Assembly: GCF_010692555.1 (NCBI RefSeq) | Contig: NZ_JAAHHG010000023.1 | Span: forward strand, 24,305 to 65,812 | Direction of reading: 5' to 3' | Length of the DNA: 41,508 nucleotides | Source: Okeania sp. SIO3B5 | GTDB taxonomy: Bacteria > Cyanobacteriota > Cyanobacteriia > Cyanobacteriales > Microcoleaceae | Shown: positions 1-41,508 of the stretch, one piece after another | Layout of the letters: every line of letters begins with the position of its first letter | Position numbering within the stretch: the first letter of the stretch is position 1 | The notes under the pieces: generated by a model | Databases searched by the model: none | What the model saw: the letters and a program-made list of their open reading frames with translations, nothing else | What the model was told of the DNA's origin: nothing | Translations under genes and position numbers: made by a program

Positions 1-865
1 CATCTCGTTCCAAAAGTATTCCGGAACAGAAAAGTCTGCCGAACAATTCTTCCTACTTTCTGTGTTAAGCCAAATTTTTCAGCAGATTTTTTTTGAGATG
101 CTCTGGTTTACCTTTGAGTAACATCTCGTTCTAAAAGTATTCCGGAACAGAAAAATCTCTCGAACAATTCTTCCTACTTTCTGTGTTAAGCCAAATTTTT
201 TTTGAGGCACTCTGGTTTGCCTTTGAGTAACATCTCGTTCCAAAAGTATTCCGGAACAGAAAAGTCTGCCGAACAATTCTTCCTACTTTCTGTGTTAAGC
301 CAAATTTTTCAGCAGATTTTTTTTGAGATGCTCTGGTTTACCTTTGAGTAGCATCTCGTTCCAAAAGTATTCCGGAACAGAAAAGTCTGCCGAACAATTC
401 TTCCTACTTTCTGTGTTAAGCCAAATTTTTCAGCAGATTTTTTTTGAGATGCTCTGGTTTACCTTTGAGTAGCATCTCGTTCCAAAAGTATTCCGGAACA
501 GAAAAGTCTGCCGAACAATTCTTCCTACTTTCTGTGTTAAGCCAAATTTTTCAGCAGATTTTTTTTGAGATGCTCTGGTTTACCTTTGAGTAACATCTCG
601 TTCTAAAAGTATTCCGGAACAGAAAAATCTCTCGAACAATTCTTCCTACTTTCTGTGTTAAGCCAAATTTTTTTTGAGGCACTCTGGTTTGCCTTTGAGT
701 AACATCTCGTTCCAAAAGTATTCCGGAACAGAAAAGTCTGCCGAACAATTCTTCCTACTTTCTGCGTTAAGCCAAATTTTTTTTGAGGCACTCTGGTTTG
801 CCTTTGAGTAACATCTCGTTCCAAAAGTATTCCGGAACAGAAAAATCTCCCGAACAATTATTCCT
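1..865. repeat. Tandem array of 121-bp and 109-bp units
   Basis: Units begin with CATCTCGTTC at 1, 122, 231, 352, 473, 594, 703 and a partial one at 812. Spacings are 121, 109, 121, 121, 121, 109 and 109. The long unit differs from the short one by a 12-bp insert (CAGCAGATTTTT) in a T-rich stretch. Units at 122 and 594 share the same point variants, so a 472-bp block also looks duplicated. Each unit has GTTCC...GGAAC around ATTCCGGAAC, a small hairpin. Neither length is a multiple of three and no strand has a conserved frame, so I regard it as noncoding. It touches the window edge and may continue to the left. Confidence 0.95.
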
Positions 866-945
866 CTTACTTTCTCTGTCTTCCCACCCTCCCCACACTC
901 CCCACATTTTGCTTTTTCAGCAAACTCTAAATATTCTCTGCCAAC

Positions 946-2118
946 TCAAATCCTCGTGACAAAAATAACTTCTGAATTCTGACTTCTGACTTCTGACTTC
1001 ATTACCCTCCATCTCAATAAATTTTTCCCAGATTTACCAATAATTTCACTATCTATTCCTAACGCCTTCCGAGGTGCAATAGTCGCCAAATAAATTCCAG
1101 TCTCAATATCACAAATTCCCCACTTCACCAAATTATTAACCCCAACTAATAAAGGTAAAGTTGTTCCTGATAAAGTTCCATCTTTTAATCTTGCCGTACC
1201 ATTTTTAACTTCTATTTCTCTAGTATCCCAAGGATAAATTCCATCAGGTAATCCCAAGGGCGATAAAGCATCACTAACCAAAAATATTCCCTGCTGATAT
1301 TGACTCGCTTTCAACAAAATTTCTATCATTGTTGAACAGACGTGCTGACCATCAACAATTAAACCACACATAACATCAGAATTAGTAATTGCTGCCCCTA
1401 ATAAACCAGGTTTTCGATGATGTAAACTCGGCATCGCATTAAAAGCATGAGTCACCATTGAAGCCCCCAATTTAAAAGCTTTTTCTGCTTGATTTGCTGT
1501 GGCTTGAGAATGTCCTAAACTAACCGTAATTCCTAGATTTTTTAAATAGGGAATAACTGTTTCTGTGGAGTCTAATTCTGGAGCTAAGGTAATGATTTTA
1601 ACTATCTCAGCATACTCTCCCAAAACTTCTTTGACATTTTTGAACGTTAATGGTAGTAAATATTCCAATGGATGAGCGCCTCGCTTTTCTGGATTGAGAA
1701 AAGGACCTTCTAAATGAACACCCCAAATTTTTGCCATTTCTGGGTCTTGAGGTTGTGAGGCCAAATTGTGGAAGACTTGGAGCGATCGCTGAATATTATC
1801 TATAGAAGTTGTGACAATGGTGGGTAAAAAAGCATCTATTCCTTGTTGCCATAAATACTGACAAATCTCCTGTATTTTAGTAGTAGAATTTGCATCTACT
1901 TCAGGAAAAGCCAAACCCAAAGCACCATTAATTTGTAAATCAAACCCACCTAGAGAAACCCAATCTTTTTGAACATCAATAGTGGCAGATGTAGTAGGCA
2001 AAAGTTCCTCTGTTTGAGAGATAATTTGTTTAATATTGCCAGTAGAGTCAATCAAAATCTGTTGTAGGTCTTGATAACCAGGGATTTTAGCGTTAATAAT
2101 TTTAGTAGTTAAATTCAC
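946..2118 (-). CDS. nagA: N-acetylglucosamine-6-phosphate deacetylase
   Basis: Cytoplasmic amidohydrolase that removes acetate from GlcNAc-6-P to give glucosamine-6-P, linking amino-sugar recycling to central metabolism. At 390 aa it has normal family length. Metal and active-site motifs are present in order: HLEGPF (E137), GHSQAT (H203), THAFNAM (H224), IVDGQHV (255-260) and the catalytic VSDAL (D283). The start is GTG at 2118 with no strong ribosome binding site. The last ~20 codons, after the family-like ending NLLRW, read through a tandem GACTTCT repeat and give the tail SEVRSQNSE; this looks like a recent repeat-encoded extension. purE lies about 1.75 kb away on the other strand, and these two genes are neighbours in other cyanobacteria as far as I recall. 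Confidence 0.93.
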   Translation of the reverse strand: MNLTTKIINAKIPGYQDLQQILIDSTGNIKQIISQTEELLPTTSATIDVQKDWVSLGGFDLQINGALGLAFPEVDANSTTKIQEICQYLWQQGIDAFLPTIVTTSIDNIQRSLQVFHNLASQPQDPEMAKIWGVHLEGPFLNPEKRGAHPLEYLLPLTFKNVKEVLGEYAEIVKIITLAPELDSTETVIPYLKNLGITVSLGHSQATANQAEKAFKLGASMVTHAFNAMPSLHHRKPGLLGAAITNSDVMCGLIVDGQHVCSTMIEILLKASQYQQGIFLVSDALSPLGLPDGIYPWDTREIEVKNGTARLKDGTLSGTTLPLLVGVNNLVKWGICDIETGIYLATIAPRKALGIDSEIIGKSGKNLLRWRVMKSEVRSQNSEVIFVTRI

Positions 2119-2140
2119 GGGCTTAAGTAGGTAGATTTCA

Positions 2141-2472
2141 ACAATTAATAATTAATAATTAATAATTAATAATTAATAATTAAATAATTCGCGCCTTGAA
2201 GCCTCCCCTTTTAAGGGGAAAAAAGCGGTCGAGGGATGGATGGGTTTCCTAACCATATCCAATAGACCAAGAGCAGAAATAATATTTCCTTATATTCAAT
2301 TCCGTAACGGTTTTAACCAGAGGTAATTATCAATTATCAATTATCAATTATCCATTATCAATTATCAATTAATGAACTCTCCTTTAAAAAGTAGAGGATT
2401 GACTCAAAGGAAAATTTTTCTTTATTATCCCCTTAAAAGGGGAGGCTTTAAACCACAATTTTTCGGTAATTA
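2141..2472. repeat. Head-to-head pair of TTACC...GGTAA dispersed repeats with AT microsatellites
   Basis: Two copies of the same ~100-bp repeat in opposite orientation. The left copy (2141-2330) reads leftwards and ends in a TAATTAATAA microsatellite; the right copy (about 2370-2470) reads rightwards and ends CAATTTTTCGGTAA. The core is an AGAGGATTGA block, then CCCCTTAAAAGGGG, then GGCTTTAAACC. Between them lies a CAATTAT microsatellite (2327-2370). This fills the nagA to PEP-CTERM gap; 2473-2684 shows nothing else recognisable. Confidence 0.8.
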
Positions 2473-2684
2473 AACGTTAAACAATTGTAGGGGCGGTTTT
2501 AACCGAAAGCTTTGACTTCAACGCTGTCAAGTTCTAAAAACCCGCCCTTTAATATTACGTTTATTTATGCTCACTTACTTAAGTTAAAATTTCAAGAAAA
2601 ATTAGAGTTAGGAAAATATGAGAATCGGTGTTAAACTAGGTGGCAATTTAATAAGATATTTTTGATTAAAAGAAGTGTATAAAA

Positions 2685-3383
2685 ATGCAGATAAATCAAC
2701 TGAAATTTTGTACTTTAAGCGCTCTACTTTTAAGTTTTACATTTGCCCAAAAAAGTCATGCTGCAACTTTATTTCAAGTGGAGCAGGTATCACAATGGTT
2801 CACTGGCTTATTTGATAATACTAAACAGGTTACCGATAATCCTATGATTCCTTCGGTTACAATGTCAAATTGTCCGGTTAAACTTATTGGCAGTGACCTG
2901 ATGGAAAATACAGAAACTGTTTATTTAGAACAAACAACAGGAGGGTTTCCTTTTCGGGTCCGCTTGTATTCTTTTTTTAGTAATGATGACTCTCAAATTA
3001 CTATTAGTATTAGTCGTTTCCTCAACGAAACTTCTTTATTTGGTTTATGCGATCGCCCTGAATCTGAACAGTTTATTAATGCTACAAATTTAGATAATTT
3101 TAACTGTGAAATAAACCTTTCTTTTGTTTCTAATACTTATGTAGGGACTAACGAACCAGAAGGTTGTTCGACCACTTTTTCTGGGGGTAAAGTTATTTCT
3201 GATATTGTGATTAAGCCTAATAGTATTGATTCTTTAGATCGTGTTTTTGATAGTAATGGTAATCTGTTATTTGGCACACCTATAACCTTTAATCGTATTG
3301 AAGCAGTTCCTGAACCGTCCATATTATTCGGATTATTTATATTAAGTGGTTTAGGGTTAGGAAAAGCCTCTAAACATGATTAA
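2685..3383 (+). CDS. PEP-CTERM sorting-signal exported protein
   Basis: A 232-aa secreted protein of unknown function. Residues 1-27 form a Sec signal peptide (polar start, hydrophobic CTLSALLLSFTF, AxA-like cut at SHAA). The C-terminus has the PEP-CTERM signal: VPEPS at about 208-212, a hydrophobic helix with glycines, then a short basic end. In other bacteria this signal is handled by an exosortase. The middle is beta-rich with several Cys (SNCP, GLCD, FNCE, GCST) that could form disulfides. No catalytic motif is visible. It stands alone, flanked by repeats, so it gives no operon clue. Confidence 0.8.
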   Translation: MQINQLKFCTLSALLLSFTFAQKSHAATLFQVEQVSQWFTGLFDNTKQVTDNPMIPSVTMSNCPVKLIGSDLMENTETVYLEQTTGGFPFRVRLYSFFSNDDSQITISISRFLNETSLFGLCDRPESEQFINATNLDNFNCEINLSFVSNTYVGTNEPEGCSTTFSGGKVISDIVIKPNSIDSLDRVFDSNGNLLFGTPITFNRIEAVPEPSILFGLFILSGLGLGKASKHD

Positions 3384-3473
3384 AAAAGTCTGGTTTTTGG
3401 GAATAACGACGAAGGAGTTAGGAGTCAGAAGGAAAGAAAGAAGAGGAGGAAAAGGAGAAAGTTTTTGTATCAC

Positions 3474-3753
3474 TAATTAGGGCTTGCTGATTAAATATAA
3501 AAGCATTGGCATATAAAGATTTTAGCCTTTTTGAGGTCAAAAAAAGTGCACCTGTTTCAGCTTTTCATGCTCAAAAAGGAGCGTATTTTAGGCTCATAGT
3601 TGGGCAGAAAAATTAAGGGACAATTCTTACTCCTACCTTCTCTAAGTTCCCATTTCTCCTGTCTCCTGTCTCCCCCTCCTGGGAGGGGTTAGGGGTGGGT
3701 TGTCTCCTGTCTCCTACCCTCACCCATAAGACTTTTTCAGCAAACCCTAATTA
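3474..3753. mobile_element. Family A MITE-like element, copy 1 (TIR AATTAGGGCTTGCTGA)
   Basis: It starts TAATTAGGGCTTGCTGA and ends TCAGCAAACCCTAATTA, a near-perfect terminal inverted repeat of about 16 bp. The interior holds noncoding blocks shared with the copies at 9419-9660 (opposite orientation) and 31964-32424. It carries the uninterrupted AAAGATTTTAGCC site that is occupied by another element in the 31964 copy. No transposase gene is inside. A CGGACATGATATT end of another family lies directly to its right (3756-3769). Confidence 0.85.
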
Positions 3754-3873
3754 CCCGGACATGATATTATAAAAATTTTTATAAAGGTAGACTACAAAAC
3801 TTCTGCTCTCTGCCCTCTGCCCTCTGCCTTTAAGCCAAAATCTCTGTATTTTTAATGAAAACTCCTATAAATT

Positions 3874-4389
3874 ATGAATCCAATCATCGGAATTATTATG
3901 GGCAGTGACTCAGACTTGCCCACAATGAAAGAAGCGATCGCTATCTGTGAAGAATTTGAAGTCCCTTTAGAAGTCGGCATTGTCTCGGCCCACCGCACGC
4001 CCCAGAGAATGTTTGAATATGCCCAAACTGCCCATCAAAGAGGATTAAAAGTCATAATTGCCGGAGCGGGTGGGGCAGCACATTTACCAGGGATTGTCGC
4101 ATCTTTAACGCCACTCCCTGTAATTGGAGTCCCCGTACAAACCAGAACATTACAAGGAATTGACTCCCTATACTCTATAGTGCAAATGCCAGGAGGAATA
4201 CCAGTAGCCACGGTAGCGATCGGCAATGCCAAAAATGCCGGTTTATTAGCCATTCAGATATTAGCATCTCACCAACCAGAACTATTAGAACGAGTCCAAA
4301 AATATCGTCAGACCCTAGCTGAATCAGTAATGGACAAACAAACTAGATTAGAGAAAATGGGATACCAGGAATATCTAACACAAATTTAA
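3874..4389 (+). CDS. purE: N5-carboxyaminoimidazole ribonucleotide mutase
   Basis: Class I PurE, cytoplasmic, moves the carboxyl group of N5-CAIR to C4 to make CAIR in purine synthesis. At 171 aa it has full family length. The phosphate-binding [10 protein letters not shown] loop is at 9-18, the catalytic SAHRTP with His40 at 38-43, and the [11 protein letters not shown] loop at about 63-73. An ATG start with the family-typical beginning supports the 5' end. No operon partner; about 490 bp of repeats precede it. Confidence 0.97.
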
Positions 4390-4404
4390 TTAACTTGCAA
4401 ACAT

Positions 4405-5064
4405 TTTAGAACAAAAATCTGGCAAATAATTGGTATTCTAAACAGGCAGAGACTTTAAAAAATCTCAGACACCCGAAAAGACTTTCACTTTAAGCTAGCT
4501 CATCATTTATGCGACCAAGCAGGAATGATATTTTTGGAAGACTTAGACTTGAGAACCTGGGCCAAAGGAATGTTAACTAGCTATCAGCTATCAGCTATCA
4601 GCTATCAGCCTAAAAATTTGTGCTTATGTAATGATATCTGGCAAGCAGAGCATTCCAGAATGTCCAAGCTTGGGTAAAACATCCCCGACAGGCAAGCAAG
4701 TCGTTTAATTTTAGGAGGGGTTGCGCATCCCTTCCGCGCAAAGCTGACCGCTGATTGCTGAAGTGCTGACCGCTTTATAGGTAAACATACTTTAGATGCA
4801 GGGTTCGGTCAGTTATTTAATATCTTGGCTTGGGTATGCAGAAAACAAGGGGTTTATTTTTGCCAGGTAGACTACAGATATACCAGTCAAATTTGTCCGA
4901 ACTGTGGAGCAAATACAGGTAAAAAAGACCTGTCTGAACGTATTCATAAATGCTCTGAATGTCACTACGAAATAAACTGTGATGTAGCAAGCAACAAAAG
5001 TGATTTGCCATCGAGGTGTCACTGCGGTCTTTGCAGATCGTGGTTCAACAAATTGACTGTGTAG
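4405..5064 (+). pseudogene. Decayed IS200/IS605-type tnpB (OrfB)
   Basis: Pieces of one TnpB reading frame. Codons from 4459 give KISDTRKDFHFKLAHH, then LCDQAGMIFLEDLDLR (RuvC region with the E of FLEDLDL). The frame breaks off at about 4578 and resumes at 4780 with GKHTLDAGFGQ, reaching YTSQICPNCG...HKCSECH, the CxxC/CxxC zinc ribbon. After the last RuvC Asp (NCDVAS, about 4980) a frameshift occurs; the other frame still reads GVTAVFADRGSTN. Another frameshift sits in the A-run near 4458. The gap 4579-4777 is an inserted repeat. No intact transposase or nuclease is possible. Confidence 0.88.
4579..4777. repeat. AGCTATCAGC-type repeat inserted in tnpB
   Basis: A ~200-bp insert starting with four tandem AGCTATC units and ending with GCTGACCGCTGATTGCTGA...GCTGACCGCT. 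Its ends resemble the inner parts of family B elements (such as 24259-24433), but the GTAAGCATTCAGC tips are missing. It also holds a GC-rich segment at 4713-4740 (GGGGTTGCGCATCCCTTCCGCGCAAAG). The TnpB frame is continuous on both sides, so this is an insertion. Confidence 0.65.
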
Positions 5065-5094
5065 CCGTACTGTCGGGGGTTGTTTTCAATCTAG

Positions 5095-5211
5095 ATAAGT
5101 GCCACTCAAGCAGTAAACCTAAATCGTGAAGTTTGGCAATCTCCCATTATAATTTTTGATTTAACGGGAGAAGATGTCAAACAAGAATTGGTGCGCTATT
5201 TTCATTTGTAA
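5095..5211 (+). pseudogene. Unrecognised coding-like remnant
   Basis: After the tnpB remnant, an open stretch with protein-like composition ends at TAA 5209-5211: ATQAVNLNREVWQSP, then IIIFDLTGEDVKQELVRY and FHL. A stop at 5092-5094 bounds it upstream and no start codon is present. I do not recognise the family; it looks like the C-terminus of a lost gene. Confidence is limited because a 37-codon open frame can occur by chance. Confidence 0.3.
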
Positions 5212-5231
5212 ACTATTGATTAGTTCTCACA

Positions 5232-6716
5232 ATGACATCTAAAGTAAAATTCAAGAACAATAGAACAAAAAAGAGACAGTTATTATCAGCAAGATATAGC
5301 AGTTTCTTAGAACCGACAGCACTAATAAACAGGTTACGTCGGACAAGATGGTTTACCCCGGCAACATTAGCCTGTATACCTCTAGTATTCATAATTATTG
5401 CCTTATGGGCAGGAGCTGCCACAGCTCAAGACCAAGAATTGACCCCAGAGTATGTCAAAGGGGTATTAGATTCAATATGGATTTTGGTAGCTTCAATATT
5501 TGTGATTTTTATGAATGCTGGTTTCGGAATGTTAGAAACTGGCTTTTGTCGTCATAAAAATGCAGTTAATATCTTAGCAAAAAACCTAATTGTATTTGCC
5601 CTAGCTACATTAGTTTATTGGGCCATAGGATTTTCCATAATGTTTGCTGGAGACCATCCCTTTATTGGTGGAGGTGGTTTTTTCCTCACCGGGGAACCTA
5701 CTAGCTACGGACTAGATCCATTTCCTTCAGGTTTACCATTGCCTGTATTTTTTCTATTCCAAGCAGCTTTTGCCGCTACTGCAGCAACCATTGTTTCTGG
5801 CGCTGTAGCTGAAAGGATTGAATTTAGTGCCTTTTTATTCTTTAGCTTGTTAATCACAGGTATTTCATACCCCATTACCGGACATTGGATCTGGGGTGGT
5901 GGTTGGCTAGCTGAAATGGGCTTCGCTGACTTTGCTGGTTCAACAGCAGTCCACTCAGTTGGTGGCTGGGCAGCACTGGTCGGAGCATATATTTTAGGGC
6001 CAAGGATGGGCAAATATGATGAGAATGACCAACCGAGAGCTATTCCTGGTCATAATATGGGTTTTGCGACCTTGGGCTGTTTAATTCTGTGGATCGGCTG
6101 GTTTGGCTTTAACCCTGGTTCGGAACTAGCAGCAAACGAAAATGTGGCTTTTATAGCCGTAACCACAAATTTAGCAGCAGCAGCAGGGGGGGCTACCGCA
6201 ACTATTACATCTTGGTTGAAAGATGGTAAGCCAGACCTCTCAATGATTATTAACGGTGTTTTAGCTGGACTGGTAGGTATTACAGCAGGTTGTAATGGCG
6301 TGTCTTATTTAGAGGCAGTAATTATCGGTGCTGTTGCTGGCATCATTGTTGTATTTTCTGTACCTTTGTTTGACAAGTTGAAAGTTGATGACCCAGTAGG
6401 TGCCACATCAGTTCACTTAGTCTGTGGAATTTGGGGTACTTTAGCTGTTGGTATTTTTGTTGATGGTGCTGATATCTTGACTCAGGCCATAGGTATTATC
6501 TCAGTGGGACTATTCACAGTGATTACGAGTGCTATCTTCTGGCTAGCTTTGAGAGCTACTACAGGTATTCGTGTCCATGCGGAACAAGAATTTGAAGGCT
6601 TGGATATTGCTGAACATGGTATGGAAGCTTATACAGGGTTTATGAAAGAACCTGATGCTTTTGGCCCTGGAATGGCAAATAGAATGGATATCGATCAAGG
6701 TCTGCAAAAACACTAA
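5232..6716 (+). CDS. amt: Ammonium transporter, Amt family
   Basis: Inner-membrane Amt/MEP/Rh channel taking up ammonium. The 494-aa product has a basic N-terminal extension (1-45), a signal-like hydrophobic segment ending AGAATAQ, then the usual ~11 helices. Both pore histidines are present: H241 in [11 protein letters not shown] and H395 in [10 protein letters not shown]. The Amt signature runs through [14 protein letters not shown]. The cytoplasmic C-tail ([20 protein letters not shown]) is the conserved gating region bound by PII proteins in homologues. No clear NtcA box was seen in the short leader. The SGNH gene follows after 77 bp. Confidence 0.96.
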
Positions 6717-6793
6717 TGGGAAAATTCTGGGTAAAATAGCCATAGCCATGAATCAGTTACTTCAGTATCGGAGACTAATTTTATTCAGCTACG

Positions 6794-7672
6794 GTGTTTA
6801 CTTTATCTAAAAATGTTCCAACTTGGGCTTGGTGTTCTTTAGCTGCTAACGGGCTACTGTTATTAACAGTGGCCACCTTAGTTACTCATAACTACAAATT
6901 GTCAGAAGAGCCTCAAGCAAATGCTACAATAAACTATACTACCGAAAACTATACTACCGATCGGATTAGAACTAATAGACCAAGTCCACTATTTGGAGAA
7001 GCGAGGAAAGAGCTTCTGGCTATTGGTAGAAGCCATAAATGGACTTATGAACAATGGGTAGAACAGTTACAGCGAGAGGCGATCGCTGCTGCTAAAAATC
7101 GTCCTGATCGTCTAACTGTTATGGCGGGAGATTCTTTGAGTCTTTGGTTTCCCTCTCAACTTCTCCCTAGAGATAGAACCTGGTTAAATCAAGGAATTTC
7201 TGGAGAAACTTCGTCTGGCCTACTGAAGCGACTTTATTTATTTGATAGTACGAGGCCAGAAACAATTTTTGTGATGATTGGTATTAATGATTTAATTCAT
7301 GGAGAGAGCGATCGGGTCGTTTTAGCAAATCAAAAAAAAATTATTAACCAATTACGATCTATTCATCCTGGCAGTCAAATAGTTATCCAATCTATATTAC
7401 CCCACAGTGGAGAGAGGGCTATCTGGGAAGGTCGGGATTATCTTTTACAACTACCTAATAGTCGCATCAGAAGAATAAATCGTAGTCTAAAAGCTTTAGC
7501 TGATGCTGAGGGAGCATTCTTTTTAAATCTTCACCCATTATTTACAGATTCTCAAGGTTTTCTCCGAGGGGAGCTTAGTACTGATGGTCTCCATCTCAAT
7601 GAGAATGGTTATCAAATTTGGAGTACGGCAATCCAAATGTATAGCAAAATGAGACTAGAAGAACCTCAGTAG
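6794..7672 (+). CDS. SGNH/GDSL hydrolase, membrane-anchored
   Basis: Predicted esterase or lipase of the SGNH fold, 292 aa. One hydrophobic segment near the N-terminus (residues ~9-30) suggests a membrane anchor with the catalytic domain outside. Blocks are in order: MAGDSLS (nucleophile S114), NQGISGETSSG, IGINDL (block III Asn), and DGLHLNENGY (catalytic Asp/His). The start is GTG at 6794, limited by an upstream in-frame TAA. It is 77 bp behind amt on the same strand, so co-transcription is plausible. The substrate cannot be read from the sequence. Confidence 0.88.
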   Translation: MFTLSKNVPTWAWCSLAANGLLLLTVATLVTHNYKLSEEPQANATINYTTENYTTDRIRTNRPSPLFGEARKELLAIGRSHKWTYEQWVEQLQREAIAAAKNRPDRLTVMAGDSLSLWFPSQLLPRDRTWLNQGISGETSSGLLKRLYLFDSTRPETIFVMIGINDLIHGESDRVVLANQKKIINQLRSIHPGSQIVIQSILPHSGERAIWEGRDYLLQLPNSRIRRINRSLKALADAEGAFFLNLHPLFTDSQGFLRGELSTDGLHLNENGYQIWSTAIQMYSKMRLEEPQ

Positions 7673-8140
7673 GGGAGTAAGGGAGTGGGGGAGTAGGGGA
7701 GTAGGAGAGTGAGGGAGTGGGGGACTGGGGGAGAAGTAAAGATAACAATAATTAAAGCTAACTAGGGTGCTAATTATCAAAAATTCTATCAAAGCTATTT
7801 ATTCTGACTCCTGACTCCTGACTTGGTGAGCTGATTAACCAGAATTAATAAAGATGAAAAAGATGGCATATTCCTCAAGAGTCATCTTAAGATGACTTAA
7901 GCTATTAGCCAAGGATTTTAATCCTTGGTGAGCTATTAACTAGCTATTAGCTTTCAGCATTTAGCTATCAGCTAAAAATCCAAGGGTTCATCCCCCACTA
8001 TATTTGAAAAATTAGTCGTGCATTTTAATGGGGGATTCAAACCCTGATTATACAAGCCAGAGAAGCTGATAGCTGACCGCTGACCGCTGACTGCTATTTC
8101 AATGATGAAAGAAATTTAATCATAAGGTTAAAAATAATCT
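7673..8140. repeat. Gene-less gap filled with short repeats
   Basis: Holds a GGGGAGTAGGGGAGT microsatellite (7672-7735), a CTGACTCCTGACTC stretch near 7805, a perfect AAGGATTTTAATCCTT palindrome at about 7912-7927, then AGCTATTAGCT / GCTGACCGCTGACC blocks like those in family B, closing before ispH. No coding sign was seen. Confidence 0.7.
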
Positions 8141-9346
8141 ATGGATACAAAAGCTTTTACCAGGGCACTAAAAAAATCTGAGAATTATAACCGCAAAGGG
8201 TTTGGTCATGCAGAAGAAGTCGCCACAGTTATGCAGTCTGTTTATCAAAGTAACTTAATTCAACAAATTAGAGATAATGATTATACCCTACAAAAAGGCT
8301 ATGTTACTATTAAACTCGCAAAAGCTTTTGGTTTTTGTTGGGGTGTTGAAAGGTCAGTAGCTATAGCTTATGAAACTCGTCAACATTTTCCCAACCAACA
8401 AATTTGGATTACTTATGAGTTAATTCATAATCCTTCTGTTAATCAAGATATGAGGGATATGAAAGTTAAATTTATTCCTGTAATTGATGGTAAAAAAGAT
8501 TTTTCTGTAGTTGGAGATAATGATGTTGTAATATTACCTGCTTTTGGTGCAAGTATTCAGGAAATGCAAATATTAAAGGAGAAAAATTGCCAAATTGTTG
8601 ATACTACTTGCCCTTGGGTTTCTAAAGTTTGGAACAGTGTTGAAAAACATAAAAAGAAAAAATTTACTTCTATTATTCACGGTAAATATAGTCATGCAGA
8701 AACTATAGCTACCAGCTCTTTTGCCGATAAATATTTGATAGTTCTGAATAAATCACAAGCAGAATATGTCTGTAATTATATTCTCAATGGTGGCAACCGT
8801 GATGAATTTATGGATAAGTTTAAATTAGCTTATTCTGAAGGTTTCGATCCGGATTTAGATTTAGAACAAATTGGTATTGCTAATCAGACTACTATGCTGA
8901 AAAGTGAAACTGAGCAAATAGGAAAGTTGCTAGAACGAACAATGATGAAAAAGTACGGACCAGATAAATTAAATGAACATTATCAAAATTTTAATACTAT
9001 CTGCGACGCGACTCAAGAAAGACAAGATGCAATGGCGGGTTTATTCGATGAAAAGGTAGATTTAATGGTAGTAATAGGAGGGTTTAATTCTTCTAATACT
9101 ACTCACTTGCAGGAAATGGCAATAGAAAATGGCATTCCTTCCTATCATATTGATAGTGCTAAAAGGATTTTATCTGGGAATAAAATTGAACATAAACCTT
9201 TAGGAAGTGAGGTGAAAATATCTGAAGGTTGGCTGCCTGAAGGTGAGGTCGTTGTGGGTGTGACTTCTGGCGCTTCAACTCCGGATAAAGCTGTTGAAGA
9301 TACTATTAATAAAATTTTGGAGATGAAGTTGGTTGTGATGAATTAA
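8141..9346 (+). CDS. ispH: 4-hydroxy-3-methylbut-2-enyl diphosphate reductase
   Basis: Last enzyme of the MEP isoprenoid pathway; an Fe-S reductase giving IPP and DMAPP. At 401 aa it is the longer plant/cyanobacterial form with an extra N-terminal ~55 residues. The three cluster cysteines are C66 (FGFCWGVER), C157 ([10 protein letters not shown]) and C288 ([10 protein letters not shown]). Other family motifs are [17 protein letters not shown] and [14 protein letters not shown] start at 8141; no strong Shine-Dalgarno. It is monocistronic between repeats. Confidence 0.97.
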
Positions 9347-9418
9347 ATATTAGCCTGTTTTAATTAAGAAAATTTAGTGGTGATTCTTAATTTGATAGTT
9401 TCACCACTACTAGAAAAC

Positions 9419-9660
9419 AATTAGGGCTTGCTGAAAAATTGGTTGGTGGGGGTAGGACACGGGGACGCGGAGACGCGGAGACGCGGAGATGGGGGGACTT
9501 ACCAGACGCAGGGACGCAAAGAGGAGTAAGAATTTTGTCTGCTCAAAATCCTAACTTTTTGAGCATAAAGAACTGAAAACCAGGCACTTTTTCAAGACCT
9601 AAGAAGGCTGAAACTTTTATATGTCAATGCTTTGATAGTTAATCAGCAAGCCCCAATTAG
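9419..9660. mobile_element. Family A MITE-like element, copy 2 (inverted)
   Basis: It begins AATTAGGGCTTGCTGA and ends TCAGCAAGCCCCAATT. The interior matches copy 1 in reverse orientation (GAGCATAAAGAACTG, then CACTTTTTCAAGACC, CTTTTATATGTCAATGC). A GACGCGGAGACGCGGAG microsatellite has expanded inside. No gene is present. Confidence 0.8.
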
Positions 9661-9684
9661 ACGTTGCTGAATTGAGCTATAGAA

Positions 9685-9775
9685 GTCTGCCTAACGTTTG
9701 ATGTCAGCAGCGGAAAAAATCTCTCCAAAAAAGCCCAACTGTCTCGCCAATCTGCTGCACTGAACTTTCGACAAA
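9685..9775 (-). other. attC-like recombination site (tentative)
   Basis: On the minus strand, just beyond the small exported-protein gene, there is an imperfect inverted repeat (GTTCAGTGCAGCAG ... CTGCTGACATCAAAC) ending in CGTTAGGC, which resembles the R' end GTTRRRY of integron attC sites. The opposite core (GTCGAAA) is a poor match to RYYYAAC. A GTTAGAC box lies upstream of the gene at 10396-10402. No integrase is in the window, so this could be chance. Confidence 0.3.
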
Positions 9776-9817
9776 AGAGAAGGCATTTGCCACTCGCCAA
9801 ATTTGCATCGCCTTCTC
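9771..9817 (-). terminator. Hairpin with T-run after the small exported-protein gene
   Basis: Perfect 8-bp arms GAGAAGGC (9777-9784) and GCCTTCTC (9810-9817), with partial pairing inside the 25-nt loop, followed on the minus strand by TTTTGT. It lies 23 bp past the stop codon of 9840-10301, which fits an intrinsic terminator; the long loop makes it only moderately convincing. Confidence 0.55.
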
Positions 9818-9839
9818 CTTGCAAAAAACAGAGATACGA

Positions 9840-10301
9840 TTATTTCTTCGTAACGCCCTGAATACTAGAATAGGGTTGAATCTTAGAGATGAACATTGTA
9901 CCAACATCTCCGTAACATTCAGAGTTAGGCTTGTTAAAGCTATAGACCATACTAATAGCATTGCGATACCTATTTATAACTCCCCTGTTTTTAGCGAAAG
10001 AATCTTCTGGGTTTTCTATAGGAGCTAATTTAAACCTTATAAAGTTGTTGTATTTACCTGACAATTTACCTTTGAAAACTCGCTCCGGGAAACACTTTGT
10101 GTTGCCTATCACCGAGATGCCGGACACATCGTTTCCTTCATTTTTGATGTCCATTTCTACTACACCATTGTAAGTAGGTGCATTTAGGCTAGTCCATGTT
10201 CCTATCCAGTAACCACTAAGATCTCCTTGGGTCTCGGCAGCTCTCACGGGAGAGGAAATTAACAATATTGAAACAAGAAAAATAATTATTGCGCGTATCA
10301 T
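9840..10301 (-). CDS. Small exported protein, function unknown
   Basis: 153 aa. A signal peptide is clear: MIRAIIIFLVSILLI, then SSPVRAAE with an AxA cut at about residue 22. The mature part begins GDLSGYWIGTWTS, like extracellular beta-barrel domains that open with GxWxGxW, and has two or three Cys. A good ribosome site (AAGGAG, 5 bp from ATG) supports the start. GC content appears a little higher than in neighbours. A hairpin terminator and an attC-like end follow. It may be imported; I do not recognise a named family. Confidence 0.75.
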   Translation of the reverse strand: MIRAIIIFLVSILLISSPVRAAETQGDLSGYWIGTWTSLNAPTYNGVVEMDIKNEGNDVSGISVIGNTKCFPERVFKGKLSGKYNNFIRFKLAPIENPEDSFAKNRGVINRYRNAISMVYSFNKPNSECYGDVGTMFISKIQPYSSIQGVTKK

Positions 10302-10380
10302 TTTTGACTCCTTGAGGAATGTTTAAGTTGACTAAGCTTTAACTCACGCCATCTTTTCACTTGAGGGCGAGTTAATGTAG

Positions 10381-10402
10381 GTTAGATCAAGTAAGGTCTA
10401 AC
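10381..10402. promoter_or_regulatory. Inverted repeat GTTAGA-N10-TCTAAC
   Basis: Perfect 6-bp arms about 80-100 bp upstream of the start of 9840-10301. The position suits an operator, or it may be part of a recombination boundary. Nothing further was seen in the rest of 10302-10530. Confidence 0.3.
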
Positions 10403-10530
10403 TTAGAATTATCTTGCGTTTGCAGTACAATATTCTGTATGGCTTTACCTATACCATAAATTACCGATCAATGTCAATTCCTTCGTACTTTCCATCTGAA
10501 TCTGCTCCTTATACTTGAGAATTTACTGTG

Positions 10531-10693
10531 GTTAAATTTATTAGACTATGAGGAAAATTGGGGATTATTGGCAGAAAATAATAATCTCTTTCCTGTGATT
10601 ATTATGACTTACTTAAAAAGTCAAGAAACTAGGAAAAATTCTATCATTATTGTGGAGTTGATGAGCAGCTTCAAACTACAACTTTTATTTTGA
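10531..10693 (+). pseudogene. Fragment of a second Rpn-type nuclease gene
   Basis: It aligns with codons around 11136-11250 of the next gene: LLDYEENWGLLAENNNLF, then PVIIMTYLKSQETRK, against LLDYEKNWELLAESNNPF and SVVIMAYLKSKETRK. One extra base near 10538 breaks the frame, and TGA 10691-10693 ends it 1 bp before the intact gene starts. It is the leftover of a tandem duplicate. Confidence 0.85.
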
Positions 10694-10694
10694 T

Positions 10695-11672
10695 ATGGAA
10701 AATCAAACTCAAGGAGAATATGATAGTCCTTGGAAAGAAGCATTAGATGTTTACTTTCCGGAATTTATGGCTTTCTTTTTTACTGATGCTTACCAAGAAA
10801 TTGACTGGGAAAAAGGCTATGAAACTTTGGATAAAGAATTTCAACAAATTGTTCAAGATGCTAATTTAGGCAAACGTTTAGCAGATAAATTAGTTAAAGT
10901 CTGGCTAAAAAATAGTCAAGAAACTATTATCTTGATTCATACAGAAATACAAGGGCAATATGAAAGTAATTTTGCCGAAAGAATGTATGTTTATCATTAC
11001 CGCATCTATGATAAGTATCGGTTGAAAAATACAGAAGTCGTAAGTTTAGCTGTATTGGGAGATGACAAGAAAAAATGGCGGCCAAGAAAATATAGTTATA
11101 GTCGTTGGGGTTGTCAATTAAAATTGAAATTTCCTATAGTTAAATTGTTAGACTATGAGAAAAATTGGGAATTACTAGCTGAAAGTAATAATCCTTTTTC
11201 TGTGGTTATTATGGCTTACTTAAAAAGCAAGGAAACTCGGAAAGCTCCTCTCATTAGATTGGAAAGTAAGTTGACTTTGGTGCGTTTACTATATGAGAGG
11301 GGTTACAGTAGAGAAATGGTGATTCAGTTGTTCAGATTAATAGACTGGATGATGATTTTGCCAGAAGAATTGAAAAGACAATTTCAAACAGAAGTGTATA
11401 ATTATGAGGAGGAAAAAAAGATGCCTTATATTACCAGTATAGAGGAGATTGGTCTGGAAAAAGGGGAACAGATTGGTTTGGAAAAAGGGGAACTCAAATC
11501 TACAAAAGAATCAATCATCACAGTGTTAGAAACTAGGTTTGAAAATGTACCTACGAATATTGTTGATGCTGTTAATGAAATTGATAATATTCAGTCACTC
11601 AAACAGTTAACTAGAACTGCTGTTTTAATTGATTCTTTGGAAAGTTTTGCCCACGTTTTATCTCAGAAATAG
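10695..11672 (+). CDS. Rpn/PD-(D/E)XK nuclease family protein (transposase-like)
   Basis: 325 aa, similar to the cyanobacterial proteins annotated as Rpn-family recombination-promoting nucleases or putative transposases. The N-terminal nuclease core shows EWKxxxD-like residues (WKEALDVYFPEF) and IILIHTEIQGQ, where E-x-Q is the family form of the active-site strand. The middle is helical. Near residue 250 a short in-frame repeat IGLEKGEQ / IGLEKGEL appears, a stretch that varies in copy number in this family. A duplicate fragment sits directly upstream. The ATG follows the TGA of that fragment. Confidence 0.8.
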   Translation: MENQTQGEYDSPWKEALDVYFPEFMAFFFTDAYQEIDWEKGYETLDKEFQQIVQDANLGKRLADKLVKVWLKNSQETIILIHTEIQGQYESNFAERMYVYHYRIYDKYRLKNTEVVSLAVLGDDKKKWRPRKYSYSRWGCQLKLKFPIVKLLDYEKNWELLAESNNPFSVVIMAYLKSKETRKAPLIRLESKLTLVRLLYERGYSREMVIQLFRLIDWMMILPEELKRQFQTEVYNYEEEKKMPYITSIEEIGLEKGEQIGLEKGELKSTKESIITVLETRFENVPTNIVDAVNEIDNIQSLKQLTRTAVLIDSLESFAHVLSQK

Positions 11673-11687
11673 ATAATCTTAATATGT

Positions 11688-11782
11688 GTAAGTATTCAGC
11701 CGTCAGTTATTAGCTATTGCTTTTAGTTAAAGCCTTTTTTTTAATCCCACTTAGAGGCAACAGCTAATAGCTGAATACTTAT
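11688..11782. mobile_element. Family B element, short and old copy
   Basis: It starts GTAAGTATTCAGC and ends GCTGAATACTTAT, the family B terminal repeat with one changed base. The interior keeps the AGCTATTGCTTTTAG block. The flanks show no target duplication, so it is probably old. It occupies the gap between the nuclease gene and the Abi-alpha gene. Confidence 0.7.
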
Positions 11783-11828
11783 TTGGACAAGGGAACCTTA
11801 GACTAAAATTGAATGAACATACCTAGTT

Positions 11829-12521
11829 CTACTCCTCCAGGCTAAAAGATGGATCGGTAACAGCCTTCAAAAATTCTTCTCCAAATAAGGTTAAAGACCA
11901 ATTACTTTCAGAGCTACGAACTAAATGTAGATTTTTAAGATGTTCTCTATGAAAATCAGTTTCTTCCCTTAAAGATAAAGATATAGTTCCTATTCCTAAC
12001 AGCAAGCTAACTGTTATTGATTTTATGGCTCTTTTGATTTTATCTTTCTGGTTTTTTTCGGCTATTTCCAGAAACACAACTGCATCTTCATAACTCAATC
12101 TCTCTAGTACACGAGGAAATTCGGGATGAACTTGACCTCCTAAAAATTCATTGGCAATCAAGTTAGCCCATATTTCCCTAAAACCTTCATCAGTTTCAAT
12201 AGATGACTTTTCTATTGCATCAATAAGGACAACAGACTTTACTCTTTTGTTTGTTCCTGTGTCTGTATTTTTTGTTTGATCAATTTTCTTTTGGGCGCGT
12301 TGAATAGTATCTGCTGCATATACTTTTTGGGCTTCAACCATTCCATCAAACTTGGCCTCGATCAATCTTCCAAGACCCGAAGTTGTTGCAGTCAAGGGAG
12401 AAATAGTTTTGGAAAAAGTATCGCACGCAGTATCTACAAGCTTTTTCCATACAGTATCAGGAATGGCTTGAGCTAGTTTTCCTATCCCTACCAAATCTAG
12501 ACCTGTAGTTTCTTCAGGCAT
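11829..12521 (-). CDS. DUF4393/Abi-alpha family protein
   Basis: 230 aa. Resembles the Abi-alpha (DUF4393) proteins, some linked to abortive phage infection: LIEAKFDGM, a basic coiled region, then the signature-like stretch DEGFREIWANLIANEF (119-134) and HPEFPRVLERLSYEDAVV (about 141-158). A hydrophobic piece (VSLLLGIGTISLSL, ~176-189) and a C-terminal winged-helix-like end (NWSLTLFGEEFLKAV) follow. It starts 9 bp after the DUF433 gene stops, so the two are probably one transcript. The family call rests on motif resemblance; the defence role is inferred. Confidence 0.6.
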   Translation of the reverse strand: MPEETTGLDLVGIGKLAQAIPDTVWKKLVDTACDTFSKTISPLTATTSGLGRLIEAKFDGMVEAQKVYAADTIQRAQKKIDQTKNTDTGTNKRVKSVVLIDAIEKSSIETDEGFREIWANLIANEFLGGQVHPEFPRVLERLSYEDAVVFLEIAEKNQKDKIKRAIKSITVSLLLGIGTISLSLREETDFHREHLKNLHLVRSSESNWSLTLFGEEFLKAVTDPSFSLEE

Positions 12522-12530
12522 AAGATATCT

Positions 12531-12776
12531 TTATTGATATGGTTTAAGTCTATCTAACTTGTAATTATATCGTAGTTGATTATGGTCAGCGGCAAATTCT
12601 AAACAAGCTTTAATATCTTCTTCTGTCAGCTCTGGAAAGTCATCAATAATTTCAGTAATGGACATCCCGGATGCTAGCCAACCCAGAACATCGTAAATTG
12701 TAATTCGCATTCCACGAATACAAGGCTTTCCCCCACGCTTATCTGGTTCAATGGTAATTATGTCGCGATCGCTCAT
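12531..12776 (-). CDS. DUF433 antitoxin-like protein
   Basis: 81 aa when started at ATG 12776 (MSDRDIITIEPDKRGGKPC). An in-frame TTG at 12797 would add 7 residues but has no support. The DUF433 pattern is complete: GGKPCIRGMRITIYDVL, then ASGMSITEIIDDFPELTEED and IKACLEFAADH. DUF433 proteins carry an HTH and usually precede a DUF5615 PIN-like toxin. Here the next gene is the Abi-alpha protein. A HIP1 site (12764-12771) overlaps the first codons. Confidence 0.85.
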   Translation of the reverse strand: MSDRDIITIEPDKRGGKPCIRGMRITIYDVLGWLASGMSITEIIDDFPELTEEDIKACLEFAADHNQLRYNYKLDRLKPYQ

Positions 12777-12945
12777 AATCAAATTTATCTGTCCCAAAGC
12801 CTGATGAACAAGTAGCTTTTCAAAATCATCATAGAGATTTTATCGAATATTATAGATTACAGTGGCTAAATCATTTACTGACTACTCCCTACTCCCTAAA
12901 CCGAAATAAATAAGAACTTTAGTTTATCAAGTTGGAAACTGATGT

Positions 12946-13989
12946 ATGTCTAATCTTGTGAAACTCTTAAATTTTACAGCTCACCCACAGTTAGAAAAGT
13001 CATTAGGATATAAATCTAACCATTCCTGGGTAGCTTTTCACTGGGAACCAGAAATTAACCAAGTTATGTACAATGACGGTAAAAATATCGGTGCTGGTAT
13101 TACTGTTGCTTGGCAGATTTTTATTCAGCATCCTCTGGTAAATTCTCAAGTCAAAGATTATCAGTTAAATGAAACTGATAAATATTGGTTAATTGTAGAT
13201 AGACAAAATAGAAATTTATATGTAGGAACAGCAAAAATTGTTTCTACTATGTTAGAACAACCAGAAAGTTTAAATTTATTAGCTTGTCTGGATGAAAAAG
13301 CAGATGTAGTTTCTGACTTTAGTCAAAATTTTAATTATTCTCCAAAGAAACGACTAAGGATAAACTTATTTGACCAAAATATTAAATCTTTAATTGTTAT
13401 AACTGCCAGTGTTTTAATAGCTAGTATTACTTTTGGTAGCTGGTTATTAATGAGGTCAAGATTTAAACAGCAAGCTAATCAAAATGAAGTTCCTATAGCA
13501 GTTGTTAATAGCGTTGCCTGTGGTGTTGGAGGTAGTAATGATTTTTCATCTTTTTTTAAGACCTCTAATGGAGAGAAGGAGTTACACTTGGTAGGTGTTT
13601 ATGAAGCACGCTCAGATCATCATGGTGGATATCATCCTACAGGCACCATTAATGTCAAAATAGAACGTAAAAATCAACCTGTAATTTTAGCTATCTCTTC
13701 CTACGAACCTGTACATTGGAATATTACTTTGGATAAAGAAGTTAAATTAGAGAAAGTAATTATTAATGGATACCATGACCAAGAAATTTCCGGTATTTCT
13801 GGGATACCCATAGAAGAGTTTAGTTATCAAGGGACAGGTAGCTATCTTGGTAAATTTGCCTATCAGTGGGATAAATTTCACCATCATCCTAGTACTGCCT
13901 CATTAGTAACTAAACTTGAGCAAATTACTAATACTAATTTAACTTCTTTTCAAGGGTGTTATCGAGGAACAAATTTTACAATTAAATAA
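12946..13989 (+). CDS. Single-pass membrane protein, function unknown
   Basis: 347 aa. Residues 1-~146 look cytoplasmic and globular (LGYKSNHSWVAFHWEPE, IVDRQNRNLYVG). A single helix spans about 148-169 and a basic KQQANQNE stretch follows. The ~175-residue C-terminal domain is beta-rich: HLVGVYEARSDHHGGYHP, then NQPVILAISSYEPVHWNI and EKVIINGYHDQEISG, a pattern I have seen in uncharacterised bacterial and eukaryotic proteins, where it forms a stand-alone domain. Several His (DHHGGYH, KFHHHP) could bind metal; this is inference. It is convergent with the ATPase at 14110. Confidence 0.7.
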   Translation: MSNLVKLLNFTAHPQLEKSLGYKSNHSWVAFHWEPEINQVMYNDGKNIGAGITVAWQIFIQHPLVNSQVKDYQLNETDKYWLIVDRQNRNLYVGTAKIVSTMLEQPESLNLLACLDEKADVVSDFSQNFNYSPKKRLRINLFDQNIKSLIVITASVLIASITFGSWLLMRSRFKQQANQNEVPIAVVNSVACGVGGSNDFSSFFKTSNGEKELHLVGVYEARSDHHGGYHPTGTINVKIERKNQPVILAISSYEPVHWNITLDKEVKLEKVIINGYHDQEISGISGIPIEEFSYQGTGSYLGKFAYQWDKFHHHPSTASLVTKLEQITNTNLTSFQGCYRGTNFTIK

Positions 13990-14109
13990 ACGAAATACAG
14001 AAGTAGACAATAAAAACAAAGAAAGGTAAACAAAAAAAATTAAATTCCCAGACTTACATTAATATCTGGGAAGTTACAAAAATTATAGGTGCAAACATAA
14101 TTACTAAAA

Positions 14110-14895
14110 TTACAAAATATTATCTGATAGTTGTTTGTTTTCCTGTACAACCCCATCTTCAAGATAAACTACTCTATCAGCAGAACTTACTATTCTAGGA
14201 TCGTGAGTTACCATTAACACTGTACAATCACCTTCTTTGGCCAGACGACGCAATAATTCAATAACTGTATGACCACTGTGAGAATCTAACGCTGCTGTTG
14301 GTTCATCGGCCATGATTACTCTAGGACTTCCACATAGTGCGCGGGCGATCGCCACTCTTTGTTTTTGGCCACCAGATAAATCTCTTGGATGTAGTTTGGC
14401 CTGGGGCGCTAGTCCTACTTGCTCTAAAAGTATCTGAGCTTCATGTTTTGCTGCCTTACCTTTGATACCCTTCATATTAAGAGCCACTTCTATATTTTCT
14501 CTCGCCGTCAATGCCGGGAACAAGTTAAACCCCTGAAAGATAAAGCCGATATTCTTAAGTCTAAACTTGGCTAGCTGGCTTCTGGACATTTTAGTAATTT
14601 CTTGTCCCAGGAGACAGACTCTACCAGATGTGGGTGTTAATAATCCTGCTAAAATCGACAGCAAAGTAGTTTTACCAGAACCAGATGGTCCCATCAATAA
14701 CTGGACATCACCTTTGTTTACTGTCAAGTCAATATTTTTTAGTACCTGGTATGACTGTTTTCCAGATTGGTATGTCATTGTCAACCCACAAGCCATAATT
14801 GCTGATGTGTTCAATTTAGCAATATCTCTATAAGTGCAGACATCAGGGCTTTTAGTTTTGGTTGCGGCAGCCATGTACATATTGAAAGTGGTCAT
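14110..14895 (-). CDS. ABC transporter ATPase, DevA/LolD/MacB type
   Basis: 261-aa ATP-binding subunit. Motifs: GPSGSGKTTLL (Walker A), Q-loop FIFQGFNLFPALT, signature LSGGQKQRVAIARAL, Walker B VIMADEPTAALDS, and VTHDPRI (H-loop). The LolD/MacB subgroup is shown by ENIEVALNM and the ALDS...VMVTHD spacing. In heterocystous cyanobacteria the close relative DevA works with DevB and DevC in glycolipid export. No membrane-fusion or permease partner is nearby: the 2.2 kb upstream is gene-less. The ~33-residue N-terminal extension is unusual and M34 (IMACGLTM) is an alternative start. Confidence 0.88.
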   Translation of the reverse strand: MTTFNMYMAAATKTKSPDVCTYRDIAKLNTSAIMACGLTMTYQSGKQSYQVLKNIDLTVNKGDVQLLMGPSGSGKTTLLSILAGLLTPTSGRVCLLGQEITKMSRSQLAKFRLKNIGFIFQGFNLFPALTARENIEVALNMKGIKGKAAKHEAQILLEQVGLAPQAKLHPRDLSGGQKQRVAIARALCGSPRVIMADEPTAALDSHSGHTVIELLRRLAKEGDCTVLMVTHDPRIVSSADRVVYLEDGVVQENKQLSDNIL

Positions 14896-15710
14896 AGTGT
14901 AACTTTATAGTAAGCTAGAGTGTTTCGGGGGTAGAGGAATATACCTCTGGTAATTTTTGTTTATGCAAGCATTATTGTACGAATGCCTTTAGGTTACCCT
15001 ATTTTTGGCTTTGGACATAATTATAATTGAATTTCTAATTGGAAAATTTTAGTTACATCTGAGTGAGTAATTCAAATATCATGGCCTTTGACCTGAAGAG
15101 AAACTTTATGTAGTTTCATCAAATTTTATTTTAACCTAATCAGCCCTAAAATAAGAGATCAAATTGAATAAGTAGATACTATTTGCTGAGAATTGAATGA
15201 GAATAAACTCTTTAAATAGTTATCAGCTAAATATTTTAGTCTTTGAGTATATTCTTCATTTCTGCCTGATTCAATTTCGGATTGCTCAATGTTTGACTTC
15301 AAAAATATGAATCTTGATGGCTCAAGTTAAGGTGATTGGCATAATTTTATCCTACACCTTTAACAAAAATTATAGTCCTAATTTGACGCTTTTGCTTCAC
15401 AAAGTTTTTTTGACATCCAGGATTTAATTATTAATACAGGTACGAGTATGACTCTGTGTTGAAACTATTAATATAAGTATATTCAACAATTAATAAATAA
15501 GTAATGGACCGACCGGAAAGATAAATATTTAGAAATAAAAAAGATTGAATTCTGATTTTGCCAGAGGTATGTGCTGGATGAATAAGTTATTGATGATTAG
15601 TTTAACTCAATTCAATATAACATATTTGCGAACTTATAGTAGAAGATTAATTATGGTATAAAAAATAGCAGATGTTAATTAAAATTTATGCTTTTTTATA
15701 AAGATAAAAA
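14896..15710. other. Gene-less AT-rich stretch
   Basis: About 0.8 kb upstream of the ATPase gene with no convincing reading frame, RNA gene or long repeat. The promoter of 14110-14895 must be near 14900-15000, but I cannot place it. Confidence 0.6.
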
Positions 15711-15837
15711 GGGTGCATCTCATATTTGCAAAAATACTTTTTTCCTATATATTCCCTGTTTCCTGTTCCCTGTTCCCTGTTCCCTGTTCCCTAAAAGCGA
15801 TAAATTTTTGGCTTTATTCACGCATTGAGATGCACCC
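15711..15837. mobile_element. 127-bp MITE with 12-bp TIR and perfect 8-bp target duplication
   Basis: Ends are GGGTGCATCTCA (15711-15722) and TGAGATGCACCC (15826-15837), perfectly inverted. GATAAAAA lies directly on both sides (15703-15710 and 15838-15845). The inside has a CCTGTTC microsatellite and no gene. The 8-bp duplication with a GGG-starting end fits several IS families; IS1595-like is one guess. Confidence 0.9.
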
Positions 15838-16129
15838 GATAAAAAATATTTATTCAAGATAGTTATAGAATATTTAAAAGTATAAATAATAGTCATATTC
15901 ACTTAAAAAATGTCACAAATAATTGGTGGAATGGGCATCTTGGTGGAATGGGCATCTTGCTTGTTTATATTTTCCCGTTCCTGATATTTTCGGGACAGGC
16001 AGGATGCCTGCCCCCAATTGCCACTTATATTCATCCTGCTCCTCAGCAATACCTAGCTTTGAAGTACCTCAAGTATTACTTTTGAGTTCTGATTTTTGAG
16101 TTCTGACTTTAGTGAAACGGTCTTATAGC

Positions 16130-16880
16130 ATTTCTCAAAAGTTTTGCTACATTTCTTTGGGAGTAGGGAGTAGGGAGTAGGGAGTAGAGATTCAATAATT
16201 GATAATTGATAATGGATAATTGATAATTACCTCTCCCTAAAAGGAAGAGGATTGAATCAAAGGAAAATATTTTCTTGTTTCTCCTTTAAAGGAGAGGCTT
16301 TAAACCTTAATTATTCGGTAAGGTTTAAAGGCATAAGATATTTTGGATTAATGCCGATAATCCTCTACATTCATTACTGAATTATTATTATTACTTAATA
16401 ACTGAAGTCGCATTGGAAGTATAGCATTATTTTTAGGAGTTGGTCTTAGGTCTGATAGTCTTCAGAAGCGTAATGGTATACAGCAAAAAGGAATACTAGG
16501 CACGGAAGCAAGATGTTCCCACTGCCGTACTTCCTAACAAATATTGCCGGATAATGCACCACCACTTATGCAATGTCCCTACTACTACCAGCTCTCAACA
16601 AGACGTAGCAAAAATATATGATATTTGGTTTTATACCAAGCATGAAAAAAGAATGCTTCACTTAAATGACACTTCAATTATTAAGTAATTTAATACAGAC
16701 TGAATAAATTTTTTGATAACTTAGTACGCCAGTTATTGTTAATTATTCTTATGTTTACTTCTCCCTGTAGGGACGTTGCATGCAACTTCCCTACTCTCCT
16801 ACTCAAGAAGATGTAGCAAAAATGCGTGAGATTTGATATTAGAGGGGGAAAGCTTTAAACTCAATTTTTCGGTAAACTGT
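16130..16880. repeat. Cluster of dispersed repeats upstream of glyS
   Basis: In order: a CAAAAGTTTTGCTACATTTCTT block with GGGAGTA microsatellite (16130-16190); a TTACC...GGTAA repeat copy (about 16200-16330); an inverted relative of the 40201-40375 element (16330-16440); a second copy of that family (16633-16840, ATACCAA at the left end, GATTTGATAT at the right); and a truncated GCTTTAAACTCAATTTTTCGGTAA end (16850-16876). 15838-16130 and 16880-17086 hold only short repeats such as TTTTGACTTTTGA. Confidence 0.7.
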
Positions 16881-17086
16881 TGTAATTAACAAATACCATT
16901 TCACTTAAAAAATGTCACATCACAAATAGTTGGTAAATGATGAAGTCAAATAATAAACTGAAATTACTATATAAGAGTAGAAGTTTTAAGTACTTAAAAT
17001 ATCACTTTTAAATTTTGACTTTTGAATTTTGACTTTTGATTTTAGTGAAACGGTATAATAATATCCAAATCTGTCAATATTTTGCT

Positions 17087-19246
17087 ATGCCTACATTTTT
17101 ATTAGAAATTGGTACAGAAGAATTACCCGCAACTTTTGTCTCTGAAGCAATATCACAGTGGGAAAAACTTATCCCTACTGCCTTGAGTGAGGCATACTTA
17201 ACAAATGATGGGATTAAAATATATGCCACACCCAGACGTTTAGCTGTTGTCATCAACAGTTTACCTACTCAACAACCAGACCGAGAAGAAGAAATTAAAG
17301 GTCCTCCGGCAAAGGCAGCTTTTAAAGACGGTAAACCGACAAAAGCAGCAGAAGGCTTTGCTAGAAAACAAGAAATAGAATTAAAAGACCTAGAAATACG
17401 CCCGACTGAAAAAGGTGATTTTGTTTTCGTCAATAAAAAAATTCAGGGTAAACAAACAGCAGAAATTCTTATCAAATTAGTACCTGAATGGATTAATAAA
17501 CTTGAAGGTAAAAGATTTATGCGTTGGGCAGATGGAGATATTAAATTTCCTCGTCCTATTCGATGGTTAGTCACATTATTAGATGGGGAAATATTGCCGA
17601 TAAATTTAGAAAATGGCTCTGAGATAATTACTTCGGATCGTGTATCCTACGGACATCGAGTTTTACATCCTGAATCTATTGAAATTGACCAGGCAAAAGA
17701 TTATGCAGAAGTATTGAAAAAGGCTTATATAGAAGTAGATTTTCAACAAAGAAAGAGTCAAATTGAACAGCAAATACAAACTGTAGCAAAAAAAGTTCAA
17801 GGAACAGCAGAAGTTCCGACAGAATTATTAGCAGAAGTTACAAATTTAGTCGAATGGCCGACAGCAGTAGTTGGTAAAATTGATGAAGATTTTTTGATTT
17901 TGCCCTCGGAAGTAACAACAACTGTTATGGTGACACATCAACGTTACTTTCCTGTTTTGAAATCAACAAATACTGATAAAGCTAAAGTTGAATTACTGCC
18001 ATATTTTATTACTATTTCTAATGGCGACCCGGAAAAGTCAGAGATTATTGCTAAAGGAAACGAACGAGTAATTAGAGCTAGATTAGCTGATGGGCAATTT
18101 TTCTATAAGGCAGATTTAGCTAAACCATTAGAAAGTTATTTACCTGAATTGGAAGCTGTAACATTCCAAGCCAAACTAGGTTCGGTGCGGAAAAAAGTAG
18201 AACGGATTGTTAATATAGCTAAGTTAATAGCTGAACAGTTAAAAATCAGTCAAGAAGAAAGCAAAAATATAGAAAGGGCAGCCCTACTTTGCAAAGCTGA
18301 TTTAGTAACTCAAATGGTTTATGAATTTCCTGAACTCCAGGGAATAATGGGAGAAAAATATGCCCGTGCTTGTGGGGAAAATGAAGCCGTAGCAATGGCA
18401 ATTTTTGAACATTATTTGCCTAGAGGTGCTGGAGATATTTTACCGGAAAGTATTAGCGGTCAAGTTGTGAGTTTGGCAGATAAACTTGATACTTTGGTAA
18501 GTATTTTTGGATTGGGAATGTTACCTACAGGTTCCTCCGATCCCTTCGCTTTACGTCGGGCAGCAAATGCAGTGGTTAATATTACTTGGTCAGCCGAATT
18601 ACCAATAAATTTACATCAGTTATTAGCACAGATTGCTGTAGATTTTACGAAATTTTATACCGAAGCAGATTCAGAGCTATTGCCACAATTATATGATTTC
18701 TTCTTGCAGCGAATTAGAACAATTTTACAAGAAGAAAAAAATCTTGATTATGATTTGGTAAATGCAGTGTTAGGAAATAATGATTCTGAATATACTGAAC
18801 GGGCATTAAAAGATTTATTAGATGTACGAAATCGGGCAATTTTCTTACAAAATATTCGGCAAAATGGTCTGCTTGACCAAATCTATGAAACTGTTAATCG
18901 TTCAACTCGTTTGGCTGCTCAAGGTGAGTTGGATAAAATACAACTTGCACCTGAAAAAGTTGTGGATTTAAACTTGTTTAAAAGTGAATCAGAATTAGCA
19001 TTTTATAATGCTTTAGTTGACTTAGTTCCCCAAACAAAAGTATCTCAAGAAACTAGAAATTATCAACAGTTAGTAGATGCTTTGGCAAAAATTGCCCCAA
19101 CTGTAAGTAACTTCTTTGATGGGCCGCAAAGTGTTTTAGTAATGGATTCTGACGCTAAAATTAAACAGAATCGATTAAATTTATTAGGGTTACTCCGTAA
19201 TAATGCACGGGTATTGGCAGACTTTGGAGAAATAGTTAAAAGCTAG
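17087..19246 (+). CDS. glyS: Glycyl-tRNA synthetase beta subunit
   Basis: Beta subunit of the bacterial alpha2beta2 GlyRS; charges tRNA-Gly together with GlyQ. With the start at ATG 17087 the product is 719 aa, normal for the family, and begins [15 protein letters not shown], the conserved GlyS N-terminus. An in-frame upstream start at 17036 would add 17 residues encoded by repeat DNA and is unlikely. Further motifs: [65 protein letters not shown] (HD region), and a C-terminal DALR-type anticodon domain. glyQ is not in the window. Confidence 0.96.
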
Positions 19247-19247
19247 G

Positions 19248-19535
19248 GCGGAAGTCAAAATTCAAAATTCAAAAGTCAAAAGTATTGATTGGTAAAGCTT
19301 TTAGGATTTTGTAACTGGTTAGTTATTTCTGCCATCCTGTACTGCGGAAGTCAAAAATCAAAATTCAAAAGTCAAAAGTATTGATTGGTAAAGCTTTTAG
19401 GATTTTGTAACTGGTTAGTTATTTCTGCCATCCTGTACTGCGGAAGTCAAAAATCAAAATTCAAAAGTCAAAAGTATTGATTGGTAAAGCTTTTAGGATT
19501 TTGTAACTGGTTAGTTATTTCTGCCATCCTGCACT
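19248..19535. repeat. Three tandem copies of a 96-bp unit
   Basis: Units start GCGGAAGTCAAA at 19248, 19344 and 19440, each 96 bp and almost identical, with substitutions only near the ends. The unit contains AAAATTCAAAAGTCAAAAG, AAGCTTTTAGG and CTGGTTAGTTATTTCTGCC. The array begins right after the glyS stop. Though 96 is a multiple of three, each frame is closed by stops, so it is not coding. Low divergence implies recent expansion. Confidence 0.95.
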
Positions 19536-19642
19536 AGACCTATAGTTCATAATTGTAGGGTGTACCATTACGGCTAAAATATATGCTATCAAAGGTATTT
19601 AACAATCCGTCGCACGACACTATGTTAGATATGTAGGTCTAG
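19534..19642. mobile_element. 109-bp palindromic element with TIR CTAGACCTA
   Basis: Starts CTAGACCTATAG and ends ATGTAGGTCTAG, abutting the 96-bp array. Inside are TGTAGGGTGTACC and CCGTCGCACGAC. It has no gene and looks like a small nonautonomous element; the target duplication is unclear. Confidence 0.6.
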
Positions 19643-19669
19643 TAATATTACTTAAGGAAATACTAATTC

Positions 19670-19695
19670 GGTGCGTTACATTTCATTAACGCACC
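19670..19695. repeat. GGTGCGTTA...TAACGCACC hairpin repeat
   Basis: Perfect 9-bp arms around an 8-nt loop, of the widely scattered GGTGCGTTA/TAACGCACC type found in many bacteria. The rest up to murD (19700-20057) holds a GGGGAGAT microsatellite and nothing else recognised. Confidence 0.7.
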
Positions 19696-20057
19696 CTACT
19701 GGAGTGACACACCTTAAATGGTGCATTAGATGGGAGATGGGGAGATGGGGAGATGGGGAGAAAAAGACATCTATAAACAAAAATAAGAGTGCACAGTTTT
19801 AGCTGTGTCAGTCTACTACTGCTGATTAAGCGATAATTTGGGACAATTATTTTGAGTTTTTTTATCAGGAAATACCTCTATAGTTGCCCCTATAAATAGT
19901 GCTTTTGTTGAAGTTCTGAAAGTTAAAATTGTCAGTTTTTAATGATGAGAAAAGCCATCCCGACAAAAGCTTTTTAGCACACTCTGCTGTAAAATCCAAA
20001 TGACTATCATTTGGTAATTTGTAAATTTACCAAAATATCTACCAAAAAATATTTATT

Positions 20058-21407
20058 ATGCCAAAAACTCATATTATTGGTCTCGGAAAATCAGGTGTTG
20101 CTGCTGCGCGGCTGCTAAAGAAAAATGGTTGGGAAGTGGAACTGAGCGATCGCAACACATCAGACTCTCTTGAACAACAGCAACAAAAATTAACTCAAGA
20201 AGGTATTACTGTTAAGTTAGGTTATTCATTTGAACCGGAAACATCTTTAGATTTAGTAGTCGTTAGTCCTGGCGTACCTTGGGATATACCCCCACTCCAA
20301 CGTGCCAGAGAAAGTGGAATTGAAACTATTGGAGAAATGGAATTAGCATGGCGATATCTCAAATCTTCCCCCTGGGTAGGCATCACTGGTACTAATGGCA
20401 AAACTACTACCACTGCTTTAGTTGCTGCAATTTTTCAGACCGCAGGTTTAAACGCCCCTGCCTGTGGTAACATTGGCTATGCTGCTTGTGAATTAGCTTT
20501 ATTAGAAACTCCACCAGATTGGGTAATTGCAGAAATTAGCAGCTATCAAATAGAATCATCTAGCACCCTTGCACCTCAAATTGGTGTTTGGACTACTTTG
20601 ACTCCCGATCATCTTAGTCGCCACTATACAATAGAAAATTATTTTAATATCAAAGCATCTTTATTAAATCGCTCTCAAATACAAGTTTTCAATAGTGATG
20701 ATTCGTATATACGTCAAAATGCAATTAACCTTGGACGTAATGCCCACTGGACAAGTATCAAAGGTAAAGCTAACTTAGTGGGAGATACTGCCAAAGGAAT
20801 TTACATTGAGGATGGGTGGGTAGTAGCATTTGGGGAAAAAATAGTTTCTGTGGAGTCGCTGCGAATGTTAGGAAATCATAATCAACAGAATTTATTGATG
20901 GCAGTGGCAGTAGCGAAATTAGCAGGAATAGAAAAAGAGACGATCGCTGAAGCAGTGAAAAAATTTCCTGGTGTACCTCATCGCTTAGAATATATTTGTA
21001 CTTGGAATGGAGTAGATTTTCTCAATGATAGTAAAGCAACAAATTATGATGCAGCAGCAGTTGGTTTAAGTGCTGTACCAGGACCTGTATTATTAATTGC
21101 TGGTGGTGAAGCTAAACAAGGTCATGATAGCGACTGGTTACGACAAATTAAGGAAAAAGTTGCTGCTGTTTTATTAATAGGTAATGCCGCTGAGACTTTT
21201 GCCAAGAGACTACAAAAAATTAACTTTCATAATTATGAAATAGTAGGAGAAATGGAGCGAGCAGTAATTAGAGGTGCAGCATTAGCAAAAAAATATGATG
21301 CAAAAGTTGTATTATTGTCTCCTGCTTGTGCAAGTTTCGACCAATATCAAAATTTTGAACAACGAGGCGATCGTTTTCGGGAGTTGTGTTTGCAACTTAT
21401 TAGTTAA
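20058..21407 (+). CDS. murD: UDP-N-acetylmuramoyl-L-alanine--D-glutamate ligase
   Basis: Cytoplasmic Mur ligase adding D-Glu to UDP-MurNAc-L-Ala in peptidoglycan synthesis. 449 aa, normal length. N-terminal Rossmann-like UDP-binding domain ([16 protein letters not shown]), ATP loop [15 protein letters not shown], the Mg2+/carbamyl-Lys region [47 protein letters not shown], and the C-terminal [23 protein letters not shown] start at 20058 fits [10 protein letters not shown]. Not clustered with other mur genes, as is common in cyanobacteria. Confidence 0.97.
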
Positions 21408-21421
21408 GGAGGAAGAAATAG

Positions 21422-21574
21422 GTCATTTCAGTTATCAGTTATCAGTTATCAGTTATCAGTACCTCTAGCTGTTTGCGCAGTATGACCTAGGTAAGCAAGA
21501 GGCTTGAAATCAGGAATATGTTCTTTTTTTTATCCCCTTAAAAGGGTCGGCTTTAGACCACAATTTTTCGGAAA
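21422..21574 (-). repeat. Dispersed repeat E (inverted twin of 35764-35918)
   Basis: Reading on the minus strand: TTTCCGAAAAATTG, CCCTTTTAAGGGG, ATTCCTGATTTCAAGCCTCTTGC, a GCGCAAACAGCTAGAGGTACTG block, then four TGATAAC units and GAAATGAC. The same order occurs on the plus strand at 35764-35918. The outer end resembles the TTACC...GGTAA family, so this may be a variant of it. Confidence 0.8.
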
Positions 21575-21587
21575 TTTTTTTTTGTGT

Positions 21588-21741
21588 TATATCATGTCCG
21601 GATAATTAGTGATGAAAAAACTTATCATGAGTACTTCAACAGTAAATCTTTCTATTTTCCCTACTCCCCTACTCCCCTACTCCCCTGCTCCCACACTCCC
21701 CTACTATCTTAATTATAAGTATTCAAACGGACATGATATTA
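21588..21741. mobile_element. MITE-like element with TIR AATATCATGTCCG
   Basis: ATATCATGTCCG at 21589-21600 and CGGACATGATATT at 21728-21740 form inverted ends. The inside has no gene and carries a CTCCCCTACTCC microsatellite. A single end of the same family is seen at 3756-3769. The remaining 21742-21915 shows nothing but AT-rich leader. Confidence 0.7.
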
Positions 21742-21915
21742 GGTTTAGGGTTTAAAAATCAAGAACTAATAATTTTCTATCATTTAAAATAAAAGGATTA
21801 AATCAAATAATTTGTGGAATTTATTTATTCTTAAATTCAGACATTATTAAACTTAATGATTCAATGAGGAGGGAGATTTTAACAGAGAATTAAACACAAA
21901 AAAGGAGAGATAACT

Positions 21916-22467
21916 ATGTCAGGTTTAACAGTTAAAGATTTAGAAAAATTGCAAGTAGAATATCCAGACTATCGGATGGAATTAATAAATGGAGAAATTA
22001 TTGTCATGAGTCCTTCTGGTTTAGAATCAGATGAAGTAGCAGCAGCAATAGTGGCTTATTTATGGCATTGGGTAAGACCTCGGAAATTAGGTAGAGTTAT
22101 TGCTTCTAGTGGAGGTTTTCGCTTACCTAATTCAGATAGAGATATCCGCACACTAGATGCTTCTTTTATTCGTGCAGAAAAATTACCCCGCCCTACAGAA
22201 GATTATATAGAATTAGTTCCCGACCTTATTTTTGAAGTTAAATCTCAGAGCGATAAATCACAAAAATTGCGCCAAAAAATACAAGATTTTCTAGAGTTAG
22301 GAACTATTGTCGGTGTATTAGTAGACCCCCGCAGTCGGACAATGGAAATTTATCGGTTTATGAGAGAGAAAATTGTCCTCAGAGATGGAGATGTTTTAGA
22401 AGTAGCAGAAATATTACCTGGATGGAAATTACCTGTAGCAGAAGTGTGGGCACCAGAATTTGAATAG
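21916..22467 (+). CDS. Uma2 family (DUF820) endonuclease-like protein
   Basis: 183 aa; PD-(D/E)XK fold family greatly expanded in cyanobacteria and of mostly unknown role. Typical layout: N-terminal MSGLTVKDLEKLQ, RMELINGEIIVMSPSG, RTLDASFI (conserved Asp), VPDLIFEVKSQSDK (catalytic E-x-K), and the PRSRTMEIYR stretch. A good ribosome site (AAAGGAG) precedes the ATG. It stands 169 bp ahead of the methyltransferase with a dispersed repeat between them; an association with it is not shown. Confidence 0.9.
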   Translation: MSGLTVKDLEKLQVEYPDYRMELINGEIIVMSPSGLESDEVAAAIVAYLWHWVRPRKLGRVIASSGGFRLPNSDRDIRTLDASFIRAEKLPRPTEDYIELVPDLIFEVKSQSDKSQKLRQKIQDFLELGTIVGVLVDPRSRTMEIYRFMREKIVLRDGDVLEVAEILPGWKLPVAEVWAPEFE

Positions 22468-22497
22468 AAATTGCATTGGAAAATTAGACAAAAAATA

Positions 22498-22630
22498 TAA
22501 TTAATAATTAATAATTAATAATTAATAATTAATAATTACCTCTTCTTTTCAATAAGAGGATTGACTAAAAGGATTTTTTTTTCTTGTTTCTTCTTTAAAG
22601 GAGAGGCTTTAAAGCTTAATTATTCGGTAA
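22498..22630 (+). repeat. TTACC...GGTAA repeat forming the methyltransferase leader
   Basis: A TAATTAATAA microsatellite (22498-22535) runs into AATTACCTCT, AAGAGGATTGACT, TTCTTTAAAGGAGAGGCTTT and ends AATTATTCGGTAA at 22630, only 6 bp before the methyltransferase ATG. Any promoter or ribosome signal directly upstream of that gene must lie in repeat sequence. Confidence 0.8.
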
Positions 22631-22636
22631 AATTTA

Positions 22637-23788
22637 ATGGAAGGAAAACAACTATCTTTATTCCCTAATTTAGAGAATAAAAATGATAAAAATCATCATA
22701 AAAAAGCAAAACTAGGACGTTATGAAAAAATTCAATACGAATTAAATAATAATGACAGTGACCCATATAAAAAATTCATTAAAATTGAAGAGAAACCCAT
22801 ATTTAAATCTGATTATAAATTTATCGATTTGTTTTGCGGTGCTGGAGGAATGACACAAGGTTTATTTCAAGCCGGATTTAAACCAATAGCAAGTGTTGAA
22901 GAAAATTTAATAGCATCAGCAACCCATAGAAAAAATTTTCCTACATCTCATCATTTTTGTGGGGATATCAAAGAATTTAATTCTACAGAATGGCTCAATC
23001 AAATTGGTTCACCAGAAATACATTTAGTAGTAGGAGGTCCTCCATGTCAGGGTTTTTCAGTTGCCGGAAAACGTAATCCTGATGACCCTAGAAATAATTT
23101 ATTTCGAGAATTTGTGAGAGTAGTTAATGAAATTAGTCCTTGGTATATTGTTATGGAAAATGTGCCTGGAATTATTACCATGAAAAAAGGTGCTGTTAAA
23201 GCAGAAATTTGCCAAGCATTTATCGATATTGGTTATTCTAATGTATCTGTAGCAATTCTAGAATCTGCTGCTTATGGAATTCCACAAATTCGCCCTAGAA
23301 CTATTTTTATTGCCAATAAATTTGGCATGATAAATCCTTATCCAAAACCTCAACTATTACCCCATCAATATAAACCAATTGAATCAGCAATTTCTGACCT
23401 TCCAGAATTAACTCCGATTCCAGAAATTAATCATCAATGGACTCGGCATTCACAAGAATACATGAAAAGACTTGCTAAAGTGCCTCCTGGTTGTTCTTTA
23501 TATAAAACTTATGCTGATGCTTTTAAACGACAACATTTGGGTAAACCAAGTATGACTATCAAAGAAAATCATGGTGGTACTCATATTCATCCTTACCTTA
23601 ACCGGGTAATTTCAGCAAGAGAAATGGCAAGATTACAAAGTTTTCCTGACTCTTTTATTTTTGAGGGTTCTATGAAAAAAGCGATGTGGCAAATTGGTAA
23701 TGCTGTACCTCCTCGTTTAGCAGAATGTATAGGTTATGCGTTGATTCCTTTTTTAAATAAAATTTCCCTAGAAAATCACAGTAAATAA
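22637..23788 (+). CDS. DNA (cytosine-5) methyltransferase of a type II R-M system
   Basis: 383 aa. All core C5-MTase motifs are present: I (FIDLFCGAGGMTQGL, SAM binding), IV with catalytic Cys137 (GGPPCQGFS), VI (VMENVPG), VIII (RPRTIFIANK), then a short target-recognition region and IX/X (ARLQSFPDSF, QIGNAVPP). N-terminal ~55 residues are basic and asparagine-rich. It is convergent, 3 bp from the stop of the broken endonuclease. No Shine-Dalgarno is seen, because a dispersed repeat ends 6 bp before ATG. The specificity cannot be read by eye. It appears intact and would now act as a solitary methyltransferase. Confidence 0.95.
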   Translation: MEGKQLSLFPNLENKNDKNHHKKAKLGRYEKIQYELNNNDSDPYKKFIKIEEKPIFKSDYKFIDLFCGAGGMTQGLFQAGFKPIASVEENLIASATHRKNFPTSHHFCGDIKEFNSTEWLNQIGSPEIHLVVGGPPCQGFSVAGKRNPDDPRNNLFREFVRVVNEISPWYIVMENVPGIITMKKGAVKAEICQAFIDIGYSNVSVAILESAAYGIPQIRPRTIFIANKFGMINPYPKPQLLPHQYKPIESAISDLPELTPIPEINHQWTRHSQEYMKRLAKVPPGCSLYKTYADAFKRQHLGKPSMTIKENHGGTHIHPYLNRVISAREMARLQSFPDSFIFEGSMKKAMWQIGNAVPPRLAECIGYALIPFLNKISLENHSK

Positions 23789-23791
23789 TAC

Positions 23792-24709
23792 TTAATTATC
23801 CTGTTTAAACTCAGTTAGTTTTTGATTAAGAGTATTTCGCCAAATCTCAAAATTATACCAACCACATCCCACACATCCAGTCTCAGCATCTTTTCCAACT
23901 TGAGGTATATTACGAGGCCAATTTTCATTACCTTCATACCAGAATTTAATGCCTAATGGTGTACCCCTTTTACCAGTTTTAATACAAAATTCACAGCTTC
24001 TTGATTTTAAAAGATTATGATTACCTCCACTATCTTTTTTAAGCAATTGAAATTTTTGTTTAATCTCAGTTTCACTCATATTTAAGTTATGAGTTTCTTC
24101 AACATTTCCCCATCTTTCCATTGGAAAACGATGGTCAATAAAAATTTCATGTCGCGGTCGTTGTCTTTGTTCAATCACGTCTACATACGAATAAACAGAT
24201 AATATTTTTTCGACTAATTCAGAGGGAATATTAGCAGGAGCATTTGCTGCTTTAATTTGTAAGCATTCAGCTATTAGTTGTCAGCTCTCAGCAAAAAAAA
24301 AGGGGGGTTAATGAATATAAACTGTTTCAGACAGCTTTTATAGTAAGTATAAGTTATGACTCAATCAGCTATTGCTTTTATCTAAAATTAAAAGCAATAG
24401 CTGATTGCTGATTGCTGACGGCTGAATGCTTACTTTAATTTTTCCTGTCCAACAATCCCATATTGTTTGTTTTTGACAAGTATTGCAGAACTTTCTTTCC
24501 GTTTTAATTTCTAAACCAGGGCGACTTTTTGTGCCTCTTTGTAATCCTTGAATACCACCTCCACCTGCATATTGTTCTGATGCTAAGTTTTTACCTTCAC
24601 AACTACGACAATGCCATTCTCTATCTCATAAAAGATTAAATACTTTTAATTGAGTTGAGTTTTTTCTAAATGTAGATTTTAACTTTTCTACTAAGTCTTG
24701 ATTGCTCAC
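23792..24709 (-). pseudogene. Broken HNH-type restriction endonuclease
   Basis: Starts at GTG 24709, overlapping the C-gene stop by 4 bp (GTGA). Codon 28 is TGA (24626-24628), followed by REWHCRSCEGKNLASEQY and KFCNTCQKQTIWDCW. A 175-bp element at 24259-24433 then splits it. Deleting that element and one 8-bp duplicate joins TGKIK to AANAPANIPSELVEK in frame, giving a 244-aa product. HNH-like features are RPRHEIFIDHRFPMERWG and NHNLLKSRSCEFC; CxxC pairs and GCVGCGW suggest Zn sites. Position and overlap with C make it the cognate restriction enzyme; that role is inferred. The 128-codon tail from GTG 24178 remains open. Confidence 0.88.
24259..24433. mobile_element. Family B MITE inside the endonuclease gene, 8-bp target duplication
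   Basis: Ends GTAAGCATTCAGC and GCTGAATGCTTAC; TTTAATTT flanks it on both sides (24251-24258 and 24434-24441). The interior has AGCTATTGCTTTTA in mirrored form and no gene. Removing element plus one flank restores the host reading frame, showing it is a real insertion and not original sequence. Confidence 0.95.
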
Positions 24710-24954
24710 TCTATATTATTAGCTTCTGCCTCTAAATTATCAAGAAGTTCTGATACACTAATACCCATTCCGCCAGCTAAACTAACAAGAGCAGTTAGAG
24801 AAGGATTTCTCACACCACGTTCTAGTCCAGATATATAGGTACGATCTAACTTAGATCTAAATCCAAGCTCTTCTTGAGAAATTCCTAATTTCATCCGACG
24901 TTGTTTAATCAAACGACTAAGGGCAGTCAGAATCTAACTTTTTGATTTATCCAT
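24706..24954 (-). pseudogene. C-type controller (HTH_3) gene with early stop
   Basis: Small Xre-like regulator of the R-M controller kind: RLIKQRRMKLGISQEELG, then SKLDRTYISGLERGVRNPSL and VSELLDNLE. Controller proteins of ~80 aa bind a C-box and time endonuclease expression after methylation. From ATG 24954 the frame gives 82 codons but TAG at codon 7 (24934-24936) interrupts it; a TTG at 24912 could still make 68 aa retaining most of the HTH. The ATG lies just downstream of the C-box, which favours it as the ancestral start. Its stop overlaps the endonuclease start, the usual C.R operon arrangement. Confidence 0.85.
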
Positions 24955-24973
24955 ACCCTAGATTTTGATGATT

Positions 24974-25007
24974 TGTGGATTATCAGTCTACGGACTATGT
25001 GTCACAT
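24974..25007 (-). promoter_or_regulatory. Double C-box operator of the R-M controller
   Basis: On the minus strand the order is GACA-CAT-AGTC-CGTA-GACT-GAT-AATC, i.e. two half-site pairs of the GACT-N3-AGTC consensus separated by 4 bp with two mismatches, preceded by ATGT. From memory it resembles the Esp1396I-type operator closely. It ends about 20 bp upstream of the C gene ATG (24954), which fits an autoregulated promoter. Confidence 0.85.
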
Positions 25008-25062
25008 AAAAAATCTGTTAAGATGTCAATAAATTTGTTGAACTTAACAGGGAAATAAACTA

Positions 25063-25330
25063 ATGACTCAAGCAATTAGTCAAGAAAAAACTATTTTAGA
25101 AAGTCTAAAAAAATTAACTCCTCAACAACAACAGGAGGTTTTAGATTTTATTGAATTTTTGCATAGTAAAAGCCAAAAGATAGAAACTCCTCCCCCTGAA
25201 AAAAAAACCAATATCTGCTTATGAAGCTGCTAAACAATGGGTTGGTTGTGTTGATAGTGGCATAGGGGATTTATCCTATAATAAATAAAAAGTACCTTGA
25301 GAGACCTTTAGCTAAATTAAATTTAAAGTA
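25063..25330 (+). pseudogene. Duplicate antitoxin copy, frameshifted, toxin lost
   Basis: Nearly identical to the intact antitoxin at 25412 (MTQAISQEKTILESLKK, then LTPQQQQEVLDFIEFLH). A 9-A run near 25199-25207 replaces the 8-A run of the intact copy, so the frame ends at 25224 after 53 codons; the remaining sequence still aligns to SAYEAAKQWVGCVDSG in another frame. After it, AAATTTAAAGTAATTTA matches the first bases of the toxin gene and then stops. Tandem duplication followed by toxin loss is the simple reading. Confidence 0.9.
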
Positions 25331-25411
25331 ATTTAATAACATTGGTAATTTTAATCTCGAAAATCTGCTAAAATTAAAAAAATCTATTAAATGTAGTAGG
25401 GAAATAAACAA

Positions 25412-25663
25412 ATGACTCAAGCAGTTAGTTACGAACAAATAATTTTAGAAAACGTAAAAATATTAACTCCTCAACAACAACAGGAAGTTTTAGATTTTAT
25501 TGAATTTTTGCATAGTAAAAACCAGAAGATAGAAACTCCTAACCCTGAAAAAAAACCAATATCTGCTTATGAAGCTGCTAAACAATGGGTTGGTTGCGTT
25601 GATAGTGGTATTGGGGATTTATCTTATAATAAAAAGTACCTTGAGAGACCTTCAGCTAAATGA
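25412..25663 (+). CDS. DUF2281/VapB-like antitoxin
   Basis: 83 aa. The core LTPQQQQEVLDFIEFLHSK is the DUF2281 helix found in many cyanobacterial antitoxins of PIN toxins, followed by a proline-rich linker and an ISAYEAAKQWVGCVDSGIGD tail that likely contacts the toxin. Its TGA overlaps the toxin ATG by 4 bp (25660-25663), the usual translationally coupled layout. A frameshifted duplicate lies 350 bp upstream. Confidence 0.85.
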   Translation: MTQAVSYEQIILENVKILTPQQQQEVLDFIEFLHSKNQKIETPNPEKKPISAYEAAKQWVGCVDSGIGDLSYNKKYLERPSAK

Positions 25664-26082
25664 AATTTAAAGTAATTTTAGACACAAGTCCATTAGTTGC
25701 CTTGATAGATAAAGGCGATCGCTTTCATAATTGGACAACAGAAATGTGGAAAACCATTAGTTTGCCATTGTATACCTGTGAAGCTGTGATTTCTGAAACC
25801 TGTTTTTTGCTACAAAATATCTATGGCGGAGAGGAAGCGGTAATTTCTTTAGTAAAAGCGGGCGTTATCCAAATTTCATTTGTCCTAACCGAAGAAATAG
25901 AGGCAGTAGGAAACTTGATGAAAAAATACCAATCTGTTCCTATGTCTTTTGCAGATGCTTGTTTAGTACGAATGAGTGAATTAATTCCTGGCAGTAGTTT
26001 GTTAACTTTAGATAGTGATTTTCGTATTTACCGGAAAAATCAAACAGAAGTAATTGATGTAATTATTCCTGATGAGTTATAA
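25660..26082 (+). CDS. PIN-domain toxin, VapC-like ribonuclease
   Basis: 140 aa, full PIN length. Acidic metal-site residues are in place: D8 (VILDTSPLVALID), E46 (AVISETCFLL), D in MSFADACLVRM (about 98) and D in TLDSDFRIY (about 118). Expected to cleave RNA when freed from the antitoxin directly upstream. A HIP1 site occurs inside. The downstream membrane-protein gene begins 8 bp later, but functional linkage is unlikely. Confidence 0.92.
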   Translation: MKFKVILDTSPLVALIDKGDRFHNWTTEMWKTISLPLYTCEAVISETCFLLQNIYGGEEAVISLVKAGVIQISFVLTEEIEAVGNLMKKYQSVPMSFADACLVRMSELIPGSSLLTLDSDFRIYRKNQTEVIDVIIPDEL

Positions 26083-26090
26083 GTATTTTA

Positions 26091-27446
26091 TTGATTTATT
26101 TGGATACTATCCCTGAAAAAAACGTGCTACTAGAACTATTACTATTAACAACTTTAGGATTTCTTGGCAGTTTCGGTCACTGTGTCGGAATGTGTGGGCC
26201 ATTGACTGCAACTTTCTCTCTTTCTGCGCGATCGCGGAGCGGAACGGATGTTCTATCGCGGAGCGGAACAGATATTTTATCCTCAACTTCTCCTGACAAA
26301 TGGCATCAATTTCAATTTCATACCCTTCTTAACCTCGGTCGCCTCTGTAGCTATACCTTAACTGGTGCTGGTATTGGTGCATTGGGTTCCGTATTAGTAG
26401 CAAGCGGTCATTTAGCTGGTATTGACAGTGACTTGCGACGGTGGTTAGCAATACTCACAGGTTTAATGCTAATTTGGTTTGGTCTGGCAAAAGTTCAACC
26501 ACAACTATTACCCAAACTACCAATATTCCATCCCTTGAAAAAAAATAACCTACATAACCGCCTCAGTGCAGTCATGGTTAACCTTTCCATGGAAAACAAA
26601 TGGTGGACTCCCGCTTTTCTCGGTTTAGTCTGGGGTTTGATGCCATGCGGTTTTCTCTATGCTGCTCAAATTAAAGCGGCGGAAACTAGCAATATCTGGT
26701 TAGGTGGAGCGACTATGTTGGCGTTTGGGTTGGGAACATTACCCTCAATGTTAGGCGTAGGAATGTTGACATCTTTTTTGAGTGCAGACAAACGTAGTCA
26801 ACTATTCCAGATGGCAGGATGGGTGAGTATTTTTACTGGCATCATGGTAGTCATGCGAAATGGTGAGATGGTTGACTACAGTGGTTCTGCTGCAATATTA
26901 TGTTTAATGTTAGCCTTGGTAGCGCGACCTCTGAGTCGGTTTTGGAGTCAACCTCTACGTTATCGACGAGCAATAGGAATGGGGGCATTTGTTTTGTCAG
27001 TGGCGCATGCAGGAAAAATGTTAGACCACAGTTTAAATTGGAATATGCAGGCAGTATCGTTTATGTTGCCTCTGCATCAGGTAGGAATATGGGCAGGTAT
27101 TTTTGCTTTGGGGTTAATGTTACCGCTAGCGCTGACGAGTTTTGATGGAGCGGTGAAATATTTAGGTAAATGGTGGCGAAGGTTGCATTTGTTGAGTGTT
27201 CCAGCATTTTTGTTATGTGGAGTTCATGTGATGGCGGTGGGTTCCCATTATTTGGGTGCGTTGGAATGGAGTTTCGGAAATCAGTTGCGGGCTATTTTTT
27301 TGGGTATGACAATATTAGTTGTTTTGATTATACGTTCACATCAGTTTTGGTCTTTATTTTCTATAGACAAATATTATGTACCACCACTGGAACAAGTTAA
27401 AATTCAAAAGCAAGTGCTGGAAGAAGGCAGAAGGCAGAAGGCTTGA
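26091..27446 (+). CDS. UreH_2/SafE-like polytopic membrane protein
   Basis: 451 aa. N-terminal half resembles the UreH_2/sulfite-exporter (cytochrome c biogenesis DsbD-like) family: LLTTLGFLGSFGHCVGMCGPL with paired Cys, then GRLCSYTLTGAGIGALG and GLMPCGFLYAA. The C-terminal half has His-bearing helices (LSVAHAGKMLDHSLNW, LLCGVHVMAVGSHYLG) suggestive of a heme or ferric-reductase-like region. A 24-bp tandem repeat inserts SRSGTDVLSRSGTDIL after TFSLSA. The first start is TTG at 26091; GTG 26121 is an alternative. The last residues (EEGRRQKA) come from a GCAGAAG microsatellite. It may act with the secreted protein at 27787; the metal or redox substrate is unknown. Confidence 0.75.
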   Translation: MIYLDTIPEKNVLLELLLLTTLGFLGSFGHCVGMCGPLTATFSLSARSRSGTDVLSRSGTDILSSTSPDKWHQFQFHTLLNLGRLCSYTLTGAGIGALGSVLVASGHLAGIDSDLRRWLAILTGLMLIWFGLAKVQPQLLPKLPIFHPLKKNNLHNRLSAVMVNLSMENKWWTPAFLGLVWGLMPCGFLYAAQIKAAETSNIWLGGATMLAFGLGTLPSMLGVGMLTSFLSADKRSQLFQMAGWVSIFTGIMVVMRNGEMVDYSGSAAILCLMLALVARPLSRFWSQPLRYRRAIGMGAFVLSVAHAGKMLDHSLNWNMQAVSFMLPLHQVGIWAGIFALGLMLPLALTSFDGAVKYLGKWWRRLHLLSVPAFLLCGVHVMAVGSHYLGALEWSFGNQLRAIFLGMTILVVLIIRSHQFWSLFSIDKYYVPPLEQVKIQKQVLEEGRRQKA

Positions 27447-27487
27447 GGAAGGCAGAAGGCAGAAGGCAGAAGGCAGAAGGCAGAAGG
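27421..27487. repeat. GCAGAAG microsatellite at the 3' end of the membrane gene
   Basis: About eight GCAGAAG units, broken once by GCTTGAG, which contains the gene's stop codon. Length change here would alter the protein's C-terminus. Confidence 0.9.
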
Positions 27488-27786
27488 TATAATTGCATGG
27501 GGATAGTTTTCGACGCGCCACTCCGTGTCTACAAACCCCAAACAATTTTAAGTACCCCCATTGATGGTGAGGTATTAAACCCGCCACAGAAAAGATACAG
27601 CACTTTGCGACTCTATGAGGTACACCCATCGCGGGCAAGATGCCCGCACTACAATGTTTTCACCATTTACGCTGTACATCATTTGCCCGAAATATGCTGT
27701 AATTCTGAGATAATTTGAGAACTTAAAACAAGCTAAATATAGCTGAAAATACTATTTTATAATAAATTTAGGAGAAGGAAAAAAAA
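27488..27786. other. Spacer with GC-rich hairpin, no firm gene
   Basis: Contains GCGGGCAAGATGCCCGC (27630-27646), a hairpin of the type also seen near 38780 (GGGCATCTTGCCC). Frames of 91 and 94 codons cross the stretch but have no ribosome site or recognisable motif. Confidence 0.5.
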
Positions 27787-28419
27787 ATGTTTTTTTTGTT
27801 AAAAATTAGTCTGAATGTTTCTTTACTGATATTGATTTCTTATTTTGGTGGAGAAACTACAAAACTTAAGAACGATTTTTCGTCCGAATTATTTTCTAGT
27901 AATCAAAAAAAAGATGATTTAGAGCCGATATTTTTATCTACAGACAGTCAAAAAATAAATTACTTTCAGTTTGCTTATGCCAAAAATCAAGATTCTATTT
28001 TAGAGTTTCAAAAACTGACCAAAGCAGTTCATTCATTCTTAAAATTTCAAGCTCATAATGTTGAAGTTTCTGAAGATGTGGCTTGTACTTTTCACATTAC
28101 TCCTAATCATAATCCAAAGGTAGGTAAACTTTCTTTAGCCTGGTTTGCTCTCACTCGCAAGGGTGGAAAAAGTGTTCCTTTTAGTGAATGTGATTGTCAA
28201 TTAAATGTTTATTCTCAACCTCGTAATGCTGAAAGTAAACCGATAATGAATCCAGAATTAAAAGGTATTGATACTGAAAAATATCAAGAGATACCAGGAG
28301 CAGAAATTACTTTTCCCAAAGCTGGTGTTTATGATTTAGAAATTATTGGAAGTGCCAAAGATGGAAAAAGTTTTAAGCCTTTTAAATTTAATTATTCCGT
28401 GACTGTTACTGGTGGGTGA
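27787..28419 (+). CDS. Secreted beta-sandwich protein, function unknown
   Basis: 210 aa. N-terminal hydrophobic segment (FFLLKISLNVSLLILISYF) without a clear cleavage site, so it is exported or anchored. After a variable stretch, residues ~100-205 read like an Ig/YtkA-type domain: ACTFHITPNHNPKVGKLSLAW, FSECDCQLNVYSQP, FPKAGVYDLEIIGSAKDG and NYSVTV. Three Cys (ACTF, ECDC) and His residues could hold metal. Strong ribosome site (AGGAGAAGG). It lies on the same strand after the UreH_2-like protein, which suggests a joint role in metal or redox chemistry; that is inference. Confidence 0.65.
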   Translation: MFFLLKISLNVSLLILISYFGGETTKLKNDFSSELFSSNQKKDDLEPIFLSTDSQKINYFQFAYAKNQDSILEFQKLTKAVHSFLKFQAHNVEVSEDVACTFHITPNHNPKVGKLSLAWFALTRKGGKSVPFSECDCQLNVYSQPRNAESKPIMNPELKGIDTEKYQEIPGAEITFPKAGVYDLEIIGSAKDGKSFKPFKFNYSVTVTGG

Positions 28420-28637
28420 TATAGCGCTACGCGCAAGTCAGAAGTCAGAAGTCAGAAGTTAGAAATAATATCAAATCCGGTAGCATCGGTGTAATTAGAT
28501 AGTTAATCTAGGAGTCAGGAGTCAGAACTCAGGAGTCAGGAGAAAAGAGAATTTAGAAAGATTTGCTCTTTAGGTGAAGATGAAAATTTTTTTATACCGA
28601 ACCCGAGCGGATTTTAGAAAATTTCACCCACAAGGCA
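28420..28637. repeat. GTCAGAA/GAGTCAG microsatellites and GC palindrome
   Basis: Right after the stop comes TAGCGCTACGCGCAAG, a short GC-rich motif also seen as CTTGCGTAGCGCC near 33710, followed by GAAGTCAGAA and GGAGTCAGAA repeats. No gene. Confidence 0.6.
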
Positions 28638-30761
28638 ATGGAGGAAGTGGCATATTTACTCAATCCAGCACGTTTCTATCAGTTAGATAATATTTTTGTC
28701 AAAGCTGCTAGTGAAATGCTAAATTCACTCTTACCCAACTACAATCAAAATCAAAACAAAAAAAATCGGCCTCAACAAACTGTAGTTTATCAAAGATTAA
28801 AAGAGTTTCAAAAACATAAACAACAATTGCATAGTCTTTGCTCCGAAATTTATCAAATAGTTGCATTATCAACTGAGAGGGATTTACTGCCAAATACTTT
28901 AATATCTGAGGTAGCTAAAGTCTCCGAAAAAATACAATCCCAAAAATTCAGAGTTGCAGTGGTTGGAGAATTTAGTCAAGGTAAATCAACCTTACTAAAT
29001 GCTTTGTTAGGAGAAGAAATTCAACCAGTCAGAGAAATTCCTTGTAGTAGCACAGTTACAGTTTTAAAATATGGCGAACAAAAGCGGGTCATTTGTCGTT
29101 ATAAAAATGGTAATGAGATAGAAATTTCTTTAGCAGAATATCTGGAAAAATCTACTATTTCAGAATCAGCAGCTTTAGGAGATATGAGTCAAGAATTAGC
29201 ACACTCGGAGATAGAATCAATATTTTTTGAACATCCAGATTTAGAGTTATGTAAAAGTGGAGTAGAAATTGTTGATTCTCCTGGTTTAAATGAACATCCA
29301 GACCGTAAAATTATTACTCAAAAATTAATCAAAGATACAGATGCTGTGATTTTTGTAACTAATGCTTCTCGTTCATTAACTCCAGGGGAACGAGAGTTAC
29401 TTCAAAGTTTGAAGTTGCAGTTAAATGGAAATCAAATTAATTTACCTGCAGATAATTTATTTGTGTTGGTGAATTTTCTAGATTTGGTCAGGAGTGAAAA
29501 AGATCGTCAGCAAATTAGAAGGAGTTTAGAAAATTTTGTCTTTGGTGAAAAACCGATTATTGCGAGTGAAAGTCGTTTACATTTTATTTCTGCTCAAGCT
29601 GCTTTGGATGCAACTTTAGAGGATAAAGAAAATGAATATTTGACATATTTTTATAATTTCACAAAATCCATAGAAAATTTTCTTACTGTTGAGCGAGGTG
29701 TTGTGGCAATTCAGCAGTTTGTGACGAAGATTAATAGTTTAATTTCTGAGGCAATAAAAGGATTAGAGCAAGCAGAAAAAGTTTTAGATGGTAAGGTGTA
29801 TTTGCCGGAAGAGGCAAAACAGAAAATATTGGAAAAAATAGAGGAAGCTAGTGAAGGGGATGTGAAAATTTTATCAACTACTGAAAAACTGAAAGATAAG
29901 AGTATTAAAAAAGCTGCTGAAGCATGGGATAAATGGACAGAAGAATTGAGCGATCGCTTATCTGAAAAAATTAATGAATGGGATTCAGAACATTCACCTC
30001 TTTGGGATAAGGAAAAAGTTATCAAAGATTATGCTGAAGGATTTACAAATTCTCTTTCTGTAGAATTAGAAAACTGGGGGAATACAGAAGTAAAAAAAAT
30101 TGTGGTGAATAATTTACAGATTTTAAGTAAAGAAGTTTGCCAAAATTTAGAGGTTGTTAGAATTAATTTACAAGAGGTTGATGAGCAAATAAATTCTAAT
30201 TTGAATGATCAATTTAATTTGGCAATTGAAAATATTAAAGCAGATGGATTAGATATAAATTCTGTAATTAAGTTAGAAGAGTATGATGATAATGGAGGTG
30301 CTTTATGGGAAGGATTACAATTAGGTGGTCTCACGGCAGGTGCATTATTTATGTTTACAGGATTGGGAGTTTTGCCTATTATTATAGCTGGGGGAGCTGT
30401 GGCTTTGATTAGCTCATTTTTTGGTATTGGTGGTGATAAGGAAAAGGCAGATATGAAAATTAAACAACAAGTTTATAATCTGGGTTTTCAAAAGTTTCAG
30501 GAATCTTCTGAAGAAATACTTGATAAGGTTTGTGACAATATTGCTGAAGTTTTCTATACTCAGTTTAAATCTGTAAGTACGGTAATTGAACAGGCAATCT
30601 TGCTTTATGAAAATCTCCTAGAGCAACAAGATAAAGTTCACAAAGAAACTCAGTCACAACTACAAGTTGAAAAAGCATTTATATCCACTAAACAACAGCA
30701 ACTTAAACAAATACAAAACCGACTTGAAATAATCTTAACTCAAATTATTGAGAGTAAATAA
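28638..30761 (+). CDS. Bacterial dynamin-like GTPase
   Basis: 707 aa. The G domain shows P-loop GEFSQGKST (110-118), switch-like Thr in PCSSTVTVLKY, G3 DSPGLNEHPD and a G4-like VNFLDLV instead of NKxD. Long helical regions follow and a hydrophobic paddle or membrane segment occurs at about 558-592 (GGLTAGALFMFTGLGVLPII...), then a C-terminal coiled coil. Relatives (cyanobacterial BDLP) remodel membranes, and some act in membrane repair or antiphage defence. Bacterial DLPs often come in pairs; only one is here. ATG at 28638; no strong ribosome site. Confidence 0.88.
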   Translation: MEEVAYLLNPARFYQLDNIFVKAASEMLNSLLPNYNQNQNKKNRPQQTVVYQRLKEFQKHKQQLHSLCSEIYQIVALSTERDLLPNTLISEVAKVSEKIQSQKFRVAVVGEFSQGKSTLLNALLGEEIQPVREIPCSSTVTVLKYGEQKRVICRYKNGNEIEISLAEYLEKSTISESAALGDMSQELAHSEIESIFFEHPDLELCKSGVEIVDSPGLNEHPDRKIITQKLIKDTDAVIFVTNASRSLTPGERELLQSLKLQLNGNQINLPADNLFVLVNFLDLVRSEKDRQQIRRSLENFVFGEKPIIASESRLHFISAQAALDATLEDKENEYLTYFYNFTKSIENFLTVERGVVAIQQFVTKINSLISEAIKGLEQAEKVLDGKVYLPEEAKQKILEKIEEASEGDVKILSTTEKLKDKSIKKAAEAWDKWTEELSDRLSEKINEWDSEHSPLWDKEKVIKDYAEGFTNSLSVELENWGNTEVKKIVVNNLQILSKEVCQNLEVVRINLQEVDEQINSNLNDQFNLAIENIKADGLDINSVIKLEEYDDNGGALWEGLQLGGLTAGALFMFTGLGVLPIIIAGGAVALISSFFGIGGDKEKADMKIKQQVYNLGFQKFQESSEEILDKVCDNIAEVFYTQFKSVSTVIEQAILLYENLLEQQDKVHKETQSQLQVEKAFISTKQQQLKQIQNRLEIILTQIIESK

Positions 30762-31164
30762 TACCATTTTTCCAAAACTTTTCTACATTTTGTTGAGTAG
30801 GGGAGTAGGGGAGTGGGGAGTGGGGGAGTAGGGGAGTGGGGGAGTGATGGAGTGGGGGAGAAGCAAACATAAGAATAATTAACATTAACTTCGCTAAAAT
30901 TAGCGAAAAAGTAATTTTGCTTGTGCTGATTAGTTGACAACTAAAGTATTGCCCAAGTATAGCACTTATGCAGGGGAATTAGCATAAACTACTATTGACT
31001 GAAATGAAAAATCCTCATTGAAGAGGGAAGAATGAAGAAGGAAGAGGGAAGAAGGAAGAAGGAAAAAGGAAAAATATTGCCTTGTCTGAGTGTTAAGTTT
31101 TCAATCTGTGTTAACCTTTCCTTCGACTACTATAATTCAGTATATTTCAGAGGAATAAAATCAA
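30762..31164. repeat. Repeat-filled spacer
   Basis: Begins with AATACCATTTTTCC and TTTTCTACATTTTG (end of the ATACCAA family), then a GGGGAGTGGGGGAGTA microsatellite (30796-30860), an inverted TTCGCTAAAATTAGCGAA palindrome (30890-30907), and a GAAGGAAGAAGGAA run (31020-31075). The Nudix promoter must be in 31080-31150. Confidence 0.6.
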
Positions 31165-31608
31165 ATGAGTCGCAAGAAACCTTTTTCTCCAGAAGAGTTT
31201 AAACTGTTATATTCTCAAGTTCCTAGATTAGTTGTAGAAGTAGTTGTAAAAACTGATTTAGGTGTGGCATTAACTCTTAGAAAAGATGCTGCCTGGAATA
31301 ATATGTGGCATATTCCTGGAGGTACTGTTTTTTATCAAGAATATATTGAAGATGCTGTTCAAAGAATTGCCGTAGAAGAGTTGAGTATTACAGTTACAAA
31401 ACAACAGTTTTTAGGATATTTAGAATATCCGAGTGAAGAAAAACAACGTGGTTTTGGTTGGTCTGTAGGATTAGTATTTTTATGTACTCCTAATTCTCCG
31501 CTCCCTACCGAAAATCAAGAAGGAGAAAAAATTAAAATATTCGATTATCTTCCCAATAATATAGTTGAAGAACACAAGAAAATTTTGACTCAAGTTTTAT
31601 CGACTTAA
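31165..31608 (+). CDS. Nudix family protein with altered Nudix box
   Basis: 147 aa. Fold pattern fits a GDP-mannose/ADP-ribose-like hydrolase: VVEVVVKTDLGVALTLRKD, then MWHIPGGTVFYQEY and the helix EDAVQRIAVEELSI. The consensus GX5EX7REUXEEXGU keeps G, E, R and the EE pair, but the first E of REU is Ile (RIAVEE) and the Gly is Ser. The EE metal ligands remain, so activity is possible but uncertain. ATG has a moderate ribosome site (AGAGGAA). Confidence 0.85.
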   Translation: MSRKKPFSPEEFKLLYSQVPRLVVEVVVKTDLGVALTLRKDAAWNNMWHIPGGTVFYQEYIEDAVQRIAVEELSITVTKQQFLGYLEYPSEEKQRGFGWSVGLVFLCTPNSPLPTENQEGEKIKIFDYLPNNIVEEHKKILTQVLST

Positions 31609-31671
31609 GAGGAAATAGAAAACCAGAAATTTATATTATTAAAAATTAGGAATTCATTACAATAGATAATT

Positions 31672-31873
31672 AACAATTGATAATTAATCCATTGGGTTTA
31701 AAGCCTCTCCTTTTAAGGATAAAAGAAGAAATCAGATTTCCTTATATTCAATCCTCTCGGTTTTAACCAGAGGTAATTATCTCTCCTTGAAAAGAAGAGG
31801 ATTGACTAATAATGAAAATTTTCTTTATTATCCCCTTAAAAGGGGAGGCTTTAAACCATAATTTTTCGGTAAG
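31672..31873. repeat. Second head-to-head pair of TTACC...GGTAA repeats
   Basis: The left copy (31672-31783) is inverted: GGGTTTAAAGCC, TCCTTTTAAGGA, ATATTCAATCCTCTCGG, GAGGTAATTAT. The right copy (31776-31873) starts in the shared AATTATCTCTCC and runs AAGAAGAGGATTGACT, CCCCTTAAAAGGGG, to AATTTTTCGGTAA. They share their inner end, unlike the pair at 2141-2472 which is separated by a microsatellite. Confidence 0.85.
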
Positions 31874-31963
31874 AGGGAAAATTTACAACTACGTCATTGG
31901 AACTGAAACAGAGTGGAAGGAATCAATCTCAAGGGTTTCGACTATATCAACACTTCGTTATAT

Positions 31964-32424
31964 AATTAGGGCTTGCTGATTAAATCTAAAAGTCTTTATA
32001 GATAAAGATTTTGTAAGCATTCAGGGATCAGCTTTCAGCTATCAGCTTTATAGAATTAAAAGTATGAGTAATAGAATTGCCTATTACTTAACCCTAGCAA
32101 TAAGTGCAAGCCACATCTACATTTCCCTCCATAGAGTTGAAAATGTAGTAAAAGTTAAACGAGTACTTGCTTCATTCATTAAAAAGCTGAGAGCTGACTG
32201 CTAATAGCTGGATGCTTACAAGATTTTAGCATTTTTAAGTATCAAAAAGCTCGATGTTTTAAGTGGTAATAGTTCAATTAGAAGCGGATTTTAGTCAAGA
32301 TTTGGGCAGAAAAATTAAGGGACAAAACTTAGCTCCTACCTCCTCGCTCCCAAGCCATTTCTCCTGTCTCCTGACTCCTGACTCCTCCCCTTAGCACTCA
32401 TACTTTTTCAGCAAACCCTAATTA
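31964..32424. mobile_element. Family A element, copy 3, interrupted by family B
   Basis: Ends AATTAGGGCTTGCTGA (31964) and TCAGCAAACCCTAATTA (32424). Its body matches copy 1 (GCAGAAAAATTAAGGGACAA near 32306). At 32013-32219 it is split by a family B element. The right end touches the ceramidase-family gene and contains its stop codon. Confidence 0.9.
32013..32219. mobile_element. Family B element nested in family A, perfect 8-bp duplication
   Basis: Ends GTAAGCATTCAGG and CTGGATGCTTAC, flanked on each side by AAGATTTT (32005-32012, 32220-32227). The copy of family A at 3474 has a single AAGATTTTAGC at this place, i.e. the unoccupied site. No gene inside. Confidence 0.95.
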
Positions 32425-33075
32425 AGCTTTATTTCTTAATAAATTTGACTGATTAACTTTCAAATTAAATAGTAAACAACCTGTAACAAGGTAAAGCATT
32501 ACTCCATTAAATATATGCCACAAAAAATGAGTTCCTATTGGAAAGACTGGACAAATTGCTTGGTCAAGTGTACGAAAAAATAAAGCTATTAAAAATGTAA
32601 CTACTCCTGCTAAAAACATAAACTTCTTCTGTTTTTTTGTTTGAAAATTATAAATTCCCAATCCTAATAAATATACCAAAGCTGGTACATAACTGAGAGA
32701 ACCATTAAATACCTTGAGTGGCAGAGTTAGCAAACTAGAAATCAGCAAAACCAACATTAAAATTACAGGTATTATAGGCTTTAATTTCATCACTCTACGG
32801 ATATAAATCCACAAATAAAATAATTGAAACATCATTATCGGTATGACATCCATTAATAATGCCCAACCTGTAGCATAAGTATGAAATAAACTACTGCCAA
32901 TACCAATACCTATCATTAAATAAATTAACAGTTTTACACTATAAAATTGCACATTTAAATTGTCTGCTAAACGCCAAGTTACCCATGCTGCAATAAAAAA
33001 CGCTATGTTACTAATGGCATTTATTGGCTCATCCCATAAACTAGGTTGGAGGCGTTCACAATAAAGATCGATCAT
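32422..33075 (-). CDS. Ceramidase-family (CREST) membrane protein
   Basis: 217 aa with about seven hydrophobic helices. Matches the ceramidase family: YCERLQPSLWDEPINAISN, GSSLFHTYATGWALLMDVIPIM (Ser, His and Asp of the metal site), and the C-terminal IGTHFLWHIFNGVMLYL with two metal-site His. The fold is related to CREST hydrolases that use Zn; the substrate in a bacterium is uncertain. The TAA stop (32422-32424) is part of the terminal TAATTAGGG of the family A element, so the element may have changed the C-terminus (NLLRNKA). Confidence 0.85.
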   Translation of the reverse strand: MIDLYCERLQPSLWDEPINAISNIAFFIAAWVTWRLADNLNVQFYSVKLLIYLMIGIGIGSSLFHTYATGWALLMDVIPIMMFQLFYLWIYIRRVMKLKPIIPVILMLVLLISSLLTLPLKVFNGSLSYVPALVYLLGLGIYNFQTKKQKKFMFLAGVVTFLIALFFRTLDQAICPVFPIGTHFLWHIFNGVMLYLVTGCLLFNLKVNQSNLLRNKA

Positions 33076-33124
33076 AATTCTTTCAACAGTTTTACTCCTG
33101 ATTTAGATTGAGATAACAACTAAA

Positions 33125-33257
33125 TTCAAGAATTTAGAATTAAGAATTTAGAATTTAGAATTATCTCTCCTTGAAAAGAAGAGGATTGACAAACAGGAAA
33201 ATTTCTATTTATTATCCCCTTAAAAGGCGAGGCTTTAAACCACAATATTTCGGTAAA
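33125..33257 (+). repeat. TTACC...GGTAA repeat, one copy
   Basis: An AATTTAGAATT microsatellite (33125-33163) then TCTCTCCTTGAAAAGAAGAGG, TTATCCCCTTAAAAGGCGAG and CAATATTTCGGTAA. Same order as the other plus-strand copies. Confidence 0.85.
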
Positions 33258-33308
33258 GATACTAAAAATTAAACAAGTTTAAACTTAGATAATTAACCTT
33301 TTCTTTCC

Positions 33309-33451
33309 TATAGCAATTCCCATACTTGTCAGGTACAAAATTCCTTGGTTTTAGGGAGTAGGGAGTAGGGAGTAGGGAGCAGTAATTCTGGTTCCGTAGA
33401 ATTGATAAAGAAGAAAAACAACTGTACCTCATTAGCTTGGGAAACGCTATA
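33309..33451. mobile_element. MITE-like element with ~28-bp imperfect TIR
   Basis: Left end TATAGCAATTCCCATACTTG followed by TCAGGTAC; right end, inverted, TATAGCGTTTCCCAAGCTAA followed by TGAGGTAC. The interior has GGGAGTA units only. TA at both tips would fit a TA-targeting element of the IS630 kind; that is inference. 33452-33756 otherwise holds a HIP1 site and a CTAACTT microsatellite. Confidence 0.7.
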
Positions 33452-33756
33452 TTTTCTACTATAAACTTACTGTCGCGATCGCAACTGCTTTACTATTACG
33501 AGCCACTTTTATTATCCAAAATCTAAAAATAGTAAATTCTCAATTTTTTATATTACACATAGTAGCATAATTGTAATATAATTAATATAGCACTACGCAA
33601 ATAGGTTAGGACATTTATAAATGCTCAAAGTTAGTCAGGGATAACTTTTGAATTCTAACTTCTAACTTCTAACTTCTAACTTTTGACTTTTGACTTTTGA
33701 ATTCTAACTTGCGTAGCGCCATAGCTGTGCCTCTAAAAATATTTGACAGTAGAATT

Positions 33757-35583
33757 ATGGCAACTTTTCGGGACATCATTAAATACTACCAGGCATACCT
33801 ACCACTTTCCATCTTAGGGATCGGAGCATCTAGCGCCATCGAACTAATTGATTTAATAGTTCCTTATGCCATAGGCCAGACTTTGAATATACTTTCAGAC
33901 CGCTCTACAGACTGGCCAATGGAAAACTTGATTGGAGCAGTCTCCAATCTAACTGGACTACCAACTAATCAACTATTATCCCTATCAGTAACATTAGGAC
34001 TAATATTTTTAGTCAGCATCACCAAAGGTCCAACTATGGCTTGGTTAGGACACTGGTATCACTGGGTAGTTCCTCTCAAAGCACGTCGAGACCATTTCCA
34101 AAACGCCGTCAAAAAAATCCTCACCCTACCTATAGAATTTTATGATGAAAATAACCCAGGACGAATAGCTAACCGTATTTCTAAAGGAGTCTTAAACCAC
34201 ACTTGGACTTATCCTGAAATTGCTGGAATATTAATACCCAAATTAGTGCGTGTAGTTGGAATTTTTATCATCATCTGTTTAATAGAATGGGAGATTGCTA
34301 TTCTATTCTTAATTTCTTTTATCTTTATCCTCAGCTTTACTATCAAAACTCTTCAACATCTTGCCAAAATAGAAGTAACTTTCGATAAGTATGAAGAAAA
34401 CACAGAAAGTCGCAACTCAGAAATTATTACCAATATTAAAACAGTCAAAGCATTTGCCACAGAAACTCAAGAACTGCGCAAACAAACTACCCGAATTAAC
34501 CGCGCTCTCAAAGTTATTATTTATCGAATTCATCGAGGCTATGTCTGGCTATCTATGTATATGACAACAGTTGTTCAATTTTGCCTTTTCTTCATTCTAG
34601 GTTTAACATTATCAGCAACATTGTCTGGCGAAATTTCTCTAGGATATTTCGTGACTATATATACCCTAGCAAGTATGGCTTATGCAGAAATAACTCCCAT
34701 CAGTCAGCTAACTGAAGAATTTGTCCGTCGCTATGCTTCAATGATTCGTTTCCATGAATTTATGCAGTTACCTATAGGTTCTGATGCTGCTAATTTATCA
34801 GGAGAAATTGCTAGTTCGTCACAGATTAATGCCTATAAATTCACAGGAAAAGTTGAGTTATCTAATTTAAGCTTTGGTTACAATCCAAACCAACCTGTTT
34901 TAGAATATATAAATCTCTTAATAACACCTTGTCAAACAGTCGCTTTAGTTGGAAAATCTGGTTCAGGAAAATCTACTTTAGTCAAATTAATATTCAGATA
35001 TTTTCAACCAAATCAAGGCAAAATTTTAATTGATGGAGAAGATATTAATACTCTAGATATTACAGGTTATCGACGTAGATTAGCAATTGTTCATCAAGAA
35101 GTAGATATATTCAATGGCACTCTATTAAGTAACTTGACTTACGGTAATTCTCAAGCAACTTTTGCCCAAGTTAAAGATGCTTGTAAAATTGCTAAAGTTG
35201 ATGAATTTATTGAACAAATGCCTCAAGGTTATTATACAGTTGTTGGTGAAAGAGGAATGCGATTATCCGGTGGTCAACGACAACGTTTAGGAATTGCTAG
35301 GGCATTATTAGTAGACCCAGATGTACTAATTTTTGATGAGGCAACTTCCAGTTTGGACTATGAAAGTGAGCGATCGATTCAGTTAGCAATGCGTAATATT
35401 TTTGGTACTCGTACTACGATTATTATTGCCCACAGATTAAGTACAGTTAGGGAGGCGGATAAAATCGTAGTTCTTGACCAAGGTAAGATTGTCGAAGTTG
35501 GTAGTCACGAGGAATTATTAGCTCAAAAAGGTATTTATCGCCGACTACATTCATTACAAGAGACTGGAGAATTAATAGCTTAA
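33757..35583 (+). CDS. ABC exporter, fused permease and ATPase
   Basis: 608 aa from ATG 33757 (MATFRDIIKYYQAYL). An in-frame TTG at 33697 would add 20 residues encoded by a CTAACTT repeat and is not favoured. Six-helix transmembrane domain (to about 330) with the coupling-loop stretch EFYDENNPGRIANRISKG, then the ATPase: Walker A GKSGSGKST (399-407), signature LSGGQRQRLGIARAL (from 503), Walker B VLIFDEATSSLD, and IIAHRLSTV. A typical homodimeric lipid/drug/peptide exporter; the cargo is not evident. No partner gene adjoins it. Confidence 0.92.
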   Translation: MATFRDIIKYYQAYLPLSILGIGASSAIELIDLIVPYAIGQTLNILSDRSTDWPMENLIGAVSNLTGLPTNQLLSLSVTLGLIFLVSITKGPTMAWLGHWYHWVVPLKARRDHFQNAVKKILTLPIEFYDENNPGRIANRISKGVLNHTWTYPEIAGILIPKLVRVVGIFIIICLIEWEIAILFLISFIFILSFTIKTLQHLAKIEVTFDKYEENTESRNSEIITNIKTVKAFATETQELRKQTTRINRALKVIIYRIHRGYVWLSMYMTTVVQFCLFFILGLTLSATLSGEISLGYFVTIYTLASMAYAEITPISQLTEEFVRRYASMIRFHEFMQLPIGSDAANLSGEIASSSQINAYKFTGKVELSNLSFGYNPNQPVLEYINLLITPCQTVALVGKSGSGKSTLVKLIFRYFQPNQGKILIDGEDINTLDITGYRRRLAIVHQEVDIFNGTLLSNLTYGNSQATFAQVKDACKIAKVDEFIEQMPQGYYTVVGERGMRLSGGQRQRLGIARALLVDPDVLIFDEATSSLDYESERSIQLAMRNIFGTRTTIIIAHRLSTVREADKIVVLDQGKIVEVGSHEELLAQKGIYRRLHSLQETGELIA

Positions 35584-35656
35584 GTTGGGCAGGAGGAAAC
35601 AAGAAAAGAGAAAAAAATAACTCATGCTAAATAGTATAAATAATGTTAGATGTATA

Positions 35657-35988
35657 GTAAGTATTTCCTCCGGAATGCTGCGCAAACAGCCGTCAGCTAT
35701 TAGCTATCAGCTATTAATTTTAGGGAAGGTAAAAGCAACCTTTGAAATTGAGTTTGAATAAAAATTTACCGAAAATTTTTGGGTATGCGCCTCCCCTTTT
35801 AAGGGGATAAAAAAAAGAGCATATTCCTTATTTCAAGCCTCTTGCTTTCCTGCGGAATGCTGCGCAAACAGCTAGAGGTACTGATAACTGATAACTGATA
35901 ACTGATAACTGAAATGACTGCCATGCCTCCCCTGACTAAACCCTAGAAATAATTATTCATTACTAATTGCTGATAGCTGAATGCTTAC
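35657..35988. mobile_element. Family B element carrying a nested repeat E
   Basis: Starts GTAAGTATTTCC and ends GCTGAATGCTTAC, with GATGTATA before and GATATATA after (7 of 8 match), so probably an aged target duplication. It contains repeat E at 35764-35918 (inverted twin of 21422-21574) and GC-rich TGCGCAAACAGC segments at 35677-35690 and 35850-35875. Confidence 0.75.
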
Positions 35989-36109
35989 GATATATAACAT
36001 TTTTGCTTTGTTTGACAAACAATCTTTCCATCCTTCACACCCCTACTAATAGACATCTCCAATAATCAAAAATAAAGTCAATTATCGTACATAAATCATC
36101 AATTATTTT

Positions 36110-36190
36110 GTAAGCATTCAGCCGTCAGCTAGCCTCCTATCGGAGGAACTACGTTATCAGCCATCAGCTATTGCTTTTAGTTTACGATAA
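36110..36190. repeat. Solo family B end plus spacer to the tRNAs
   Basis: GTAAGCATTCAGCCGTCAGC without a matching right end; a hairpin CCTCCTATCGGAGG is embedded at 36131-36144. The rest of 35989-36759 holds CTGTCTCCTGTCTC and TGTTGCCTGTTGCC microsatellites and no gene that I can see. Confidence 0.6.
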
Positions 36191-36759
36191 AACCCACATT
36201 CCGCACGTCAAAATGTATCATTAAAAGTAGCATAAAAATCTGTAGCTTGGTAGGTATTTATCATAAGCAAATCATCTCAATACTTTTTTCGTTCATCAAA
36301 TTCCGAGTAAAAAATTTACGCATAAATACTTGCTAGATATGATTACTCAATCACAGCAGCTATGATTTTCTTCTAAAGTTCTGTCTCCTGTCTCCTGTCT
36401 CGTGACTCCTTCTTTAGTCCCACTAATATCAATTTGATAAATATTTGCTACAAATGACTGAGCTTTTTGCTCGGAGTTAGGACTCAGAATCGGGAGTCAG
36501 AATAAATGGCTTCGATAGCAGTTTTTAAGTTGTAAATTCTCTTTTTTATCAAAGGCACATCTCCTGAAAGTATGCACTCTCACACCTATTATTTGTAACA
36601 TTATTTTTTTGAATTGGTACAACTACTATTTTTCCCTGTTGCCTGTTGCCTGTTGCCTGTTCCCTGTCCCCTCTTTTCTAGAGATGTCTAATAAATTTTT
36701 TCTCAAAAACTATTGCAATTAATTTTTTTTGTGTTAGTATATATAAATGTGAGTAGCAA

Positions 36760-36841
36760 GGGTCGATGCCCGAGTGGTTAATGGGGGCGGACTGTAAATC
36801 CGCTGGCTACGCCTACGCTGGTTCAAATCCAGCTCGGCCCA
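36760..36841 (+). tRNA. tRNA-Tyr (GTA)
   Basis: Acceptor GGGTCGA pairs with TCGGCCC (one G-T), discriminator A, CCA not encoded. Anticodon GTA sits in GGACTGTAAATCC. The long variable arm (GCTGGCTACGCCTACGC) is typical of bacterial tRNA-Tyr, and the T-loop is GGTTCAAATCC. Confidence 0.97.
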
Positions 36842-36871
36842 CTCACAAATAAAAAGGATTGAAAGAAAAAC

Positions 36872-36943
36872 GCCCGTGTGGCTCAGTGGTAGAGCACACC
36901 CTTGGTAAGGGTGAGGTCACGAGTTCAATCCTCGTCACGGGCT
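36872..36943 (+). tRNA. tRNA-Thr (GGT)
   Basis: 72 nt. Acceptor GCCCGTG pairs perfectly with CACGGGC, discriminator T. Anticodon loop in CCCTTGGTAAGGG gives GGT; T-arm GAGTTCAATCCTC. It is 30 bp after tRNA-Tyr and probably co-transcribed. Confidence 0.97.
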
Positions 36944-37188
36944 TTTAAAATAATTAATAGTATTCCTAAACGTATAATATAATATCATAATAAATAAATA
37001 AGTTTTGCTTTTTTCAATAATATATAGTCATGGTTAGAACCATATGAAAAAAGCCTAAAGCATCAAATGATAATGTAATTAAAGCTTTAGTATTTTAAGT
37101 AGAGTTATACATATTTAGCTATTTTTCTCAAATAGCTTCAATGGTATGGCAAAATCAATAAGCTAAGTATTTTTTGGGGTAAGGTGGT

Positions 37189-38124
37189 ATGACACCTACA
37201 AAACTGTCAGATTCAGAAAAATTAGAAATTGTTGAGCTGTATCAAACTACAGAAGATAATACTATTACTCTAGCAGACCGCTATGGAGTAAGTAGTTCTA
37301 CAATTAGACGTATACTGCAAAGTAACATACCAGAAGATGAATATAAAGAGCTAGTTCACCAGAAGCAAAAACGTCCATCTCGTTCCCAAAAAAATAATAT
37401 TGACCAGGATACAGCAGATGATTTCGATGAGTTAAAAGTCAAGGAAGACTTAGATGGAGAAGTATTAGATGATGGGGAAGATGAATTAGGTGAAGTAGTC
37501 AAAAAAAGACGACGACGGTCTTCTTCATCTAATAATCCTGAAATTAATCAGCAAACAGAAGCTCCTAAATTATCCTTAACTTCTCAAGAAAAGCCAAAAT
37601 CAAGCGATCGCTTTGAGAATAATTACGATCTGCCAAAAGAAGAAATAGAAGAGATTTTAGCAGCAGACTTACTAGAGCAAACCCAAAACTTAGATGATTT
37701 TGAGGATGATGATTTAGAAGATTTTTCTCAAGAATTTGACGATGAAGATAAGCTCGACGAAGAAGAGGATGTAGAAACACCCTATAACCTATCTATTCAG
37801 AATTCTAGTTATTCTGAAATTAGAGTCTATCCTCTTACAGAATCTGTTCTGCCAAAAATTTGCTACTTAGTAGTAGATAAATTTACAGAGTTAGTGACTA
37901 GACCGTTGATGGCCTTTGGGGAGCTAGGACAAATACCTATAGAAGATTCTCAAGAGAGAACTTTACCAGTTTTTGACAATCACAGAGTAGCTCATAGATT
38001 TTCTACCCGTAACCAAAGGGTGCTGAAAGTGCCTGATGGTAGAATGTTGCAAAAAACTTCAGTATATTTACAAGCTAAGGGTATTACTCGACTACTGATA
38101 GATGGTCAAATATACAAGTTATAG
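37189..38124 (+). CDS. HTH protein with acidic linker, function unknown
   Basis: 311 aa. Residues 5-45 form a transposase-type HTH (LSDSEKLEIVELYQTTEDN, then LADRYGVSSSTIRRIL). The next ~160 residues are disordered, with basic KKRRRRSSSS and long acidic runs (DDFEDDDLEDFSQEFDDEDK). The ~105-residue C-terminal part is ordered: YSEIRVYPLTESVLPKICY, then FDNHRVAHRFSTRNQRVLKV and SVYLQAKGITRLLIDGQIY. No catalytic DDE is seen, so it is not an active transposase; a chromosomal DNA-binding protein is more likely. A GC-rich ribosome-like AAGGTGG precedes the ATG. It follows the tRNA pair by 245 bp. Confidence 0.75.
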   Translation: MTPTKLSDSEKLEIVELYQTTEDNTITLADRYGVSSSTIRRILQSNIPEDEYKELVHQKQKRPSRSQKNNIDQDTADDFDELKVKEDLDGEVLDDGEDELGEVVKKRRRRSSSSNNPEINQQTEAPKLSLTSQEKPKSSDRFENNYDLPKEEIEEILAADLLEQTQNLDDFEDDDLEDFSQEFDDEDKLDEEEDVETPYNLSIQNSSYSEIRVYPLTESVLPKICYLVVDKFTELVTRPLMAFGELGQIPIEDSQERTLPVFDNHRVAHRFSTRNQRVLKVPDGRMLQKTSVYLQAKGITRLLIDGQIYKL

Positions 38125-38235
38125 TAACTACTAGAATCTCCAGAAAAGAGGGAGTAGGGAGTAGGGAGTAGGGAAAAAAATTGATAATTTCTGTGGGATA
38201 TAGTCACAAGTTATTTTCGATTATGGAAAATAAAA

Positions 38236-38481
38236 TCAAAAATCTTCTTGATGCTCTTTGGTATTTCCAATAACAAATAGAGGTGGTAGGAGAATGGAAC
38301 TAATAATAACTCCTACACTCACACTAAAAGCCAAAATTACTCCGATAGGCATCTGGATGGACTGGAAAGCAAGAAATTTCAAAGATATTGAGGCAGAATT
38401 CTGGACTGAGAAGATTGCAATACCACTCACCCACAATGCCAGAATTATACTACTGAGAATTGGCGAAATGAATTTTTGCAT
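38236..38481 (-). CDS. LapA-domain (DUF1049) small membrane protein
   Basis: 81 aa with two hydrophobic helices: ISPILSSIILALWVSGIAIF and MPIGVILAFSVSVGVIISS, separated by SVQNSASISLKFLAFQ. This is the LapA-domain pattern (VQN...v.l.f......P.g..l..af..G). The family is linked to envelope lipopolysaccharide assembly in enterics; the role in cyanobacteria is not known. Convergent with the HTH gene. Confidence 0.8.
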   Translation of the reverse strand: MQKFISPILSSIILALWVSGIAIFSVQNSASISLKFLAFQSIQMPIGVILAFSVSVGVIISSILLPPLFVIGNTKEHQEDF

Positions 38482-38599
38482 TAAATCGGCTTAGGACACA
38501 AAATAACTAATTATCACCTTACCATAAATTACCAAAAAAATGCGGGACGTTGAAAGCCCCTACTCTTTAGAGAGGGGATGAAAACGGACACGGCAGGTT

Positions 38600-38758
38600 T
38601 TAACCTGCTGTCCAGTCTTTAATCAATTCTGGCAATACTTGCCTGAGTTTTTCTTGCCAACTTGGAACCGATTTTAATTTTTGGGCTAACTCTTCATCGG
38701 TTTTAAAGCAAACAGTAGTGGTTAAAGATAATTCTCTGTCTGTGCATAAGCGGGACAA
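38600..38758 (-). CDS. Possible 52-aa protein or C-terminal fragment
   Basis: The open frame from TTG 38758 gives LSRLCTDRELSLTTTVCFKT, then DEELAQKLKSVPSWQEKLRQ and VLPELIKDWTAG, with a protein-like, amphipathic composition. No ribosome site or ATG; upstream is a GGGCATCTTGCCC repeat, so the 5' part may have been replaced. The stop lies inside a GCAGGTTTTAACCTGC palindrome. Not recognised. Confidence 0.4.
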   Translation of the reverse strand: MSRLCTDRELSLTTTVCFKTDEELAQKLKSVPSWQEKLRQVLPELIKDWTAG

Positions 38759-38867
38759 TTTTAATAGTTTTGTGGAATGGGCATCTTGCCCGTTCCTGAC
38801 CCGTTCCTGACCACACTTATATTCATCTCAGAGAAAAGATCAAGGAAACTAATGGCAACTAAATAGT

Positions 38868-39040
38868 TTGACATCCTCCCGACGTTGCGCATGGCGCGAC
38901 AACGCGGGATTCCTAAACCTCGCGGCTCAGGACTTTCTGCTTCGTAGCACCTGCCTCCAAGGCCAAACCTCTTTCTGGTCTAAAGGCGCGCTCCACAGAC
39001 TGACACTGCTAGCCCAGCAGCCTAATTCTGTTTAGTGTAG
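38868..39040 (-). pseudogene. 3' end of an IS200/IS605-type tnpB with its right end
   Basis: On the minus strand a tnpB tail is readable: VERAFRPERGLALEAGATKQ, then KVLSREV and TAG. After it come GGAATCCCGCG, a GCGCAACG-type stem and GGGAGGATGTCAA, the usual right end of cyanobacterial tnpB elements, where the guide RNA (omega RNA) would finish. Upstream the frame shifts and stops, so only the last ~30 codons remain. A hairpin CCCCTACTCTTTAGAGAGGGG with GATGAAAAC at 38554-38585 may be another right end on the plus strand. Confidence 0.65.
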
Positions 39041-39190
39041 CATACTATGTGTAAAAACCGCTCTTATTGATTGGTTTTCCCATCCCTCCGCTCCCCTTCG
39101 GGATAGCGCGGGTCTTCAACCAACGTTGAGATAAAAAATTTGCCAGATAATTAGTGTAATAATATTACTAACAAACTTTAAAATTGATAA

Positions 39191-39880
39191 ATGCTAGTTC
39201 CTCTAACTCGTAAAACATTTGAACAACTAATTCCAACTGTAGCTACGAGCGACCAATATAGATATTATTGGGGAAAATTCTCTGATGTTTTGAAACGAGC
39301 TTTAATTTCTGCTGTTGCAGTTTTGACCATTGTTTTAATTAACGTATTTGCTCACAACGATGGAGACCCTTTATTTTTACTAATAGGTATTACAGCAGGT
39401 CTTTATTGGTTTTGGGGACCTGTTTTATTAGCTAGTCTTCGCAATATGGAATGTAGGCGATATCCATATAGTGGTTTATGGCAAGGACGAGTTTTAGATG
39501 TATATATTACAGAAGAAGTTGTTGGTGAAGAAGAAACGGTTAATAAGAAAGGGGAACTAATGATCGTAGAAAATTTAGAGCAACGAATTAATTTAGAAGT
39601 AGGCGATAAAACAGGATTTGTAACTGAAATTCAGGCTCCACTGCGTCGTCATCATCAAGGGGTTTCTAGAGGTCAGGTAGCTGTAATGTTAGTAATGTCT
39701 TATCAAGAAGATTTAGGAAAAATTGTCAAAAGTTCAGATATTTATCTTCCTACTGTAAATCTCTGGGTTAGTGATTATCCATATCTCAGAAGAGATGCTT
39801 TTATTGAAGCAATTAATCAGGTACGTTCATCTCGTAAAAAAAGTAAGCAAGGTCAATCAAGTGATATGAGGTTTAGTTAA
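39191..39880 (+). CDS. Conserved cyanobacterial membrane protein
   Basis: 229 aa. N-terminal MLVPLTRKTFEQLIPTVATS followed by YRYYWGKFSDVLKRAL; two helices at about 52-70 and 80-98 (ALISAVAVLTIVLINVF, PLFLLIGITAGLYWFWGPVLL). The cytoplasmic C-terminal part has CRRYPYSGLWQGRVLDVY, a beta-rich stretch and a basic end. I recall relatives labelled 'phosphate ABC transporter permease' in cyanobacterial genomes, but it has no transporter motif, so function is unassigned. ATG at 39191 without a clear ribosome site. Confidence 0.7.
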   Translation: MLVPLTRKTFEQLIPTVATSDQYRYYWGKFSDVLKRALISAVAVLTIVLINVFAHNDGDPLFLLIGITAGLYWFWGPVLLASLRNMECRRYPYSGLWQGRVLDVYITEEVVGEEETVNKKGELMIVENLEQRINLEVGDKTGFVTEIQAPLRRHHQGVSRGQVAVMLVMSYQEDLGKIVKSSDIYLPTVNLWVSDYPYLRRDAFIEAINQVRSSRKKSKQGQSSDMRFS

Positions 39881-40200
39881 AATTCTACAAGTTAGACTAT
39901 CAACATATTTAACTTGATATTCTTATAGCTGATTAAAATTAGGTTATTTTCCTAACAAAACTTCGACCTGGCTTATTTCTAAATAGTGCAATTTCACGAA
40001 ATATTCAATAAATAAATATTACTTAACTTATACACTCAAAATTTAGACGTCGGTCTTAATGCTTTTATCGATGCATATTTCTATAATCATAAAATTTATC
40101 TGAAGTCGGTATGATCAAGATTAGTAATTTATTATCTATATTTTTAATAGGTTCGTAATTGACCTCCACTATTTCAAGATTATTTATTTGAACAGGAATA

Positions 40201-40375
40201 ATACCAATTCCCAAAAATAACATGGAACTTCAGTTATTAAGTAATAATAATGGTTGAATCATGTTTGTAACGATTATCGGCGTTAAACCAAGATATATTA
40301 TCTCTTTTCACTCTACTCCCTAATCCCTACTCCCTACTTTCAAGGTGATGTAGCAAGACTTTTGAGATTTGGTAT
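40201..40375. mobile_element. MITE-like element with TIR ATACCAA
   Basis: Left ATACCAATTCCC, right GAGATTTGGTAT (10 of 12 inverted). The interior ACTTCAGTTATTAAGTAATAA and GATTATCGGCGTTAA blocks recur in inverted form at 16330-16440, and the GATGTAGCAAGACTTTTGAG end recurs at 16808-16840. It has a CCCTACTCCCTA microsatellite and no gene. 39881-40200 shows nothing recognisable. Confidence 0.75.
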
Positions 40376-40387
40376 AAGAGAGCGTTC

Positions 40388-40532
40388 ATTAATTGATAAT
40401 TGATAATTACCTCTGGTTAAAAACGAGAGGATTGAATATAAGGAAATATTATTTCTTTTTTCCTCTTAAAAGGGGAAGCTTTAAACCTGAATTATTTAAT
40501 TATTAATTATTAATTATTAATTATTCGGTAAG
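40388..40532 (+). repeat. TTACC...GGTAA repeat with microsatellites at both ends
   Basis: Left AATTGATAATTGATAATTACC, body AGAGGATTGAATATAAGG and CCTCTTAAAAGGGGAAGC, right a TTAATTATTAATTA run before TTCGGTAAG. The right-end microsatellite matches the inverted copy at 2141-2182. Confidence 0.85.
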
Positions 40533-40563
40533 CTTATGATAATTTATAATCAAATTCAGTAGT

Positions 40564-41190
40564 TCACTTACCTTGACCTTGTTGACCATAAGCTTGCCAA
40601 GCTAAGTCCACTAAACCATTAATAACAGCTACTGCTACCACAGCACTACCCTTACGGCCATCTATTCTAATATGAGGAATCATCGAATCGTATAAACGTG
40701 ACTTAGCTACATCCACCCCCACAAAACCAGAAGGAGTACCAATAACCAAAGCAGGTCTAATTTCTTCAGCTTCAATTAAGTCAACAATTGCACAGAGGGC
40801 AGTTTGAGCTTCACCTATAACAAAAATTCCCTCTGGATAACGTCTAGCTAAAGTTTCAATTCCCCAAGCTGCCGTAGTTTTTTCCTTCTGGGGTCTAGTT
40901 ATAGCATCCATTGAACAATAAACAGGATTAACAAAGGTACTTTGAATTACTGGTGTAATACCTACCTGCACCATTGGCACATCTACGACAATAGTTGTAC
41001 GAGCGGCTAAAGCAGCAGCTCCAGATTGTAAAGCATGGTCAGAGAAACTAATTAGAGACTTATATTCAAAGTCTGCCGTAGCATATATTACCCGCCTCAC
41101 AATTTCGTACTCTGCAGGAGAGAAGGCGTGAGGGCCAATTTCTCGGTCAATAATTCCTAAGCTTTGGGCATCTGTGATGTGCCATTCCAT
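40564..41190 (-). CDS. cobH: Precorrin-8X methylmutase
   Basis: 208 aa, full length for CobH/CbiC. Isomerises precorrin-8X to hydrogenobyrinate (or the cobalt form) in cobalamin synthesis. Seen: RRVIYATADFEY (25-42 region), DHALQSGAAAL, VVDVPMVQVGI, the GEAQTALCAI stretch, and TPSGFVGVDVAKSRLYD with the substrate-binding tail. The catalytic His of the family would be in the HAFSPAEYE or SDHALQ neighbourhood. ATG at 41190. No other cob gene is in the window, as is usual in cyanobacteria. Confidence 0.95.
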   Translation of the reverse strand: MEWHITDAQSLGIIDREIGPHAFSPAEYEIVRRVIYATADFEYKSLISFSDHALQSGAAALAARTTIVVDVPMVQVGITPVIQSTFVNPVYCSMDAITRPQKEKTTAAWGIETLARRYPEGIFVIGEAQTALCAIVDLIEAEEIRPALVIGTPSGFVGVDVAKSRLYDSMIPHIRIDGRKGSAVVAVAVINGLVDLAWQAYGQQGQGK

Positions 41191-41366
41191 ATTAAATTAT
41201 TCCCCTGCCTGCAATAGTTAATTAAAATAAAGATTCAAATAAATGAAAATATTAGCATCTAATAATACCCTGGAAGGGCAAAATTTTAAAGAAATTTCCA
41301 CGGAAGTAAATCTATAGTTCATAAAAATATAGTCAAATATGACATATCCTTATTTTGCAGGTGTTA

Positions 41367-41508
41367 GTATCTATAACGTTATAGTTTTTCAACGCTATAT
41401 ATTATATTCAGGAGTTAGGCATTTTTGGGTCTCAAACACTATGTATCTATAACGTTATAGTTTTTCAACGCTATATATTATATTCAGGAGTTAGGCATTT
41501 TTGGGTCT
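41367..41508. repeat. Two copies of a 76-bp tandem unit with a perfect palindrome
   Basis: 41367-41432 and 41443-41508 are identical over 66 bp; the period is 76. Each holds CTATAACGTTATAG, a perfect 14-bp palindrome, and ATTCAGGAGTTAGGCATTTT. The second copy runs to the window end, so the array length is unknown. Confidence 0.9.

Follow-up and report, generated by a model that had tools for sequence, protein, structure and literature searches.

The window, by which we mean the whole 41,508-nucleotide stretch of Okeania sp. SIO3B5 DNA that was analyzed, almost certainly harbors a decayed controller-endonuclease gene pair beside a methyltransferase gene that is still open. The explanation that we consider probable is that a type II system of controller (C), endonuclease (R) and methyltransferase (M), resident at a fixed chromosomal site, is in the course of decay, and that this decay extends to M itself, which in this genome appears to be drifting at a near-neutral rate. 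Taken by itself, the window holds an ordinary decayed restriction-modification (R-M) locus; it is the relatives, caught at different stages, that make so common a form of gene decay unusually accessible to study.

The genes of the locus and their lesions

M (positions 22637–23788, plus strand; 383 aa) is open and matches the Pfam DNA_methylase profile (E = 6.2e-67) and PADLOC MTase_II (PDLC03234; E = 4.2e-117). It contains, in this order, FCGAGG, GPPCQ, ENV, QIRPR, REMARLQSFPD and GNAVPP, which we take to be the motifs of a C5 cytosine DNA methyltransferase; PCQ, ENV and QxRxR are among them. Tail to tail with M, and separated from it by 3 bp, lies the R pseudogene (23792–24709, minus strand; GTG start at 24709). 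Separate genes assigned to REase_II and MTase_II adjoin in this way in the relatives, too. The controller gene (24706–24954, minus strand; 82 codons and a stop) is a small HTH gene 5′ of R, and its stop overlaps the R start; it matches HTH_3 (2.5e-14) and PADLOC Control_protein (4e-16). An intact C5 methyltransferase convergent on an operon of C gene and endonuclease is what the initial annotation had proposed, and the profile matches (Pfam and PADLOC) and coordinates bear this out.

Upstream of C is a C-box-like double operator, GACACATAGTC-CGTA-GACTGATAATC (24978–25003, minus strand), designated by its likeness to the Esp1396I OL sequence. Its outer triplets, GAC/GTC and GAC/ATC, are kept in all eight copies that have the region, that of the window included. 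A promoter scan 5′ of C returned one site, against a chance mean of 0.7, and was given no weight. In PMC3758141, the Esp1396I operator is given as ATGTGACTTATAGTC with a preceding TG; PMC2997769 describes C stop and R start codons that lie near each other or overlap as usual in C-controlled systems. As these papers (PMC3758141, PMC2997769) describe them, Esp1396I and PvuII resemble the present locus in that C precedes R, the stop of the one lying only a few bases from the start of the other, and in that the double operator has the form GAC...GTC and follows a TG. They differ from it in that C and R are dead here. By analogy with known C systems, the controller of an intact system would bind the C-box and would activate both its own gene and R at a late stage, once the target has been methylated by M.

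Three lesions were found, each of them where the initial annotation had placed it. C has a TAG at codon 7 (24934–24936, minus strand), R has a TGA at codon 28 (24626–24628, minus strand), and R is further interrupted by a 175-bp mobile element (24259–24433) between two exact 8-bp copies of the target-site duplication TTTAATTT (24251–24258 and 24434–24441). This insertion is a MITE: it is short, has terminal inverted repeats (beginning GTAAGCATTCAGC) and a target duplication, lacks coding capacity and belongs to a family with many copies in the genome. A search of the window genome returned 52 matching places, the present copy included (40 were scored out of 668 candidates), and the exact 8-bp duplication was seen at 13 of the 30 loci examined, again counting the present copy and two loci (L013 and L020) that overlap on one contig. 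As single-stranded DNA, the element folds far better than shuffled sequences do (z = −8.8). An IS66-type parent transposase, which we had presumed from the ends of the element and the 8-bp duplication, was unsupported; its single match fell below the cut-off (21.9 vs. 23.1 bits).

Once the element and one duplicate (183 bp, or 61 codons) are removed, the coding parts of R sum to 92 + 152 = 244 codons. The two pieces match PADLOC REase_II (PDLC03537) contiguously, at model positions 4–90 (E = 1.7e-37, with the TGA translated as a residue) and 95–242 (E = 6.5e-77), and Okeania SIO1I7 has an open R homologue of 244 codons. The restored 244-aa frame of the initial annotation thus stands; the HNH label attached to it had neither a profile nor a fold match. 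R gave no above-threshold match to Pfam, NCBIfam or PDB sequences (the PDB was searched both with the 152-aa piece and with the alignment), and an AlphaFold model made from 15 relatives was weak (pLDDT 69) and had no significant match among PDB folds. The conservation of two segments, DHRFP and NHNLLKSRSC, allows a motif-level guess that R is an HNH endonuclease. Two of the 15 R relatives resembled Pfam ICEA (PF05315) below its cut-off (best E = 7.3e-5; 22.9 vs. 24 bits), which R itself did not reach, and the window genome had no ICEA match at E ≤ 0.001.

No second copy of R was found in the window genome when it was searched with the 152-aa piece. Among 72,556 plasmid records, the R piece matched only a single Methanosphaera plasmid, which is present in two versions (45% identity, 39% of the query); phage records gave no match. 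An uncultured Ruminococcus contig (L123) carries a relative of R that is open (56% overall, 60% across the piece used as query), from which the endonuclease family appears to be widely spread.

The locus is syntenic across those copies whose contigs reach far enough: murD/Uma2-like genes flank it at one end, DUF2281-PIN genes at the other. In the window, the DUF2281 antitoxin-like gene occurs twice on the plus strand. The first copy (25063–25224), recognized by eye, is shortened by one extra base in a run of A, and the second (25412–25663), recognized by Pfam, is open and precedes a PIN toxin-like gene (25660–26082). Tandem repeats were also observed: units of about 230 bp at the start of the window (1–865; 3.8 copies, 90% matches), a 96-bp repeat present three times (98% alike) between the glyS-like and murD-like genes (19248–19535), and an exact 76-bp duplication at the end of the window (41367–41508; 1.9 copies, 100%).

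Decay of the locus among relatives

Nine copies of the locus were compared, eight of them from relatives: O. hirsuta, SIO2C9, SIO2B3 and SIO1I7 in the same genus (g1; G040–G043), SIO3I5, SIO2F4 and Hydrocoleum CS-953 in genus g11, and MO_207.B10 in genus g5. Among these copies, the three lesions are private to the window genome. Neither the TAG at C codon 7 nor the TGA at R codon 28 occurs in any of the seven relatives that can be aligned there, all of which have sense codons; in the eighth, MO_207.B10, the stretch with both stop positions is unrelated sequence. The site of the element is empty, with one duplicate, in all eight (BLAST and alignment). Shared lesions, or the lack of a homologue across the insertion junction, had been named as findings that would speak against the initial annotation, and neither was encountered. 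Because all three lesions are private, their order in this genome is not readable.

Strains with an intact operon, which the initial annotation had suggested looking for, do exist, as C, R and M are all open at the syntenic locus in SIO1I7 and SIO3I5. C and R are open in CS-953, whose contig ends nearby and in whose assembly M was not found at E ≤ 1e-80. M is open and R broken in three copies. In the window genome, where the open M is solitary beside its broken partner, C is broken as well; in SIO2F4, R has five stops, C is open, and M has an open 372-aa frame, its first 13 codons being unalignable; and in MO_207.B10, C and the 5′ end of R have been replaced by unrelated sequence that offers no in-frame start. 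Both R and M are broken in O. hirsuta (two R stops by alignment, one of them within an inserted stretch; one M stop; C cut near its end, at codon 77), in SIO2C9 (five R stops and a replaced stretch; two stops and a 1-base insertion in M; C start lost and one base missing) and in SIO2B3 (R interrupted by two insertions; M largely missing; C open). The SIO2B3 insertions (L100; approximately 9464–9589, ~125 bp, and 9680–9935, ~255 bp) are at other places in R than the MITE, and R has therefore been hit by insertions more than once.

Overall, R is open in three of the nine copies and broken in six, that of the window genome included. Of the eight copies whose M was assessable, three have it broken, and in all three R is broken too; within genus g1, the broken copies number four of five for R and three of five for M. 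As part of the explanation that we consider probable, restriction was lost first in the Okeania group, and modification afterwards.

Simple descent followed by decay nonetheless appears to be too simple an account. Between genera, dS is 0.55–0.74 for three flanking genes, 0.22–0.27 for M, 0.09–0.13 for R and 0.05–0.15 for C. The low values for the cassette compared with those of its flanks indicate that it was swapped between genera, at one and the same site, when the hosts had already separated, presumably by homologous recombination.

The near-neutral fate of M has to be weighed against the possibility, in our estimation an unlikely one, that M was adopted in this genome as a working orphan and is selected here as an epigenetic mark or as protection against re-entry of the system. 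M is, after all, full length and retains its C5 motifs while its neighbors carry three lesions, and in genus g9 solitary members of this M family are under constraint (see below). The changes on its own branch argue the other way. Polarized with three outgroups, with 13 ambiguous positions set aside, they amount to N 12 and S 5, near the computed neutral expectation of 2.7–3.6 to 1; the branch of the intact sister, SIO1I7, polarized with the same number of outgroups, has N 5 and S 11. The difference between the two branches (Fisher's test, p = 0.038) is to be read in the knowledge that the counts are small (17 vs. 16 changes) and that recombination could distort them. The branches of two dead M genes have ratios of 13:6 (O. 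hirsuta) and 13:3 (SIO2C9), plus one polarized stop each, with 14 and 15 ambiguous positions, respectively, and the counts for the window M do not differ from those for O. hirsuta (Fisher's test, p = 1). A point against near-neutral change is that pairwise omega against three intact outgroup copies is only mildly raised for the window M, at 0.24–0.27; SIO1I7 M gives 0.14–0.21 against the same three. The genus itself, on the other hand, speaks against adoption: it has four other genomes, and three of these have a dead M.

On these small counts, M of the window genome looks as though it evolves like the dead copies, near neutrality, and the gene resembles a leftover more than it does an adopted orphan. 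The decayed controller-regulated type II system of the initial annotation is thus upheld as regards dead C and R and an open M. That this M has turned into a stable orphan is not supported, given the 12:5 ratio and the three broken M genes among the eight assessable copies. On its own branch, R has acquired N 2 and S 3 besides the stop, and it therefore died recently; because this death is too recent to show drift, M has had little time. It could have retained the ability to methylate.

Under the decay explanation, the controller in this genome ends at codon 7 and R is doubly dead, by the stop at codon 28 and by the MITE, leaving M still open, changing at about the neutral rate and probably no longer selected. 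With C truncated and R doubly dead, no restriction is expected, and the ability to cut has presumably been lost; a shortened C might still arise from a downstream start. That R and C are instead expressed in an altered form (by readthrough, from an internal start or as a split protein), so that the locus is not dead, strikes us as very improbable: an open frame of 128 aa that includes the conserved DHRFP region does persist downstream of the element, but the insertion by itself brings four in-frame stops into R, and the arrangement occurs in none of the eight relatives. The stops can hardly be artefacts of sequencing or binning either, draft though the genome is (11.06 Mb in 789 contigs), for the 175-bp insertion has an exact duplication and comes from a genome-wide family, neither of the two substitutions is in M, and other genomes carry separate R lesions.

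Solitary methyltransferases in genus g9

Across 61 genomes of the same family, M was detected in 39 (E ≤ 1e-80) and R in 24 (E ≤ 1e-3, with the 152-aa piece). Genus g9 has M in 20 of its 29 genomes and R in five, and 15 of the 20 M-bearing genomes are without detectable R; most of these assemblies are drafts and several are incomplete (G015, 74%), such that some R genes may have been missed. G039 is a single-contig genome of this genus. Full-length R searched against 14 of the 15 solitary loci, with flanks of up to 1.5 kb, gave a best E of 0.36, and in five 19-kb stretches the best E was 0.76.

The solitary g9 M genes have a median pairwise omega of 0.116 (91 pairs from 14 genomes; range 0.054–0.314), and the paired ones have an omega of 0.11 (six pairs from four genomes, G031 with its partial M being left out). 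Two of the 14 solitary genes contain one in-frame stop each, at codons 44 and 45. The loci with and without R occupy one site: downstream flanks are common to 14 of the 15 loci given, and in the fifteenth (G014), whose contig ends, it is the upstream flanks that are common. On a tree of 34 rows, from which genomes with a partial M or no locus were left out and on which gains and losses were not distinguished, the solitary state requires five changes, and at least three of these changes are forced by well-supported branches. The explanation that we consider probable accordingly includes g9 M genes without detectable R that appear to be kept under purifying selection at one conserved locus. A second, partial M copy (residues 234–379; 84% identical) was observed in the single-contig genome G038 (C1:3762691–3763128, within L114), where it adjoins open R and M.

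A broader reading, which we advance tentatively and at slightly less than even chances, is that one M family has met two opposite fates after endonuclease loss: in the Okeania group, recombination brings the cassette to a fixed site, where it then dies, R before M, and the g9 gene, at another fixed site, is under full purifying selection and has been domesticated. If this is true, the pair of loci would constitute a replicated natural experiment on when selfish R-M systems turn into genes of the host. The death of R-M systems and the conservation of solitary methyltransferases have been argued mostly from scattered cases. Here, close relatives carry the same system in intact, R-dead and fully dead form, another genus keeps a solitary M, and selection on solitary methylation could therefore be tested by methylome mapping in a handful of strains.

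Candidate targets and known systems

Two leads to the target of M were followed. CATG was taken from a target-recognition segment of Mollicute M proteins and from the weak ICEA similarity of R, and CTGCAG from AplI, whose methyltransferase, M.AplI, is a C5 enzyme. Neither lead is backed by site counts. CTGCAG was absent from ~92 kb taken from g9 genomes that lack M (0 observed vs. 23.8 expected), and its scarcity thus does not follow M. For CATG, the observed/expected ratio ranged from 0.56 to 0.81 among g9 groups and from 0.89 to 0.93 among g10 groups, with no consistent link to M.

The closest parallel for the decay of R is H. pylori iceA1, which encodes an NlaIII-like endonuclease and has an adjoining methyltransferase; the locus here differs in its controller gene and C-box and in the C5 class of its M. 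In iceA1, too, the endonuclease gene is often decayed: PMC3261200 reports that the frame is full length in 10 of 49 iceA1 strains, and for the target its text writes CTAG where the title of its reference has CATG. Decay of an endonuclease gene is therefore already known, notably from iceA1, and the value of the present case lies in the replicated comparison rather than in a new kind of system. AplI of Arthrospira platensis is likewise a type II system, from a filamentous cyanobacterium that is related to the present one (PMC5741684). Solitary (orphan) methyltransferases, as reviewed in PMC12707154, are modification enzymes conserved in lineages without their partner; M of the window genome bears no clear sign of such selection, whereas g9 M does. 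Judged by titles and abstracts, none of the papers retrieved on orphan or solitary methyltransferases (with pseudogenes, cyanobacteria or selfishness) or on Okeania R-M systems concerns this locus.

A link to UpaP162 (Ureaplasma; CATG) and its relatives in other Mollicutes is the KENHGG segment in the target-recognition region of M. Of six M proteins from the plasmid collection that were compared, only two have this segment in common with M here; both are encoded beside annotated UpaP162-family endonucleases, and they are identical at 62 and 52 of 123 positions. The M. hyorhinis endonuclease showed no similarity to R. For Ureaplasma UPV229, PMC6191088 argues for an m6A product. We infer that UPV229 is probably the same kind of methyltransferase as M here.
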